From contig CALSUG010000005.1 of assembly GCA_943789475.1 (NCBI GenBank), forward strand, positions 1-64,000: a stretch of 64,000 bases of DNA, in the 5' to 3' direction. Position 1 is the first letter of the stretch. Each line of letters begins with the position of its first letter. This DNA is from an uncultured Alphaproteobacteria bacterium (GTDB taxonomy: Bacteria; Pseudomonadota; Alphaproteobacteria; Micavibrionales; UBA1664). The position numbers and the translations under genes were made by a program. Of this stretch, positions 1-64,000 are shown piece by piece. The notes beneath the pieces were generated by a model. It saw only the letters and a program-made list of their open reading frames with translations, did not search any database and was not told where the DNA came from.

Positions 1-7
1 GAATAAA

Positions 8-538
8 TTATAAATCACATGGATGCATTTGAATTAGTTTATAGTTTTTATTCTTAGAACACTTCTTCATTGCCGAGATTTCAAAAGATGAAAAACGTTC
101 TTTTAGTAAACTGTTTGTAGCATCATCTATAAATTTTTGTGCTTTTGATCGCTTGTTCTGTTTGCAATAATTATTCACATTTTCTATAGCGCTTTTGAGA
201 CGTAACATAACGTCTTTTTGCATTAGTGACTGGGTTATTTTATGATTTGCTCCAGATCCGAGTTTTTTATCAAGGCAAGCATTGTACTCTTGGGCTGTGT
301 CTAATGCTTTTAATGCATCTTTCATTTCGGGGGTAGCGTGAGAATAAATTTCCATCGCTTCTTTTATCATTCTCATATGTTCAGGAGATCCAGGTTTCGC
401 CGTTAACTCTTTTTGTCCCGCTTGTAATTCTCGTAATTGTCTGGCCATTTCGGCTCGCTGTATATCTGCATCACTTTTAGAAAATGCAGGATAAGACAGG
501 CTTAAAATCAATGTCAGGATTAAGAAAAATGGTTTCAT
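8..538 (-). CDS. Secreted hypothetical protein
   Basis: A 176-residue protein of unknown function. The first 20 or so residues form a classical Sec signal peptide: a short basic n-region, a Leu/Ile-rich core and an Ala-Phe-Ser end near residue 20. The mature part is hydrophilic and probably helical, rich in Lys, Glu and Gln, with three or four Cys (around residues 88, 125, 160 and 174) that could form disulfides in the periplasm. I recognise no domain. It points away from the metal-related cluster on the other strand, with about 200 bp of AT-rich DNA between them. The export prediction is fairly secure and the function is unknown. Confidence 0.6.
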   Translation of the reverse strand: MKPFFLILTLILSLSYPAFSKSDADIQRAEMARQLRELQAGQKELTAKPGSPEHMRMIKEAMEIYSHATPEMKDALKALDTAQEYNACLDKKLGSGANHKITQSLMQKDVMLRLKSAIENVNNYCKQNKRSKAQKFIDDATNSLLKERFSSFEISAMKKCSKNKNYKLIQMHPCDL

Positions 539-744
539 GGTTTATGTGCTCTATGTTGTGTTTTTTTAGTTTAACAAATAGGAATTAAAAATTGATTTAT
601 ATTTTATCAATAAAGTCATTTTAACTTTCACTACTTTATTTTTTCTATCTTGCATGTTTTAATAATTATTCTATTCGTTAAAAAGATTAGGTGAGTTTTT
701 TATTTCGTCTTATTTAAAACACTTTTCAGGCATATGATGTAATA

Positions 745-1074
745 ATGGTGATAGGTAAGTATTTCTTAATTTTGACATTGATGTGTTTTACGTTGACGAC
801 AACGGCAAGTATTGCAATGGCATATTGCGAAAATATGAAACCGAAAGAAACGAACATGCCTTGCCATGATTTAAGCGATGTTGATCAAGAAAATACAGGA
901 AATATTAAATGTTGTGATGATATGGCATCGTGTAAGATACCTTTAATTTATGGTTCCTTGAATTCTTCACCCGATATGAATGTTGAAAAAGATGAGTTAA
1001 CAGCATTTTATTCAAATACATTTTTTGCTGGTAATAGCGGGCCTCCGATTCCTCCACCAAAAGACACTCTTTAA
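745..1074 (+). CDS. Small Cys/Met-rich exported protein of a metal cluster
   Basis: A 109-residue protein with an N-terminal signal peptide (hydrophobic stretch about residues 6-25, ending at an AMA-type cleavage site). The mature part carries clustered Cys and Met, including a C-C pair followed by D-D-M-A-S-C, which resembles small periplasmic metal-binding proteins near copper or mercury genes. The C-terminus is Pro-rich. It is the first gene of a same-strand cluster with a MerP-like protein, a beta-barrel and a MerT-like protein. A role in binding a soft metal is inferred from composition and context; I do not recognise the family. The ATG at 745 is chosen because it gives a complete signal peptide. 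Confidence 0.55.
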   Translation: MVIGKYFLILTLMCFTLTTTASIAMAYCENMKPKETNMPCHDLSDVDQENTGNIKCCDDMASCKIPLIYGSLNSSPDMNVEKDELTAFYSNTFFAGNSGPPIPPPKDTL

Positions 1075-1171
1075 CCTTAATTACGTGACGATTAGGTGCA
1101 GGCATATGTTTTTAAACATCTGTTGTGCTTGTCGTTTATATTGAAAATATTAATTTATAAAGAGATTTAAC

Positions 1172-1546
1172 ATGAAAAAATTATATAAAAACTTACTAAC
1201 CACTCTTTTGGTGGCTTTCGTTGGTGTGTCAACACTATCAACAGCCTATTCAAAAGATAGGGTAACAGTGAATGAAAATGAAACTATCATTATCGTAAAT
1301 GGTATTGTTTGTTCATTTTGTTCACAAGGTGTAACCAAAAAACTTTCTAAATTACCTTTTATTGATTCATCGAAATATACGGATGGAATCAAAGTAGATA
1401 TTGAAAATCAAAAGGTTATTGTCGCGATAAAATCAGGTGCACATGCCGATTTTGAAAAAATATTTGCATCTATTCAATCAGGCGGGTACGAACCAATAAC
1501 AGCTCATACATTTGATGGTCAAATCATTACACCGGAGGATAAATAG
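1172..1546 (+). CDS. MerP-like periplasmic heavy-metal-associated (HMA) domain protein
   Basis: A 124-residue exported protein: a basic start and a hydrophobic core to about residue 26, then one HMA-type ferredoxin-like domain. The metal site is G-I-V-C-S-F-C at residues 44-50 (Cys47 and Cys50), in the place of the GMTCxxC motif of MerP and copper chaperones. The beta-strand pattern after it (VDIENQKVIV) also fits the fold. Known relatives carry Hg(II) or Cu(I) from the periplasm to a membrane transporter. It lies two bases before the beta-barrel gene and is probably co-transcribed with it. The metal cannot be read from the sequence: the Thr of the usual motif is Val here. Confidence 0.75.
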   Translation: MKKLYKNLLTTLLVAFVGVSTLSTAYSKDRVTVNENETIIIVNGIVCSFCSQGVTKKLSKLPFIDSSKYTDGIKVDIENQKVIVAIKSGAHADFEKIFASIQSGGYEPITAHTFDGQIITPEDK

Positions 1547-1548
1547 TT

Positions 1549-2415
1549 ATGAAATATTTTATATTTATGAGTGTCATGATGATGGGAGTGAGTGCTGCTT
1601 ACGCTCATCAACCTGTGATGGATATGGCACCTCGCTGGGAAGATGGTTATGGTTTTCAAATTCGACAAGAACGCTATGGTTCTGATATTTTGATGGGTGG
1701 TGATAGCGAAATTGCGAATCCACTTGGTCTTGAACGCTTTGTTAGCAAAACGTGGTTTGAAGGTGTGTATACGTTTGATCGTTCAGCACGTGTGACCTTT
1801 AAATTGCCGTATATTGATCAAGATCGTGTGAAAAATGTCGGAGGTGTTGGTGTTAAGCAAAGCAATAAAGGGATAGGTGATATCATTCTTGGGTTGCCTT
1901 TAAAATACTATCGTAACAGGGGGGCGTATACAGAAAATTTTGGATTCACGCCGTCTTTACGGTTACCAACGGGGAGCTCATCTGGTGACTTTCCAATTAG
2001 TGATGGATCGACAGATTTAGGATTAAGCTTTTCTTACAGCGGTGAAAGTTTTAAATATTATTCTCTAATTGATGCATTTGCGTGGCTTAATACTGAAGGT
2101 GCGCACGGAATGCGTGAAGGGAATGAATATGGCCTGGACATTAACCTTGGTTATCATCCATATCATGACAATGACACGAACTCTGGTGCGTTTGTGATGT
2201 GGGATGTTACGGCGCGTTATAATGATGATCCTAATGATGCAACAATGACAACGGCATCAGGAGGAACACGTATTCAAACAGGACCATTGGCAGTGTTGTA
2301 TAAAGATAACATTATGTTTCGAACCGAATACAAATATCCATTGTATGAGAAAACAAATAACATATCCAATTCGCGCGGACATGAATTTAACATTGGTGTG
2401 GGGGTGACGTTTTAA
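1549..2415 (+). CDS. Putative outer-membrane beta-barrel protein
   Basis: A 288-residue protein with a signal peptide ending near A-Y-A-H (about residue 19). Alternating hydrophobic and polar strands rich in Gly, Tyr and Asp follow, and the protein ends in a terminal Phe after a G-V-G-V-T strand, as outer-membrane barrels often do. The early His- and Met-containing mature N-terminus (HQPVMDMAPRW) might bind metal. It resembles the transporter-like barrel proteins annotated near heavy-metal and phenol-degradation genes, but I cannot assign a specific family. It sits between a MerP-like and a MerT-like gene, which suggests an outer-membrane component for metal passage. Its stop codon overlaps the next start by one base (TAATG), implying translational coupling. 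Confidence 0.6.
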   Translation: MKYFIFMSVMMMGVSAAYAHQPVMDMAPRWEDGYGFQIRQERYGSDILMGGDSEIANPLGLERFVSKTWFEGVYTFDRSARVTFKLPYIDQDRVKNVGGVGVKQSNKGIGDIILGLPLKYYRNRGAYTENFGFTPSLRLPTGSSSGDFPISDGSTDLGLSFSYSGESFKYYSLIDAFAWLNTEGAHGMREGNEYGLDINLGYHPYHDNDTNSGAFVMWDVTARYNDDPNDATMTTASGGTRIQTGPLAVLYKDNIMFRTEYKYPLYEKTNNISNSRGHEFNIGVGVTF

Positions 2416-2792
2416 TGGAGAAAAATTTGAAACTTAAAAAATGGGGATGGTTGGTGCTTTTTGCATCAACCAGTACATTGTTATGCTGTGCGTTACCGAT
2501 TTTGTTAGTCAGTTTGGGGGCGGGAGCAGTAGTCGCATCATTTGCAACACAAGTGCCTTTTCTTGTCACATTGAGTATGCACAAGGCATGGGTTTTTGCT
2601 GGATCAGGTTTGATGCTATTACTTGGCGGTTGGGCGCTTTATAGATCTGGACGTATTTGCCCGTCTGATCCTGATTTAGGAAAGTTATGTGATACGGCAC
2701 ATAAATGGAATCGTCGGTTATATTGGGTATCGGTGACAATATGGTGCGTTGGATTTTTCTTTGCCTTTATCGCCGTAAAGATGTTCTATTAA
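2415..2792 (+). CDS. MerT-like inner-membrane metal transport protein
   Basis: A 125-residue membrane protein with three predicted helices (about residues 13-45, 55-77 and 100-122). A vicinal Cys pair lies in the first helix at residues 24-25, and two more Cys (82 and 92) lie in the loop between helices two and three. This mirrors MerT, which takes Hg(II) from MerP through a Cys pair in helix one and a second pair near the helix 2-3 loop. The usual MerT length is about 116 residues. The start overlaps the upstream stop by one base. Mercury or another thiophilic metal are both possible. No merA reductase, merR regulator or P-type ATPase is seen nearby. Confidence 0.65.
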   Translation: MEKNLKLKKWGWLVLFASTSTLLCCALPILLVSLGAGAVVASFATQVPFLVTLSMHKAWVFAGSGLMLLLGGWALYRSGRICPSDPDLGKLCDTAHKWNRRLYWVSVTIWCVGFFFAFIAVKMFY

Positions 2793-2802
2793 ATACTTGA
2801 AA

Positions 2803-2837
2803 ATTAATAACGCATTTGTAGCGAGTGCGTTATTAAT
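2803..2837. terminator. Perfect 12-bp inverted repeat between two convergent genes
   Basis: The arms ATTAATAACGCA (2803-2814) and TGCGTTATTAAT (2826-2837) are perfect complements around an 11-base loop. The repeat lies just after the MerT-like gene and overlaps the last codons and stop of the thiamine pyrophosphokinase gene, which is convergent. It could act as a transcription stop for either strand. The T-run after the stem is short on both strands, so termination strength is uncertain. Confidence 0.5.
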
Positions 2838-3439
2838 AAACATCCTGATGTGAAACTGATATGTGCCATGTTTGTGATCATTTCATTACATGCGCCGTTC
2901 CATCCAAAATCGTATGGTCCCCCCAGAACGCTGGGGTCATATTTCACCCCTTCAACAGATAGATCTTGAAGAGGGGATAGGGGGAATAGGCCGACGTAAT
3001 CACCAATATTACCATTGAATGTAAATGAATTTTTGATTACTCGACGGGTTTCTGTCTTGGTAATGATCGCGACATTATCGGGGCGTTCCATATTCATCAA
3101 GATTAAATAATTTGAAAAATCGTGATCGGCACGTTCCCCCACCGCACCGTAAATATGAACGGGATTTGATAAATTACATTGTGATAGGGCTTTCATCAAA
3201 TCTGTCGTATTTTGATCATCATCAGATACGATTTTTGATCGCCCTTCATAGGATGATAGGAGGGCGGGGTCGACACTGTCAAAATCACCAATGATGATAT
3301 CAGGTGTAACGCCAATGGCATGTGCATGGGCAAGGCCGCTATCGGCACAAACAAGTGTATCGTCACTGTTCACTTGTTGACCCAACCATTTATAATCATC
3401 AATATGGGCACCAGCAAAAATAATAGATTTGGAGTTCAT
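2804..3439 (-). CDS. thiN: Thiamine pyrophosphokinase
   Basis: Transfers pyrophosphate from ATP to thiamine to give thiamine diphosphate in the cytoplasm. The 211-residue protein shows the family pattern: A-D-S-G-L near the N-terminus, the G-D-F-D-S-V-D acidic metal/ATP motif, then D-D-Q-N-T-T-D-L and G-E-R-A-D-H-D. The C-terminal small beta domain binds thiamine. The ATG at 3439 is preferred over one seven codons upstream because it begins right at the first beta strand (MNSKSIIFAG). It starts three bases from the divergent ydfG start, so its promoter must lie inside ydfG. Its 3' end forms part of a perfect hairpin. Confidence 0.88.
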   Translation of the reverse strand: MNSKSIIFAGAHIDDYKWLGQQVNSDDTLVCADSGLAHAHAIGVTPDIIIGDFDSVDPALLSSYEGRSKIVSDDDQNTTDLMKALSQCNLSNPVHIYGAVGERADHDFSNYLILMNMERPDNVAIITKTETRRVIKNSFTFNGNIGDYVGLFPLSPLQDLSVEGVKYDPSVLGGPYDFGWNGACNEMITNMAHISFTSGCLLITHSLQMRY

Positions 3440-3442
3440 GAC

Positions 3443-4213
3443 ATGTTTTATACACCACACACCGTTTTAATCACAGGGGCAACTTCGGGTTTTGGCGAGG
3501 CACTGGCCAGATTAATTAGCGAGCAATCGCCAGAAACAAAACTGATTTTAACGGGGCGTCGCGCGGATCGTTTGGAACAAATCGCAAATGATTTGCCGTC
3601 CAAAACACATATCATGGTTCAGGACGTGACCGATTTTGACAAGGTAAAGGATGATATAGCCAACATTCCTGACGAGTTCAAAAATATCGACTGCTTGATT
3701 AATAACGCTGGTCTTGCCTCGACAGCAGATGATTTCACAAATGTTGATGAGGCGGATTTGTTCCAAATGATTGATGTGAATGTCAAAGGTCTTGTTCATA
3801 TGACACATCAAATTTTACCAGGAATGGTTGAACGTAAGGGCGGTGTGATTATTAATTTGGGGTCTATTGCGGGTAATTATAATTATCCTGGTGGGCACGT
3901 GTATTGTGGAACAAAGGCATTTGTTAATCACTTTTCCAAAACATTACGCGCAGATGTGAAGGGAAAGAATATTCGCATTACATCGGTGGAACCAGGTGCG
4001 GTGGAAACTGAATTTTCTGTTGTACGGTATAAGGGGGATCAATCAAAGGCTGATGGTGTATATGATAACCATAGGTCGTTAAATGCCAATCATGTTGCCC
4101 GCACATTATGGTGGATTATGACGCAACCGCCAGAGTTTAACGTGAACAATATTGAAGTGATGCCAACGGATCAGAGCTATAGCGGATTTTCATTCGATAA
4201 ATTTGAGGGATAA
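3443..4213 (+). CDS. ydfG: SDR-family NADP-dependent 3-hydroxy acid dehydrogenase (YdfG type)
   Basis: A short-chain dehydrogenase of 256 residues. YdfG oxidises 3-hydroxy acids and L-allo-threonine or serine with NADP. Visible motifs are the nucleotide site T-G-A-T-S-G-F-G at residues 9-16, the G-R-R NADP-preference signature, N-N-A-G, and the catalytic Ser (LGSIAG) with Y-x-x-x-K (YCGTK). The C-terminal TEFSxVRxKGD and QSYSG segments are typical of YdfG. The ATG at 3443 fits the family start; the longer upstream reading would run antisense through thiN. It faces gltX across a shared hairpin. Confidence 0.88.
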   Translation: MFYTPHTVLITGATSGFGEALARLISEQSPETKLILTGRRADRLEQIANDLPSKTHIMVQDVTDFDKVKDDIANIPDEFKNIDCLINNAGLASTADDFTNVDEADLFQMIDVNVKGLVHMTHQILPGMVERKGGVIINLGSIAGNYNYPGGHVYCGTKAFVNHFSKTLRADVKGKNIRITSVEPGAVETEFSVVRYKGDQSKADGVYDNHRSLNANHVARTLWWIMTQPPEFNVNNIEVMPTDQSYSGFSFDKFEG

Positions 4214-4230
4214 AATCTCTCAAATTTTTA
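4199..4230. terminator. Bidirectional terminator between ydfG and gltX
   Basis: A 12-base-pair stem with one G-T wobble: AAATTTGAGGGA (4199-4210) pairs with TCTCTCAAATTT (4216-4227) around a TAAAA loop, and T residues follow. On the minus strand the stem is also followed by a T-rich run. It overlaps the ydfG stop and sits just before the end of convergent gltX. Confidence 0.7.
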
Positions 4231-4231
4231 A

Positions 4232-5575
4232 TTAAGCGGCGGCGCGTTCCAAACGACGAACGGTACGATCACGACCAAGAAGGGCGATCATTTTATCCAT
4301 CTCTGGTCCATGATCCATTCCTGTTAATGCCTGGCGTAATGGCATGAAAAGTTGTTTACCCTTGCGACCCGATTGTTCCTTCAAAACACCAGTCCATGAT
4401 TTCCACGTATCAGGTGTAATGTCACCATCGGGCAGGGTGGATAGTGCCGTTGCGATGTATTCTTTGTCCTCATCCGCAACGCATGGTTCAATCGTGTCTT
4501 GTGTCACATGATGCCAATCATTGATGTCGGATACTTTGTTTAAATTTGCACGAATGTTGTTCCAGAAATTTTCATCAATATTTGATAGTTCTGGGCGGTC
4601 TTTGACATCTGTATAATCCATATCACGAACGATACGCGCGTTGAGGCGTTCAATTTCGCGAACATCCATTTTTGGTGTTCCACGACCAAATTTTGTAAAA
4701 TCAAATGTATCGATTAATGGTTGAACGTTTGTGTATGCCTCGATCGGGTCAGATGTCCCAAGGCGCGCCAATAATGAAATAATAGCCATTGGTTCAATAC
4801 CATCATTTTCGCGCAAATCTTCAACAGAAAGAGACCCCAAACGTTTGGATAATTTTCCACCATCAATATCAGAAATAAGTGGTAAGTGAGCCATTTGTGG
4901 TGGTGTCGCGCCCAAGGCCTCGAACATTTGAATATGTGCGGCGGTGTTGGATACGTGATCTTCGCCACGTGTGACATGTGTAATGCCAAAATCCATATCA
5001 TCGATGACAGAGCATAGGTGATAAAGAGGTGAGCCATCTTCGCGGATTAAAACAGGATCGGACATTAATGATCCGTCAAATTTAATTTCGCCACGGACAA
5101 GGTCGTTCCACACGATTGGTGCGTGGTTCAATTTAAAACGCCAGTGTGGTTTTTTACCTTCGGCTTCTAATTTTGCAATGTCATCGGCGGTTAAATCCAA
5201 TGCGCCACGATCGTACATTGGTGGTTTTCCTGCGTTAAGTAGAGCCTTACGTTTTAAATCCAATTGTTCTGATGTTTCATAACATGCGTACAAACGACCA
5301 TCGTCTTTTAATTTTTGGATCAATTCATCGTAACGTGCTGTGCGGTCGCGTTGATGTGCATAATCATCCCAGTTTAAGCCAAGCCATGTGAGGTCGGTTT
5401 TGATCGCATCCGTAAATTCGTCTTTTGAACGTTCAAGATCTGTATCATCAATGCGAAGCATAAATTCACCATTCATGGATTTTGCGGCAATCCATGTGAT
5501 GATGGCGGTACGTACATTACCAATGTGAATTTTACCCGTTGGGGATGGTGCGAATCTGTATTTAATTTGTGTCAT
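4232..5575 (-). CDS. gltX: Glutamyl-tRNA synthetase
   Basis: Charges tRNA(Glu) with glutamate. The 447-residue class I synthetase begins M-T-Q-I-K-Y-R-F-A-P-S-P-T-G and has the HIGH-type motif H-I-G-N near residue 17 and the KMSKS-type motif K-L-S-K-R in the middle. The C-terminal helical anticodon domain ends in an Ala run. ATG 5575 is chosen because the A-P-S-P-T-G motif then sits where the family has it; the longer reading adds 14 unconserved residues. Alphaproteobacteria often carry two GltX copies, one of them non-discriminating, and the sequence alone does not show which this is. Confidence 0.93.
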   Translation of the reverse strand: MTQIKYRFAPSPTGKIHIGNVRTAIITWIAAKSMNGEFMLRIDDTDLERSKDEFTDAIKTDLTWLGLNWDDYAHQRDRTARYDELIQKLKDDGRLYACYETSEQLDLKRKALLNAGKPPMYDRGALDLTADDIAKLEAEGKKPHWRFKLNHAPIVWNDLVRGEIKFDGSLMSDPVLIREDGSPLYHLCSVIDDMDFGITHVTRGEDHVSNTAAHIQMFEALGATPPQMAHLPLISDIDGGKLSKRLGSLSVEDLRENDGIEPMAIISLLARLGTSDPIEAYTNVQPLIDTFDFTKFGRGTPKMDVREIERLNARIVRDMDYTDVKDRPELSNIDENFWNNIRANLNKVSDINDWHHVTQDTIEPCVADEDKEYIATALSTLPDGDITPDTWKSWTGVLKEQSGRKGKQLFMPLRQALTGMDHGPEMDKMIALLGRDRTVRRLERAAA

Positions 5576-5685
5576 AACATTGCTTATAAACAATCTGCGA
5601 TGCTTTTCCAATATCAATAATGTTATTCGTTATCAAATCCGTTTGTGATGGGGATAGGAAACCATGGTTGAAAAATAATGCCTAT

Positions 5686-6225
5686 TTAAGACATTAAGCC
5701 AAGTATACGTTGTGGAGCGTTTTTAAATGGTGTTCGTGCCAATGACTGAATGAATTTATTAATTGTTTCTAGGTTAGTAAGATTTCTTGGAACGGTTAAA
5801 ACAGCAATATTAGTATCATCATGTGTTTCATAGGATAATCCAATTCCATTAGGGAAATCGAAACGTGCAAATGGAATATCAGTAAGATTGTTTATTTCGG
5901 TTTTTTCCAATTCTTGCTCTATCTGTTTTTTAAGGTTTGGTAACTCAAAATTTAAATTGGGATAGATCATAGGATCAAATTGAGATGGGTTGGCTATGAG
6001 TAAAGTTTTAATTTTCCCTGTTTTTGGCAGGTGAGGTAAGATTGTCTGCATAGCAGCGATGAATGCTTCTATATTTTTTTGATGTTCTAGTACAAGCTGA
6101 AATCGGTCTTCATAGATAATGATATCGCCATCGTGTCCCTCTTGTTCATCTGCTTGAATATTGAACATAGCTTTTGCGCGGAACATTGGGTTAATGTCTC
6201 GTTGTATGAATTGTATATCTGTCAT
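5686..6225 (-). CDS. Hypothetical cytoplasmic protein
   Basis: A 179-residue protein I do not recognise. It has no signal peptide or membrane segment. It is acidic, with a Glu/Lys-rich middle (about residues 97-115) likely to be helical and beta-like stretches on either side (TLLIANPS and NIAVLTVPRN). It lies between nadE and gltX on the same strand, about 30 bp after nadE and 110 bp before the gltX start, and so may be read with nadE. No function can be supported. Confidence 0.55.
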   Translation of the reverse strand: MTDIQFIQRDINPMFRAKAMFNIQADEQEGHDGDIIIYEDRFQLVLEHQKNIEAFIAAMQTILPHLPKTGKIKTLLIANPSQFDPMIYPNLNFELPNLKKQIEQELEKTEINNLTDIPFARFDFPNGIGLSYETHDDTNIAVLTVPRNLTNLETINKFIQSLARTPFKNAPQRILGLMS

Positions 6226-6256
6226 AATTAATTATTATCGCAACTAATTGACCTTA

Positions 6257-7858
6257 TCAAGTGTTATCAAATCCATTTGTCATTGGCATGCGGCGTTCCA
6301 TGCCAAAGGCGCATGTTGATATTTTAACCCCTGGTGGGGATTGGTGGCGTTTATATTCGGCGCGGGTGAGTAGAGTGTTAATACGTGTGACCGTATCAAT
6401 ATCAAAGCCACATTCAACAATGTTTGTAATGGATTGTTTTTCTTCAATTAATTTGTATAAAATTGTGTCGAGAATGTTGTAATCGGGTAGGGAATCTTGA
6501 TCTGTTTGATCGGGGCGTAATTCTGCACTTGGGGCACGGATTATGATATTTTCCGGCATTACGAATTCTTGCTCATTACGCCAACGGGATAATTCGTAAA
6601 CCTTGGTTTTATAGACATCCTTTAACGCATTGAAGCCACCACACATATCGCCATAAAGGGTTGCATAACCGATGGCCATTTCACTCTTGTTTCCCGTTGA
6701 TAGAACCATTTTACCATTGGTGTTTGATAATGCCATTAATGTCATTCCGCGCGCACGTGATTGAATGTTCTCTAATGCAATATCAGATAGGTTGGGAAGC
6801 ATGGTGTGGTAAGCGTTCATGGCAGGTTGAATATCTAATACTTCATATTTGCACCCTAAATTTTCGGCTAATATTTTTGCATCATCCAATGATTCTTGTG
6901 ACGTGTATTGGGATGGCATCATCACGCAGTGTACTTTGTCGGCGCCTAATGCATCCACAGCGATAACGGCGGATAGGGCGGAATCTATTCCACCACTTAA
7001 TCCCAATAAAACACCAGGGAAGTTATTTTTTGTAACATAATCATGCAGGCTAGTTTTTAATGCATTGTAGATCAGTTGATTTTTCGCAGGTGGTGTGTGT
7101 GTCATTACACCAGAAAACGGAAATTGAATTGTTTCAACGTGATCGTAAAAAAACATAAAATGATCGGCGAGGTCACCATTGTCGTGCAGGGAGAATGATC
7201 CGCCATCATAAACGGTTTCATCTTGTCCGCCGATTTGGTTGATGTACAAGAGGGGAAGATTGGTTTCCGCTACTCGTTCGCGCATAACATCCAAACGTTT
7301 TTGTGGTTTGTGCGTGTCGAATGGTGAGCCGTTGATTGAGATAAGGAGATTAGCGCCATTATTCTTTAAATTTTGTACAACATCGGAAAACCAAAAATCT
7401 TCGCAAATGCCGATACCTAATTTATGTCCCATATAATCAATGGGTGTTGAAAAATCACCAGATGTGAAAACGCGTTTTTCATCAAATACGCCGTAATTGG
7501 GTAATTCGCGTTTGGGTATGATGTGTTTTATTTCACCTTCATGAATGAAAATTGCGCAATTTTGACGCTCATTTCTATCGTTTGACCATGGTGATCCAAT
7601 AATAATTGCAGGACTATTTTTGCATTTTATTGCAATATGTTGTGCATGTTTTTGACATTGATTGATAAAGTTATTATTGAGGATTAAATCTTCGGGTTGA
7701 TAACCGCTTAACACCAATTCAGGAAAGATGATTAAATCACTTTCATCGGCGTGTTGATTGCATACGGATATTATCTGTTTTGCATTGCCTGCGATATCGC
7801 CAACAACGGGATTTATTTGCGCCATTGTAATACGCATCGGTGATTGTGTTTTATTCAT
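6257..7858 (-). CDS. nadE: Glutamine-dependent NAD+ synthetase
   Basis: Final step of NAD synthesis: amidates deamido-NAD with ATP, using ammonia released from glutamine. The roughly 533-residue protein has an N-terminal CN-hydrolase glutaminase domain (Glu in FPELVLSGY, Lys in PKRELPNYG, nucleophile Cys152 in GICEDFWF) and a C-terminal synthetase domain with the PP-loop S-G-G-I-D-S-A. An S-T-G-N-K-S-E segment follows. Two starts are possible, 7858 (MNKTQSPMRIT) and 7837 (MRITMAQ); neither has a clear ribosome-binding site. Translation further upstream would overlap the preceding gene and is not conserved-looking. Confidence 0.92.
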   Translation of the reverse strand: MNKTQSPMRITMAQINPVVGDIAGNAKQIISVCNQHADESDLIIFPELVLSGYQPEDLILNNNFINQCQKHAQHIAIKCKNSPAIIIGSPWSNDRNERQNCAIFIHEGEIKHIIPKRELPNYGVFDEKRVFTSGDFSTPIDYMGHKLGIGICEDFWFSDVVQNLKNNGANLLISINGSPFDTHKPQKRLDVMRERVAETNLPLLYINQIGGQDETVYDGGSFSLHDNGDLADHFMFFYDHVETIQFPFSGVMTHTPPAKNQLIYNALKTSLHDYVTKNNFPGVLLGLSGGIDSALSAVIAVDALGADKVHCVMMPSQYTSQESLDDAKILAENLGCKYEVLDIQPAMNAYHTMLPNLSDIALENIQSRARGMTLMALSNTNGKMVLSTGNKSEMAIGYATLYGDMCGGFNALKDVYKTKVYELSRWRNEQEFVMPENIIIRAPSAELRPDQTDQDSLPDYNILDTILYKLIEEKQSITNIVECGFDIDTVTRINTLLTRAEYKRHQSPPGVKISTCAFGMERRMPMTNGFDNT

Positions 7859-7901
7859 GCGCGTAGAATAACGAACCTGCAGAGATAGTAAAATTATTAT
7901 T

Positions 7902-8465
7902 TTAAATAGATGGCTGCGGTCTGTAAGGGCTATTACCAATTGCTCGGTTGTATATAGATGTACAAGATTCTGTCACGTATCTAAATAATGGATCTAGCGC
8001 GTTATCTGCGCGGCGTATTTTGCGGTGAGCACTTCTAGAATTTCTTATTGCGTTTCTTGTTTCTTGATTGTTATTAACGCTTTGTGCTCCCTTATAGGAG
8101 CTATATAAATAGGTTAATGTTCTTCCGGTATCTCTTAATGCGCAACGCATGAGGGTTATTTGATCATTTTGGTTTAAACGGTTGAAAGATCTGTCCTCTA
8201 TGGACTGAAGCGTTCTAAGGATGCCTGAGGCTAGGGCGCGGTCGTTTCGAGGGGTAGTGCGATCATTTAAGGTGTGTTCAAGAAAATTTGTAAGGTTTGA
8301 TGATATGCCACTTTGTCTGAAGACTTCCTGAAATATTGATACGGAGTTGTCTATATAGCTTTGTAATTCTGCATTTTGTGCATTTGCACCTGTTGCTATT
8401 CCAGTAAAGGCTATTGCAGCAGTTCCGCCAGTTAAAAAATTACGTCGTGATAGTTTTTTTGTCAT
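7902..8465 (-). CDS. Tat-exported hypothetical protein
   Basis: A 187-residue protein with a twin-arginine signal: S-R-R-N-F-L-T-G-G at residues 6-14, then an Ala/Gly-rich hydrophobic core and an A-N-A cleavage site near residue 29. Tat substrates are exported folded, often with a cofactor. The mature part is helical and polar with two Cys (in RCALRD and TESCTS) and no domain I recognise. The gene follows another exported protein by 12 bp on the same strand and precedes nadE by 43 bp, so the two exported proteins probably share a transcript. Confidence 0.62.
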   Translation of the reverse strand: MTKKLSRRNFLTGGTAAIAFTGIATGANAQNAELQSYIDNSVSIFQEVFRQSGISSNLTNFLEHTLNDRTTPRNDRALASGILRTLQSIEDRSFNRLNQNDQITLMRCALRDTGRTLTYLYSSYKGAQSVNNNQETRNAIRNSRSAHRKIRRADNALDPLFRYVTESCTSIYNRAIGNSPYRPQPSI

Positions 8466-8477
8466 TTTTTCACCTGT

Positions 8478-8978
8478 TTAGTGTGTGTATGTTTGATAGA
8501 CTTGAGGGCAGTTGCTGTGGTGTGCTTTGCCTTCATATAGTCGATTGTTAATATCTCTTGCGATTGTGCCGGCTTCTTGTTGTATATCATTAAGTTCTTG
8601 TCTTATTCCGTGATTTTGTACGGTAGGAATAATTTGATTTATAATGTTGTTCGTGTGTACGCTTGCGCAGTATGCAAGGACACCTTTACCACCAATGTTG
8701 TTGGCGACGCGTCCATTACGAATACTGTTGAGGGCATGGAAGTATTGTCTGTAAGATGGGTCTGCATAAATCCGCAGCCCTTTTTCAGCTATGTCAACCA
8801 TAACTGGGCGTCGAACAATATCGAGAATCTGTGCGTACGAGTCGCCAGCAAGTTTTTGATCTGCTGGTGTTGCTTCCGCAATCGCCATGCTTGTTCCCAA
8901 TGTTGCATCAGAAATCATCGGTGAGGCGTAAACGGCAAAGGCCATGGCGGCACTTTTTAATATTTCGGGTGTTTTCAT
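8478..8978 (-). CDS. Putative exported hypothetical protein
   Basis: A 166-residue protein with a hydrophobic N-terminus (about residues 8-34) that looks like a long signal peptide or anchor. The mature region is predicted helical with two Cys (about residues 113 and 157), enough for one disulfide. I recognise no family. It is the first gene of a pair with the Tat-signal protein 12 bp downstream, and the 129-bp gap upstream, shared with the divergent phosphodiesterase-like gene, probably holds its promoter. Confidence 0.52.
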   Translation of the reverse strand: MKTPEILKSAAMAFAVYASPMISDATLGTSMAIAEATPADQKLAGDSYAQILDIVRRPVMVDIAEKGLRIYADPSYRQYFHALNSIRNGRVANNIGGKGVLAYCASVHTNNIINQIIPTVQNHGIRQELNDIQQEAGTIARDINNRLYEGKAHHSNCPQVYQTYTH

Positions 8979-9107
8979 TCTTTTTCCGATCTTACATATC
9001 TTTTTTCTTTGCCTATAATACTCGAATTAATTGTTAAAATCAACAAATAATTATGTTAAAAATACTTTTGGTTGTGATGATGTTATGAACATATCATACT
9101 TGTTGTC

Positions 9108-10112
9108 ATGATATTCGATTGGGATCAGTTAAAGGCACTTTATAGCAATGATGATGTGTTTTTAGACGCACTAAATATATGTGCATCTGGTGATGTGATT
9201 GAAATACCAACGGATTTGTTTTTCAATCGCCAATATGATCAAAATTTAGGTAAAAATATAAGTACAAACTTTACACTGTGGCGTGTGTGTGGGCAACCGC
9301 ATGTGAAGCAAATATTGTCCTTATTCTGTGATCATTTTTTGATACCAGATGATCATAAATTGATTGTACCGGCAATGGTGGCATGTGCGTTGGCGGAAAT
9401 TCCAAATAAAAACATATATCACAATAATGATCATTTTTTTGAAGTTATTGCAATGTGCTTATGTCTGTCGAGTGCGCATAATGATTTGACGAGATCGTCT
9501 AAGGAGCGTTTGTCTGTCGATGATGTACTGTTGCTGTTTATTGCCGCATGCATTCATGATTTTGCCCATGATGGGCAGGGGAATATTATGGATGGAATTC
9601 ATATTCCATCACGCTTGGAAAAAAAATCACTATTAAAATCAAAACCATACTTAATCGGCTCTGGGTTATCTGATGACGATTTTTCAAAAATAGAAACGAT
9701 GGTAATTTGTACGGATGTTAGCCGTAATGCACAAGGGCGTAGTCCTGCGGGTATTGCACGTGATATTTATCTGGCGCATCAACATGATAATGTTAGTATT
9801 GTGAATATCGATAATTTTTTTACCTCATTGATGGTTGATAAAAAATTAAGCTTAATGAGTATATTATTGGGGGAAGCTGACATCGCGATGTCGTCTGGTC
9901 TTGATTATCCTTTTTCAAAAGAGATGACAAAGTTGGTTGCGCAGGAAAGTTCGGTTTTACAACCAAGCGCCAATACGTTGAAAGGATTTATGGAGGTTAT
10001 TTGCCATGGTGGATATTTGTCTCGTGCCGCACAATTAACATTAGGGCAAAATTTTCAAGCGATTTTATTAGATGCAGAAAGTGATAGTGAAAAGGGCGTC
10101 TTATATACCTAA
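9108..10112 (+). CDS. Class I cyclic-nucleotide phosphodiesterase-like HD hydrolase
   Basis: A 334-residue protein whose centre matches the catalytic pattern of class I (PDEase_I) phosphodiesterases. It has Y-H-N-x-x-H at residues 104-109, H-D-x-x-H-D at 150-155, and an Asp in G-E-A-D-I-A (Asp258). These would supply the catalytic His105 and the metal ligands His109, His150, Asp151 and Asp258, with spacings close to those of mammalian PDEs. It probably hydrolyses a cyclic nucleotide or related phosphodiester in the cytoplasm. The N-terminal 100 residues match no regulatory domain I know. An imperfect palindrome (about 9077-9097) lies just upstream. The family call rests on motif reading alone. 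Confidence 0.6.
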   Translation: MIFDWDQLKALYSNDDVFLDALNICASGDVIEIPTDLFFNRQYDQNLGKNISTNFTLWRVCGQPHVKQILSLFCDHFLIPDDHKLIVPAMVACALAEIPNKNIYHNNDHFFEVIAMCLCLSSAHNDLTRSSKERLSVDDVLLLFIAACIHDFAHDGQGNIMDGIHIPSRLEKKSLLKSKPYLIGSGLSDDDFSKIETMVICTDVSRNAQGRSPAGIARDIYLAHQHDNVSIVNIDNFFTSLMVDKKLSLMSILLGEADIAMSSGLDYPFSKEMTKLVAQESSVLQPSANTLKGFMEVICHGGYLSRAAQLTLGQNFQAILLDAESDSEKGVLYT

Positions 10113-10589
10113 CCATAGGCGAATAGCTCGAAATTTTGCTTGGGGTGGTAAATTGTCATGTGTGAATAGTTTTTTGGAGAATTTATTGATGTCTTTTTTG
10201 TCTTTGATAATTGCGCCGAACAAATCGTAAAGTGGTTCATCAAGGTCAACGGCATTACCGCGACAAAAATCATCGAAAACGTTTAGATAATTTTCAAATG
10301 AGATCGTTTTAATATTTTTTAATTCTTCCAAAATGGGACTATCGGAATGGGGGGTATTCGTTGATATTTTGTCAATTTCATCTCGCCACCATTGTAGGCG
10401 GATTAATCGCATTGTGGGATCGGTGGCCTTTTGCGGAATTTGCAATAACTCTGTATGCAAAGCCATCACGGTAATGATACCGCGGCGTTTTGCTCGAGGC
10501 GCAAAAAAGTGCAAAAGGTAGAGGTTGTAGTTTTCTGCCCGTACAAATTTTTTACAAAATTCTTCGCTTGTGATTTTATTCATTTGCAA
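10101..10589 (-). CDS. Short squalene/phytoene synthase-family protein (NDUFAF6-like)
   Basis: A 162-residue protein resembling the N-terminal half of the squalene/phytoene synthase family: an L-F-A-P-like segment, then A-L-H-T-E-L, T-D-P-T-M-R-L-I-R-L-Q-W-W-R-D-E, and a D-x-x-x-x-G-N-A-x-D-L-D segment. Family members are usually about 260-290 residues, so the C-terminal half, including the second Asp-rich site, is missing. The non-enzymatic branch (NDUFAF6-like) is common in alphaproteobacteria. The 3' end overlaps the convergent phosphodiesterase-like gene by 12 bp, which may be where the rest was lost. It could be a functional short form or a remnant. Confidence 0.6.
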   Translation of the reverse strand: MQMNKITSEEFCKKFVRAENYNLYLLHFFAPRAKRRGIITVMALHTELLQIPQKATDPTMRLIRLQWWRDEIDKISTNTPHSDSPILEELKNIKTISFENYLNVFDDFCRGNAVDLDEPLYDLFGAIIKDKKDINKFSKKLFTHDNLPPQAKFRAIRLWLGI

Positions 10590-10628
10590 TAGATTAAACG
10601 GTGCTTATTAAATTGAAAGGAAAATATC

Positions 10629-11255
10629 ATGTCAAAACTTACTCTTCCTGAACTTCCATATGCGTATGACGCCCTTGATCCATATATGAGTGCAGAAACA
10701 TTAGAATTTCACCACGATAAACATCATTTGGCCTATATCGATAAGGCAAATGAATTAATCGCGGGCACTGCGCTTGAGGGAAAATCATTGGAAGAATTGG
10801 TTGTTGCAACATTTAATGATCCTGCGCAGGCTGGATTGTTTAACCAAGTTGGACAACATTGGAATCACCTTCATTTTTGGAATTGGATGAAACCAAATGG
10901 TGGCGGTCAATCAATGGCAGGTAATTTGGAAACAGCAATTAATGAATCATTTGGATCATTTGCGGATTTCCGTGGACAGTTTATTCAGGCGGGCATGACG
11001 CAATTTGGATCAGGTTGGTGTTGGTTGGTTATCAATGCCGAAGGTCGTTTAGAGGTGATGAAAACACCAAATGGTGAAAATCCATTGGCACACGGTAAAA
11101 CGGCAATTTTGGGTTGTGATGTTTGGGAACATTCCTATTACATTGATTACCGCAATGCGCGCCCAAAATATTTGGAAGCCTTTGTTGATAATATGGTGAA
11201 TTGGGATTATGTGTCGCAAATGTTTGACGCAGGTCCATTAAAGGCTGCTGCTTAG
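10629..11255 (+). CDS. sodB: Superoxide dismutase, Fe/Mn family (Fe-type)
   Basis: Converts superoxide to hydrogen peroxide and oxygen. The 208-residue protein has the four metal ligands in place: His28 (EFHHDKHH), His80 (HWNH), Asp164 and His168 (DVWEHSYY). The start S-K-L-T-L-P-E-L-P-Y is typical. Features such as GSGW-C-WLV and the lack of a signal peptide fit cytosolic Fe-SOD, although the Fe/Mn preference cannot be fixed by eye. A G-A-A-A-G-G-A ribosome site lies about nine bases before the ATG. Confidence 0.94.
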   Translation: MSKLTLPELPYAYDALDPYMSAETLEFHHDKHHLAYIDKANELIAGTALEGKSLEELVVATFNDPAQAGLFNQVGQHWNHLHFWNWMKPNGGGQSMAGNLETAINESFGSFADFRGQFIQAGMTQFGSGWCWLVINAEGRLEVMKTPNGENPLAHGKTAILGCDVWEHSYYIDYRNARPKYLEAFVDNMVNWDYVSQMFDAGPLKAAA

Positions 11256-11313
11256 TATATACATGTGGAATAACGGATTTGCGCGCTTGCAATCCGCATA
11301 ACCCGTGATAATC

Positions 11314-11351
11314 TCTCCTCAAATTTAATAATATTTTGAGGAGATTTTTTT
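11314..11351 (+). promoter_or_regulatory. Terminator-like hairpin enclosing the yajC ribosome-binding site
   Basis: A perfect 10-bp stem: TCTCCTCAAA (11314-11323) pairs with TTTGAGGAGA (11335-11344), loop of 11 bases, followed by seven T up to the yajC ATG at 11352. It has the form of an intrinsic terminator for sodB, yet the right arm contains the GAGGAG Shine-Dalgarno of yajC. It may therefore stop sodB transcripts, or hide the yajC start in read-through transcripts. Which role applies is inference. Confidence 0.6.
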
Positions 11352-11843
11352 ATGTTGATTTCAAGCGCACTTGCACAAGAAGTAGGATCAGCGGTTGCAC
11401 CATCAGGTGCAGATGCATTTTGGTCAAATATGGGCCTAATCGGGTTGATGTTTGTTTTATTTTATTTGTTGTTGATCCGTCCACAACAAAAACGTTTGAA
11501 AGAGCAACGTGCATTATTAGATGACCTTAAAAAAGGTGACAAGGTTGTTACAGGTGGTGGTCTTGTTGGAACAATATCAAAGGTCATTTCGGATACAGAA
11601 GTTGAAATCGATCTTGGCACATCAAAAGTAACCGCACTTCGTTATACAATTCAAACACGTATGGATGATAACGCGGTTGTGAATACACCAAAGCCAGAAG
11701 CGGTAGCAGAGAAAAAGAAAACTGCGCCAAAGGCAAAGGCGAAAGCGGCACCAAAGAAAACAACGGCTAAAAAAGCACCTGCAAAAAAGCCAGCAGCAAA
11801 AAAGGCTGCCCCTAAAAAAACTGCAACTAAGAAAAAAGCATAA
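11352..11843 (+). CDS. yajC: Preprotein translocase subunit YajC with Lys/Ala-rich tail
   Basis: Accessory subunit of the SecDF-YajC complex, which helps the SecYEG channel. One membrane helix (about residues 27-44) is followed by the conserved R-P-Q-Q-K-R motif and a small cytoplasmic domain with G-D-K-V-V-T-G-G-G-L-V-G. From about residue 110 to 163 the protein is an almost pure Lys/Ala/Pro/Thr tail resembling histone H1-like repeats; ordinary YajC is about 110 residues. The tail may bind ribosomes, lipid head groups or nucleic acid, but this is unknown. It is followed by secD after six bases. Confidence 0.9.
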   Translation: MLISSALAQEVGSAVAPSGADAFWSNMGLIGLMFVLFYLLLIRPQQKRLKEQRALLDDLKKGDKVVTGGGLVGTISKVISDTEVEIDLGTSKVTALRYTIQTRMDDNAVVNTPKPEAVAEKKKTAPKAKAKAAPKKTTAKKAPAKKPAAKKAAPKKTATKKKA

Positions 11844-11849
11844 AACATC

Positions 11850-13418
11850 ATGTTGATTACACCACGTTGGAAAATTATTCTCATTGCTTGTGCCTTTTTA
11901 TTTGGCACACTCTTCACGCTCCCTAATTTAATGGGGCGTGATGGGCGTATATGGATGAATGAAAATTTACCATCGTGGATGCCAAATCAGGCTGTTAACC
12001 TTGGTCTTGATCTACAAGGTGGATCTCATATTTTGTTGGATATTGGATTTGATGTTGTTTTTGCCGAACATATTGACGGTATCGCGGATGGTCTGCGTCG
12101 TGCATTACGTGAAAATAAAATACAATTTTCAAATATTTCTGCGGATCGTAATCATGTGAAAATTACGGCCGTGGATGGTGAATCTGTTCGTACGGAAGCA
12201 AGAAAACTTGATCCTAGATCAGATGTGACAACAGATGGTAATGTGACGACGATTACGTTGTCTGATTTACAAGTGCGTGACATCATCACAAATACAATCA
12301 ATCAAACGATTGAAATTGTTCGCCGTCGTGTTGATGAAACGGGAACAAACGAACCTGTTATTCAACGCCAAGGTGAAAAGCGTATTTTGGTACAATTGCC
12401 AGGTGTTGATGATCCAGAACGCATTAAAAATCTTTTGGGTAAGACAGCAAAGCTAGGTTTTCACCTTGTTGATGAGCGTGCCACGCGAACAGGCCGTGGT
12501 GGTGCGGGGGCGCTGGTATTGCCAATGTTGGAAAATCCATCACAAGAAATGGGTGTAAAACGTCGCGCGATGATTACCGGTGAAATGTTAACAAATGCAT
12601 CAACCGGGTTTGATCAAGGAATGCCTGTTGTAAATTTTCAATTGGATGCGCGTGGTGCGGATCGTTTTTGTCGTGTGTCGCGTGATAATGTTGGTAAACC
12701 ATTTGCCGTTGTTTTAGATGGTGAAATTATTACCGCGCCTGTTTTGCGTGAACCAATTTGTGGTGGACGTGGTCAAATTAGTGGCGGATTTACTGTTGCT
12801 GAGGCCAATGATACATCATTGCTATTGCGCGCTGGTGCATTGCCTGCACCGTTGACAATTGCGGAGGAGAGGTCAATTGGACCATCCCTTGGTGCGGATT
12901 CAGTTGAGGCGGGTAAAAAGGCCGCACTTGTGGGATTTGCATTTGTTATTATATTTATGATTTTTTCATATGGAACATTTGGAATATTCAGTGTGTTGTC
13001 GTTGGGTATAAACGTTCTGTTGGTGTTTGGTATTTTGTCATCATTACAAGCGACATTAACATTGCCAGGGATCGCGGGAATTGTCCTAACCATCGGTATG
13101 GCGGTTGATGCGAATATTTTGATATTTGAACGTATCCGTGAAGATTATTTAAATGGTCGATCTGTTGTTGGTGCAATTCAATCTGGATTTGACAATGCAT
13201 TTTCAACGATTATTGATGCAAATTTGACCAGTTTGATTGCCGCGATATTGCTGTATTCATTCGGAACTGGCCCTGTTAAAGGGTTCGCGGTAACGTTATC
13301 AATTGGTATTCTAACAACATTATTCACGGCCGTGATTGTGACGAAATTCCTCATTACATGGTGGGCAAATAAAACAGGTGCAAAAGCGTTACCTTTGGCA
13401 GATAAGGTAGAGGTATAA
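11850..13418 (+). CDS. secD: Protein translocase subunit SecD
   Basis: Inner-membrane subunit that uses the proton gradient to pull exported proteins through at the periplasmic side. The 522-residue protein has the first membrane helix at about 9-27, the conserved G-L-D-L-Q-G-G motif at about 53, and a large periplasmic region with R-R-V-D-E-T-G-T-N-E-P. Five C-terminal helices follow, containing G-M-A-V-D-A-N-I-L-I-F-E-R. It lies between yajC and secF in the usual order, with six- and five-base gaps, so the three form an operon. Confidence 0.96.
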   Translation: MLITPRWKIILIACAFLFGTLFTLPNLMGRDGRIWMNENLPSWMPNQAVNLGLDLQGGSHILLDIGFDVVFAEHIDGIADGLRRALRENKIQFSNISADRNHVKITAVDGESVRTEARKLDPRSDVTTDGNVTTITLSDLQVRDIITNTINQTIEIVRRRVDETGTNEPVIQRQGEKRILVQLPGVDDPERIKNLLGKTAKLGFHLVDERATRTGRGGAGALVLPMLENPSQEMGVKRRAMITGEMLTNASTGFDQGMPVVNFQLDARGADRFCRVSRDNVGKPFAVVLDGEIITAPVLREPICGGRGQISGGFTVAEANDTSLLLRAGALPAPLTIAEERSIGPSLGADSVEAGKKAALVGFAFVIIFMIFSYGTFGIFSVLSLGINVLLVFGILSSLQATLTLPGIAGIVLTIGMAVDANILIFERIREDYLNGRSVVGAIQSGFDNAFSTIIDANLTSLIAAILLYSFGTGPVKGFAVTLSIGILTTLFTAVIVTKFLITWWANKTGAKALPLADKVEV

Positions 13419-13423
13419 TTATT

Positions 13424-14335
13424 ATGAAAGCAATTCGTCTATTTCCAAATAACATGAACATTAATTTCCTACGCCATCGCGTTTTGGGATTTGTCATGTC
13501 ATCAATTATTATCCTTGGGACATTTGGATTATTGGTGTCCAAGGGGCTTAATTTTGGTATCGATTTTACAGGCGGTATGATGATTGAGGTTCAGGTTGAA
13601 CCCGCACCAGATTTGACCATTATGCGCGAAGATTTGAATGCATTAAATTTGGGCGATATTGCGATTCAGGAATTTGGATCACCCAATGATGTCTTGATCC
13701 GTGTGCCAGAACAGACAGGCGGCAAGGATGCGCAAAAAGCGGCAGAACAAGCAGTACGTGAAATCTTGAATGGTATGGAAGACAGCAATGTTGAATATCG
13801 TCGTGTTGAATTTGTAGGACCGCAAGTTGGTGATGAATTGATCAGTGCGGGATTATACGCCGTTATTTTCTCGATCCTTGGTATTATGGCGTATGTTTCT
13901 CTTCGTTTTGAATGGCAATTTGGCGCGGCGGCGATTGTGGCATTATTGCACGATGTCTTTGCAATTTTGGGTTTCTTTGCCCTAACACAAAAACAATTTG
14001 ATTTGGCGACGGTTGCCGCAATTTTGACGGTGGCTGGATATTCGATTAACGATACGGTTGTTATTTTTGACCGTATTCGTGAAAATGTCCGCAAGTTTAA
14101 AAAAATGCCATTGGTTGATTTGGCAAATAAATCATTGAACGAAACATTATCACGTACGATTTTAACATCAGTGACAACATTGTTGGCCTTGGCCGCATTA
14201 TGGTTCTTTGGTGGTGAGGTTATCCGTGGATTTGTGGATGCGTTGATTGTTGGTGTTGTTATTGGTACATATTCTACAATGTTTGTTGCGGTGCCATCCG
14301 TGGTAAAATTGGGCGTTAAACGGACATCCGAGTAA
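13424..14335 (+). CDS. secF: Protein translocase subunit SecF
   Basis: Partner of SecD in the SecDF motor. The 303-residue protein has the G-I-D-F-T-G-G motif at about 46-52, V-G-P-x-V-G, and the RND-type helices with S-I-N-D-T-V-V-I-F-D-R-I-R-E. The start follows secD by five bases. It ends the yajC-secD-secF operon; a strong hairpin follows within five bases. Confidence 0.95.
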   Translation: MKAIRLFPNNMNINFLRHRVLGFVMSSIIILGTFGLLVSKGLNFGIDFTGGMMIEVQVEPAPDLTIMREDLNALNLGDIAIQEFGSPNDVLIRVPEQTGGKDAQKAAEQAVREILNGMEDSNVEYRRVEFVGPQVGDELISAGLYAVIFSILGIMAYVSLRFEWQFGAAAIVALLHDVFAILGFFALTQKQFDLATVAAILTVAGYSINDTVVIFDRIRENVRKFKKMPLVDLANKSLNETLSRTILTSVTTLLALAALWFFGGEVIRGFVDALIVGVVIGTYSTMFVAVPSVVKLGVKRTSE

Positions 14336-14338
14336 AAC

Positions 14339-14364
14339 AAAACCGCGAATTAATCGCGGTTTTT
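14339..14364. terminator. Terminator after secF
   Basis: The stem AAAACCGCGA (14339-14348) pairs with TCGCGGTTTT (14354-14363), loop ATTAA, with T on the plus strand and a T-run on the minus strand from the A-rich left arm. It separates the convergent secF and the small DNA-binding protein gene and probably works in both directions. Confidence 0.82.
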
Positions 14365-14368
14365 AATG

Positions 14369-14653
14369 TTATTTTATAATGCCGTGTTTTTCAGCGATGA
14401 AACCAATAATTTGACGCTGTCTTTTCGGGTTTGGTTCGTTTCCTTTTTTTGTCCAATTACGAGCATTTTGTCGATTTGTATTGAACTCATTGGCTAATCC
14501 ATCAGGTGTAGAAAGCGTTGTTTTGTAAATTCCATCCAGCAGGTCGCGAAAAGAAACATGCTTTGCTTTTTTTGATGACTTAACGCCTAAAAATTTTTCT
14601 ATATTGGCTATGACTGCTGCTTTATGTGCCTCTTTGCATGTTATTTTTGGCAT
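14369..14653 (-). CDS. Small putative DNA-binding protein
   Basis: A 94-residue basic protein. Residues about 50-75 (SFRDLLDGIY to NARNWTKKGN) read like a helix-turn-helix region: a G-L-A-N-E-F turn and a recognition-like helix with N-R-Q-N-A-R-N-W. Many Lys/Arg and no membrane segment fit DNA binding. I do not recognise the family. ATG 14653 is preferred; a longer reading adds hydrophobic residues that look non-coding. A perfect all-AT inverted repeat 41 bp upstream may be its own operator. Confidence 0.55.
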   Translation of the reverse strand: MPKITCKEAHKAAVIANIEKFLGVKSSKKAKHVSFRDLLDGIYKTTLSTPDGLANEFNTNRQNARNWTKKGNEPNPKRQRQIIGFIAEKHGIIK

Positions 14654-14693
14654 GATTTTTTCCCTATAATTATTTTTATATTCATATTTATGA

Positions 14694-14722
14694 TTTTTTA
14701 TAAACAATAAATTTATAAAAAA
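14694..14722. promoter_or_regulatory. All-AT perfect inverted repeat in a divergent promoter region
   Basis: Arms TTTTTTATAAA (14694-14704) and TTTATAAAAAA (14712-14722) are perfect complements over 11 bp with a CAATAAA spacer. The repeat lies 41 bp upstream of the small DNA-binding protein start and about 53 bp upstream of pcm, so it could be an operator for either gene. It has no GC pairs and is unlikely to be a terminator. Part of the match may reflect local AT richness. Confidence 0.4.
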
Positions 14723-14775
14723 CAATGTTTTTCTTTTGCTTGCCCCTATATCGCAAATCACACAAAATGGTTTGT

Positions 14776-15489
14776 ATGTCATTTGTTGAAAATTTATCGG
14801 GGCTTGAGGCTCAAAAAATACGTTTGTTGATGCATTTACGCCGTCAGGGTATTACGTGTTCACGGACGTTAGAAGCGATCGAAACAATTCCACGGGAAAT
14901 TTTTATTCCCTCAACATTCCAACATCAATCTTATGAAGATATGGCATTGCCAATCGGTTTGGGGCAAACAATTTCTCAACCGGTTGTTGTGGCAACAATG
15001 ACACAATCATTAGAAATATCCGACCGTCATAAAATTTTGGAAATTGGTACGGGGTCTGGTTATCAGGCCGCAATTTTGTCAAAAATGTGTCGTCGTCTTT
15101 ATACAATTGAACGTCACAAACCACTGGGTGATTTGGCGCAACAACGTTTTGATGAAATGCGATTGCGTAATATCACGGCGATGAATGGTGATGGGATGAA
15201 GGGGTGGACGTATCAAGCACCGTTTGACCGTATTATCGTGACGGCCGCCGCGCACGGTGATATTCCACGTGAATTGATGGATCAATTGGCCGTTGGTGGG
15301 ATTATGGTGGCGCCAATTGGCCCGAATGATACGGATCAAACATTGATGAAAATAACACGCACGGATGAAGATACGTTTGAACGTGAACCATTATTTGCGG
15401 TTCGTTTTGTACCGTTACTTCCCGAAATTGCAGAAGAAACAAAAGATATCGATCCAGAATTTAATCAAATGACAGCATGCGCGTATTAG
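14776..15489 (+). CDS. pcm: Protein-L-isoaspartate O-methyltransferase
   Basis: Repairs isoaspartyl residues in aged proteins using S-adenosylmethionine. In the roughly 237-residue protein the SAM motif I, L-E-I-G-T-G-S-G-Y-Q-A-A, and the family pattern G-Q-T-I-S-Q-P-V-V-V-A-T-M-T are clear, as is F-D-R-I-I-V-T-A-A. ATG 14776 (MSFVENLS) matches the family start; 14767 is an alternative. The gene overlaps the downstream lipoprotein gene by 13 bp, the familiar pcm-nlpD pairing. Confidence 0.9.
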   Translation: MSFVENLSGLEAQKIRLLMHLRRQGITCSRTLEAIETIPREIFIPSTFQHQSYEDMALPIGLGQTISQPVVVATMTQSLEISDRHKILEIGTGSGYQAAILSKMCRRLYTIERHKPLGDLAQQRFDEMRLRNITAMNGDGMKGWTYQAPFDRIIVTAAAHGDIPRELMDQLAVGGIMVAPIGPNDTDQTLMKITRTDEDTFEREPLFAVRFVPLLPEIAEETKDIDPEFNQMTACAY

Positions 15490-16334
15490 GTTTAGTCCTT
15501 ATTTTAATGTTATCTTCTTGTGGACATTCACCGTCCCAGGTCAAGGTCGTTGATATGGGGTTAAAGGGAGCATCCGTGGGTACCGCGACGGTACAACGAG
15601 GGGACACTTTATCTGAAATCGCACAGCGTTATGATTTGTCGATGCGTAGTATTATTCGTGGAAATAAAATAAAACCGCCATATACAATTTATCCCAACCA
15701 ACGTCTAATTTTGCCGCCACCGCGCACGTATAAGGTTAAACGTGGTGATACGATTTATGAAATTTCACGTATGTTTAGCACGACACAAAACCGTGTGGTT
15801 CGCCTCAATAAAATCAAAAAACCATATCGTATTTATGAAGGTCAGGTGTTGAAAATGCCGATGCCTGAACAACGTATTCATGTTGCGAACGCAAAACCAT
15901 TACCAAAATCAGTTCAAAAATTGAAAAGGAAAGCCAAGATCGCCGCGCCTAAACTAAGTGGTAATGGTGCATTTTCTATCCCTGTTAAGGGGAAGGTGAT
16001 TTCATCTTATGGTCCAAAATCAGGTGGACTTCATAATGATGGTATTAACATTGCCGCGGCGCGTGGAGCATCGGTAAAGGTTGCGCAAAATGGTGTTGTT
16101 GCCTATGTAGGAGATGCGATAGAAGGGTACGGAAAACTTGTCCTTGTTCGTCATGATAAGGGATATATGACGGCCTATGCCCATTTGGATAAAATATCAG
16201 TTAAACGGGGGATGACATTGTCAAAAGGCAAATCGTTAGGAACCGTAGGACAAACAGGAAATGTCAGTTCACCGCAATTGCATTTTGAAATCCGTAAGGG
16301 AACAAAGGCTCTTAACCCCAAAATATATCTTTAA
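15477..16334 (+). CDS. nlpD: NlpD-like lipoprotein with two LysM domains and degenerate M23 domain
   Basis: Likely an amidase activator acting on septal peptidoglycan. The 285-residue protein has a lipobox (L-S-S-C, Cys15), then LysM repeats at about 37-81 and 83-127 (each starting V-x-R-G-D-T), and a C-terminal LytM/M23 domain at about 165-285. The M23 zinc site is incomplete: the usual H-x-G-x-D-x reads H-N-D-G-I-N, and the H-x-H motif reads Q-L-H. This matches NlpD/EnvC, whose LytM domains activate amidases instead of cutting. It is translationally coupled to pcm and overlaps convergent mgtE by four bases. Confidence 0.85.
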   Translation: MRVLGLVLILMLSSCGHSPSQVKVVDMGLKGASVGTATVQRGDTLSEIAQRYDLSMRSIIRGNKIKPPYTIYPNQRLILPPPRTYKVKRGDTIYEISRMFSTTQNRVVRLNKIKKPYRIYEGQVLKMPMPEQRIHVANAKPLPKSVQKLKRKAKIAAPKLSGNGAFSIPVKGKVISSYGPKSGGLHNDGINIAAARGASVKVAQNGVVAYVGDAIEGYGKLVLVRHDKGYMTAYAHLDKISVKRGMTLSKGKSLGTVGQTGNVSSPQLHFEIRKGTKALNPKIYL

Positions 16335-17743
16335 ATTAGAAAGAATGCTGCAAGGCCTAGGAATGCAAAAAAACCAACTATATCGGTGATTGTGGTGAGG
16401 AAAACGGAACTCGCTAATGCTGGGTCAATACCAAGTGCCTCAAGAATGAGAGGAATGCTAATTCCGAATAATCCTGCAACGATCAAATTTACAATCATGG
16501 CTGTGCCAATTACACCCGCCAATAATGGTTGTTGAAACCAAAAATAAGTCACCGCGGCAACGATGATGGCAAAGGCAATACCGTTGAGGAGGCCGACAAG
16601 TGTTTCTTTGCCAATCATCCGCATCATATTTGTGCGGGATAGGTCATTTGTGGCGAGGGCGCGCACGGCAATGGTCAATGTTTGTGTGCCTGCATTTCCG
16701 CCCATGGATGCAACGATAGGCATTAAAATGGCAAGGGCAACAATTTGTTCAATCGTTGCATCGAATAACCCAATAACCATAGATGCCAAAATGGCAGTGA
16801 CAAGATTAACGGCAAGCCACGAAAAACGTGATTTTGCCGTATCCACAACATCACGATACATATCTGTACCGCTTGTGCTTACCCCGGCCAAACGCAAGAT
16901 GTCTTCTTGGGCTTCTTCTTCAATAACATCAATAATATCATCAATGGTGATGACACCGATCAGGCGATTTGTGTCATCGACGACAGGGGCGGTAACAAGG
17001 TCGTTATCTTTAAAAATTTGCGCAACATCTTCTTGATCCATATCCGCGGGGATAAGGTGCATATCTTGAACGGTGAGTAGATCATAAATTTTTTCAGATC
17101 GTTTTGACCTTACAATCTGGCTGAGCGATATATTACCCAGTACGTGATACATCGGGTCGATAATAAAAATATCAAAAAAATCAGTCGGTAATTCGTCTGT
17201 CGCGGCGCGGATGTAATCAATTGTTTTTCCAACACTCCAAAATTGTGGAATGGCAACAAATTCACGCTGCATTAAACGTCCTGCGGAATCATCAGGAAAT
17301 GTTAGGCCTTCTTCAACCGTTGCACGGTTTTTGGCAGATAGTTTGCGAATGACGGATTTTTGAAAAACTGGTTCCAGATTGTAAAGCATGTCCACGGCAT
17401 CATCGGAATCTAGATCGGATACGATGTTGGCCACTTGCTTTGGTTTCATATTTTCTAAAATAGTTTTACGAAGGTCATCATCAAGTTTTACAAAAGTTTC
17501 AGAATCGAAATCTTTGAGGTATGTATTGATAAGTTCTTCACGGTCATCTGTAACGACTTTTTGTAGAAGTTCCGCGGATTCAGAAGTGGAAAGATCGTCA
17601 ATAAATTCACGAACCTGTGCCGTGTCACCATCACGCAAGGCATCGGTAATATCACGAATATCATCATCGGTGAATGGATCTGCCGATGACTGTTGGGCAT
17701 CTTGGAAATCATGATGGATATTTGCAGCGTCCTTGGATGTCAT
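16331..17743 (-). CDS. mgtE: Magnesium transporter MgtE
   Basis: Mg2+ channel of the inner membrane, gated by intracellular Mg2+. The 470-residue protein has an acidic N-terminal superhelical domain (about 1-140), tandem CBS domains (about 145-270, with F-I-I-D and G-V-I-T-I-D-D-I-I-D-V-I), a plug-helix region, and five membrane helices. The helices carry the signature A-S-M-G-G-N-A-G-T-Q-T. Its length is normal for the family. The 3' end overlaps nlpD by four bases. Confidence 0.94.
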   Translation of the reverse strand: MTSKDAANIHHDFQDAQQSSADPFTDDDIRDITDALRDGDTAQVREFIDDLSTSESAELLQKVVTDDREELINTYLKDFDSETFVKLDDDLRKTILENMKPKQVANIVSDLDSDDAVDMLYNLEPVFQKSVIRKLSAKNRATVEEGLTFPDDSAGRLMQREFVAIPQFWSVGKTIDYIRAATDELPTDFFDIFIIDPMYHVLGNISLSQIVRSKRSEKIYDLLTVQDMHLIPADMDQEDVAQIFKDNDLVTAPVVDDTNRLIGVITIDDIIDVIEEEAQEDILRLAGVSTSGTDMYRDVVDTAKSRFSWLAVNLVTAILASMVIGLFDATIEQIVALAILMPIVASMGGNAGTQTLTIAVRALATNDLSRTNMMRMIGKETLVGLLNGIAFAIIVAAVTYFWFQQPLLAGVIGTAMIVNLIVAGLFGISIPLILEALGIDPALASSVFLTTITDIVGFFAFLGLAAFFLI

Positions 17744-17791
17744 GACACATCTTATAAAGGATTTATTGTTTCATGTCATGGATGAAACGAT

Positions 17792-18139
17792 TTATGGCTG
17801 TCGTGTTGGGCGTAGAACAGGGGGCGTGTTGGTTTGTTCAGAGTTAATATCTTTAAAAGATGATATTAATTGTTGTTCAATTTGTGGAGATTGTGACGCC
17901 GCAACCAATAGGAATAAGGCTGTTGCTGTCGTTGCTTTCATGACTGAATTACGAATAGTCGTATAAGTGACATCAACAATGTTTGCAAAATGATCAAAAG
18001 AATTTTTACACATTCCCCAAAAGTCAGGAGCAGGTTCTTTTTTTACGTTAGCGACCCTCTCTCTAGATGCTTGTTGAAGTTGTAAAGGTCTGTCAGGTAT
18101 AAGGTTGCCATCTTTATCTGTAGGAAATGTATCTGCCAT
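17792..18139 (-). CDS. Hypothetical protein with one membrane segment
   Basis: A 115-residue protein without a family I recognise. The N-terminal 65 residues are polar, a hydrophobic stretch occurs at about 67-83 (VMKATTATALFLLVAAS), and the C-terminus is Pro/Thr-rich. It could be a small membrane-anchored protein. It lies between flhA and mgtE on the same strand, 72 bp after flhA, so a flagellar link is possible only by position. Confidence 0.45.
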   Translation of the reverse strand: MADTFPTDKDGNLIPDRPLQLQQASRERVANVKKEPAPDFWGMCKNSFDHFANIVDVTYTTIRNSVMKATTATALFLLVAASQSPQIEQQLISSFKDINSEQTNTPPVLRPTRQP

Positions 18140-18211
18140 TTTCTTTATCCTTATAAAAATAATATGAGGGAAGAATACATGATAAATTCACAAAAATCAA
18201 ATTTATGTATA

Positions 18212-20326
18212 CTAAATAGAGCCGTAAGTTTTTATTTGTGCTTTTGCGTGAATTTCATTTTGTGACAAAATTGCTGTTTGGGGGCGGAAACGTTCAATAA
18301 CAGTACGTAAATAGGGGCGTATATGTGGTGAAGTGACGATGACGGGGTTTAACCCTTGCATACCAAATTTTTCGTATTGTTCGCTCGCGCGTTTAATGAA
18401 TTCTTGTAATTTTGTAGGGGCCATGGCCAATTGACGGTCGTCTGCATCACCAATGAGGCTCTCCATAAATGCTTGTTCCCACTCTGCGGTTAGTGTGACA
18501 ATTTGCATGACGCCATCATGTGCCGCGTACTGGTTGCAAATTTGACGTGCAAGGCGTGAACGTACATGTTCTGTAATCATGCTCACATTTTTTGTGTAGT
18601 TCGCGGCCTCAGCAATTCCTTCTAGTACTGTAGGTAAGTCACGGATTGAAACGCGTTCAGCTAGTAAGTTTTGTAATATACGTTGCAAGGAGGTGACGTT
18701 AATTTGTGCAGGGATAACATCGGCAACCAGTTTTTGGTATTGTTCTGGCAGTTCATCTAATAATTTTTGACTTTCTGTATAGGATAATAAATCCTGCATG
18801 TTGTCTTTTATTATCTCGGTTAGGTGAGTAGTCACAACGGTTGTTGCATCGACGACTGTATACCCTTTGAAATTAGCTTCTTCACGATATTGATCGTCAA
18901 TCCACATGGCGGGAAGTCCAAATGTGGGTTCGGTTGTATTTTCACCAGGCAGGGTGATTGGTTCGCCACTCGGATCCATGCATAAAAACATACCTGGACG
19001 AACAGATGATCCACCAGCACCGATTTCTTTTACACGTACGGTGTAGTCGTTGGCTTGTAATTGTAAGTTATCTTGGATGCGAACAGAGGGAAGTATGAAC
19101 CCCATTTCTTCGGCTAATTGACGGCGTAATCCTTTAATTTGATCCGTCAATTTGTTGCCAGTTTCTGAATTGACGAGGGAGAGGAGGCCATACCCAAGTT
19201 CGAGACGGATGGTGTCCATGGCGAGAGTCTCGGAGATTGGTTCCTCAGCAGGTTTACCAAGCATTTGTTGGGGGTCACCTTCCAGCGCTTGCTGTTGATG
19301 TTGCTGGTTGATTTCTTGCTCTTGTACATTTTTTAATGAGAACCAAGCCATTGCGCCGGATGCAACACCGAGAAAAAGGAAGGGTAACGGTGGTATTCCA
19401 GGAAGGACAGCCAACGTAACCATGAGGACAGAAGTTAAGGCAAGCGCACGAGGGTAACGACTAAATTGTGTGAATAGTGCGTTTTGCGTCGTGCCTGTAA
19501 CGCCACCTTTGGACACAAGAAGGCCCGCGCCGATGGAAACAACAAGTGCAGGGATCTGTGAGACAAGACCATCACCAACGGTTAGCATTGTATAGCTCGC
19601 TGCCGCATCACCAATATTCATGTTTTGCTGTGCGGTTCCAATAATGATTCCACCGATCACATTAATCAACGTAATGAGAATGCCTGCAATGGCGTCACCA
19701 CGGACGAATTTGGCCGCACCATCCATAGAGCCAAAGAAATTACTTTCTTCTTCTAAAGTTGTACGGCGCTCTTTTGCTTCTTCTTCTGTAATGATTCCTG
19801 CGGACATGTCGGCGTCAATGGCCATTTGCTTCCCAGGCATTGCGTCTAAAGAAAATCGTGCTGCGACCTCTGCGATACGACCAGAACCCTTTGTAATAAC
19901 AACAAAATTTACAATTACCAAAATGGCAAAAACAATAATACCGATAATATAATTGTCCTGCATAATAAACCCGCCAAAGGCACCAATGACATCGCCAGCT
20001 GCAAAGGGGCCTTCGTGCCCGTGGGCAAGAATAAGGCGGGTTGACGCAAGGTTTAACGCCAGCCGAAGCATTGTTGCGATGAGGAGAACTGTCGGAAACG
20101 TCGAAAAATCAAGTGGACGTTCAAGAAAGAGAACAGTCATTAAAATCATGACAGAAAATGTCATGGATAGGGCTAATGACATATCCAATAGCCAGGTGGG
20201 CATTGGAAAAATTAAGACTGTAATAATGGCGATGATACCTAGTGCAAGAAGGATATCGCCGCGAAAGACAGAATCTTTAAATCCGTTGAATGATAGTCCG
20301 CCACCTGTGCTTTGATTCTCTGCCAT
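18212..20326 (-). CDS. flhA: Flagellar biosynthesis protein FlhA
   Basis: Core membrane component of the flagellar type III export gate. The 704-residue protein has eight hydrophobic helices in the first 330 residues and the FHIPEP-family signature R-I-A-E-V-A-A-R-F-S-L-D-A-M-P-G-K-Q-M-A (about 149-168). A charged linker rich in Gln follows, then a large cytoplasmic domain that docks chaperone-substrate complexes. The flagellar sequence L-A-L-N-L-A-S-T-R-L-I-L distinguishes it from virulence-type homologues. No other flagellar structural gene is adjacent, so the organism's flagellar genes are scattered. Confidence 0.96.
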   Translation of the reverse strand: MAENQSTGGGLSFNGFKDSVFRGDILLALGIIAIITVLIFPMPTWLLDMSLALSMTFSVMILMTVLFLERPLDFSTFPTVLLIATMLRLALNLASTRLILAHGHEGPFAAGDVIGAFGGFIMQDNYIIGIIVFAILVIVNFVVITKGSGRIAEVAARFSLDAMPGKQMAIDADMSAGIITEEEAKERRTTLEEESNFFGSMDGAAKFVRGDAIAGILITLINVIGGIIIGTAQQNMNIGDAAASYTMLTVGDGLVSQIPALVVSIGAGLLVSKGGVTGTTQNALFTQFSRYPRALALTSVLMVTLAVLPGIPPLPFLFLGVASGAMAWFSLKNVQEQEINQQHQQQALEGDPQQMLGKPAEEPISETLAMDTIRLELGYGLLSLVNSETGNKLTDQIKGLRRQLAEEMGFILPSVRIQDNLQLQANDYTVRVKEIGAGGSSVRPGMFLCMDPSGEPITLPGENTTEPTFGLPAMWIDDQYREEANFKGYTVVDATTVVTTHLTEIIKDNMQDLLSYTESQKLLDELPEQYQKLVADVIPAQINVTSLQRILQNLLAERVSIRDLPTVLEGIAEAANYTKNVSMITEHVRSRLARQICNQYAAHDGVMQIVTLTAEWEQAFMESLIGDADDRQLAMAPTKLQEFIKRASEQYEKFGMQGLNPVIVTSPHIRPYLRTVIERFRPQTAILSQNEIHAKAQIKTYGSI

Positions 20327-20396
20327 ATGCAGTAGTTTATGCGAATGTTGTTAAAACGTAAAACAAGAAACAAAGCTTATGCATATAATAATAAGA

Positions 20397-20750
20397 TTAT
20401 AGCGCAATATTTTTTGATGGGACGTTTTCTTCTTCGTAAGATGGTTGTGCTGTATTTACAACACGTGACATCATTTGTTGGAAGCCACCGTGTCCAGCGC
20501 GGTTATGTCCTTCTTCTGTTGAAGCGGCTTTAAAATAAAGCATCAAAAATACGCGAATAGCGGCAGTCAATGTAATTGTTTCAGATTTTCTTCCTGCAAT
20601 AACGCCACAAATATCATGTATGCTGCATTTTTCTCTCTCTGCAATATCTTTGAGTGCGATCCACATTTGAGCCTCTAATCGAATAGAGGTTCTTTTTTTG
20701 TTAACAGTTATATTTCTGCTTACAAGCGCTGTTTTATCTGTGTTTAGCAT
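20397..20750 (-). CDS. Ribbon-helix-helix domain protein
   Basis: A 117-residue putative regulator. Residues about 16-75 (R-K-T/V-K-K-R-T-S-I-R-L-E to I-R-V-F-L-M-L-Y-F) match the RHH_4-type ribbon-helix-helix domain widespread in alphaproteobacteria: a beta strand with S-I-R-L followed by two helices, W-I-A-L-K-D-I-A and S-I-H-D-I-C-G-V-I. The C-terminal 40 residues look disordered. ATG 20750 is chosen because the upstream extension is not protein-like. Its target is unknown. Confidence 0.7.
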   Translation of the reverse strand: MLNTDKTALVSRNITVNKKRTSIRLEAQMWIALKDIAEREKCSIHDICGVIAGRKSETITLTAAIRVFLMLYFKAASTEEGHNRAGHGGFQQMMSRVVNTAQPSYEEENVPSKNIAL

Positions 20751-20822
20751 AAAATCTTCCCTTATTTCTATTGTTACACAACCTAAGGTAGAATAAAATT
20801 GTATGCAAATCAACCCAAAAGT

Positions 20823-21095
20823 TTACGTTTTGTACTCTTTTTGTGTAAACAAAGATAGTGAAAGTGCATGCAAGCCTTTTTCAAACAAAGGTAACGCTAG
20901 CGTGTTAATGAATTGATGTCGCGCAATACGTGATTGTCCTTCAAAATCGTCAGAAACAACCGTGATATGGAAATGACTTTGCCCTGAGTTTGGTGAACTA
21001 GCGTGACCTTCGTGAAGGTGGCTTTGATTTTCAACAATCAATTGTTTGCAATTAAAATTGTTTTCTAATATGTCTTTCAGCTGTGTCTCAATCAT
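20823..21095 (-). CDS. BolA family protein
   Basis: A 90-residue BolA-fold protein: L-x-L-V-E-N-Q-S-H-L-H-E-G-H, then S-H-F-H-I-T-V-V-S-x-x-F-E-G-Q-S-R-I-A-R-H-Q. This is the expected helix-strand pattern with the conserved His and the F-x-G-x-x-R-x-x-R-H signature. Family members work with monothiol glutaredoxins in iron-sulfur cluster handling or as regulators. It is divergent from a J-domain gene with 17 bp between starts, a pairing common in alphaproteobacteria. ATG 21095 fits the family length. Confidence 0.85.
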   Translation of the reverse strand: MIETQLKDILENNFNCKQLIVENQSHLHEGHASSPNSGQSHFHITVVSDDFEGQSRIARHQFINTLALPLFEKGLHALSLSLFTQKEYKT

Positions 21096-21112
21096 CGTAT
21101 AATTATTAAACC

Positions 21113-21721
21113 ATGCGCAAAGTAAAGTTAAAAGAAAAATCACCAGAATTTGACGAAGAGCGAATGAAATCTTCTCCGCACCGATGTGAAATTAGTGGGT
21201 GTGATGGTGCCGGTGATTATCGTGCACCCAAAAGCCGTGATCTTGATGAGTATTACAGATTTTGTAAGGCACATGTGGGCGATTATAACCGTGCGTGGAA
21301 TTTTTTTGATGGGATGAGCGATAAAGCGGTTCAAGACCATATGTACGAATCGTTATTTGGAAACCGCCCAACATGGCAATTTACAGGCAATGTTGATTTA
21401 GAAGATGAATTGCGCCGTCAGGCAGGAACTTTCTATGATGACGCGGCCAAGGCGCGTGAGAAAAAGAAGGAAGAAAAACGTAACCGTAATATTGCGACGG
21501 ATACACCAGAGGGAGAAGCGTTAGAAATTATAGGATTATCTGCGCCGATTACTTTGGATGAAATTAAGGTTCAATATAAAAAATTGGCAAAACAGTGGCA
21601 TCCAGATATAAATCGGAATAATCCAGAAGCAGAAGACAAGCTAAAAGATATTAACATGGCTTATACAGTTCTTCGCCTTGCGTACCAAAAATTTGAAAAA
21701 GTCGCAGAAAAATTTAATTAA
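21113..21721 (+). CDS. J-domain co-chaperone
   Basis: A 202-residue protein with its J domain at the C-terminus (about residues 137-200), including Y-K-K-L-A-K-Q-W-H-P-D (HPD at about 163-165). This motif stimulates DnaK-type ATPases. The N-terminal half has two Cys (CEISGC), a Y-R-F-C-K-A-H segment and a charged K-K-E-E-K-R-N linker, as in the alphaproteobacterial proteins beside bolA. It is not DnaJ itself because it lacks the G/F and zinc-finger regions. The next gene starts five bases downstream. Confidence 0.85.
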   Translation: MRKVKLKEKSPEFDEERMKSSPHRCEISGCDGAGDYRAPKSRDLDEYYRFCKAHVGDYNRAWNFFDGMSDKAVQDHMYESLFGNRPTWQFTGNVDLEDELRRQAGTFYDDAAKAREKKKEEKRNRNIATDTPEGEALEIIGLSAPITLDEIKVQYKKLAKQWHPDINRNNPEAEDKLKDINMAYTVLRLAYQKFEKVAEKFN

Positions 21722-21726
21722 CTCTT

Positions 21727-22080
21727 ATGCGGATTGTTTTATTTATTTCGGGATTTATCTCTCTTGGGTTGGCGATCATCGGTATTGTGTTACCATTGTT
21801 ACCCACGACACCTTTTTTGTTGTTAAGCGCATTCTGTTTTGCAAAATCCTCGGAAAAATTCCATAGGTGGCTTTTGAACCATCGTTATTTTGGTGAGGTT
21901 ATATTGAAATGGGAGAGTAAGCGCGCAATTTCTCGTAAGACTAAGATGCAAGCAATGGTGATGATTGTGTTAACAGTTGTGTTAAGTATGGTATTGAATG
22001 TTCCAACGGCTATTTTAATGGTTCAATTGTTCGTTTTAACAATAGTCTCTTTGTTTGTTTTGAGCAGGAAAGAGGATTAG
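21727..22080 (+). CDS. YbaN/DUF454 family inner-membrane protein
   Basis: A 117-residue membrane protein. It has the family pattern G-I-V-L-P-L-L-P-T-T-P-F-L-L-L-S-A-F-C-F-A-K-S-S near the N-terminus and R-W-L-L-N-H-R-Y-F-G in the loop. One or two N-terminal helices (about 3-38) and two C-terminal helices (about 76-113) are predicted. The function of DUF454 is unknown. It is five bases behind the J-domain gene and probably co-transcribed with it, and convergent with sufE. Confidence 0.82.
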   Translation: MRIVLFISGFISLGLAIIGIVLPLLPTTPFLLLSAFCFAKSSEKFHRWLLNHRYFGEVILKWESKRAISRKTKMQAMVMIVLTVVLSMVLNVPTAILMVQLFVLTIVSLFVLSRKED

Positions 22081-22084
22081 CACA

Positions 22085-22486
22085 TTATTTTGTGTGTTTT
22101 ATTTTTTCAACCATAGCAAAAAAACCGTTACGGCGATTGGGAGACAGATGCTCTGATAACCCAATGTCATTAAAAATATCTTCTATATCGATGTTTTTAA
22201 TGTCTGATAGTAATTTATTGTTATATATGGCGATAACAAGTGCGATAAGGCCACGTACGATATGTGCATCGCTCGTCGCAATAATATTAATTGTATCATT
22301 TTCAGTGTTAGACACCATCCATACTTGCGATGTGCATCCTTGTACAATGTTACCATCTGTTTTTTGTTCCACTGGAAAGGGGGGGAGGTTTCGCCCTAAA
22401 TCAATAAGATAGGCGTATCGATCTTCCCAGTCATCAAGGATAGAAAAAGTGTCTGTAATTGTCTGAAGTGTAGGCATATTTGTCAT
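22085..22486 (-). CDS. sufE: SufE family cysteine-desulfurase partner
   Basis: Accepts sulfur from the desulfurase SufS for iron-sulfur cluster assembly. The 133-residue protein has the conserved L-G-R-x-L-P-P-F-P, the active Cys51 in V-Q-G-C-T-S-Q-V-W, and the C-terminal L-S-P-N-R-R-N-G-F segment. A start at residue 4 (22477) is an alternative. No other suf gene is nearby; SufE is often stand-alone in alphaproteobacteria. Confidence 0.9.
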   Translation of the reverse strand: MTNMPTLQTITDTFSILDDWEDRYAYLIDLGRNLPPFPVEQKTDGNIVQGCTSQVWMVSNTENDTINIIATSDAHIVRGLIALVIAIYNNKLLSDIKNIDIEDIFNDIGLSEHLSPNRRNGFFAMVEKIKHTK

Positions 22487-22613
22487 CTTAACGAAATATT
22501 GACGCTTTTATTTCAAAAGTAAAGAGTACAAAAGATTATATTGCCCCCTTGCCATGGACGTGCGGTGTTGGCAAACTGACAAGAAATAATTCAAAAATAG
22601 GAATGTTAATCTT

Positions 22614-23897
22614 ATGAGCAAGACCGAAGATACTGACGGCGAAAACAAAAACACACTATATTGCTCTTTCTGTGGAAAGAGCCAGCATGAAGTGCGCAAG
22701 TTGATTGCGGGGCCAAATGTATTCATTTGTAATGAATGTGTTGAGTTGTGTATGGATATCATTCGTGAAGAAGACAAAACTCAATTGGCATCATCAGAAG
22801 ACGGAAAAATTCCAACACCATCTGAAATTCGTGACGTGTTGGATGATTATGTTATTGGTCAAGATGACGCAAAGCGTGTTCTATCTGTTGCGGTTCACAA
22901 TCACTATAAACGTTTAGAACATGGTGGTAAGGATCAAGATGTTGAATTGGCAAAATCAAACATCCTTCTTGTTGGACCAACAGGTTGCGGTAAGACATTA
23001 TTAGCAGAAACATTGGCGAAAACATTTGATGTTCCATTTACAATGGCGGATGCAACAACGTTAACGGAGGCCGGTTATGTTGGTGAAGATGTTGAAAACA
23101 TTGTTTTAAAACTTCTTCAGCAGGCAGATTATAACGTTGAGCGTGCTGAACGTGGAATTGTTTACATTGACGAGATTGATAAAATTTCTCGTAAATCAGA
23201 TAACCCATCCATTACACGCGATGTGAGTGGTGAAGGTGTACAACAAGCATTGTTGAAATTGATGGAGGGAACGGTTGCATCTGTTCCACCACAAGGTGGA
23301 CGTAAACACCCACAACAAGAATTTTTGCAAGTTGATACACGGAACATGCTATTCATCTGTGGTGGTGCATTTGCAGGTATTGATAAAGTTATTTCTGCGC
23401 GTGGTCGCGGTACGTCAATTGGTTTTGGTGCCGATGTTCGTGGGCCGGAGACTCGTGGTGTTGGTGAATTGCTTGCGATTATGGAGACGGAAGATCTGTT
23501 GAAATTTGGTTTGATACCAGAATTTGTTGGTCGTTTGCCGATTCTTGCGACATTGCGCGATTTGGATGCGGATGCGTTGGTTCAAATTTTGACAGAACCT
23601 AAAAATTCTCTGGTTAAACAATATAAGAAACTGTTTGATCTTGAAAATGTGAAACTAACATTCAAAGACGAAGCGTTGAAGGCGATCGCAGACAAAGCGA
23701 TTGTTCGTAAAACGGGTGCACGTGGGTTGCGTTCAATCATTGAAAATATGTTGTTGAATGCAATGTACGAAGTGCCAGATATGGATGATGTGACGGAAGT
23801 CGTGATTACGGCGGATGTGGTAAACAAGGATGATGTTGAGCCTGTCTATGTCCGTGAGGAAAAGAAGAAAAAAGAAAAGAAAAAATCTTCAAAATAG
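22614..23897 (+). CDS. clpX: ATP-dependent Clp protease ATP-binding subunit ClpX
   Basis: Unfolds tagged proteins and feeds them to ClpP. The 427-residue protein has an N-terminal zinc-binding domain (C-S-F-C-G-K-S-Q and C-N-E-C-V-E-L-C), Walker A G-P-T-G-C-G-K-T at about 121-128, and Walker B with Y-I-D-E-I-D-K. It also has the pore loop G-Y-V-G-E-D-V and the ClpP-binding loop, which reads I-G-F-G here. The C-terminus is a Lys/Glu run. clpP is not next to it in this window. A hairpin terminator follows at once. Confidence 0.96.
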
Positions 23898-23905
23898 AGA
23901 AAAAT

Positions 23906-23932
23906 AAAAAGCCCTGATAAAGGGCTTTTTTT
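23906..23932. terminator. Strong terminator after clpX
   Basis: A perfect 10-bp stem: AAAAAGCCCT (23906-23915) and AGGGCTTTTT (23921-23930), GATAA loop, followed by T. The A-run on the left makes it equally good on the minus strand, so it can also end the convergent exported-protein gene. Confidence 0.88.
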
Positions 23933-23946
23933 ACAGCATAAATTCC

Positions 23947-24378
23947 TTATTTGTTTTTGAAATTAAAGTTATTTTTGATCAGTTCTTGAACATAGCTGTC
24001 ATCGATACGTTCATCGGCAATGGAGCGTTGTGATTTTACAGGTGTTATTTTTTTGAAAACCTTACGTGTTGCAACGGGTGCGGATGGTGATGTCGGTTCA
24101 ATAGGCATGATTGGTTCTATAACTTCATCGGTGATAGGAGGCATCATACTAATGGCGTTTTCTTTGTTATCAGTTTCATAGCCATCGTTATATCCACTAC
24201 TTGGGTCATTGCTATCCTCAGTAATATACTCTTCACTGCTATCTATAACACTGTTTCCTGCAACCATCATGGATTGTGGTTTACGAATACCATTGTCAAA
24301 ACCAAATTCGGCATGTGCAGGGATTGAGATAAATAAAACAACTAAAAATAAATAAGGCATGGACTTATTTAATCGCAT
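23947..24378 (-). CDS. Exported hypothetical protein
   Basis: A 143-residue protein with a signal peptide (M-R-L-N-K start, hydrophobic core, A-H-A end near residue 23). The mature part is acidic and low-complexity: Asp/Ser/Glu-rich at 45-75, a Pro/Glu/Ile-rich stretch at 78-100, then a basic segment. It is probably disordered and I recognise no family. The start codon sits one base from the start proposed for the divergent acetyltransferase gene; 24360 is an alternative start. Confidence 0.5.
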   Translation of the reverse strand: MRLNKSMPYLFLVVLFISIPAHAEFGFDNGIRKPQSMMVAGNSVIDSSEEYITEDSNDPSSGYNDGYETDNKENAISMMPPITDEVIEPIMPIEPTSPSAPVATRKVFKKITPVKSQRSIADERIDDSYVQELIKNNFNFKNK

Positions 24379-24379
24379 T

Positions 24380-24832
24380 ATGTTTGATAATACAATGGAA
24401 ATTAAGAAATGGGATAAGTTGGATAATATTTTTGATGGATATCTTGATCCTATTTATAAATCTAGCGATCGCTGTGATGTTTACTATATTGCAGGTAAGG
24501 GGTTTTCTGTTTTAAATCACTCACCCAAATATGCGCTTTACCAACGATTGAATATTCCTGAAATCCAAGATGTATTCGTTTTACCTGATGCACGGGGGCA
24601 GGGTGTTGGAACGGCTTTGATTACACATTGTGAAAATCAAACCGCGGGAAATATGGTGGGAATATCGGTTCCTGTGTCACCTGATTTTGGTGTTGCGCAG
24701 CAGTTATATTACAAACTTGACTATAAACCAGATGGAAATGGTGTGACATATGATCGAGAGATGTTAACTCCTAATTCCCGTGTAAAACTGGATGAGAATC
24801 TTTGCCTGATGATGGTGAAGGATTTAAAGTGA
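24380..24832 (+). CDS. GNAT family acetyltransferase
   Basis: A roughly 150-residue GNAT-fold enzyme. The acetyl-CoA site is visible as V-F-V-L-P-D-A-R-G-Q-G-V-G-T-A-L (motif A, about residues 65-80), with a following helix and Y-Y-K-L-D-Y-K-P in the motif B position. The substrate is unknown. Possible ATG starts are 24359, 24380 and 24395; 24380 avoids most overlap with the divergent gene. It lies 33 bp before ppdK, which has its own strong ribosome site. Confidence 0.75.
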   Translation: MFDNTMEIKKWDKLDNIFDGYLDPIYKSSDRCDVYYIAGKGFSVLNHSPKYALYQRLNIPEIQDVFVLPDARGQGVGTALITHCENQTAGNMVGISVPVSPDFGVAQQLYYKLDYKPDGNGVTYDREMLTPNSRVKLDENLCLMMVKDLK

Positions 24833-24865
24833 ATTATCCAAGATAAATAATAAGGAGAAATCATC

Positions 24866-27490
24866 ATGACGCAATGGGTTTATAATTTTGGAAACGGTAC
24901 GGCGGATGGTGATGCATCCATGAAAAACCTGCTTGGTGGTAAGGGCGCAAATTTGGCCGAAATGGCATCAATTGGTTTGCCAGTGCCCAGTGGTTTTACC
25001 GTGACAACGGAAGTTTGCACGCATTATTACGATAATGATCAAAATTATCCTGATGCGTTAAAGACGCAAGTCACACAATCCTTAGAAAAAATTGAAAATG
25101 AATTGGGAATACAATTTGGTAATAACCAAAACCCACTGTTGGTATCTGTCCGTTCGGGTGCGCGTGTGTCTATGCCTGGTATGATGGATACCGTTTTAAA
25201 CCTTGGTTTGAATGATGAAACGGTTGTTGGCCTTGCCAATCGTTCGGGTGATCCGCGGTTCGCATGGGACAGTTATCGTCGTTTTATCCAAATGTATTCG
25301 GATGTGGTGATGGGGTATGATCATCATGAATTTGAAGATGTTTTGGACACATTGAAACGTCGTAAAGATTACACGCATGATACGGATTTAACAGCTGAGG
25401 ATTGGCAGACAATTGTTAGTGAGTATAAAAATATTGTTGATGATTTTCCGCAGGATCCACATGCTCAATTATGGGGGGCGATTGGTGCTGTTTTTTTATC
25501 ATGGCAAATTCCACGTGCGGTAACTTATCGCAAGATTAATGATATTCCACACGAGTGGGGGACGGCTGTAAATGTACAGGCGATGGTGTTTGGTAATATG
25601 GGGGATGATTGTGGAACGGGTGTTGCCTTTACACGTGATCCATCCACGGGGGATAATTATTTTTACGGTGAATATTTGATCAATGCACAAGGTGAAGATG
25701 TCGTCGCGGGTATTCGCACACCATTACCGATTGATCAGATGAAGCAAGATTTACCAGATATTTATAATCAATTGGTATCGGTTCGCGATACATTGGAAAA
25801 ACATTATCGTGATATGCAAGATATCGAATTCACGATTCAGCAAGGTAAATTATACATGCTTCAAACGCGAAGCGGTAAACGCACGGCCAAGGCGTCACTG
25901 AAAATTGCGGTTGATATGGTGGGTGAGGAAATGATCACTCGTGCCGAGGCGATTAATCGTGTTGACCCTGCATCGCTTGATCAATTGCTTCACCCAACGC
26001 TTGATCCTAATGCGGCCCGTGATGTGTTTGCCACGGGTTTGCCTGCATCCCCTGGTGCGGCAACGGGTGTTATTGCCTTTAGTGCCGATTTGGCCGAGGA
26101 ATGGGCAAATGAAGGTACGAACACAATTTTGTGCCGTATTGAAACATCACCTGAAGACATTCACGGTATGCACGCGGCGCAAGGGATTTTAACCTCACGT
26201 GGTGGTATGACATCACATGCCGCCGTTGTTGCGCGTGGTATGGGACGATGTTGTGTTGCGGGTGCAGGTGTTATCACAATGGATTACAAGGCAAAGACAT
26301 TGTCGGTTGGCACACGTGTGTTTAACGAAGGTGACGTGATTACCCTTGATGGTGGAACGGGCGAGGTGATGGCCGGTGCCGTTGCACGTATTGAACCTGA
26401 ATTATCAGGTGATTTTGAAACATTAATGGCATGGGCGGATGATGTGCGCACGATGAATGTGCGTGCCAATGCCGAAACAAAGTTGGATGCCCAAACGGCA
26501 ATTAATTTTGGCGCCGAAGGTATCGGTTTGGCGCGGACGGAACATATGTTTTTTGATGCAGATCGCATTCAAAAGGTACGCGAGATGATTTTTGCCAATA
26601 ATGTACAAGGGCGCGAAGAGGCGTTAAGCGCACTTGAGCCCATGCAAAAGAATGATTTTATTGAGGTGTTCAAGGTTATGGATGGATTGCCCGTCACGGT
26701 GCGCTTGCTTGACCCGCCATTACATGAATTTTTACCCCATGGTGAAAAGGATATCGCGGAATTTGCAAATGTTGCAGGCATTGATGAAAAAATAGTGTCT
26801 GATCGCTTGGGGCAATTATCGGAAAGTAACCCAATGTTGGGTCATCGTGGATGCCGTTTGGGTATTACATTCCCTGAAATATACGCAATGCAGGTGCGTG
26901 CGATTATCGAGGCGGCGTTGGAAACAAGTGCAAAACCTGAAATTATGATTCCGTTGATCGCAACATCAAAGGAATTGGAAATCTTGCGCGCACTGACCGA
27001 AAAAACAGCGGAAGAGGTGTTTGATAAGGCGGGTAAGCGCATTGATTATTTGATCGGTACAATGATCGAATTACCACGCGCAGCCTTAATGGCGAATGAG
27101 ATCGCACATCATGCAGATTTCTTCAGTTTTGGTACAAATGACCTAACCCAAACCGCGTTGGGACTATCCCGTGATGATGCGGGTAAATTTTTACCCGATT
27201 ATGTGGATCAAGGTATATTCACGCATGATCCGTTCGTAAGGTTGGATCAAAACGGAGTAGGGCGTTTGGTTGATATAGCCTGTCGTGAGGGGCGTGAGAC
27301 AAAACCAGATTTAAAACTGGGTATTTGCGGTGAACATGGTGGTGATCCGTCATCAATTGATTTTTGCCAGAAAAGTGGACTAAATTATGTTTCATGTTCG
27401 CCATATCGCGTGCCAATTGCACGCCTTGCCGCGGCACAAAGCACATTGAAGCATGCTCAAAATGTTGAAAAATTAAGAAAGGCGGGATAA
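24866..27490 (+). CDS. ppdK: Pyruvate, phosphate dikinase
   Basis: Interconverts pyruvate, ATP and phosphate with phosphoenolpyruvate, AMP and pyrophosphate. The 874-residue protein has the three family parts: an N-terminal ATP-grasp domain (V-R-S-G-A-x-x-S-M-P-G-M-M-D-T-V-L-N-L-G-L), a swivelling His domain with G-G-M-T-S-H-A-A-V-V-A-R (phospho-His near residue 452), and a C-terminal PEP/pyruvate barrel with G-I-C-G-E-H-G-G-D-P (Cys near 821). Full length for the family. An AAGGAG ribosome site lies eight bases before the ATG. Confidence 0.96.
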   Translation: MTQWVYNFGNGTADGDASMKNLLGGKGANLAEMASIGLPVPSGFTVTTEVCTHYYDNDQNYPDALKTQVTQSLEKIENELGIQFGNNQNPLLVSVRSGARVSMPGMMDTVLNLGLNDETVVGLANRSGDPRFAWDSYRRFIQMYSDVVMGYDHHEFEDVLDTLKRRKDYTHDTDLTAEDWQTIVSEYKNIVDDFPQDPHAQLWGAIGAVFLSWQIPRAVTYRKINDIPHEWGTAVNVQAMVFGNMGDDCGTGVAFTRDPSTGDNYFYGEYLINAQGEDVVAGIRTPLPIDQMKQDLPDIYNQLVSVRDTLEKHYRDMQDIEFTIQQGKLYMLQTRSGKRTAKASLKIAVDMVGEEMITRAEAINRVDPASLDQLLHPTLDPNAARDVFATGLPASPGAATGVIAFSADLAEEWANEGTNTILCRIETSPEDIHGMHAAQGILTSRGGMTSHAAVVARGMGRCCVAGAGVITMDYKAKTLSVGTRVFNEGDVITLDGGTGEVMAGAVARIEPELSGDFETLMAWADDVRTMNVRANAETKLDAQTAINFGAEGIGLARTEHMFFDADRIQKVREMIFANNVQGREEALSALEPMQKNDFIEVFKVMDGLPVTVRLLDPPLHEFLPHGEKDIAEFANVAGIDEKIVSDRLGQLSESNPMLGHRGCRLGITFPEIYAMQVRAIIEAALETSAKPEIMIPLIATSKELEILRALTEKTAEEVFDKAGKRIDYLIGTMIELPRAALMANEIAHHADFFSFGTNDLTQTALGLSRDDAGKFLPDYVDQGIFTHDPFVRLDQNGVGRLVDIACREGRETKPDLKLGICGEHGGDPSSIDFCQKSGLNYVSCSPYRVPIARLAAAQSTLKHAQNVEKLRKAG

Positions 27491-27498
27491 CTTAAGTT

Positions 27499-28341
27499 TT
27501 ACACGGGGTACGTCAGGTGATTAGATGGCTTTGCTCTGGAGGTTGTAAATATAGGTATTTTTTGAGCTTCTTCTTTTAATGTATTAAGCCATTGTGGGGC
27601 GTCGCCTATATTCGAAGGATATGTTTTTTCTATCTCTTCCATCTCTTTTATTGTGTAATTAGAAGTGTTTTTCTTTATTTCGTTAATCATGTGTTTTTTC
27701 AACGCATCGCGTAGTGCTTTGGACACGACGTTGGATTGACCTAAACCACATTCTTGTTCGGTGTCTGGATCGGTGAAACGAACATGTCCGTTCACGTCTT
27801 TGATATCTTTTACTTTTATCCAAAAACCTTTTTCAATTTTCTCTGTACTATCAATAGGGCTTGGTGTTGGAAGGGAGGTGTTTTGAGGCAATATTGCATA
27901 GAAAAAATTTACATTTTGAAGAACAAAGTTATTTTTTGCTCCCGAAATATTATAATGTTCTTGGCCATTGTCTTTTGTAAAATTTAGAGGAGTTACAGAA
28001 ACGTTTCGTTCTTTTAAATCGATGCCAGTTTCCTCTAAACATTCTTGAATGGCCTGATCTTTATCAGTCAGAGGTTGTGTAATTTTACTTGGATCTTGAT
28101 CAAGATCGGGACCATTGCGAAAACCTTCGATAAAATTGTATTGAGGATTGTCCCGATTCCATTTTTTTTGTTTGAGCATTAAAACGCAGATATCACCGTC
28201 TGCATCATAACCAAATAGTGTTAAGACGGCGCCACCTTTGAAACCTCTATATTGGTCGACGGAATACTTGCCAACTCTGAATCCTAAATGCAGAGCATAA
28301 CCATTTTCTTTAGCTGTTTCTTCTAAAGGGCATTTTGTCAT
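27499..28341 (-). CDS. Nudix-like hydrolase with divergent Nudix box
   Basis: A 280-residue protein. Residues about 72-113 carry an F-I-E-G-F region followed by Q-A-I-Q-E-C-L-E-E-T-G-I, which resembles the Nudix box R-E-x-x-E-E-x-G with Gln in place of Arg. The metal-binding Glu residues remain. Longer flanks than a minimal Nudix domain (about 150 residues) suggest extra domains, and the C-terminal 90 residues are Lys/Glu-rich and helical. It might hydrolyse a nucleoside diphosphate derivative; the substrate is unknown. It is convergent with ppdK. Confidence 0.55.
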   Translation of the reverse strand: MTKCPLEETAKENGYALHLGFRVGKYSVDQYRGFKGGAVLTLFGYDADGDICVLMLKQKKWNRDNPQYNFIEGFRNGPDLDQDPSKITQPLTDKDQAIQECLEETGIDLKERNVSVTPLNFTKDNGQEHYNISGAKNNFVLQNVNFFYAILPQNTSLPTPSPIDSTEKIEKGFWIKVKDIKDVNGHVRFTDPDTEQECGLGQSNVVSKALRDALKKHMINEIKKNTSNYTIKEMEEIEKTYPSNIGDAPQWLNTLKEEAQKIPIFTTSRAKPSNHLTYPV

Positions 28342-28367
28342 AGTTGCATTATAATGAATTTTTATTG

Positions 28368-29063
28368 TTATGTCAATTTTAAAAGGATTAACCCAACATC
28401 ACCGCATGTTGATCTTAAATTTGCTCCCTCGGGGGCATTTTTAATGTCTATGCAGCGCAGCTTCTTTTTTGCCAAACCGCGGTGGTGCATACGGCTGACC
28501 AATTCTTGCCCCATGTAGCATCCCTTTGTATATGAAACGGCACTTTCGATAATGATATCACTTTCATGAATGAATGATTTTTCGGGGATTAAATCTCGTG
28601 ATCCATCAGGTATTTCGTGTTTTATGCGGTGGGTGTCCCAAATGCCAAAGTTAACTTCGTTTATATCATGAGGTTTTGAATAGGCGCGATACCCGCATGC
28701 GTCATGGCGAGGATCTTTATAATTACCGTCCCATGCCCCATTGAATATTTGAAATGCATCAACGTTATCTTGTAATTCTAACGTAACCTTCGATCGTAAT
28801 TTAAACATGGATAGGCGTTTGAATAGGGCGGAGGCGCGTTTACCACCTTCGCAATCAATCATAATTTTTTCATCATTTTCATGAATAAAAAAATCGAATA
28901 AGAATTTACCATTAGGGGTCAGGAGGCAGGAATAGAGTAGGGGCTGTGTATCAAGAAGGTCGATGTCTTGCGTTATTAACCCTTGTAAAAAGGACCGTTT
29001 ATCGTCGCCTGTGATGCAAATAAATGCCCGATCAGGCAGTTTTGTATAAACCGCCTGTGTCAT
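28368..29063 (-). CDS. ygfZ: YgfZ/GcvT family folate-binding protein
   Basis: Relatives assist iron-sulfur enzyme maintenance and tRNA modification with folate. The 231-residue protein shows the signature K-G-C-Y-M-G-Q-E (Cys182) and the N-terminal I-T-G-D-D-K-R-S-F-L-Q-G-L-I-T-Q-D motif. It is at the short end of the family because the C-terminal barrel is cut down. The lipoprotein gene upstream ends two bases before it, so the two may be co-transcribed. Confidence 0.85.
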   Translation of the reverse strand: MTQAVYTKLPDRAFICITGDDKRSFLQGLITQDIDLLDTQPLLYSCLLTPNGKFLFDFFIHENDEKIMIDCEGGKRASALFKRLSMFKLRSKVTLELQDNVDAFQIFNGAWDGNYKDPRHDACGYRAYSKPHDINEVNFGIWDTHRIKHEIPDGSRDLIPEKSFIHESDIIIESAVSYTKGCYMGQELVSRMHHRGLAKKKLRCIDIKNAPEGANLRSTCGDVGLILLKLT

Positions 29064-29065
29064 GA

Positions 29066-29560
29066 TTAATCGTTATATTGGGAATCGTTACCGTGAGAAT
29101 ATGATGGTTGCGCTTCCTTCACTTCGAATGTTTTTCCTAAAATAGTCGTGTTATAGTTTGTACGTGCCTTGTCCATTGTGTGTGGACGGACATAATTTGT
29201 AAGATTCCAACCTTTGAAATTCATGCATGTTTCAAAATCATGGAAATCACGAAATTCTGTATGTAGCGGGCCGTCACCTTTTGGTGATTGCCAATTTTCG
29301 GCTAGACCAACATTGACTTCAACATTACGTGGTGGGTTTGCGTTACGAATTGTCCCAAGGCGTGATAATTCTTTGACCTCTGACACACATGATGAAATAT
29401 CTTTGTGCAATTGATGTTGTGCCTTTGGCCCACGCATATAAAGGGCGGACACGTTATCTGTGCGTTCCCAAAATGCGGCGTTATCTTCAACAGATGTATG
29501 TTGAGTTTGAGTGCAAGCGGCAGTTAAAGTGACAAGAGCGAGTGTAAATATTTTTTTCAT
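29066..29560 (-). CDS. Putative lipoprotein, hypothetical
   Basis: A 164-residue protein with a lipoprotein signal: M-K-K start, hydrophobic core and lipobox L-T-A-A-C (Cys16). The mature part has two further Cys (in SSCVSEV and FETCMNF) that could pair, and is otherwise polar. I recognise no domain. ATG 29560 is chosen because it gives a complete lipoprotein signal; the longer reading adds 29 residues that would overlap the solute-binding protein gene. Probably attached to a membrane facing the periplasm. Confidence 0.65.
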   Translation of the reverse strand: MKKIFTLALVTLTAACTQTQHTSVEDNAAFWERTDNVSALYMRGPKAQHQLHKDISSCVSEVKELSRLGTIRNANPPRNVEVNVGLAENWQSPKGDGPLHTEFRDFHDFETCMNFKGWNLTNYVRPHTMDKARTNYNTTILGKTFEVKEAQPSYSHGNDSQYND

Positions 29561-29609
29561 GATTTTAAAATAACAATTTTTATGACTTTTACAATGTTTA
29601 TTCTTTGTC

Positions 29610-31265
29610 TTATTGCTCACTCCACCATGTTTCCAAAACCATACCATAGGTGGATTGTTCGGCAGGGTGTTTTATACGTGGTTGGCGCACGACATAGTCA
29701 ACGCCAGTATAGTAATGTGGGATAAATAAATATTGGTTCATAATTTGACTATCCAACTTTTGAGCGTGAAGGCGCAGATGTTCATATGTTTTTGCATCGG
29801 CTAAATTTTCGATCGTGATTTCGATTTCAGGATTGCAAACACCGGAATAATTTCGTGATCCTTTTGTATTTGCCGCTTCGCATCCCCAATAAACATTTTG
29901 CTCTGTGCCAGGGGATAAGGAATTGATCCATCTCCATGAGACAAGATCATAATCGTAATCGTTCAATGCGCCAAAAAATTGAGCGGTGTCGAGAACGCGA
30001 ATGTTTAAAATAATACCAAGGCGTTTGAGATCGCGTGCATAGGCAAGAGCGATTTTCTCTTCGGCAGGGTTGTTGAGGATGAGGGATAGTTCAAATCTTT
30101 TTCCATCTTTTAATATCCATTCAGATGAATTTAATGATTTATTCGCTTGTTTAAGATTTTTACGTTTGTTTTTGTTATTAAAAGAAAAATTTGATTTTAA
30201 TTCTGTATTTGAAAATATGCTGTTAACGCGTTTTGCCTTACCATGGAATAATGTTTTATTCATCCAATTAAAATCAAATGCGAGTGATAACGCCTCGCGC
30301 ACTTTGATATTATTTAACGGTGCGCGGCGCGTATTCATGATAAATCCACGTGCGGGTTCAGGGCGTGAGTGGGATAATTCTTCGCGGACATAATCACCGT
30401 TATCATCATAATTAATTTGCCATTTTGCGGGATTAAATTCACGGCGAACATCGCAATCTCCCGATTTGAACGCTTCTAATGCGACCTGTTCATCACGATA
30501 ATAATCAAATGTCATGTGATCAAAATTGTAATGACCGATATGAACAGGGTTATTTTTTGCCCAATAGTCAGTCACTTTTTCGTATGTAATTTTACGCCCT
30601 TCATCAATTGATTTGATTTTGTATGGGCCTGACCCTAATGGTATATCCAATGTTGTTTTATCAAATTCACGGTCTTGCCAATATGCCTTTGAGTAAATAG
30701 GCATCATGGCAAGTATGAGTGCTGTTTCCTGATTATAGCTTTCGCCAAAATCAAAACGAATTGTTGTATCGTTTTTCACATCAACATTTTTGACAAGTCT
30801 ATAAACGTTACGCGTGTTTGGTTTTCCTTTATCGCGTAATTGTTCAAACGAAAATTGGATATCAGCGGTTGTAATGCGTGATCCATCATGGAAAATCGCA
30901 TTGGGATTTAAGTTAAATGTGATAGACGAGCGATCGTCGGGTAAAATAACGTCTTTTGCAATCACACCATATAATCCAAATGGTTCGCTCCACACACGGC
31001 GCATCAATGGATCGTTGAGCATGTGTAACCCTTCGGCAGCTTTTCCCTTCATTGTATTGTCATTGAGGGTGTCAAACGTACCGATTGAACATTGGGTTAA
31101 TGTCGCGCCTTTTGTTGCGTTGGGGTTAGTGTAAGGCAGATGGGTAAAATCACTTTCATTCATCGGGGACGTGCCATGCATGGCAATGGCCGATACAGGT
31201 TCATTCGCATGCGTGCGCAATGGAAGAGTAGAGAGAATGATGAATGTTAGTGTGCGTATGATCAT
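29610..31265 (-). CDS. Extracellular solute-binding protein, family 5 (YejA-like)
   Basis: A 551-residue periplasmic binding protein for an oligopeptide-type ABC transporter. It has a signal peptide to about residue 20 (T-H-A-N), the early A-M-H-G-T-S-P motif of the YejA branch, F-N-L-N-P-N-A-I-F-H-D-G-S-R-I-T-T-A-D-I-Q-F-S-F, and a G-S-G-P-Y-K-I-K segment. E. coli YejA serves the YejABEF transporter for microcin C and peptides. No permease or ATPase gene lies beside it here. Its start overlaps the adenosine kinase stop by four bases. Confidence 0.85.
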   Translation of the reverse strand: MIIRTLTFIILSTLPLRTHANEPVSAIAMHGTSPMNESDFTHLPYTNPNATKGATLTQCSIGTFDTLNDNTMKGKAAEGLHMLNDPLMRRVWSEPFGLYGVIAKDVILPDDRSSITFNLNPNAIFHDGSRITTADIQFSFEQLRDKGKPNTRNVYRLVKNVDVKNDTTIRFDFGESYNQETALILAMMPIYSKAYWQDREFDKTTLDIPLGSGPYKIKSIDEGRKITYEKVTDYWAKNNPVHIGHYNFDHMTFDYYRDEQVALEAFKSGDCDVRREFNPAKWQINYDDNGDYVREELSHSRPEPARGFIMNTRRAPLNNIKVREALSLAFDFNWMNKTLFHGKAKRVNSIFSNTELKSNFSFNNKNKRKNLKQANKSLNSSEWILKDGKRFELSLILNNPAEEKIALAYARDLKRLGIILNIRVLDTAQFFGALNDYDYDLVSWRWINSLSPGTEQNVYWGCEAANTKGSRNYSGVCNPEIEITIENLADAKTYEHLRLHAQKLDSQIMNQYLFIPHYYTGVDYVVRQPRIKHPAEQSTYGMVLETWWSEQ

Positions 31266-32236
31266 GCGGCCAAGTCTTTATAATCAATTTGTGGGCGTGG
31301 ACCGATATGGCTAATCACTTCTGCCGCGGCCTTGGCACCTAGTATCGCGCATTCCCTAATTGGCATTTTTTGGGTGTAGCCATAAAGGAAACCTGCGGCG
31401 AATTGATCGCCTGCACCAGTCATATCCACAATCTTATCCACAGGTTGTGCGTCAATTTCGATACGTTGTGTGTTGTTTGAAACGACCGCGCCTTTTTCGC
31501 TACGCGTTGCAACAACGATAGATGATAGGCGTGATGCCTTTTCGAACGCTTCTTCAAAGTCACCTGTTTGGAATAAGGATTTTAATTCAGCTTCATTTGC
31601 AAACAGGATGTTTACATCACCTTCAATTAATTTTAGGAAATCATCACGGTGACGTTCAACGCAAAAGCTGTCTGATAAGGTAAGGGCGACTTCGTGACCT
31701 GCCGCGTGTGCGATTTCCGCGGCCTTGTAAAATGCAGCCTTGGCAGGATCTTTATCAAATAGATATCCCTCCATATAGGTCACCTTAGAGTTCGCAATTA
31801 AGTCAGCATTAATATGATCAACGGATAATTCAGTACATGCACCAAGGAATGTATTCATTGATCGTTCACTGTCGGGGGTAATAAAAATTGTACAACGCCC
31901 CGTTGAGACATCACCATTATGGCGAGGGGTGTTGAATGTAACCCCTATATCATTCATATCGTTCACAAAGGCATCGCCGAATTTGTCATTTGCAACAAGT
32001 CCGATATAGGCACCTTTTCCACCAAATGACGCAAAGCCAGCCATGGTGTTACCGGCCGATCCGCCAGATTGAATTGTAACGTCATTTTGTGCCGCGGATA
32101 ATTCTTGTGCGCGTGCTTCATCGATTAATGTCATTGACCCTTTTTCAATTTTATAGTCGATTAAAAATTGATCATCACAATTGGCCAAAACATCAACCAT
32201 TGCATTACCGATACCCGTTACGTCATAAGTCGTCAT
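31262..32236 (-). CDS. Adenosine kinase-like PfkB family sugar kinase
   Basis: A 324-residue PfkB kinase. It has the N-terminal G-N-A-M-V-D-V-L pattern, S-G-G-S-A-G-N-T-M-A-G and the C-terminal signature D-M-T-G-A-G-D-Q-F-A-A-G-F-L-Y-G containing the catalytic Asp. Close alphaproteobacterial relatives are annotated as adenosine kinase, which makes AMP from adenosine; other sugar or nucleoside substrates are possible. ATG 32236 (MTTYDVTGIG) fits the family start. The stop overlaps the start of the YejA-like gene (ATGA), suggesting one transcript. Confidence 0.87.
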   Translation of the reverse strand: MTTYDVTGIGNAMVDVLANCDDQFLIDYKIEKGSMTLIDEARAQELSAAQNDVTIQSGGSAGNTMAGFASFGGKGAYIGLVANDKFGDAFVNDMNDIGVTFNTPRHNGDVSTGRCTIFITPDSERSMNTFLGACTELSVDHINADLIANSKVTYMEGYLFDKDPAKAAFYKAAEIAHAAGHEVALTLSDSFCVERHRDDFLKLIEGDVNILFANEAELKSLFQTGDFEEAFEKASRLSSIVVATRSEKGAVVSNNTQRIEIDAQPVDKIVDMTGAGDQFAAGFLYGYTQKMPIRECAILGAKAAAEVISHIGPRPQIDYKDLAA

Positions 32237-32277
32237 GAAAGTCTTTCCTTTACAAAATTCTGATATATAGTTGTGGC

Positions 32278-32853
32278 ATGAGCAGGGCAAGCGCGCAAGA
32301 TATTGAAACAATGAAAGCAAAAGTTATCCAAGCATCTTTGGATTTAGCGTCCGCGTATCCATGGAATGATGTGCATATGGCACAAATTGCGGAAAAAGCG
32401 AAATGTGAATTGACGGATGTGCAGGCAGTTTTTCCAGAGAAAATGGATATCCTTCATGCCTACGAACGGCAAATTGATGCGCAAGTGATGGATGCGATGA
32501 ATGATGCATTTGATGATACGGATAGTTCACGTGATAAAATATTTGATGTGTTGATGGAACGGTTTGATGTGTTGAATGATAATCGTGCCAGTGTATTAAG
32601 CATGTTAAACGCCGTAACACTTGATCCAAAACAAATGATGGTGACCGCGCCATGGGTGCCACAATCAATGATCAAAATGATGGCATTGGCGGATATGGAC
32701 ACAAACGGTATAAAGGGCACAATGCGCGTTGCGGGGGTGAGTATTGCCTACCTCAAAACACTACGTGATTGGGCAAATGATAACAGCGTCGATATGGCAC
32801 AAACAATGGCAGGCCTTGATAACGCATTGGGCTATGTTGAAAAAATAGGGTAG
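32278..32853 (+). CDS. TetR-type transcriptional regulator
   Basis: A 191-residue protein with an N-terminal helical region (about 12-60) of TetR pattern: A-S-L-D-L-A-S-A-Y-P-W-N-D-V-H-M-A-Q-I-A-E-K-A-K-C, then V-F-P-E-K-M-D-I-L in place of the usual Y-x-x-F-x-x-K. The rest is helical, as in TetR ligand domains. The ligand and targets are unknown. It is divergent from the adenosine kinase gene by 41 bp and is followed by pth after six bases. A start at 32311 is possible. Confidence 0.7.
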   Translation: MSRASAQDIETMKAKVIQASLDLASAYPWNDVHMAQIAEKAKCELTDVQAVFPEKMDILHAYERQIDAQVMDAMNDAFDDTDSSRDKIFDVLMERFDVLNDNRASVLSMLNAVTLDPKQMMVTAPWVPQSMIKMMALADMDTNGIKGTMRVAGVSIAYLKTLRDWANDNSVDMAQTMAGLDNALGYVEKIG

Positions 32854-32859
32854 GGGATA

Positions 32860-33435
32860 ATGTATCTTTTTGTAGGGCTGGGTAATCCAGGAAGTGAACA
32901 TGCAAAGCAACGTCATAACATTGGGTTTATGGCGATGGACGCGATAAAAGACGCGCATGGTTTTTCGGATTGGAAATCAAAATCAAAAGGGTTGGTGTCC
33001 GAAGGGCGATTAGGCACGGACAAGGTTATCTTGTTAAAGCCGCAAACATTTATGAATTTATCGGGTGAAAGCGTGCAACCATTGGCAGCATTTTATAAAA
33101 TTGATCCCGAAGATATATTTGTGTTCCATGATGAATTGGATTTGGCCGAAGGCGTGATAAAGGTTAAAAAAGGCGGCGGTTCGGCGGGACATAATGGCCT
33201 AAAATCCATCACAGGACGATTTGGAATGCCCGATTATTACCGTGTGCGTATGGGCATTGGACATCCGGGGTCAAAGGCGCGCGTGAACGGTCATGTCCTT
33301 GGTAATTTCCGTGATGAAGAGCATGATTGGCTCGACCCTCAATTGAAATTTGTTGCAAAATATATTGGTAATCTGTTAAATAAACCCACTGATTTTACCG
33401 CAAAGGTGATGCAAGATATGAAGGGAGAAAAATAA
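32860..33435 (+). CDS. pth: Peptidyl-tRNA hydrolase
   Basis: Frees tRNA from prematurely released peptidyl-tRNA. The 191-residue protein starts M-Y-L-F-V-G-L-G-N-P-G and has the catalytic His in R-H-N-I-G-F and the family motifs K-P-Q-T-F-M-N-L-S-G and G-G-G-S-A-G-H-N-G-L-K-S-I. Its TAA overlaps the next start by one base (TAATG), implying coupling with the small Cys-rich gene. Confidence 0.95.
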   Translation: MYLFVGLGNPGSEHAKQRHNIGFMAMDAIKDAHGFSDWKSKSKGLVSEGRLGTDKVILLKPQTFMNLSGESVQPLAAFYKIDPEDIFVFHDELDLAEGVIKVKKGGGSAGHNGLKSITGRFGMPDYYRVRMGIGHPGSKARVNGHVLGNFRDEEHDWLDPQLKFVAKYIGNLLNKPTDFTAKVMQDMKGEK

Positions 33436-33857
33436 TGGAAGACAACATCGGTGCAAAATTATGTTCAAATTGTGAAACGTGTGGAGCATGTAAGGTTTCT
33501 TTTGATGATGTTTCTGAAGGCGGTGAGAAACAAAAAAATACTGCTTTCACAAGTTTTTTAGAGGCGGATTCTTTTGCAGAAAAATTGACGGATCGTTTAC
33601 AGGAGACACCATATAAAAATGCAGTTGTTATGGCGTGGGTTCAGCTTGCAGAAAATGGTCGTGAATATGATGTTGATTTAGTCGTATATTCAGACGAATT
33701 GCCTCAAGGAAAAACACCAGAGATCGCGAAATGTGAAGTTTTTAAGATACTCAAGGATGATCTTGGTGATTACGAACCAACGTTTGTTAAGGCTCATCCT
33801 TCTGGACATGTTTCCCCTAAAATAGCACCTGTTTATTCTAGAATGGTTATTAGTTAA
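33435..33857 (+). CDS. Hypothetical protein with N-terminal Cys cluster
   Basis: A 140-residue protein of unknown family. Near the N-terminus four Cys are spaced by two residues each (Cys10, 13, 16 and 19), which could hold zinc or an iron-sulfur cluster. The rest reads as an alpha/beta domain with strands around N-A-V-V-M-A-W-V-Q-L-A and Y-D-V-D-L-V-V-Y, and a C-terminal H-P-S-G-H-V-S-P segment. Translationally coupled to pth by a one-base overlap, and followed by ychF after 66 bp. No function can be claimed. Confidence 0.6.
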   Translation: MEDNIGAKLCSNCETCGACKVSFDDVSEGGEKQKNTAFTSFLEADSFAEKLTDRLQETPYKNAVVMAWVQLAENGREYDVDLVVYSDELPQGKTPEIAKCEVFKILKDDLGDYEPTFVKAHPSGHVSPKIAPVYSRMVIS

Positions 33858-33923
33858 AAAATCTCTGTGACATCGACGTTGCTTGTGGTAAATAATTTCA
33901 TCAAATAAAAAAGGACTATTATC

Positions 33924-35024
33924 ATGGGATTTAATTGTGGAATTGTTGGGTTGCCCAACGTTGGAAAATCAACTTTGTTTAACGCGTTGACCGCGACGGC
34001 GAATGCACAGGCCGCGAATTTTCCATTTTGTACAATTGAACCTAATGTTGGGCGCGTTGCCGTGCCGGACACACGCCTTGATCAAATCGCAAAATTGGCA
34101 GGATCGCAAAATATTTTACCCGCTCAATTAGAATTTGTTGATATTGCCGGCCTTGTAAAGGGCGCATCACAAGGTGAAGGGTTGGGGAATCAATTTCTTG
34201 CCAATATCCGTGAAACGGATGCCATTATTCATGTGCTTCGTTGTTTCGAAGATGGCGATATTACGCATGTTGAGGGGTCGGTTGACCCGATCCGTGATGC
34301 GGAAATTATTGAAACAGAATTGATGTTGGCTGACCTTGAATCAATCGACAAACAAATCAAAAACATGGAAAAAAAGGCCAAGGGTAATGACAAAGACGCG
34401 GCTGAATTATTGGGTGTTGCGCAACAAGTCAAGGTTGCGCTGGACGCGGGTGAACCCGTTCGCACACTTGATTTATCCGATGATGAATTGCCATTGCTTA
34501 CAAAGCTACAAATGATAACGTCAAAACCTGTTTTGTATGTGTGTAATGTAAACGAAGAAGACGCGGCAAAGGGGAATGATTTGTCAGAAAAGGTCGCGGG
34601 TATGGCGGCGGATCAAGGCGCGAATGTTGTTGTTATTTCTGCCGCGATTGAGGCCGAAATTTCGACTTTGGAAACTGTTGAGGAAAAAACAGAATTCCTC
34701 GAAAGTCTTGATTTAGATGAAGCAGGTTTGGATAAGATTATTAAATCTGGTTTTGATTTGCTATCTCTACAAACATATTTCACCGCGGGACCAAAGGAAA
34801 CGCGCGCATGGACAATCCATAAAGGGGACAAGGCACCAGCCGCCGCAGGTGTTATTCATACCGATTTCCAAAAAGGATTCATTAAGGCCGAAGTCACAGG
34901 ATTTGAAGATTTTGTCGCATGTGGTGGTGAATCAGGCGCAAAAGAAAACGGTAAAACCCGCCAAGAAGGAAAAGAATACATCGTTAAAGATGGTGATATT
35001 ATCCTGTTTAGGTTTAATGTTTGA
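33924..35024 (+). CDS. ychF: Redox-regulated ATPase/GTPase YchF
   Basis: Universally conserved P-loop protein of the Obg class that binds ribosomes and prefers ATP. The 366-residue protein has G1 G-L-P-N-V-G-K-S-T-L-F-N-A-L-T, the switch region F-P-F-C-T-I-E-P-N and V-D-I-A-G-L-V-K-G-A-S-Q-G-E-G-L-G-N. The C-terminal TGS-like domain ends in D-G-D-I-I-L-F-R-F-N-V. An AAGGA ribosome site precedes the ATG. The pth-ychF order with one small gene between is common. Confidence 0.96.
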   Translation: MGFNCGIVGLPNVGKSTLFNALTATANAQAANFPFCTIEPNVGRVAVPDTRLDQIAKLAGSQNILPAQLEFVDIAGLVKGASQGEGLGNQFLANIRETDAIIHVLRCFEDGDITHVEGSVDPIRDAEIIETELMLADLESIDKQIKNMEKKAKGNDKDAAELLGVAQQVKVALDAGEPVRTLDLSDDELPLLTKLQMITSKPVLYVCNVNEEDAAKGNDLSEKVAGMAADQGANVVVISAAIEAEISTLETVEEKTEFLESLDLDEAGLDKIIKSGFDLLSLQTYFTAGPKETRAWTIHKGDKAPAAAGVIHTDFQKGFIKAEVTGFEDFVACGGESGAKENGKTRQEGKEYIVKDGDIILFRFNV

Positions 35025-35056
35025 CAATCTATAATTATTTTCATAATGTTTAAACT

Positions 35057-35734
35057 ATGTATGAAGCGCAAATTGTAAAAGATGGTGATCCAGCCTTTGG
35101 TATAGAGGGTACATTTCAAGTCCATAATACAATTTATGTTTTGACGGATGATGCCGACATCGCCCTGACAGGGTATTTGGGTGCAATGGGGTACATGGTT
35201 GAACAGAACGTTCATGGTTCTGGATATAGTGCCACAATGGGGCATATTCGAACCAAAAATGAAATATTAGATGAGGTTTTTGAAGCTGCAGGAAATGCAA
35301 CAAAGGGGCATTCCTCTTATATTGTTGATACGCAATATCGAAATCACCCTAAGTTAGAATTGGTAAATCCAGATATTCACAACATCATTATATCCACGGC
35401 ATCGCAACGTGGTGATCTAGGGTATTATAACCGTCCTCATGATAAAATGTCAGATGTGGCGATATCGCGTATGTCTGGATTTGTAAAAAATGTGATCGAT
35501 GTTGATTTTGAATTGTGGGCAGAATTTGTGAATGAGGCGCGTCACTATCACGCGCAAGATTTTATTCGTTGTATGGCGCATTGGGCATCAATGTATTCGG
35601 ATAAAGAGCCAAGGGTGGCTAAAGGTGGTGCTTTTGAAAAAGATGAAATCATCCTTGGGAATAAAGAGTTTAACTTGAAAAAAGCGCAACCAATTCCATT
35701 TTTTGGACGTACATATCCAGGGTTAAAATTTTAA
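35057..35734 (+). CDS. Hypothetical cytoplasmic protein
   Basis: A 225-residue protein without a recognised family, signal peptide or membrane segment. It has a mixed alpha/beta look, several His (positions such as G-H-S-S-Y and R-H-Y-H-A-Q-D) and a C-terminal segment P-F-F-G-R-T-Y-P-G-L. It starts 32 bp after ychF and overlaps convergent ilvE by four bases. Coding character is good over its full length. No function can be supported. Confidence 0.55.
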   Translation: MYEAQIVKDGDPAFGIEGTFQVHNTIYVLTDDADIALTGYLGAMGYMVEQNVHGSGYSATMGHIRTKNEILDEVFEAAGNATKGHSSYIVDTQYRNHPKLELVNPDIHNIIISTASQRGDLGYYNRPHDKMSDVAISRMSGFVKNVIDVDFELWAEFVNEARHYHAQDFIRCMAHWASMYSDKEPRVAKGGAFEKDEIILGNKEFNLKKAQPIPFFGRTYPGLKF

Positions 35735-36594
35735 ACCTGTCCTGTTTCTATCTTGTACAACTCAATCAATTGTTTTGTCACGTCGCCAACCGTAAAATCT
35801 TTGTCATCGATTTTACCAACGGCGGTTACTTCGGCGGCGGTTCCGGTCACAAAAATTTCATCTGCAGACATTAGTTCATCAACGGATATATGTTTTTCGG
35901 TAACGCTTAATCCATTATCGCGCGCTAACCCTATGATCGTTTGACGGGTAATACCATTAAGGAAACAATCGGGAATAGGAGTGAATATTTCACCATTTTT
36001 AATCATGAATAAATTAGCACCACTGCTCTCCGCTACATATCCACGATAATCTAACATTAATGCATCGTGATATCCGTTTGATACAGATTCGTGTTTTGCC
36101 ATGGTGCCAATGACGTATCCTGCGGCGCATTTACTGCTTGTCGCCGATGTATCGGGCGCTGGTTTTTTCCATTGTGATGTGTGCAGGGTAATACCGCCTG
36201 TTCCATCAAAATATTGTCCCCATTCCCACGCGGCGATGGCAACATTGGTTGAACATGATGAAGCGCCAATGCCCATTTCTTCTGACCCTCGCCATGCAAT
36301 AGGGCGAAAATAACAATTGGTAAGGTTGTTTTTCTCCATGATGTCAAGACATGCTTGGTTGAGTGTTTCAACAGAGTAGGGGACTTCCATGCCAATTGTT
36401 TTCCCTGAATCGATGAGGCGTTGGTTGTGCTCGGTCAATTTAAATGGTTTGCTGTTATAGGCGCGTATGCCTTCAAAAACTGATCCACCATAATGTAGGC
36501 CATGGTTAATAATATGCGTCGTGGCCGATTTCCATTCAACCATTTCACCATTTACCCAAATCCATCCATTGCGTTGATCAAAACTCATCGTCAT
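35731..36594 (-). CDS. ilvE: Branched-chain amino acid aminotransferase
   Basis: PLP enzyme for the last step of Leu, Ile and Val synthesis. The 287-residue class IV aminotransferase has the start W-V-N-G-E-M-V, H-G-L-H-Y-G-G-S-V-F-E-G-I-R-A-Y, the PLP Lys in T-S-S-K-C-A-A-G-Y, and the motif G-Y-V-A-E-S-S-G-A-N-L-F with its conserved Glu. D-amino acid and 4-amino-4-deoxychorismate relatives exist, but the N-terminal pattern favours IlvE. ATG 36588 is an alternative start. Confidence 0.9.
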   Translation of the reverse strand: MTMSFDQRNGWIWVNGEMVEWKSATTHIINHGLHYGGSVFEGIRAYNSKPFKLTEHNQRLIDSGKTIGMEVPYSVETLNQACLDIMEKNNLTNCYFRPIAWRGSEEMGIGASSCSTNVAIAAWEWGQYFDGTGGITLHTSQWKKPAPDTSATSSKCAAGYVIGTMAKHESVSNGYHDALMLDYRGYVAESSGANLFMIKNGEIFTPIPDCFLNGITRQTIIGLARDNGLSVTEKHISVDELMSADEIFVTGTAAEVTAVGKIDDKDFTVGDVTKQLIELYKIETGQV

Positions 36595-36622
36595 TTTTAT
36601 AATCCTGTGTTACATATTGTTT

Positions 36623-37327
36623 ATGGTTTTAAAAGCAGACATGCCACATATTTTGGCCGTTGATGATGATGATCGCATAAGGCAGTTATTGGCGCAATAC
36701 CTGACTAAACATGGATACATGGTTATTACCGCGCAAGACGCGGCGCAGGCACGTGAAATATTGAAAAAATATGAATTTGATATGTGTGTATTGGATGTGA
36801 TGATGCCAGGTGAAAGTGGTGTTGAATTGGCGGGGCATATACAACTTCGCTATGATATTCCGGTTTTACTGCTAACGGCAATGACAGAAACAAAAGATCG
36901 CATTGCGGGGTTAGAGGCCGGCGCGGATGATTATTTATCCAAACCGTTTGAACCGCAAGAACTCCTCCTTCGTATGCAGGCGATATTACGCCGTACGCAA
37001 AAGGCGGCACCTGAAAAAAACAGTGATGAAGAAATTTTAAGACTTAATCAACGTACATATAATACCGCGCAAAAAACAATTCATGATGGTGATGGTAATG
37101 TGATTTCATTGACAGAGGGAGAAAGCGCATTGCTCTACGCGCTGTCACAAAAACCAAACATGCCTATTCGCCGTGAAATGTTGGCAACGCAGTTGAACTT
37201 AGACATGAATGATCGTGCCGTTGATGTGCAATTGACTAGACTTCGTAAAAAGATTGAACCTGACCCTACAAATCCATCCGTTATTCTTACCTTGCGTGGT
37301 AAGGGGTATATGTTGAAAACGATTTGA
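36623..37327 (+). CDS. OmpR-family response regulator
   Basis: Two-component regulator with an N-terminal receiver (acid pocket D-D-D-D, phospho-acceptor Asp58 in V-L-D-V-M-M-P-G, Lys in L-S-K-P-F) and a C-terminal winged helix (residues about 140-234, with D-V-Q-L-T-R-L-R-K-K-I-E-P and R-G-K-G-Y). No sensor kinase gene is adjacent, so the partner is elsewhere. The start could be 36623 or 36641. The promoter probably lies in the short gap shared with divergent ilvE. Confidence 0.9.
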   Translation: MVLKADMPHILAVDDDDRIRQLLAQYLTKHGYMVITAQDAAQAREILKKYEFDMCVLDVMMPGESGVELAGHIQLRYDIPVLLLTAMTETKDRIAGLEAGADDYLSKPFEPQELLLRMQAILRRTQKAAPEKNSDEEILRLNQRTYNTAQKTIHDGDGNVISLTEGESALLYALSQKPNMPIRREMLATQLNLDMNDRAVDVQLTRLRKKIEPDPTNPSVILTLRGKGYMLKTI

Positions 37328-37344
37328 TATGAAAGAATATTTTA

Positions 37345-37938
37345 ATGAATAATAATTTCCCAAAAAAGATTGTTCTCGCGTCTCATAACAAGGGGAAGGT
37401 TGCAGAGTTTCAAGATATGTTTGCAGGCATGGATGTAAAAATCATCGGCGCTGATGCTGTGGGGTTGCCTGAACCTGAAGAAACCGAAGATACATTTGAA
37501 GGTAATGCATTATTAAAGGCGCGCCACGCATGTGAGATAACGGCCATGCCTTGTTTAGCCGATGATAGTGGTTTAGCGGTGAATGCATTAGATGGTGCAC
37601 CAGGGATTTATTCTGCGCGATGGGCTGGCCCAAACAAAGACTTTGCGATGGCGATGAAAAAGGTATCTGACGATATTGGGGATAATTCGGACAAAGGGGC
37701 ACAATTTGTTGCGGTGCTTGCGCTGGTTATGCCTGATGGTACGGAATATGTGGCGCGAGGTGAAGTCGATGGTGATATTACTTATCCACCACGTGGAGCA
37801 CATGGGTTTGGATATGATCCTATCTTTGTACCAAGTGGCGAATCACAAACATTCGCCGAATTAGGTAAGGGCGGAAAAGAAAAACACTCTCATCGTAAAC
37901 GTGCATTCTTGGCATTAAAACAATTGCTTGCGAAGTAA
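37345..37938 (+). CDS. rdgB: Non-canonical purine NTP pyrophosphatase (RdgB/HAM1)
   Basis: Hydrolyses dITP, ITP and XTP to keep them out of nucleic acids. The 197-residue protein has A-S-H-N-K-G-K-V-A-E-F near the start, the metal site L-A-D-D-S-G-L-A-V-N-A-L, G-A-P-G-I-Y-S-A-R, and the C-terminal G-F-G-Y-D-P-I-F and S-H-R motifs. It follows the response regulator by 17 bp, so the two may share a transcript. Confidence 0.95.
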   Translation: MNNNFPKKIVLASHNKGKVAEFQDMFAGMDVKIIGADAVGLPEPEETEDTFEGNALLKARHACEITAMPCLADDSGLAVNALDGAPGIYSARWAGPNKDFAMAMKKVSDDIGDNSDKGAQFVAVLALVMPDGTEYVARGEVDGDITYPPRGAHGFGYDPIFVPSGESQTFAELGKGGKEKHSHRKRAFLALKQLLAK

Positions 37939-38000
37939 TATTTTCCTTAGTTTAATTAATATATGTGGACATAATGTTTTGTGTAGGGTATATGTTTTAC

Positions 38001-38321
38001 ATGATAGATATAAATTCTTTATTGTCCATAACGGATAGTGAGCAAGCAGGGGCGCAGAATATTCTCGTTTCTGTGTTTTGTTCAATTGCCGGTGCTCCTA
38101 CTTTAAAAGGGGATGATGAAGACACAGTTTCAGCGCGCGTTAATTTTTTACATGCGATGGTTGGTGGATTTATCGATAAAGATGCGATGGGGAATAGCCC
38201 ATTTTATCGCCAAACCTTAGATGATTTAGATGGTAAGAGTCCATTAGAATTAGCGCGTGAAAGCCAAGACGGATTAAAAAGAGTAGTGTCATATGTTCTA
38301 CGACACTACAACACAATGTAG
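38001..38321 (+). CDS. Hypothetical small protein with ankyrin-like end
   Basis: A roughly 106-residue protein. The C-terminal half (G-N-S-P-F-Y-R-Q-T-L-D-D-L-D-G-K-S-P-L-E-L-A-R) is reminiscent of one ankyrin repeat, but a single repeat is weak evidence. The rest shows no known domain. Start choice is uncertain: ATG at 38001 has an AGGG 12 bases upstream, ATG 37992 has it three bases away, and a GTG at 37965 is also in frame. It is convergent with the glutaredoxin gene. Confidence 0.45.
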   Translation: MIDINSLLSITDSEQAGAQNILVSVFCSIAGAPTLKGDDEDTVSARVNFLHAMVGGFIDKDAMGNSPFYRQTLDDLDGKSPLELARESQDGLKRVVSYVLRHYNTM

Positions 38322-38324
38322 AAA

Positions 38325-38582
38325 TTAGGCGTTTAGGATTGTATCTAATTCACCTTTTGCTTCTAACGCATGGATGTCATCGCATCCACCGATGTGAACA
38401 TCATCAATAAAAATTTGTGGAACGCTTTTTGGGCCGCCTGTACGTTCTACCATTTTTGCGCGTGCATCGTCGTCACCTTGAATCATGTATTCGGTATAAT
38501 CAACATCCTTCATATCCAATAATTGTTTTGCGCGTGTGCAAAATGGGCATGTTTTCCATGTGTAGATTTCTATTTTAGCCAT
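38325..38582 (-). CDS. grxC: Glutaredoxin 3
   Basis: A small dithiol oxidoreductase of 85 residues. Active site C-P-F-C (Cys12 and Cys15), the cis-Pro region K-S-V-P-Q-I-F-I-D and the C-terminal G-G-C-D-D-I motif are all present. It reduces disulfides with glutathione in the cytoplasm. ATG 38582 gives the family start M-A-K-I-E-I-Y. Its promoter would lie in the 54 bp shared with the divergent monooxygenase gene. Confidence 0.93.
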   Translation of the reverse strand: MAKIEIYTWKTCPFCTRAKQLLDMKDVDYTEYMIQGDDDARAKMVERTGGPKSVPQIFIDDVHIGGCDDIHALEAKGELDTILNA

Positions 38583-38636
38583 TATCAATGTCTCACTTTC
38601 CTAGTAATGTATTCGATAAGGATAAAATATATAGCG

Positions 38637-39797
38637 ATGAAAAAAAGTAAAGTCACAATTATAGGGGCGGGGGTGCCTGGGTTATCATTGGCCCTTATTC
38701 TGGCGGATAAAGATGTTGATGTGACATTGGTGGATAAAAATAAATTGCTAGTACACGATGATATAAAACCATCCGCGCGCACCGTGGCATTAATGAATGG
38801 GTCATTGGATGTGTTAAGATGTGCGAATGTCTGGCCCGAGTTTGAAAATCAATCGACACGCCTTGCAACATTATCGGTGATAGATGATAGCCATTTTCCA
38901 CGTGGAATTGAGAATATGGTGCGTGAAGATTTTAAAGCGAGTGAGCTTGATTTGGCAGAATTTGGATATAATATTCCATTGTTGCCGTTGACCGTTGCCT
39001 TGGCCGATAAGGCAAAATTACACGACAATATTACGATTATGGATGGTGTTGATGTTGATCAGGGGCATGATGTGATTGTGAATGCCGATTTGGTTGTTGG
39101 TGCGGATGGGCGGCGTTCAACGGTTCGAGAGTGGGCGGGAATAAATGCTGCACAAAAGGATTATGGGCAAAGCGCAATCACATGCGTAATTTCGCACTCT
39201 CAATCGCACGATGACACATCGACAGAATTTCACCGCACTGGTGGGCCATGTGCATTTGTCCCCTGCGGTGATAATACAAGCGCGGTTGTGTGGGTTGAAA
39301 AAACGGATGATGCAAACGAATTTTTGAAATTACCACGTGCGGCATTTATATCGGCATTGCAGGAACGATCACGTGGAATTTTGGGGCAAATTGATATGAT
39401 TGTTGATCCTGTGTCATGGCCACTCATGACGTTAAAGGCAGATCGATTAATTGCACCGAAAATCGCGTTGATTGCCGAGGCTGCGCATGTTTTGTCACCC
39501 ATTGGGGCGCAGGGGTTGAATATCTCCCTTCGTGATGTTGAAGTTCTTGCCAATACTGTTTTGAAAGCTGTGAAGGCAGGGCGAGATATTGGATCGATGA
39601 ATGTTTTAAAAACATATGAACGTCGTCGTCACCGTGATGTGACATCACGTCATTTTGGTGTGAATATGCTCAACCAAATGGTCGCGAATGATAATGTTAT
39701 TTTGCGCGAAATGAGACGGTTTGGCCTGCGCGCGATAAAATACGCAGGACCATTGCGTAAGTTGTTGATGAAGGAAGGTCTTGCGCCCAAAGGTTAA
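38637..39797 (+). CDS. UbiH/COQ6-family FAD-dependent monooxygenase
   Basis: A 386-residue flavoprotein monooxygenase likely to hydroxylate the ubiquinone ring. It has the FAD motif G-A-G-V-P-G-L-S-L (about 10-18), the D-G-type motif G-A-D-G-R-R-S-T-V-R, and the second FAD motif, which reads I-A-E-A-A-H-V-L-S-P-I-G-A-Q-G-L-N. Glu replaces the usual Asp of G-D, a variant also seen in alphaproteobacterial UbiH. ATG 38637 is chosen because the Rossmann strand follows at once. Which ring position it acts on cannot be told. It overlaps convergent comF by four bases. Confidence 0.85.
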   Translation: MKKSKVTIIGAGVPGLSLALILADKDVDVTLVDKNKLLVHDDIKPSARTVALMNGSLDVLRCANVWPEFENQSTRLATLSVIDDSHFPRGIENMVREDFKASELDLAEFGYNIPLLPLTVALADKAKLHDNITIMDGVDVDQGHDVIVNADLVVGADGRRSTVREWAGINAAQKDYGQSAITCVISHSQSHDDTSTEFHRTGGPCAFVPCGDNTSAVVWVEKTDDANEFLKLPRAAFISALQERSRGILGQIDMIVDPVSWPLMTLKADRLIAPKIALIAEAAHVLSPIGAQGLNISLRDVEVLANTVLKAVKAGRDIGSMNVLKTYERRRHRDVTSRHFGVNMLNQMVANDNVILREMRRFGLRAIKYAGPLRKLLMKEGLAPKG

Positions 39798-40534
39798 TCT
39801 TTAACTGTTCGCGCAAGGGTGAGGCAGTTAACTTCTGATGCGCCTGCATTATAGAGTGTTTTTGCGCATTCGTTTAATGTTGCGCCAGTTGTATAAACAT
39901 CATCGATAAGTAGGATTTTTTTACCTTCTATATTGTGTTTGGGGTTTGTTTTAAACGCGCGACTAACATTCGTCTTTCGATCTTTTGCTTTCTTGTGCCC
40001 TTGTGGAATTGTGTTTTTCACACGGGTTAATATGACGGGAATATAATTAATATCAGGGTAATGCTTGCTCAATTCTCGTCCTATAAGGTCTGATTGGTTA
40101 TATCGTCGCTTGATCAAACGCATTGTGTGTAATGGCACGGGGGTGATGATGTTGGTGTTTTTTAACAATTCATGACCTGCTTGTTTTAACCACGGGATGA
40201 AAGCCTTTACCGCGTGTGTTTGATCACCATGTTTGAACCGTAATATGATTTCGCGGGAGGTATCGTCATAGGCGAGGGCAGATCGATTTTGATTATATGT
40301 TGGTGGATTATCGATGCAATGACCACATGATAGGTGCGATGCCTCGAATTCAAACGGTGTGCCGCATCGTTCGCAATAGGGGGCGTTGATGAAATTGAGT
40401 GATGACCAATATTGTGGATCGACCATGCCTAATTTATCAACAGGTTCACCCGTTGCGGGACACAAAGGCGGTAACAAAAAATCAGCAATTTTATCACATA
40501 TGATTTTGGTGTGTTTTGTTACGTGCAAAGACAT
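39794..40534 (-). CDS. comF: ComF family phosphoribosyltransferase-like protein
   Basis: A 246-residue protein with an N-terminal zinc-ribbon-like region (C-P-A-T-G-E-P, then C-E-R-C and C-G-H-C) and a C-terminal type I phosphoribosyltransferase fold with the PRPP loop I-L-L-I-D-D-V-Y-T-T-G-A-T. ComF relatives take part in DNA uptake or work as phosphoribosyltransferases of unknown substrate. ATG 40534 fits. It is divergent from, and 17 bp away from, the NDUFAF5-type methyltransferase gene, a common alphaproteobacterial pairing. Confidence 0.88.
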   Translation of the reverse strand: MSLHVTKHTKIICDKIADFLLPPLCPATGEPVDKLGMVDPQYWSSLNFINAPYCERCGTPFEFEASHLSCGHCIDNPPTYNQNRSALAYDDTSREIILRFKHGDQTHAVKAFIPWLKQAGHELLKNTNIITPVPLHTMRLIKRRYNQSDLIGRELSKHYPDINYIPVILTRVKNTIPQGHKKAKDRKTNVSRAFKTNPKHNIEGKKILLIDDVYTTGATLNECAKTLYNAGASEVNCLTLARTVKD

Positions 40535-40551
40535 GGTATTGGTTATGGCAT

Positions 40552-41352
40552 ATGAAACCGATTTTTGATATTGAAAAAATAAGGCGCAATCGCGCATATG
40601 CACGTGATCACATCACGGGGCATGATTTTTTGTTTGGAAAGGCCGCGACGCGTTTGATTGATAATTTGAAAGATATCCAACGTGCCTTTGAAAATATCCT
40701 GATTGTGGGTGAACGTGGATCGCATATTATCGCGGATCATTTTGAGGGTAAAAGTATTACGATTTATGATGTGATCGATGGTGGTAATGAAGTTCCCAAA
40801 TATGACACAGGCCAATTTGATTGTATCGTGGCATTGCCGTATTTGCATTGTGTGAATGATGTTCCTGGTTTTTTATTCGCAATGAAACATTATTTAAAAC
40901 CGGATGGTTTGTTTTTATGTGCGTTTTTTGGTGGGCAATCATTACAAGAATTGCGGACATGTATCACGGCGGCGGAATTAGAAATGACAGGCGGTGGATC
41001 ACAACATATCCATCCAATGATTGATCATTACCAATATGCAGGGTTATTGCAACGCGCAAATTTTGCATTGCCCGTCGTGGATTTTGATCGTGTGATTGTT
41101 GAATATAGTGACCTTAATAATTTGTACATCGATCTTCAAAATATGGGGGAATCAAACGCATTATTTAATCGAAATCAAAACATTAAAAATGAAAAACAAC
41201 ATATTAAAAATATTTATAAAAATAGATTTTTTAATGATGGATTTATTGTGACATTTGATATTGTTTTTGGAATTGGATGGCAGGCGCATGAAAGCCAACA
41301 AAAACCGGCCAAACGTGGAAGCGGTCAGGTCAGTTTGAGTGAGATTTTATAG
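40552..41352 (+). CDS. SAM-dependent methyltransferase, NDUFAF5/BioC-like
   Basis: A 266-residue protein of the alphaproteobacterial NDUFAF5-like type. The pattern [35 protein letters not shown] and [19 protein letters not shown] matches the branch that in mitochondria modifies the NDUFS7 subunit of complex I. The SAM motif I (I-V-G-E-R-G) is unusual, lacking the normal G-x-G-x-G. The N-terminus [12 protein letters not shown] fits. lipB follows eight bases later. Confidence 0.8.
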
Positions 41353-41360
41353 GCGTTGGT

Positions 41361-41975
41361 ATGAAATTTATTGATAAAAATTTTCAAGAATACGAACCAT
41401 GTTTATCTGCGATGGAGGCCACGGTTTCGGATATTCATGCAGGTGAAGATGACGATCAAATTTGGTTGTTGGAACATCCATCACTGTATACCGCGGGGAC
41501 AAGTGCAAATAAAAATGATTTGTTGAGCTCGCAATTTCCCGTTTATGAAACGGGACGTGGTGGTGAATATACGTACCATGGTCCAGGGCAACGTGTGGCC
41601 TATGTCATGATGGATTTGAAAAAGGTTTCGCAAACGCCTGATATCAAAAAATATATCTGGATGTTGGAGGAATGGATCATTCGAACATTATCTGAATTTG
41701 ATATTAAGGGCGAACGGCGCGAAGGGCGTGTTGGGATTTGGGTTGTTATGCCAGATGGTCGTGAATCCAAAATTGCGGCGATTGGTGTACGTATTCGCCA
41801 TTGGATTACATTTCATGGCATTGCGATTAACCTTAATCCAGACCTTTCTCATTTTGGTGGAATTGTACCATGTGGTATTTCAAACCATGGTGTTACATGT
41901 ATTAATGATTTGAACCCCAATGTGTCCATGGATGATTTGGACGCCGCGTTAAAACGCAAATGGGTTGGGTATTAA
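41361..41975 (+). CDS. lipB: Octanoyltransferase LipB
   Basis: Transfers octanoyl from acyl carrier protein to lipoyl-dependent proteins, the first step of lipoate synthesis. The 204-residue protein shows [12 protein letters not shown] (binding loop), the Lys in K-I-A-A-I-G-V-R, and the catalytic Cys in G-G-I-V-P-C-G-I. Length and motif order are normal. It is the last housekeeping gene before the glycan locus. No lipA is visible in the window. Confidence 0.95.
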
Positions 41976-42026
41976 ATTCTCACTATCATGGAAAACATAT
42001 CCCTCATGCGATAGAATGCGCAGAAC

Positions 42027-43757
42027 ATGAAGAAAAATATTTGTAATTTTTTGAATTTATTTAACCGCAAGGATTATATTTCCATGGCGGGTTTGTTGTT
42101 ATTAATGATTGTTGGTGCGACGTTAGAAATGGCGGGATTAACCGTTCTTGTTCCAATCATTGATGTTATATCAAACCCAGAAAAATTAAATAATAACGAA
42201 ACATATGAAATGATTTATACGATCATTGGTGCAGATTCTTTAAAAAGTTTTATATTGCGTTTATCCGCGGTCGTTGTGACGTACATCGTGTGTAAAAATT
42301 TATTTTTGGCATATGTTAGTTTGCGTCAGGCAAAATTTATCAAAAACAAGGAAATCCAAACGACCAATCGTTTGTTGGCATCCTATTTATTCAAACCCTA
42401 TTTGGAAATGTCACATCGCAACAGTGCAGATCTTATTCGTAATATTAACCAAGAGGTTAATTACGCATTCACAATTGTTGTGCAGCCATTGTTTATCTTG
42501 ATATCTGAAATTTTTGTCGTGATGGCCTTACTCACATTGATGGTTGTCGTTTCACCAGGGGCAACATTGCTGGCGTTTTGTATTTTGGCATGTGGAGTTT
42601 TATTCTTTTTATTATGTGTCAAAAAAATTATTAATAAATTTGGTTCTCAACGTCAAAATGCGCGGGGGCGTATGATTGAGTGGGCGACGCAGGCTCTCTA
42701 TTCGCTGAAAGAATTGTTAGTCGCGCGAAAGGAAAAATATTTCCTTGATCGTTTTGATGAACAAGCGCAAAAAACGAAACAAGCCGAAACATTTGATATG
42801 GCGATGGGACGCATCCCTGTTTTATTTATCGAAGTTTTTGCAATCGCGACAATGTTGTTGGTGATGATTTATATTTTCTTAAATGAAGAAAATTTTATTG
42901 CAACATTATCACTATTTGCCTTGGTTCTATTACGTTTGATGCCAACGATGAATAGGGTGACCGTGTGTGCATCACGCATTCGTTTTTATTGGCCATCATT
43001 GAATGCCGTTTCACAAGATTTGGAAAAGTGCACGATGGGGGAGGTTTCAAAAAAAACGCCACGAAAATTGAATTTCAAAGAGAGTTTTAACATTGAAGAT
43101 GTTTCTTTTACCTATCCTGCAACGGATAATGCCGTTTTAAAAAATGTATCGTTAAAGATTCCGAAAGGGAAAATTATATCAATCGTTGGGGCATCAGGAT
43201 CAGGGAAAACGACATTTATGGACATCATGTTAGGGTTGTTGTCCCCACAATCGGGTAAGATGATTTTGGATGGTAAGGACATTACGAAGAAAATTGATGG
43301 GTTTCGCAATATGGTCAGTTACCTTCCGCAATCAGTGTATTTGTTGAACGCAACGATCCGTGAAAATATTGCCTTTGGTGTTGAGCCATCAAAAATAAAA
43401 AATAAAAAAATAAATGATATTTTGAAAAAGGTTGGTTTGGACGGTATGGTTCAGTCATTGCCTGATGGGTTGAATACGCCCATTGGCGACATCTCGAAAA
43501 AGATATCTGGGGGACAACAGCAACGTATCGGTATCGCACGTGCGCTTTATCATGATAAGGATATTTTGTTTTTGGACGAAGCAACAGCGGGGTTAGACCC
43601 AAAGGTTGAAAAAAAAATTTGTGATACATTAAAATCATTAACACCCGAGGTCACGATTATTTCGATTTCGCATCAGGATGCATTGATCAATATTGCAGAT
43701 GAAATTTATACGATGAACAAGGGCGTTCTGAAATCAAAAGGAAAGAAAAAGAAATGA
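42027..43757 (+). CDS. PglK-like ABC transporter (lipid-linked glycan flippase candidate)
   Basis: A 576-residue half-transporter with an N-terminal six-helix membrane domain (about 18-320) and a C-terminal ATPase domain. Walker A G-A-S-G-S-G-K-T-T lies at about 386-394, the Q-loop follows, then signature I-S-G-G-Q-Q-Q at about 493 and Walker B I-L-F-L-D-E-A-T, followed by A-G-L-D (usual S-A-L-D) and H-loop S-I-S-H-Q. The N-terminus and size resemble PglK and related flippases that turn undecaprenyl-linked glycans across the membrane, and its place at the head of the glycan locus supports this. Lipid export (MsbA type) remains possible. It overlaps the next gene by four bases. Confidence 0.75.
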   Translation: MKKNICNFLNLFNRKDYISMAGLLLLMIVGATLEMAGLTVLVPIIDVISNPEKLNNNETYEMIYTIIGADSLKSFILRLSAVVVTYIVCKNLFLAYVSLRQAKFIKNKEIQTTNRLLASYLFKPYLEMSHRNSADLIRNINQEVNYAFTIVVQPLFILISEIFVVMALLTLMVVVSPGATLLAFCILACGVLFFLLCVKKIINKFGSQRQNARGRMIEWATQALYSLKELLVARKEKYFLDRFDEQAQKTKQAETFDMAMGRIPVLFIEVFAIATMLLVMIYIFLNEENFIATLSLFALVLLRLMPTMNRVTVCASRIRFYWPSLNAVSQDLEKCTMGEVSKKTPRKLNFKESFNIEDVSFTYPATDNAVLKNVSLKIPKGKIISIVGASGSGKTTFMDIMLGLLSPQSGKMILDGKDITKKIDGFRNMVSYLPQSVYLLNATIRENIAFGVEPSKIKNKKINDILKKVGLDGMVQSLPDGLNTPIGDISKKISGGQQQRIGIARALYHDKDILFLDEATAGLDPKVEKKICDTLKSLTPEVTIISISHQDALINIADEIYTMNKGVLKSKGKKKK

Positions 43758-44767
43758 GTGCGCAAAATCAATCATTAAACGAAAATGATATTCGTCCTGA
43801 TGATTTAATGGATGAACAGAAAAAGAGAATGCTTGCCGATATTGATTATCTTCTCGGTTTTCGCGATCAATTTGTTGATGTTGGGTGCCCTGCCTGTAAA
43901 TCAACAAGTTATCGATTTGTCTTTGAAAAATTTTCCATGAATTACAATACGTGCGAAGACTGTGACACGCTTTATATCTCACCGCGTCCGACACCTGAAA
44001 TTTTGGGGAAATTTTATGCTAACTCGGTAAATTACGAATATTGGGCAACACATATTTTTCCAGCGAGTGAAGAGGCGCGCACAGAAAAAATTTTCCGTCC
44101 ACGAGCGGAGCGTGTTCGTGATCTATGTGCGAAATATGACATGGCACCTGAAACTATGGTGGAAATTGGTGCAGGGTTTGGAACATTCGGTAGTGAGGTT
44201 GAGAAGTTGCATCTTGTTGATCGTTTTGTTGCTGTTGAGCCATCCAATTCATTGGCAAAAAAATGTAGTGACCGTGGTTTAGAAACCATGAATATGCCCA
44301 TTGAAGAAACAAATTTTGAAGATAACAGTGTTGATGTTGTTTGTAGTTTCGAGGTAATCGAACATATTTTTGACCCATCATCTATTTTCGAAACATGTCA
44401 TCGTATTTTACGTCCGGGTGGATTGGTTATTGTGACAAATCCAAATGGTCATGGATTTGACGTGGTTGCGGCACCTCAACATTCGACAACTGTGGATGTT
44501 GAGCATTTGAATTATTATAATCCAAAATCAATGCGCGTCATGTTTGAACGTACAGGATTTGAAGTGGTGGAGGTCATGACGCCGGGCGTTTTGGATGCCG
44601 AATTGCTGCATAAAATGTTTGTCTCGGGTGAGATGAAAAAAGAAGATAATCCATTTCTTTATCAAATTTTGGTTGAAAAGTGGGAGGAAACTCGTGATGA
44701 TTTCCAAGAATTTTTAGTGAAACATAATTTATCATCCCATATGTGGACGATAGCAAGAAAGGTTTAG
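43754..44767 (+). CDS. SAM-dependent methyltransferase with N-terminal zinc ribbon
   Basis: A 337-residue enzyme. Residues about 45-75 form a zinc-ribbon-like pair (C-P-A-C and C-E-D-C), then a class I methyltransferase core follows with motif I V-E-I-G-A-G-F-G-T-F-G (about 135-145), the post-core S-F-E-V-I-E-H-I-F-D-P and R-I-L-R-P-G-G-L-V-I-V-T. Such proteins often methylate sugars or nucleotide sugars in surface-glycan loci; the substrate here is unknown. It starts inside the flippase stop (ATGA), showing coupling, and the next methyltransferase begins five bases downstream. Confidence 0.78.
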   Translation: MSAQNQSLNENDIRPDDLMDEQKKRMLADIDYLLGFRDQFVDVGCPACKSTSYRFVFEKFSMNYNTCEDCDTLYISPRPTPEILGKFYANSVNYEYWATHIFPASEEARTEKIFRPRAERVRDLCAKYDMAPETMVEIGAGFGTFGSEVEKLHLVDRFVAVEPSNSLAKKCSDRGLETMNMPIEETNFEDNSVDVVCSFEVIEHIFDPSSIFETCHRILRPGGLVIVTNPNGHGFDVVAAPQHSTTVDVEHLNYYNPKSMRVMFERTGFEVVEVMTPGVLDAELLHKMFVSGEMKKEDNPFLYQILVEKWEETRDDFQEFLVKHNLSSHMWTIARKV

Positions 44768-44771
44768 TTTA

Positions 44772-45581
44772 ATGACATTACAAAAATTAGGAGCAGAAAA
44801 AGATTCCTTTGATTATTGGGAAGATACAACAAATGATTATGTTGGAAAATTGGAAGGTGATTATCACACTCATCGTTTGAATGTCATTAATGCATTGATA
44901 CCAGACGATCTGTATCAATCAGGAAAACGAATTTTTGATTTTGGATGTGGAAACGCCGTCCATTACCCACAATTCACGGATAAAGGGGTAAGGATAGAAG
45001 GCGTAGATATTTCAGAAACGATGGTTGCCGAGGCACACAATAATTTAAAGGCATGGGGAATGCCGATGGATATCGTGAAACAGGGGGGCGTTGAGTTAAT
45101 GAAATCAATTCCAGATGATTCATTTGATGCCGTTATTTCGTTTAATGTTCTGGCCTATCTCACAAACGAAGAAGATCGCGAATTTTATATTCAGGCACAG
45201 CGCATTTTAAAAGATGGCGGGCAATTAATTGTTACGCATTCAAATAGTTTGTTTGATATGTTTAGTTTGAATGCAATGACGTCACAATTTTTTGCGGATA
45301 ACTATAATGTCGATTGTGTCGGTGACATGTTAGTCAACAGTAAGATTGATGAAAATAGACCGCAATATAATGTGCGCGAAAATCCATTAGCATATCGTTA
45401 TAAATTGGCCAATTATGGATTAGAAGAAATGCAGCAGGAGTTTATTAATTTTCATGCTCTACCTCCAATGCAAATGACAGAAGATAGAGATTACCCCGAT
45501 ACGTTGGACATAGCACATGACCAACGATGGAAGTTAATGTTTCAATGTTCAACATATGGATCAAGATCGGTTAAGAAATAA
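44772..45581 (+). CDS. SAM-dependent methyltransferase
   Basis: A 269-residue class I methyltransferase. Motif I reads I-F-D-F-G-C-G-N-A-V at about 54-62, followed by V-D-I-S-E-T-M-V-A-E-A, and the catalytic-region V-I-S-F-N-V-L-A-Y-L and L-K-D-G-G-Q-L-I-V-T. The C-terminal 100 residues are divergent and may bind the acceptor. It is third in the plus-strand block after the flippase and the zinc-ribbon methyltransferase, so it probably decorates the same glycan. Confidence 0.75.
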   Translation: MTLQKLGAEKDSFDYWEDTTNDYVGKLEGDYHTHRLNVINALIPDDLYQSGKRIFDFGCGNAVHYPQFTDKGVRIEGVDISETMVAEAHNNLKAWGMPMDIVKQGGVELMKSIPDDSFDAVISFNVLAYLTNEEDREFYIQAQRILKDGGQLIVTHSNSLFDMFSLNAMTSQFFADNYNVDCVGDMLVNSKIDENRPQYNVRENPLAYRYKLANYGLEEMQQEFINFHALPPMQMTEDRDYPDTLDIAHDQRWKLMFQCSTYGSRSVKK

Positions 45582-45588
45582 GAAGGTA

Positions 45589-46650
45589 TCAGGCGTAACA
45601 GTCGCTTGATTTTCCCAGTAACGTGAATTCATCAGGAATGTCCGAAATGTTGATTATTACACCTTGTTTTTGAGCGGAATAAGCACAGCCAAATAAAATT
45701 TCTTGTGATGCAATAATATCTTGTCCATTGATAAGAGGTATTGTGTCCTCATCAATCTGGCTTACTAAATTTTGAAAACAATATTCCATGGCACTTTCAT
45801 TCACGTCAAAGGGGATTGTTTTTGGCGTGTCCATATAAAAATCATTTTTCATTGCGTTATGTGTGATATATGCACCATCCGATCCAATCGTGATAATACC
45901 CTTGTCGCCATAAATACGTGTATTCATGCCAGGAGCAGATGAAATAGTGCCACGCACACCATTGTCAAATGTGATTTCGGCGTGATGAAGTGTGAGATCA
46001 TTTTCAATAATATGTGATGTTGCGTCAAATTGTCCACTACAGTTGGCCTGAACATGAGTGGGAGTGTTTGATCCAGAAAAATAAACAAGCATATCTGCGG
46101 AATGAGGATGATTCCACATCAATGTGGTAACGTCATTTTCAACGGTGACGTGTTTTATTTTACCGATAATATCGTCATTTATTAAATTTTTCGCATGTCG
46201 ATATGCGGCCATATAACGGCGTAATGTGCCGTAGCTATATTTAATTTTGGCATTATTTAATTCGTTTATGAGTAATTTGGCCTCTCCTAAATTTTGACAA
46301 ATTGGTTTTTCAAAATGGATGGCCTTTACGCCTGATTTTATTGCGGCTCGAATGATATCGGGGCGCGGCGGTGTGCGTGTGGCGATGGAAACGATATGAA
46401 TATCGTTGTCTTTTAAACATTCTTCATAGGATGTATATGTTTGTTTAATACCAAATTGTTGAGATGCTTTTTGAAGGTTATTTTTATCTGGATCGCATAG
46501 TGCGACAAGATTTATATTTTGTGTTTTTTCTATTGTTTCACCATGACTAAGCGGTAACCAACCTTTTGGAAAAACATTAACCAAATGATCAAACGTGCTT
46601 GTGCCCATTTTACCACATCCGATGAGTGCGGCATTGTAAGATTTAGTCAT
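45589..46650 (-). CDS. Gfo/Idh/MocA family oxidoreductase
   Basis: A 353-residue NAD(P)-dependent oxidoreductase. N-terminal Rossmann fold with I-G-C-G-K-M-G, A-L-C-D-P-D, and the family E-K-P-I-C motif (I-H-F-E-K-P-I). C-terminal domain with G-D-K-G-I-I-T. Relatives oxidise or reduce sugars and nucleotide sugars. The last gene of the minus-strand block, it overlaps the MDR gene by eight bases; the two resemble the two halves of fused bi-domain oxidoreductases found in polysaccharide loci. Substrate unknown. Confidence 0.8.
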   Translation of the reverse strand: MTKSYNAALIGCGKMGTSTFDHLVNVFPKGWLPLSHGETIEKTQNINLVALCDPDKNNLQKASQQFGIKQTYTSYEECLKDNDIHIVSIATRTPPRPDIIRAAIKSGVKAIHFEKPICQNLGEAKLLINELNNAKIKYSYGTLRRYMAAYRHAKNLINDDIIGKIKHVTVENDVTTLMWNHPHSADMLVYFSGSNTPTHVQANCSGQFDATSHIIENDLTLHHAEITFDNGVRGTISSAPGMNTRIYGDKGIITIGSDGAYITHNAMKNDFYMDTPKTIPFDVNESAMEYCFQNLVSQIDEDTIPLINGQDIIASQEILFGCAYSAQKQGVIINISDIPDEFTLLGKSSDCYA

Positions 46651-47572
46651 CTTGTGTCCAATCAAGCAGATAGGTGAATGTATTAGGTTTCCTATTTTCT
46701 AATTCTTGATATGCATCATCAAGGTTGGACGATGGAAAAATTTCAGAAATTAGAATATCACCGTCAATGGTGCCATCGGATAATCTATCCCAAATCCATT
46801 TGATATTATTTTTGATTTGTTCCAATGGAATATCACCACAAGATAGAAGAGCGAGTTGTTTGTCGTAAATATATTGTGAGGCTAGGGGGTTGAAGTCAGG
46901 TGTGTCTTGTCCACGCCCAGGAAAACCAATCATAACGATAGGTGCAAAACGATTGGCCAATTGCATAGACAGGTGATGGTCATGCCATTGGTTTGATGTG
47001 TTGATGACCCAATCATATTGATCTTCGTTTTTTTCAATGTTTGATTTAGATACAAAATTTATCTGTTCAATAGATGGTGTGCCTGTTTGATTTGTAAAAA
47101 TAGTAGGAGTAAATCCCATTGCTTTTGCAACAAGGGCGCATCCCAAACCAAGTGTTCCGCATCCTATAATGGCAATGGAGTTTCCATCTTTTTTATGAGC
47201 CCTTGCCTTGGTTAATGCATCGTGCCCTAAATGATAAAGATAGGTTGTCGTAGCATGTTTTTGCTGTTCCTCCGTTAGGTTTTTTGAACGTAATAATACG
47301 TCATCATGTGAACATCTGAAATGTGAACGATGGCTTTGAAATGTTAAAATGAAATCTCCACTTATTGAATCTTTTGCAAGATTACAGTATCCTATCACGC
47401 GTGGATATAATTGGGATGGACGTAACGGTTCATGTTCTAAATATGCTGCCATTTCAGTACCTGGTGATATAGCACTATAAATTGTTTTTGCATCTATATC
47501 GTATTCGGTTTCATCCCAATGAATAGGTGATTTTGATAATGTTTTTTTATCTGTAAGGGAGTAATAAAACAT
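46643..47572 (-). CDS. Zinc-type alcohol dehydrogenase (MDR)-like oxidoreductase
   Basis: A 309-residue protein of the medium-chain dehydrogenase fold, shorter than the usual 340-360. It has the N-terminal S-A-I-S-P-G-T-E motif seen in bi-domain oxidoreductases, then the Rossmann region I-A-I-I-G-C-G-T-L-G-L-G at about 133. The catalytic zinc Cys of ordinary MDR enzymes is not obvious. Overlapping the next (Gfo/Idh) gene by eight bases indicates coupling. It is probably a nucleotide-sugar or sugar oxidoreductase for the glycan; this is inference. Confidence 0.68.
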   Translation of the reverse strand: MFYYSLTDKKTLSKSPIHWDETEYDIDAKTIYSAISPGTEMAAYLEHEPLRPSQLYPRVIGYCNLAKDSISGDFILTFQSHRSHFRCSHDDVLLRSKNLTEEQQKHATTTYLYHLGHDALTKARAHKKDGNSIAIIGCGTLGLGCALVAKAMGFTPTIFTNQTGTPSIEQINFVSKSNIEKNEDQYDWVINTSNQWHDHHLSMQLANRFAPIVMIGFPGRGQDTPDFNPLASQYIYDKQLALLSCGDIPLEQIKNNIKWIWDRLSDGTIDGDILISEIFPSSNLDDAYQELENRKPNTFTYLLDWTQDD

Positions 47573-47574
47573 GG

Positions 47575-49137
47575 CTACAGCTTACAATGTTCTAAAATTA
47601 GATCGACAAAATCATCGATAGATTTTTTTAATTCTTCTGGTGGTAAATCATTTTTGAACCAATAGTAAGTCGTGGAGAGTTCAAACGCTTTTGATAAAAT
47701 ACACGCGGTATATAATTTTATTTTTTTGATGGATACAGGTTTTGTTTTAAGAGCTGTTTGAATGGCATCGCCAATTTTTGTTGGTTCAGGGCAATGTACA
47801 AAACCTTCATCCATATTGAGGTAATGTTGATTTCCTAAAATCACAGGCACTTTGCCCAACATCATATTTTCCCATCCAGCGGTTCCTGTGAGTGTGATGG
47901 TCAGTTGGGCCTGCTTCATACATTTAAAATTATCTTCAAATGGTGAGACAGCGCACACATCGGGCATATTGGCGATTCTTTTTGCAAATGATGATGGACG
48001 TCGTCCAATCATGGGTACGTGATCTTTTACAACGAGTTTCCATCCTGCGGGAATTTGCTTTGATGCAAATTCGATGAGGGATATTTGATCGGTTAATTTG
48101 TCACACATAACCATGCTGGTCATTTCTGGATCAACCTGAAGGGGGAAATAGATGAATTTTGTATCGCCAACAATATCATCAAGAGTGCATTGTTTTTTAC
48201 GCATTTCTTTTTGCATGCCCCAAAATTTCATCAGTGATAATTTGAAAATTTCGGAACCATAACGTTGTCGCCAAATACCGCGTGATCCAATTAAACCTAA
48301 TTTTAACGCGCCCCAACGTGCACAATCGCGTGCGGCAAGTTTTATAAATCCAAATAGACTGTTTTCTTTTTTAAGAAGATCAATCCAGAATGTCGTGTCA
48401 CCAGGGCGTTCAGGTTTGTTACGAAAATCATCAATATGTTTTGATGCTTTATCATGCAAGGATTTCTCAATAAGAGACGGTTTTTTAAGTGCCTTTTTAT
48501 AAATTTCACCAACCTGAGGAAGGCACATTTTTTCATCGGGATCGACAACATAATAATCCCCCATTCGTGCGTAACTTAATTGTACCGCAGGGATGTTGTG
48601 ATAATGAGCTGCAAAATGAAGCGCAATGGCATCGGCACCCGCAACACCATAAGTGTAAATAACATCTGGTTTTTGATCTTTGATTAAATCAAAACAATAG
48701 TCGAGCAATCCTATAACATAGCTCCAACGGCTATCAGGATTTTTTTCGAACTGATCTATAAGCGGTGTGCGTTCAACATATCCACCCGCAACATATCCGT
48801 ATCCAATCTCACGATCCGCGGTGATAATTTTGCGAAGCGTATCGTCACCTAGTTTTTTACGATAAAATTCAAGACGTTTATAATCAACAGGGGTGTTAAC
48901 CCATTGTGTAATCATTTCGTTGAGGAAATCACAACGATTAAAGGCATATGGGGTGTCGTCTAATTTTTTGATATTATCGACCAGATAGTGACGTCCAGAA
49001 ATAAAAGCAGACAATTTACATTTGGGATGACGATCACGTAATTCCTGTGCAACTTTCATATGATAATCAAACAATGCACCAGCTAGTAAGAAGACGACGC
49101 TGGGTGATTTTGTTTGTTGCTGTTTTTTAATCGTCAT
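47575..49137 (-). CDS. Capsule-synthesis-like glycosyltransferase (putative)
   Basis: A 520-residue protein with two Rossmann-like halves. The C-terminal half has Y-F-P-L-Q-V-D-P-E, V-V-K-D-H-V-P-M-I-G-R-R, and a sugar-nucleotide-site-like I-T-L-T-G-T-A-G-W-E-N-M-M-L-G-K-P-type segment, as in capsule polysaccharide biosynthesis and other GT-B proteins. The N-terminal half holds a strand and G-V-A-G-A-D-A. No signal or membrane helix is evident. Its neighbours (HisF-amidotransferase, oxidoreductases) place it in the glycan locus. The donor and acceptor are unknown. Confidence 0.58.
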   Translation of the reverse strand: MTIKKQQQTKSPSVVFLLAGALFDYHMKVAQELRDRHPKCKLSAFISGRHYLVDNIKKLDDTPYAFNRCDFLNEMITQWVNTPVDYKRLEFYRKKLGDDTLRKIITADREIGYGYVAGGYVERTPLIDQFEKNPDSRWSYVIGLLDYCFDLIKDQKPDVIYTYGVAGADAIALHFAAHYHNIPAVQLSYARMGDYYVVDPDEKMCLPQVGEIYKKALKKPSLIEKSLHDKASKHIDDFRNKPERPGDTTFWIDLLKKENSLFGFIKLAARDCARWGALKLGLIGSRGIWRQRYGSEIFKLSLMKFWGMQKEMRKKQCTLDDIVGDTKFIYFPLQVDPEMTSMVMCDKLTDQISLIEFASKQIPAGWKLVVKDHVPMIGRRPSSFAKRIANMPDVCAVSPFEDNFKCMKQAQLTITLTGTAGWENMMLGKVPVILGNQHYLNMDEGFVHCPEPTKIGDAIQTALKTKPVSIKKIKLYTACILSKAFELSTTYYWFKNDLPPEELKKSIDDFVDLILEHCKL

Positions 49138-51193
49138 TTATTGTGTCCCAAATATTGTGTTTTTTCCATGTGCCATTGTCTTTCCACCATACACGTTTAT
49201 CACGGTATGTGTCGGCAATGGCATCAAATTGTTCGGCACTCATGCCTGTATATTCGCTCCACCGATCCATATCTTTTGATCGGATGTGATCTTTTTCTTT
49301 GACAAGTTCGATGGCTTGCTCACGTGACATATCGCCACTACGGAGATCTTTTGCAGTATGATCTGTACAACGGCCATAGCCAAATTTTATCCATTTTAGA
49401 TAATCATGCCCACCATTTTCATGGATGTCATCAAGGTTTGATCCCGTGCGATATGTGCGTTCAAATGGTTCTTTCGATGCCTCGAAACCATATTTTTCAA
49501 CCATTAATGGTAAATGTTTATTCGCATCCCATTGAGTATAATTGGACAAGAAGACACCGCGCAAGTCGATATCAAAAATTTCCTGATCAGTGGGATATTG
49601 ATATGGATACATATTTTGTTCGGTAATACCCTCAAGCCCGACCATATAATTCCAATCATATCCGCGTGCGAAATGTTCAAGACGATTACGGTATGTCCAT
49701 TCAATAAAATCATTCATTGAAAATTGACCGCATAAATCTTGATATCCATGTTCACCCCATAACACCGTTGGGATTTTATGTAGAGCGGCTATCTTCATCG
49801 GTAACGTTGAAATTCCGACATGTCCGTGCCAATTCATGTCCCCCATGATTTGAACACCAAGGCGGTTCAATTTTTTTAATAAGGGAACACCAGGATGATA
49901 AATAATGTGATTAACATCAAACATATCGGCCATACGGCGTAGGTTGCGTTCGCCCGCTTCGGAATAGTTGTTGCCGTAATAGGTGACGAGTAGAGGCTCA
50001 AACCCCAAAACATTTTTTACAAAATGCGTCTGGAAGTAGCTGTCCTTTCCACCACTTACCCCGATTACACAGTCAGGTCGTGATTTGTTGGGGCATGCAC
50101 CGCGTGCAATAATATCGCGTAAGGCTTCTTTACGTCGCGCCCATTCATTATCGGTGATTTCAAATTTAATATTTGAATTTTTACATCCTGTACATAAACC
50201 GGTTTCATCAAACGCAAGTGGTGTTGCTGATAATTTTGGATAAGTACAGTTAATGCACCATTCCATTTTTTTCGGCTCATTCCAGTTGGGCGTGTTTTTA
50301 AGTTCCGTTGCACGTGCCATACGGTCATCAATACGTTTTTTTGTTTCTTCTAAATCGTAAATCGGTTCGCGAGGGAACCACTTATTATCCAATTTAACAG
50401 GGCGAAGCGATAACCCGTTGTCGATACAGTGTTGTTTTGACTTAGGGTAAGATAGTTCAAAATAATTAAAAATATTTGCGGCGGCAATCGCACTTGCATC
50501 TGTGTTTTTAAATGTTTCTGCAAAATGATCATATGATCCTGCGCCACCACATGCAATCACAGGGATGGACACAGCCTTTGTGATTTTATCTATGATGTTA
50601 TTGTCAAAACCGTTGCCTAAACCATCACGGTCAATATTTTGAAGGAAAATCTCGCCAGCACCCATTTTTTCAACTTGTTGTGCATATTGAATAAGATCTA
50701 AATCGGTTTTTGTTTTTCCACTGTGTGAATAGATGCCGTATGATCCATCGTCTTCTTTGCGTATATCGATATTAATGACAACGCATTGTGCGCCAAATTC
50801 TTGCGAACACTGCGTGATGAATTCTGGCGTTTCAATAGCTTGCGTATTGATGATAATTTTATCTGCACCATTTTCCAATCGTGCGCGTGCATCATCTAAT
50901 GTTTTGACGCGTCCACCAAATGATAGGGGCATAGAGCATACGGATGATATTTGTTTAAGTAGGCCCAGCGTTGTATTGTCGTCATAACTAATATACAGAT
51001 CATCGCGGCGCATATCGTGGTGGTCATGGTCACTGATGTCGATTAAGACAAGTTCATCAACGTTCCAATTGGAAAGTCTGCGAATTGTATCAATCGGGTT
51101 TCCAATGACTTGGTGTATATGAAACATTTCGGATCGAACGATCATTCCATGTTTAATTAACACAACGGGAATAAGGCGACGATATTGGCTCAT
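49127..51193 (-). CDS. HisF-like domain fused to N-acetyl sugar amidotransferase (WbpG/PseA type)
   Basis: A 688-residue fusion. Residues 1 to about 265 are a HisF-type barrel (R-R-L-I-P-V-V-L-I-K-H-G, G-G-R-V-K-T, V-V-I-N-I-D-I, and A-C-G-G-A-G). After a linker there is a zinc-ribbon-like Cys set (C-I-N-C and C-T-G-C, about 311-333) and then an amidotransferase domain with the PP-loop G-V-S-G-G-K-D-S near 375. WbpG, HisH2 and HisF2 are separate proteins in Pseudomonas and convert an N-acetyl group to acetamidino; PseA does this for pseudaminic acid in Campylobacter. The Asp of the HisF C-L-D motif reads Leu here, so histidine synthesis is unlikely. It overlaps hisH by four bases and the glycosyltransferase gene by 11. 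Confidence 0.88.
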   Translation of the reverse strand: MSQYRRLIPVVLIKHGMIVRSEMFHIHQVIGNPIDTIRRLSNWNVDELVLIDISDHDHHDMRRDDLYISYDDNTTLGLLKQISSVCSMPLSFGGRVKTLDDARARLENGADKIIINTQAIETPEFITQCSQEFGAQCVVINIDIRKEDDGSYGIYSHSGKTKTDLDLIQYAQQVEKMGAGEIFLQNIDRDGLGNGFDNNIIDKITKAVSIPVIACGGAGSYDHFAETFKNTDASAIAAANIFNYFELSYPKSKQHCIDNGLSLRPVKLDNKWFPREPIYDLEETKKRIDDRMARATELKNTPNWNEPKKMEWCINCTYPKLSATPLAFDETGLCTGCKNSNIKFEITDNEWARRKEALRDIIARGACPNKSRPDCVIGVSGGKDSYFQTHFVKNVLGFEPLLVTYYGNNYSEAGERNLRRMADMFDVNHIIYHPGVPLLKKLNRLGVQIMGDMNWHGHVGISTLPMKIAALHKIPTVLWGEHGYQDLCGQFSMNDFIEWTYRNRLEHFARGYDWNYMVGLEGITEQNMYPYQYPTDQEIFDIDLRGVFLSNYTQWDANKHLPLMVEKYGFEASKEPFERTYRTGSNLDDIHENGGHDYLKWIKFGYGRCTDHTAKDLRSGDMSREQAIELVKEKDHIRSKDMDRWSEYTGMSAEQFDAIADTYRDKRVWWKDNGTWKKHNIWDTINDD

Positions 51194-51825
51194 GCTGATT
51201 TTGTCTCTTTTACAAAGCGGTCAAGTAGATCTAACCCCGCATCTTGTGATTTTTCAGGATGAAATTGACATCCAAAAACATTTTCACGTTCTATGGATAC
51301 CGTGATGTCTTGCCCGTCATAATTGATCGTTGCAGCAATATCGGATGAGTCGTTACAAACCATGTGGTAACTATGCACATGGTAAAAGCTATCTTGTTGA
51401 TAATTTTGAGGAAATAAACTGCAGTTTTTCTTTTTATTTACGTCATACCATCCAGTGTTGGGGACACGGTAATCATTGGTCGTTGGGGATAGTTTGACTA
51501 CCTCAGCATCTAAGATACCTAACCCTTCGATTTTTGTATCGCTTCCCTCTAGGCCAGTTTTTGCGAGGAGTTGCATGCCTAAACAAATGCCAATTGTAGG
51601 CACTTTGTCATTAATAACGCGTTGTTTTACCAAATCAACGAGGCCAGCGTCACTTAACCCCTTCATTCCACGTGTGAATGCAGATACACCAGGAACAACA
51701 AGAGCAGAGGCATTCTTAATAACGTCGTAATCATCTGTAAGGAGAATATCAGTACCGATTTTTTTAAACCCATTGAGGATTGAACCGAAATTTCCAGCCT
51801 TAGTGTCGATAATTGTTAATTGCAT
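51190..51825 (-). CDS. hisH: HisH-like glutamine amidotransferase subunit for sugar amidation
   Basis: Class I glutaminase of 211 residues that releases ammonia from glutamine for its partner. Catalytic triad in place: Cys81 (G-I-C-L-G-M), His189 and Glu191 (F-H-P-E-K). Family start I-I-D-T-K-A-G-N-F and the oxyanion-forming V-P-G-V are visible. It is translationally coupled (ATGA) to the HisF-amidotransferase fusion and lies in a glycan locus with no other histidine gene, so it probably feeds the sugar amidotransferase. Its promoter lies in the 85-bp region shared with divergent pseB. Confidence 0.88.
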   Translation of the reverse strand: MQLTIIDTKAGNFGSILNGFKKIGTDILLTDDYDVIKNASALVVPGVSAFTRGMKGLSDAGLVDLVKQRVINDKVPTIGICLGMQLLAKTGLEGSDTKIEGLGILDAEVVKLSPTTNDYRVPNTGWYDVNKKKNCSLFPQNYQQDSFYHVHSYHMVCNDSSDIAATINYDGQDITVSIERENVFGCQFHPEKSQDAGLDLLDRFVKETKSA

Positions 51826-54051
<2,226 letters not shown>

Positions 54052-54059
<8 letters not shown>

Positions 54060-54759
54060 GGTAATTGCATTTATTCACGCACGTGGTGGATCAAAACGTA
54101 TTCCACGTAAAAATATAAAAGATTTTTTTGGGAAACCTGCGATTGCTTACCCAATTCAAGCTGCACTTGATAGTGGTGTGTTTGATCATGTTGTCATCTC
54201 AACGGATGATCAAGAGATTGCGTATATTGCTGTAAAATACGGTGCTCAATGTCATTATATGCGCCCTGATGAATTGGCAAATGACACGGCAACAACAGAT
54301 GAAGTTTTTCAATATGATGTTCGTACAATGCGTGAAAAGGGATTTGAATTTGATTATGCCTGTTGCATTTATGGAACAAGTATTTTTCTTGAACCAGAAT
54401 ATTTGAAAGATGCCGCTCAAACAATTTCAACGCGTGATGATATTGGGTCGGTGATTTCAGTCACGGAATATGATTTTTCTATTTTTCGTGCGTTGGTTGA
54501 AAATGATAAGGGGTGTTTGCAAATGCGTGAGCCGGAACATCGATTGACAAGGTCACAGGATTTACCCATCGCATATCATGACGCGGCATTATTTTATTTT
54601 GTGCCTGTCGAAAATTATATGAAAGAGGGAAAAGTTTATTCCGAAAAAGGTATACGCCCCGCAAAAATTCCACATTACAAGGTGGTGGATATTGATACCC
54701 CTGATGATTGGGCGCGTGCAGAAATGATGTATGAATCCTTGCGGAAATTAAAATCATGA
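54052..54759 (+). CDS. pseF: CMP-pseudaminic acid cytidylyltransferase PseF
   Basis: Activates pseudaminic acid as CMP-Pse, the donor for glycosyltransferases. The 235-residue CMP-sugar synthetase begins I-A-F-I-H-A-R-G-G-S-K-R-I-P-R-K-N-I-K (CTP site) and has the D-I-D-T-P-D-D-W-A-R-A-E end typical of PseF. No extra hydrolase domain is fused. It overlaps pseC (8 bp) and the following acetyltransferase gene (4 bp). CMP-legionaminate synthetase relatives are less likely given the linked pseB and pseC. Confidence 0.9.
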
Positions 54760-55214
54760 TTATTCGACCTGCAACATATCAAGATTCAGATGATTTGTTT
54801 TCATGGCGTAATGATCCACAAACACGGGTGATGTCCATCACATCGGATGAAGTGAGCAGGTCTGATCATGATGGATGGTATTCCGCGACATTGTCCAATC
54901 CAAAACGTATTTTGTTTATCGGAGAATTAGATGATAACAAAATAGGTATGTGTCGTTTTGATATCGGCGAAGATAAAGGCGCAACAGTATCGATCAACCT
55001 TAATCCACTCATGCGTGGCAAGGGATTGTCGGTTGAATTTTTAAAACGATCGATAGATACCTTTTGGGAAGTTTCAAAAATTGATCTTAATGCAATGATA
55101 AAACATGATAATACTGCGAGTATAAAATGTTTTGAAAAGGCAGGATTTTGTCAAAAATCATCCGATGAAAATTTTCATGAATACACATTAAAATACAAGG
55201 GAATGCAGTTATGA
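54756..55214 (+). CDS. GNAT acetyltransferase of the Pse operon (PseH-like)
   Basis: A 152-residue GNAT protein starting I-I-R-P-A-T-Y-Q-D-S-D-D-L-F-S-W-R-N-D-P, with the acetyl-CoA site around I-N-L-N-P-L-M-R-G-K-G-L-S. This domain resembles the acetyltransferase often fused to, or next to, PseG and fits N4 acetylation (PseH role) in pseudaminate synthesis. Unusually, PseG itself is not attached or adjacent. It overlaps its neighbours by four bases on both sides. Confidence 0.75.
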   Translation: MIIRPATYQDSDDLFSWRNDPQTRVMSITSDEVSRSDHDGWYSATLSNPKRILFIGELDDNKIGMCRFDIGEDKGATVSINLNPLMRGKGLSVEFLKRSIDTFWEVSKIDLNAMIKHDNTASIKCFEKAGFCQKSSDENFHEYTLKYKGMQL

Positions 55215-55633
55215 TTACATTTGAACCTGTTCAAAAAACAGAAGATCACGCTCTTGTTTTATATGATTTTCTTTTATCGCGTGATGGATCCCAAAATATA
55301 AGTCATCAATCGGAACCTAATTTGGACGAACATAAAGAATTTGTTTTTAATCATCCTTATCGCGCATGGTATTTTGTGAAAAAAAATGATGAATATATAG
55401 GGAGTGTGAATGTTTTGGAAAGCAATACAATCGGGCTGTATATTCCATCTTCCGAAAATGATGCGATTAAAAAAGCGATTGAATTTGTAAAAGAAAATTA
55501 TGATCCTTTACCACCAATAAAATCGATTAGACAATCAAGATTTATAATAAACGTAGCCATTAATAATAAAGGTTTAGGTGACGTTATATCTGATCTTGGC
55601 GGTCAAGTGATCCAAACGACTTATTTGATTTAG
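55211..55633 (+). CDS. GNAT-like protein in Pse operon
   Basis: A 140-residue protein with a GNAT-like pattern: R-A-W-Y-F-V-K-K-N-D-E-Y-I-G-S-V-N-V-L-E, then N-T-I-G-L-Y-I-P and a helix, but no clear Q/R-x-x-G-x-G/A acetyl-CoA loop. It may be a divergent acetyltransferase using another acyl group, or a non-catalytic relative. Coupled by a four-base overlap with the preceding GNAT gene, and 11 bases before pseI, so it belongs to the same operon. Two acetyltransferase-like proteins in tandem could give differently acylated nonulosonates. Confidence 0.55.
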   Translation: MITFEPVQKTEDHALVLYDFLLSRDGSQNISHQSEPNLDEHKEFVFNHPYRAWYFVKKNDEYIGSVNVLESNTIGLYIPSSENDAIKKAIEFVKENYDPLPPIKSIRQSRFIINVAINNKGLGDVISDLGGQVIQTTYLI

Positions 55634-55644
55634 AGTAAAAAAAT

Positions 55645-56820
55645 ATGAGTAAAATTTTAGATGTTTTTAAAAATCCAGCTGCACCATGTTATGTGATTGC
55701 TGAACTGTCATGTAACCATAATGGGGATTATGACGAAGCTGTTAAAATTATGCATGCGGCAAAGGATGCGGGCGCGGATGCTATAAAGTTGCAAACCTAT
55801 ACAGCCGATACGATTTGCCGGAATTTCAAAACAAAGCCGGAAGGAACAATTTGGGAAGATCTTGATCTTTATGCGCTTTATCAAAAGGCATACACGCCAT
55901 GGGACTGGCAGTTGAAATTGGGAGAAGAGGCAAAACGCACAGGGATTGATATTTTATCATCTCCATTTGATGAAACAGCGGTTGATTTTTTGGTTGATGA
56001 ACTCAATGTTCCTGCGTTGAAAGTTGCATCGTTTGAAGCTGTAGACACAAAACTCCTCCAAAAAATGGCAAAGACAGGCTTACCGATTATCATGTCAAAC
56101 GGTATGACGACTTTCGCAGAAATGAAAGAATCAATTCAAATTTTGCGTGATGCAGGTTGTTCGGATTTATTGATGTTGCAATGTAATAGCGGATATCCCG
56201 CGGCGTTTGATGAGGCGAATTTAAATACAATGAAGGTGATGGCCGAAATGTTTGATGTGCCTGTTGGTGTATCCGATCACACTATGTTTGCGGATACTGA
56301 AAATTTTTCAACACCATTGGCGCATATCACGCCTGTTGAGGCGGTTAAAATGGGGGCGAAAGTTGTTGAAGTTCATTTAATGATGGATCGCGGCGAAAGC
56401 CGTGAATTGATGGAAAAAGGTGAGGGTGGTTTTGATTGGCCATTTTCACGTGAGCCGGATGAGTTGAAAAAAATGATCCATATGATCCGTGCGGTAGAAC
56501 GTGGTGAAGATGTTTCATACAAAACAGAGATTGAAAAGAAATGTGCAAATGACACGCATGGAACGGTTAATTTCACACCAACGGAAAAGGAAATGGCATC
56601 ACGTAATGTTCGCCCATCATTATGGATTGTGAATGATATTAAAAAAGGTGAATCATTCAAATTCGCGGCCGAAGCCGAAAATAAAGAGACGGGGAATTTT
56701 GATTCCATTCGTCCTGCGGGTGGTGTTGAAATTCGCTTTACGGATGTTGTTGAGGGGAAAGTCGCAACGCGTGATATTTTCGCGGGGACAGCGCTATCTT
56801 GGGATATGGTTGAATTCTAA
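55645..56820 (+). CDS. pseI: Pseudaminic acid synthase PseI (NeuB family)
   Basis: Condenses the 6-deoxy-diacetamido hexose with phosphoenolpyruvate to make pseudaminic acid. The 391-residue protein has the NeuB barrel (I-A-E-L-S-C-N-H-N-G, K-L-Q-T-Y-T-A-D-T, S-P-F-D, K-V-A-S-F-E) and a C-terminal SAF domain (about 325-391, with R-P-A-G-G-V-E-I). It is longer than the usual 340-350 because of an insertion around the D-H-T/E-V-H-L region (about 215-265). N-acetylneuraminate or legionaminate synthases are alternatives; the operon supports PseI. It directly abuts the glycosyltransferase gene. Confidence 0.88.
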   Translation: MSKILDVFKNPAAPCYVIAELSCNHNGDYDEAVKIMHAAKDAGADAIKLQTYTADTICRNFKTKPEGTIWEDLDLYALYQKAYTPWDWQLKLGEEAKRTGIDILSSPFDETAVDFLVDELNVPALKVASFEAVDTKLLQKMAKTGLPIIMSNGMTTFAEMKESIQILRDAGCSDLLMLQCNSGYPAAFDEANLNTMKVMAEMFDVPVGVSDHTMFADTENFSTPLAHITPVEAVKMGAKVVEVHLMMDRGESRELMEKGEGGFDWPFSREPDELKKMIHMIRAVERGEDVSYKTEIEKKCANDTHGTVNFTPTEKEMASRNVRPSLWIVNDIKKGESFKFAAEAENKETGNFDSIRPAGGVEIRFTDVVEGKVATRDIFAGTALSWDMVEF

Positions 56821-57939
56821 ATGACACAAATAAACCCCATTCATATTGTGATTAAATCACCATCCGGTGGGGTTTGGAACACGGCTCGTGAAACAGCTGT
56901 CGTATGGGCGAATGGTGGATATGATGTCCATTTGGTTTCTGCTTTAACACATGAAGTGCCCGTAATTGAAAATGTTAGAACATCTGCATTGTTAAATAAT
57001 GAACCTAAAGATCGTTTGTCGAAATTATGGGGATGCCTGCGTGGTGTGTTTCGGTTTTTAAAATCGGAAAAACCAAAACACCTTGTTGTTTATAGTCTTC
57101 CGCTATCTGTTTTTTTTGCGTTGTTAAAACCATTTTATAAATACCGTTTGAGTGTTGTAACTGACATGCATGCGTCGGCACATTTAAAATATGGTCGTCG
57201 CCTCAATAAAAAAAGATCGCTGGTTTTTAAAATTGTTTCGTTGATTACACACAATTCATTCTTTTACAAAATTGTGATGAAAATGGCGGATGATGTGATC
57301 GCGCATAACAATCATATGGTTGCGGATTTAGAAGACAATTTCGGATTGGATCAAAAAAAAGGAAAAGCGATTCCAGCTTTCATAGATCAGAAATATTTCG
57401 AAACAAATTTGTCGAAAAAACGTGATAAAAAAACAATTCTTTATGTTGGTCGTATGACAGATCAAAAAAATATTGAAGATCTGATAAGAGCATTTGAATT
57501 ACTCTCACGTAAAAACGGGGATGTGAAATTAAAGATGGTGGGTGATGGCCCGTTAAAAGATCGCTATAGAGCGATGACAAATAATCCAAATATTGAATTT
57601 TTAGGTGCACGTGATGACATAATTGATATTCATCATGAGGTGAATTGTGTGGTGCTGTGTTCCCATTACGAAGGAGTGTCTTTGGTGATGATGGAGGCGA
57701 CGGCAAATGGTGTGCCGATGATTGCCTATGATCATTTGTCTGGACCAGTTGAGTTTATTAAAGATGGAGAAAATGGTTTTCTTGTGCCGGCTTATGATAA
57801 AAAATTGTTCGTTGAGGCAATGGAAAAATCATTGGAGCATGAGTGGAGACCAAAACATATTCGTGAGATGGCAAAGGGGTTTCATACTGAATTGGTTAAA
57901 AACCAATATCTTTCCATGATCCGTGATATTCAACCATAA
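56821..57939 (+). CDS. Glycosyltransferase family 4
   Basis: A 372-residue GT-B enzyme with the N-terminal acceptor half and the C-terminal donor site: I-L-Y-V-G-R-M-T-D-Q-K-N, M-V-G-D-G-P-L, and the E-x7-E pattern in E-G-V-S-L-V-M-M-E-A-T-A-N-G. It presumably transfers a sugar from the locus onto a lipid-linked or protein acceptor. GT4 enzymes use nucleotide sugars such as UDP- or GDP-sugars; whether it uses CMP-Pse is not known. It begins at the base after pseI stops and ends 44 bp inside the convergent guanylyltransferase gene. Confidence 0.82.
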   Translation: MTQINPIHIVIKSPSGGVWNTARETAVVWANGGYDVHLVSALTHEVPVIENVRTSALLNNEPKDRLSKLWGCLRGVFRFLKSEKPKHLVVYSLPLSVFFALLKPFYKYRLSVVTDMHASAHLKYGRRLNKKRSLVFKIVSLITHNSFFYKIVMKMADDVIAHNNHMVADLEDNFGLDQKKGKAIPAFIDQKYFETNLSKKRDKKTILYVGRMTDQKNIEDLIRAFELLSRKNGDVKLKMVGDGPLKDRYRAMTNNPNIEFLGARDDIIDIHHEVNCVVLCSHYEGVSLVMMEATANGVPMIAYDHLSGPVEFIKDGENGFLVPAYDKKLFVEAMEKSLEHEWRPKHIREMAKGFHTELVKNQYLSMIRDIQP

Positions 57940-58591
57940 CGGCATTATCAACATTTTCCATTACGGCTTTGTCAAACGAGATTGATTGTGTGTTGATGTC
58001 AGGGGCATGCAGGGCAATTGCGATTTTAAACACATCGGGTAGGCCATAAAAAATACCCATATTCCAAAACATGTTTTTAGATTGCAGATATTCTTTAGCA
58101 GTTTTCTCATTGGGTTTCTCATGAAATTTAATCACTGTGCCAGAGAGAGCTGAATCGATATATCCGTAATTTGTTTCTGCATGTGTTGGGCGTTTTCCAA
58201 AAACGGTTAAGTGGTTTGGATCAGCAGATATAATCATTTTTTGAAATAAGGCATGATCGGAAATATCATGATCGCAGGGTAGGAATAGAAGAGGATGATA
58301 AGGATAATTCATCCCGACATAATTAATCGCCATGGCGATTGCGGGAGCTGTATTTTTACGCTCCGTTTCGTACAAAGTTTCAAGCGAATTGATATTTAAA
58401 TTTTTAATATGATTTTTGTAGTCAATATGGGTGATGATTATCGGATCGGTAAAATGTTCGCCAATACACCGTGCGGCAGTTTCTTCGATCATGGGTCTAT
58501 CACTGATTAAATTTTGAAATTGTTTGGGAGGGGTGAGTCCTAGACGCTCACCCGCGCCACCACATAATAAAACAGGAATGATTTTAGGCAT
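57896..58591 (-). CDS. Short mannose-1-phosphate guanylyltransferase-like protein
   Basis: A 231-residue nucleotidyltransferase. N-terminal V-L-L-C-G-G-A-G-E-R-L-x-P (nucleotide loop), F-L-P-C-D-H (metal site), N-Y-G-Y-I and F-H-E-K-P, then N-M-G-I-F, as in ManC. It stops right after S-W-K-D-I-G-F, where ManC enzymes continue (D-V-G-S-W) for 50 or more residues or into a cupin domain. It is therefore the catalytic core only, and may be truncated. It supplies GDP-mannose for gmd in the same block if active. ATG 58591 (MPKIIPVLL) is chosen over 58603. It overlaps convergent GT4 by 44 bp. Confidence 0.72.
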   Translation of the reverse strand: MPKIIPVLLCGGAGERLGLTPPKQFQNLISDRPMIEETAARCIGEHFTDPIIITHIDYKNHIKNLNINSLETLYETERKNTAPAIAMAINYVGMNYPYHPLLFLPCDHDISDHALFQKMIISADPNHLTVFGKRPTHAETNYGYIDSALSGTVIKFHEKPNEKTAKEYLQSKNMFWNMGIFYGLPDVFKIAIALHAPDINTQSISFDKAVMENVDNAVMVEYHGSWKDIGF

Positions 58592-59594
58592 TGATTTCGG
58601 CATCCATCATGTCCTTGATTAATTCACTGAATGATATTTCGGGTTTCCATTTCAAAATATTTTCGGCCTTTGTCGCATCACCACATAGAGAATGAACATC
58701 GTTAGGGCGATAAAATTCAGGGGAAACTGTTACGATTTTTTTACCTGTTTTTGAATTGATTCCAATTTCATCTAATCCATCATCTTCAAATATAATATTG
58801 ATATCAACATGCTTGAATGCTTGTATAACAAAATCACGAACGCTGTGTTGTTCACCAGTAGCAAGCACATAATCATCGGCAATGTCTTGCTGTAACATCA
58901 TCCACATGCCACGTACATAATCCCGCGCATGCCCCCAATCGCGTATGGCACCTAAATTTCCGAGTGCTAAATTTTTTTGATCGCCTTTGTGAATTTTAAC
59001 AACGGCCTTTGTTATTTTTCGTGTGACAAATTCCGCACCGCGGATGGGACTTTCATGATTAAATAAAATGCCACAACTTGCGTGTAGACCATAACTTTCA
59101 CGATAAATTTTGACCATGTGATGTGCATATGCCTTTGCCGCGGCATAGGGCGATGCTGGATTTAAAGGTGTATCTTCGTTTTGTGGTGAATGATCGGCAT
59201 TGCCAAAAATTTCGGATGTTGAGGCCTGATAAAATCGGGTATTTTTTAAATCTAAAATACGAATAGCTTCTAACAAACGAACTGTTCCAATGGCGTTTAC
59301 TTGCGCTGTATAATCGGGAAGGTCAAATGATAATCCGACATGACTTTGCCCCGCCAAATTGTAAATTTCATCAGGATTTATATTTTTCAAAATTCTAAAA
59401 ATTGCATTTGAGTCCGTGATATCACACACGACCGTTTCAAAATAATCTGTACCAATTAAGTGGTCAATATTTTGTGTGTTTGGCGTTGCGCTTGGTTGTT
59501 GTAATCCGATCACGCGATAATTTTTATCGAGTAAAAATTCGGATAAATACGCGCCATCTTGTCCCGTGATGCCTGTGATTAATGCTGTCTTCAT
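58584..59594 (-). CDS. gmd: GDP-mannose 4,6-dehydratase
   Basis: Converts GDP-mannose to GDP-4-keto-6-deoxymannose. The 336-residue extended SDR has [11 protein letters not shown] at about 7-17, the catalytic Y-A-A-A-K, and the family pattern [22 protein letters not shown] 59594 begins at the Rossmann strand and overlaps the fcl stop by four bases (ATGA). Together with fcl it makes GDP-L-fucose or a related 6-deoxy sugar. Confidence 0.92.
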
Positions 59595-60520
59595 TTTATG
59601 CCTTTGAGCGTATCGGTTGATTGATACCATTTATAAAAATCATTTAGTCCATCCTCTAATTCAATTTTATGTTTCCATCCAAGATTATGAATTTTCGAAC
59701 AATCGAGAAGTTTACGTGGTGCTCCATCGGGTTGTGATGTATCGAAAACTAAACTACCTTCATACCCAATAACGCTACAAATTGTCTTTGCAAAATCGGC
59801 GATAGATATTTCTTCACCCGTACCAATATTGATGGGGTCGTTGTCTTTGTAATTTTGAGAAATAAAAACAAGCGCATCGGCAAGATCATCAACATACATA
59901 AAGTCACGCATTGGCGCACCGCTTCCCCATATAGTTACATTTGGACCGTTATTGATTTTTGCGTCATGAATACGGTGGAGGAGGGCTGCGGGTACATGTG
60001 AATTTTGGGGGTGAAAATTATCATATGAACCGTAAAGATTGGTTGGTAAAACCGAAATGTAATTTCGCCCGTATTGTCGGTTGTATGATTGACACATTTC
60101 TATCCCTGCCAATTTGGCCATGGCATAGGGCGCATTTGTTGGTTCTAATACGCCACTCATTAAATCATTTTCATTCATCGGTTGGGCACAATGTTTTGGG
60201 TATATGCATGATGATCCAAGGAATATAATGTTGTTTACATCCACCAAATGACATCCGTGAATAATGTTATTTTGGATAGATAAATTATCGAATATAAAAT
60301 CGGCAGGGTAGTTGTTGTTTGCATGAATACCACCGACTTTGGCCGCGGTCATAAAAACAAGATCGGGTTTATTATCTTTTATCCATTGATATGTTTTTGA
60401 TTGATCGCGCAGATCAAAATCGGATGTTAGAATTTCGCGGTTATCATTTTTTAAACGGTGGTCGATCGCACGTCCAACCATGCCATTATGTCCGGCGATC
60501 CAAATGCGTTTATTCGCCAT
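59591..60520 (-). CDS. fcl: GDP-L-fucose synthase
   Basis: Epimerises and reduces the gmd product to GDP-L-fucose. The 309-residue SDR starts [12 protein letters not shown] (family G-H-x-G-M-V-G) and has S-S-C-I-Y-P, Y-A-M-A-K, and [19 protein letters not shown]. Coupled to gmd by a four-base overlap and to galE upstream by 11 bp, so the four minus-strand genes form one unit. Confidence 0.93.
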
Positions 60521-61523
60521 TGTGGTTATTCACCCAATTCCAACTATCTACGCATGCCGTTCCAATGGTGCGTTTTGCGTTCCATCCTAGTTCAGATTTT
60601 ATCTTTGATACATCGGCATATGATTGTGCAATATCGCCATCACGGCGTGGTGCAATTTTATACGCAATGGATTTTTCTGATATTTTTTCATACATAGTGA
60701 TGAGTTCCATAACCGTGGAACCAGTTCCCGTACCTAAATTATAAATATGAGTTCCCGATTTATCGGATAGTTGTTTTAAACATTCAATATGTCCTTCGGC
60801 CAAGTCCATCACATGAATGAAATCACGCATGCCTGTTCCATCATGTGTATCGTAATCATCGCCAAAAATTGAAATTTGTTCCATCTCGCCCTTTGCGACT
60901 TTTGCAATGAGTGGGAAGATATTACTTGGCGGTTGCAATGGATCTTCACCAATAAGGCCACTCTCATGTGCGCCAATGGGGTTAAAATAACGCAAAATTG
61001 TACATGAAAGTTCAGGATGACTGGCAGTGTAATCTTGTAATGTTAATTCCATCATATGTTTTGTGCGACCATATGGATTGGTGACATCACCTGTTGGCAT
61101 GTCTTCTGTATTAGGGACAGGATTGTCATTCCCATACACATTGGCAGATGATGAAAAAATAAGCGTGTTACATTGTGCTTCTTCCATGGCTTGGAGCAAC
61201 GTAATCGTTCCATTGATATTGTTATCAAAATATTTTAGCGGTTGTTCAATCGATTCACCTACAGCCTTGAGGGCGGCAAAATGAATGACACCTTTTATAT
61301 CATGATCCTCAAAAATTTTATTCAATGTATCGCGTTCACGAACGTCGCCTTCGATAAAATCAATGGGTTCATTTTTTATGCGTTTGATACGATCGAAAAC
61401 AGATGCCCTGGATGCGCATAAGTTATCCAAAATGATTGGGTGATATCCTGCCTCGATCAGGCTAATGCATGTGTGCGATCCGATATAACCTAAACCGCCA
61501 GTGACCAATATTTTGTTTGTCAT
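60510..61523 (-). CDS. galE: UDP-glucose 4-epimerase
   Basis: Interconverts UDP-glucose and UDP-galactose, or the GlcNAc forms. The 337-residue SDR has [31 protein letters not shown] and [15 protein letters not shown], all classic GalE. ATG 61523 puts the Rossmann strand at the start. It heads the minus-strand galE-fcl-gmd-guanylyltransferase block. Confidence 0.94.
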
Positions 61524-61588
61524 GACACGTATCCTACCCTGAACAATTTGACTATCCAAGAGGATATAACCCCGTTATTATATTTTTC

Positions 61589-62563
61589 ATGAAAATATGT
61601 GTAACAGGCGCCGCAGGCTTTATTGGATTTTATGTATCAAATGCGTTAATGGCGCGTGGTGATACTGTTGTTGGATTGGATAATTTGAATGATTATTATG
61701 ATGTGACGTTAAAACATGATCGCCTTGCGATGTTGAAGGGAAATAATGCATTTTCTTTTCATGAGGTCGATTTGGCAGATAAAGAAAAAGTTGATGGAAT
61801 TTTCACGGAAGAAAAATTTGACCGCGTTATTCATTTGGCCGCGCAAGCAGGGGTTCGCTATTCGATCGAAAATCCATATGCGTATATTCAAAGTAATATT
61901 GTAGGGCATTTGAATATTTTAGAGGCCTGCCGCCACAGCGATACAATTCAGAATTTAGCTTATGCATCCTCTTCGTCCGTTTATGGGATGAATGAAAATA
62001 AACCATTTAAGACAAGTGATTTTGTTGATAACCCTATATCGCTCTATGCAGCGACAAAAAAATCGGATGAATTGATGAGTTATTGCTACTCTCACCTTTA
62101 TGATATTCCGATGAGTGGTTTACGATTTTTTACGGTCTATGGTCCTTGGGGACGTCCTGATATGGCATATTTTTCTTTCACAAAAGATATATTAGAGGGT
62201 AAAACGATTAAAGTTTTCAATCATGGGAAAATGCGTCGTGATTTCACCTATATTGATGACATCGTGGCGGGTGTGATTGCCGCATCTGATAATCCACCAG
62301 AGAAGGATGAGAAAGGCGTTGCACATCGCGTTTATAATTTGGGTAATAATCAATCTGAAACCTTGATGGATTTTATCTCAACAATTGAAAACGCGTTAGG
62401 CCAAGAGGCTGATAAAGAAATGTTACCAATGCAACCGGGGGATGTTGTTGAAACATATGCGGATATATCGGAAAGTAAAAAATATTTAAATTACAATCCA
62501 GTAACTCCAATTTCTAAAGGAATGCCTGAGTTTGTAAAGTGGTATAAAGGTTATTATTCATGA
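61589..62563 (+). CDS. NAD-dependent epimerase, UDP-glucuronate 4-epimerase-like
   Basis: A 324-residue extended SDR with V-T-G-A-A-G-F-I-G-F-Y-V, the loop G-L-D-N-L-N-D-Y-Y-D-V-x-L-K typical of UDP-glucuronate epimerases, A-S-S-S-S-V-Y-G, Y-A-A-T-K-K-S, and R-F-F-T-V-Y-G-P-W-G-R-P-D-M-A. It likely makes UDP-galacturonate, adding an acidic sugar to the glycan. It overlaps the DUF502 gene by four bases, so the two are co-expressed. Divergent from galE by 65 bp. Confidence 0.88.
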   Translation: MKICVTGAAGFIGFYVSNALMARGDTVVGLDNLNDYYDVTLKHDRLAMLKGNNAFSFHEVDLADKEKVDGIFTEEKFDRVIHLAAQAGVRYSIENPYAYIQSNIVGHLNILEACRHSDTIQNLAYASSSSVYGMNENKPFKTSDFVDNPISLYAATKKSDELMSYCYSHLYDIPMSGLRFFTVYGPWGRPDMAYFSFTKDILEGKTIKVFNHGKMRRDFTYIDDIVAGVIAASDNPPEKDEKGVAHRVYNLGNNQSETLMDFISTIENALGQEADKEMLPMQPGDVVETYADISESKKYLNYNPVTPISKGMPEFVKWYKGYYS

Positions 62564-63228
62564 GCAAAAATAAAATAAAAAAAGCACAAACCGTTGTAAA
62601 ACGATCATTCCTTGCAAGGTTGAGAGGATATTTAATTGCGGGTGTTTTGGTAATTGCACCTATTACAATTACGGCGTGGTTAACAATTACCATTGTTAAT
62701 TTTGTTGATAACCGTGTCGAAAAATTAATTCCGCCTTCGTATAATCCTGAAACATATTTGCCATTTTCATTGCCTGGTTTGGGATTTGTTATCGCGATTA
62801 TTTTTTTAATTCTTGTGGGAATGTTGACGGCCAATTTTATGGGGCGTTTTTTCCTGCGCATTGGTGAGCGTGTTTTGGATCGTTTACCTGTTGTACGATC
62901 GTTGTATGGTGCAACAAAACAAATTTTTGAAACGGTTTTTGCGAACCAATCCGAGGCTTTTCGCGAGGTTGTAATGGTTGAATACCCACGCAAGGGCATG
63001 TGGGTGATTGGTTTTTTAACTGGACGTACAAAAGGCGAGGTGCAGAAGAAAACGGCATCGGATACGGTTAATATTTTTGTACCAACAACGCCCAATCCCA
63101 CGTCTGGTTTTCTTCTTTTTGTACCAAAAAAGGATGTACAAAAAATGGATATGAGTGTGGAAGAGGGGATAAAGCTTGTCGTGTCCGCCGGTATCGTTAC
63201 CCCTGATATGGCAAAGAAGAAAAAATAA
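62560..63228 (+). CDS. DUF502 family membrane protein
   Basis: A 222-residue protein with two hydrophobic helices (about 22-47 and 70-93), then the family segment P-V-V-R-S-L-Y-G-A-T-K-Q-I-F-E and a soluble C-terminal domain with V-P-T-T-P-N-P-T-S-G-F-L-L-F-V-P. The function of DUF502 is unknown. A basic N-terminus (K-K-A-Q-T-V-V-K-R-S-F) suits a cytoplasmic face. It starts inside the epimerase stop (ATGA) and may be carried by that transcript while not being part of glycan synthesis. Confidence 0.85.
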   Translation: MSKNKIKKAQTVVKRSFLARLRGYLIAGVLVIAPITITAWLTITIVNFVDNRVEKLIPPSYNPETYLPFSLPGLGFVIAIIFLILVGMLTANFMGRFFLRIGERVLDRLPVVRSLYGATKQIFETVFANQSEAFREVVMVEYPRKGMWVIGFLTGRTKGEVQKKTASDTVNIFVPTTPNPTSGFLLFVPKKDVQKMDMSVEEGIKLVVSAGIVTPDMAKKKK

Positions 63229-63230
63229 AT

Positions 63231-64000
63231 TTAAGACGCGTTTGCTATATCGTATTGATCCAATTTTTGTTGTAAAATACGGATTGAAATACCTAAAATT
63301 TTTGCCGCTTCACCTTGATTTCCTAGACATTGATCCATTGTATTGAGGATCGCCGTGCGTTCCATATCGGCCAACATTCCACCTTGTGGTTCTTGTTCTT
63401 CCTCGACTATGGGGGTGTCCGACAGGTGAATAGCATTAGCCTCAATTTCGGCTTCCATTGAAATGAGGATTGCGCGATGCATTGCATTTTCCAATTCACG
63501 CACGTTACCACGCCATTTTGATCCTTGGATTTTTTCGGCGGCTTCCTCACTGATTTTCTTTTTCGGCATGCCGTTGATTTCGGCATATTTGTCGATAAAA
63601 AATTGTGCCAACGTTAGAATATCAGCAGGGCGTTCACGCAATGCGGGAAGATCAAGATTAACAACATTTAAACGGAAATATAAATCTTCGCGGAATTCAC
63701 CTTTATTCACGCTTTCTTGCATATCACGGTTTGATGTTGCGATAACGCGAACATCCACTTTTACAGGTGCTTTACCACCAACGCGGTCAATCACACGTTC
63801 TTGCAATGCACGTAACATTTTTGCCTGTAGTGAGGGATGCATTTCAGATATTTCATCCAAAAGAATTGTTCCGCCGTTGGCTTCTTCAAATTTACCCAAT
63901 TTTTTGGCAACGGCACCCGTAAAGGCACCTTTTTCATGGCCAAATAATTCAGATTCCAAAAGGTTTTCAGGGATAGCAGCACAGTTTAAGGCAATGAATG
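63231..64000 (-). CDS. Sigma-54-dependent transcriptional activator (FlbD/NtrC type), partial
   Basis: The 3' part of a gene that runs off the right edge. Visible: the AAA+ domain from [21 protein letters not shown] (sigma-54 contact loop) through L-L-D-E-I-S-E-M (Walker B), R-V-I-A-T-S-N-R-D (sensor I) and R-E-L-E-N-A (sensor II). A Fis-type helix-turn-helix ends it: [20 protein letters not shown]. The short C-terminus resembles FlbD, the flagellar activator of alphaproteobacteria. The promoter targets and any receiver domain are outside the window. Convergent with DUF502. Confidence 0.85.

Follow-up and report, generated by a model that had tools for sequence, protein, structure and literature searches.

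Known acetamidino-sugar systems

The closest described relatives of the locus analyzed here are WbpG/HisH2/HisF2 of Pseudomonas aeruginosa O5 and WbuX/WbuY/WbuZ of Escherichia coli O145, which share with it the same three components, motifs, and surface-sugar context. HisH releases ammonia from glutamine, and the idea that HisF2 supplies ammonia is already known. The same combination of glutaminase and barrel, with the same ammonia gate, is found in IGP synthase (HisF-HisH; structures 1gpw, 2wjz, and 3zr4), and the yeast HisHF fusion (1jvn) provides a precedent for HisF joined to a partner. PseA of Campylobacter jejuni, the acetamidino synthase of pseudaminic acid, is reportedly a single-domain protein. 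Members of the N-acetyl sugar amidotransferase (NASAT) family ligate ammonia to the N-acetyl group of a sugar, probably converting ATP to AMP and PPi, and a structure of the family has been solved (8wex) (PMC10607449). Both the components and the reaction are already known. The reason that acetamidino-sugar enzymes are accompanied by copies of HisH and HisF appears to have been little tested, and we found no open-access paper testing it.

A HisF2-amidotransferase fusion paired with HisH

In the window, by which we mean the whole 64,000-nucleotide stretch analyzed here, two of the three components of the Pseudomonas and E. coli systems form one chain, joined by a conserved linker. The fusion and its HisH partner are laid out as follows.

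51190-51825, minus strand: HisH-type glutaminase (class I glutamine amidotransferase), 211 aa, identified by TIGR01855 and its catalytic triad
49127-51193, minus strand: HisF2-amidotransferase fusion, 688 aa, an uninterrupted open reading frame (ORF), with the same fusion in 44 other genomes and an AlphaFold model
50402-51181, minus strand: HisF-like (beta-alpha)8 barrel, aa 5-264, identified by PF00977 (1.9e-47), residue counts, and Foldseek
50267-50401, minus strand: inter-domain linker, aa 265-309 (45 residues), from the alignment of 45 fused proteins
49130-50266, minus strand: N-acetyl sugar amidotransferase domain, aa 310-688, identified by TIGR03573, phmmer, and Foldseek
50183-50257, minus strand: zinc tetracysteine motif C313/C316/C334/C337 (CXXC...GXCXXC), invariant in the 45 fused proteins
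50039-50056, minus strand: PP-loop SGGKDS, aa 380-385 (ATP pyrophosphatase signature), read from the sequence and conserved in the fused family

The initial annotation had described HisF and a PP-loop amidotransferase as one 688-residue chain coupled to HisH, and both parts of that description were borne out. The 688-codon ORF reads through the HisF-like barrel, the linker, and the amidotransferase without an internal stop, and Pfam and NCBIfam models match the domains. On the start codon side, an intact HisH frame shares 4 nt with the start of the fusion. Searching other genomes for the same fusion recovered it as a single open frame in 44 further genomes, and a genome of the same genus (G003) carries HisH and the first 189 aa of the fusion, at 77% identity, before its contig ends.

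We checked for an in-frame stop or an assembly error between the domains and found neither. In one genome (G016; L010:1480-1500), HisF2 and the amidotransferase lie in the same frame, parted by one TAG and three codons, which shows how little is needed for a fusion; a miscalled stop could mimic one. Against such an artifact, a homologous linker of about 45 residues, with R275, P277, Y279, and R291 conserved in the alignment of 45 sequences, is present in 44 independent genomes, whereas unfused relatives such as G016 lack it. Sequencing or assembly error therefore has virtually no chance of accounting for the fusion, and the fused frame in 44 independent genome records likewise rules out read-through. 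We found no description of the fused architecture in the searchable open-access literature.

The HisH and amidotransferase components retain their functional motifs

HisH scored 184.7 bits against TIGR01855, above the cutoff of 105.4, and has the Cys-His-Glu triad (C84/H178/E180) and the contact residue K181, in Thermotoga maritima numbering. We located HisH at 43 of the 44 other fused loci; the remaining locus ends at a contig end. Asn stands in place of His120 in the HisH of 37/41 fused loci, versus 0/39 for the HisH of unfused loci. The PGVG motif of the window HisH has Ser in place of its conserved Gly52.

The amidotransferase half belongs to the NASAT/WbuX family, with a TIGR03573 match over aa 310-660 of 258.9 bits (cutoff, 203.2), and matches the Legionella enzyme LpNASAT (8wex) with a phmmer value of 6e-34. 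It carries the PP-loop SGGXDS together with the tetracysteine motif, defined for this family as CXXCXn[GN]XCXXC (PMC10607449). LpNASAT has the same fold, PP-loop, and zinc tetracysteine but, unlike the fusion, is a single-domain protein with no barrel.

The barrel has lost a catalytic residue but keeps the ammonia gate

The NCBIfam model that best fits the barrel is WbuZ (TIGR03572), at 242.7 bits, and AglZ/HisF2 (NF038364) scored 216.1 bits; the fused barrel differs from both families in scoring under their curated cutoffs (299.7 and 310, respectively). Its context matches theirs, with HisH overlapping, the amidotransferase fused, and pse genes adjoining. The barrel also falls below the cutoff for IGP synthase HisF (TIGR00735; 208.9 bits versus 294.55), and of the two catalytic aspartates of IGP synthase, Asp11 and Asp130, it retains only Asp130.

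Asp11 and the other reference positions of the barrel follow the numbering of T. maritima HisF, whose sequence was checked against 2wjz. The initial annotation had noted the loss of the HisF Asp (C-L-D to V-V-L) and argued from it that the barrel is only a channel or scaffold. The loss is real: catalytic Asp11 corresponds to Leu12 in the window, and no fused protein with a residue at this position retains Asp (43 have Leu and 1 has Phe in the alignment of 45). True HisF and HisA, in the sequences that we examined, keep Asp11. The reading of the barrel as a conduit and not an IGP synthase is supported, but the loss is not special to the fusion, as Asp11 is also gone from 42/42 unfused HisF2 partners examined. 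This rules out Asp loss as a hallmark of the fusion; because unfused HisF2 proteins share it, the loss is a trait of the acetamidino family at large, either older than the fusion or unrelated to it.

The window barrel has the gate residues R6/E47/K112/E181 and the HisH-contact residue D111. Across the family, the gate (R5/E46/K99/E167 in T. maritima numbering) is present in at least 44/45 fused proteins and in 42/42 unfused HisF2 proteins, and the contact residue D98 is present in 44/45 and 42/42, respectively. None of the fused proteins has a charged residue in the two interior layers of the barrel, as assigned by strand alternation and general knowledge of HisF. On the exit face, strand 2 is followed by an inserted loop in which R63 and D65 never vary within the fused set; this loop is common among unfused HisF2 proteins and absent from true HisF.

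The host genome (1.97 Mb, 97% complete) contains no hisD that we could find and no hisA or hisF above cutoff. Therefore, neither of its HisF-like proteins serves histidine synthesis by the known route, and such a role for the barrel is ruled out. The second HisF-like protein belongs to an unfused HisH-HisF2-amidotransferase trio on host contig 6 (L002:213-2827), beside a formyltransferase-like gene, so both architectures coexist in one genome. The fusion thus differs from IGP synthase and HisHF in its lost Asp11 and in a host without the histidine pathway, and it differs from yeast HisHF in that the fused partner is the user of ammonia, not its source.

Predicted structure of the fusion

An AlphaFold model of the fusion as a single chain, with the 45 fused sequences as input, had a mean pLDDT of 90.2 and a pTM of 0.89. 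The linker is predicted to be ordered, with blocks at pLDDT 83-95 and a helix at residues 281-300, and the model predicts a fixed arrangement of the two domains. In Foldseek comparisons (target-normalised), the barrel matched HisF 4evz with a TM score of 0.92 and the amidotransferase half matched Legionella 8wex with a TM score of 0.81, and none among the 50 matches listed covered both domains.

Distribution and descent of the fusion

Our scan of species-level genomes returned 80 loci, 44 of which have both domains as one frame of the same layout; the 44 fused genomes were picked as closest relatives, and their count is not a frequency. An even sample of the class has the fusion in the window genome and about three others (~4/385), and an even sample of the phylum (n = 398) has it in two other genomes. 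The fusion is a rare architecture. The titles of the fused records name Pseudomonadota, Thermodesulfobacteriota, Myxococcota, Cyanobacteriota, Verrucomicrobiota, Planctomycetota, Actinomycetota, Armatimonadota, and other phyla, with individual taxon labels uncertain as many of these records are metagenome bins. Cultured carriers include Leptolyngbya sp. PCC 6406 and Acidovorax delafieldii. Unfused HisH-HisF2-amidotransferase trios occur in close relatives and in many phyla. Among the loci examined, we saw no natural HisH-HisF-amidotransferase triple fusion; over-long frames (e.g., L076) look like upstream extensions of the open frame.

All 45 fused proteins fall on one side of a branch both in a tree of the amidotransferase half (SH-aLRT, 100) and in a tree of the barrel half (SH-aLRT, 98), both being quick trees with no bootstrap. 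The simplest reading of these trees is that the two genes fused once and that the fusion then spread widely by horizontal transfer. Far from being confined to the window genome, the fusion would be an old architecture of single origin that occurs in many phyla. A viral or plasmid origin was also rejected: viral contigs and phages gave no fused relative, plasmids gave only weak matches to unfused genes, and the viral structure library gave no relative of the fusion.

Proposed mechanism and alternatives

We consider it probable that HisH and the fusion make up a two-protein acetamidino-sugar synthase in which the inactive barrel is predicted to act as ammonia conduit and scaffold. HisH would hydrolyze glutamine to release ammonia, which would enter the HisF-type barrel through the retained salt-bridge gate, cross its uncharged interior, and exit at the opposite face to the attached PP-loop amidotransferase. 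There, ATP would activate the N-acetyl group of the sugar and NH would replace its oxygen, giving an acetamidino group, which a nearby methyltransferase could then methylate at the amidine. The barrel would have given up the chemistry of IGP synthase for its role as conduit and scaffold. In its strictest form, the model is a relay of three stations (glutaminase, pipe-only barrel, and PP-loop amidotransferase seated on the face that once formed the active site) within one sealed tunnel, and here we judge the odds to be even. The domain layout, the fusion and its single origin, the residues kept or lost, and the gene context come from the sequences themselves; the channeling, docking direction, substrate, and methylation are what we infer.

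The fusion might instead serve only as a scaffold or to fix stoichiometry, with the amidotransferase using cytosolic ammonia or ammonia leaked from a HisH-barrel pair nearby, and no sealed tunnel between the domains. The unfused trios of close relatives and many phyla work without a covalent link, and an NCBI note on WbuZ is said to describe the HisH and HisF partners as not essential for the amidotransferase. For this reason, channeling may be conditional. Yet the gate, the contact residues, and the uncharged interior are strongly conserved, and the linker is conserved as well as predicted to be ordered between domains in a fixed arrangement, all of which makes a purely scaffolding role unlikely. 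Less probable still, with a small chance in our estimate, is a barrel that itself still catalyzes a reaction or binds a ligand, such as a sugar phosphate or nucleotide close to where ammonia leaves. Every fused protein has Asp130, Asp176, Gly177, and Gly203, and 37/45 have Arg (Arg95) for Gly82; given the conserved Asp130 and Asp176, some residual chemistry or ligand binding may persist. Weighing against this role are the family-wide loss of the paired catalytic Asp11, changes at the phosphate-site positions G82, S201, and S225, and a host without a histidine pathway that would need the barrel.

For the conduit model, the recurrence of a natural fusion of single origin is strong circumstantial evidence of direct ammonia hand-over from barrel to amidotransferase. 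Its occurrence in dozens of unrelated bacteria suggests a barrel that pipes ammonia to the sugar enzyme. If this is true, the fusion would be a clear example from nature of an enzyme barrel that has become no more than a conduit. It also reduces the usual trio to a simpler system of two subunits in which channeling to an acetamidino synthase can be tested.

Gene neighborhood and likely product

The genes around the fusion that bear on its product are as follows.

47575-49137, minus strand: 520-aa protein, next gene of the operon by position, with an 11-nt overlap
51911-56820, plus strand: pseudaminic acid genes PseB, PseC, PseF, PseH-like, a second small protein, and PseI-like, divergent from the fusion
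43754-44767, plus strand: methyltransferase, with homologues no more than 6 kb from the fused gene at other loci

The 520-aa protein has no Pfam or NCBIfam match; from its position, it may be a glycosyltransferase for the modified sugar. Beyond it, the operon encodes, still on the minus strand, an alcohol-dehydrogenase-like protein and a Gfo/Idh/MocA oxidoreductase.

PseB (525.6 bits), PseC (506.8 bits), and PseF (271.5 bits) each score above cutoff, while PseI (328 versus 340) and PseH (43.6 versus 93.1) fall below. PseG (TIGR03590) was not found anywhere in the host genome, and a hydrolase from a different family may take its place. The adjoining pse genes point to a product of the type made by PseA, and the most likely substrate in this genome is pseudaminic acid or its CMP/UDP precursor. 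A PseB homologue lies near only 10/44 fused loci, so pseudaminic acid is not a general feature of the fused family, which probably serves several sugars.

Methyltransferase homologues occur within 6 kb at 25/44 fused and 14/36 unfused loci, usually directly adjacent, and at one Myxococcales locus (L083:6808-9012) the methyltransferase and amidotransferase form one 734-aa protein. In Campylobacter and Legionella, a methyltransferase (PtmH, ORF 8) N-methylates the acetimidoyl group (PMC3766260). The methyltransferase is a probable tailoring partner of the amidotransferase, and by analogy the window gene is a plausible candidate for N-methylation of the acetamidino group. The fused locus of Leptolyngbya PCC 6406 (L048) has no pse genes and instead encodes a DUF4910 protein, an AAC(3)-like acetyltransferase, and an asparagine-synthase-like protein (L048:3971-5335 and L048:10825-12660), hinting at a different sugar.
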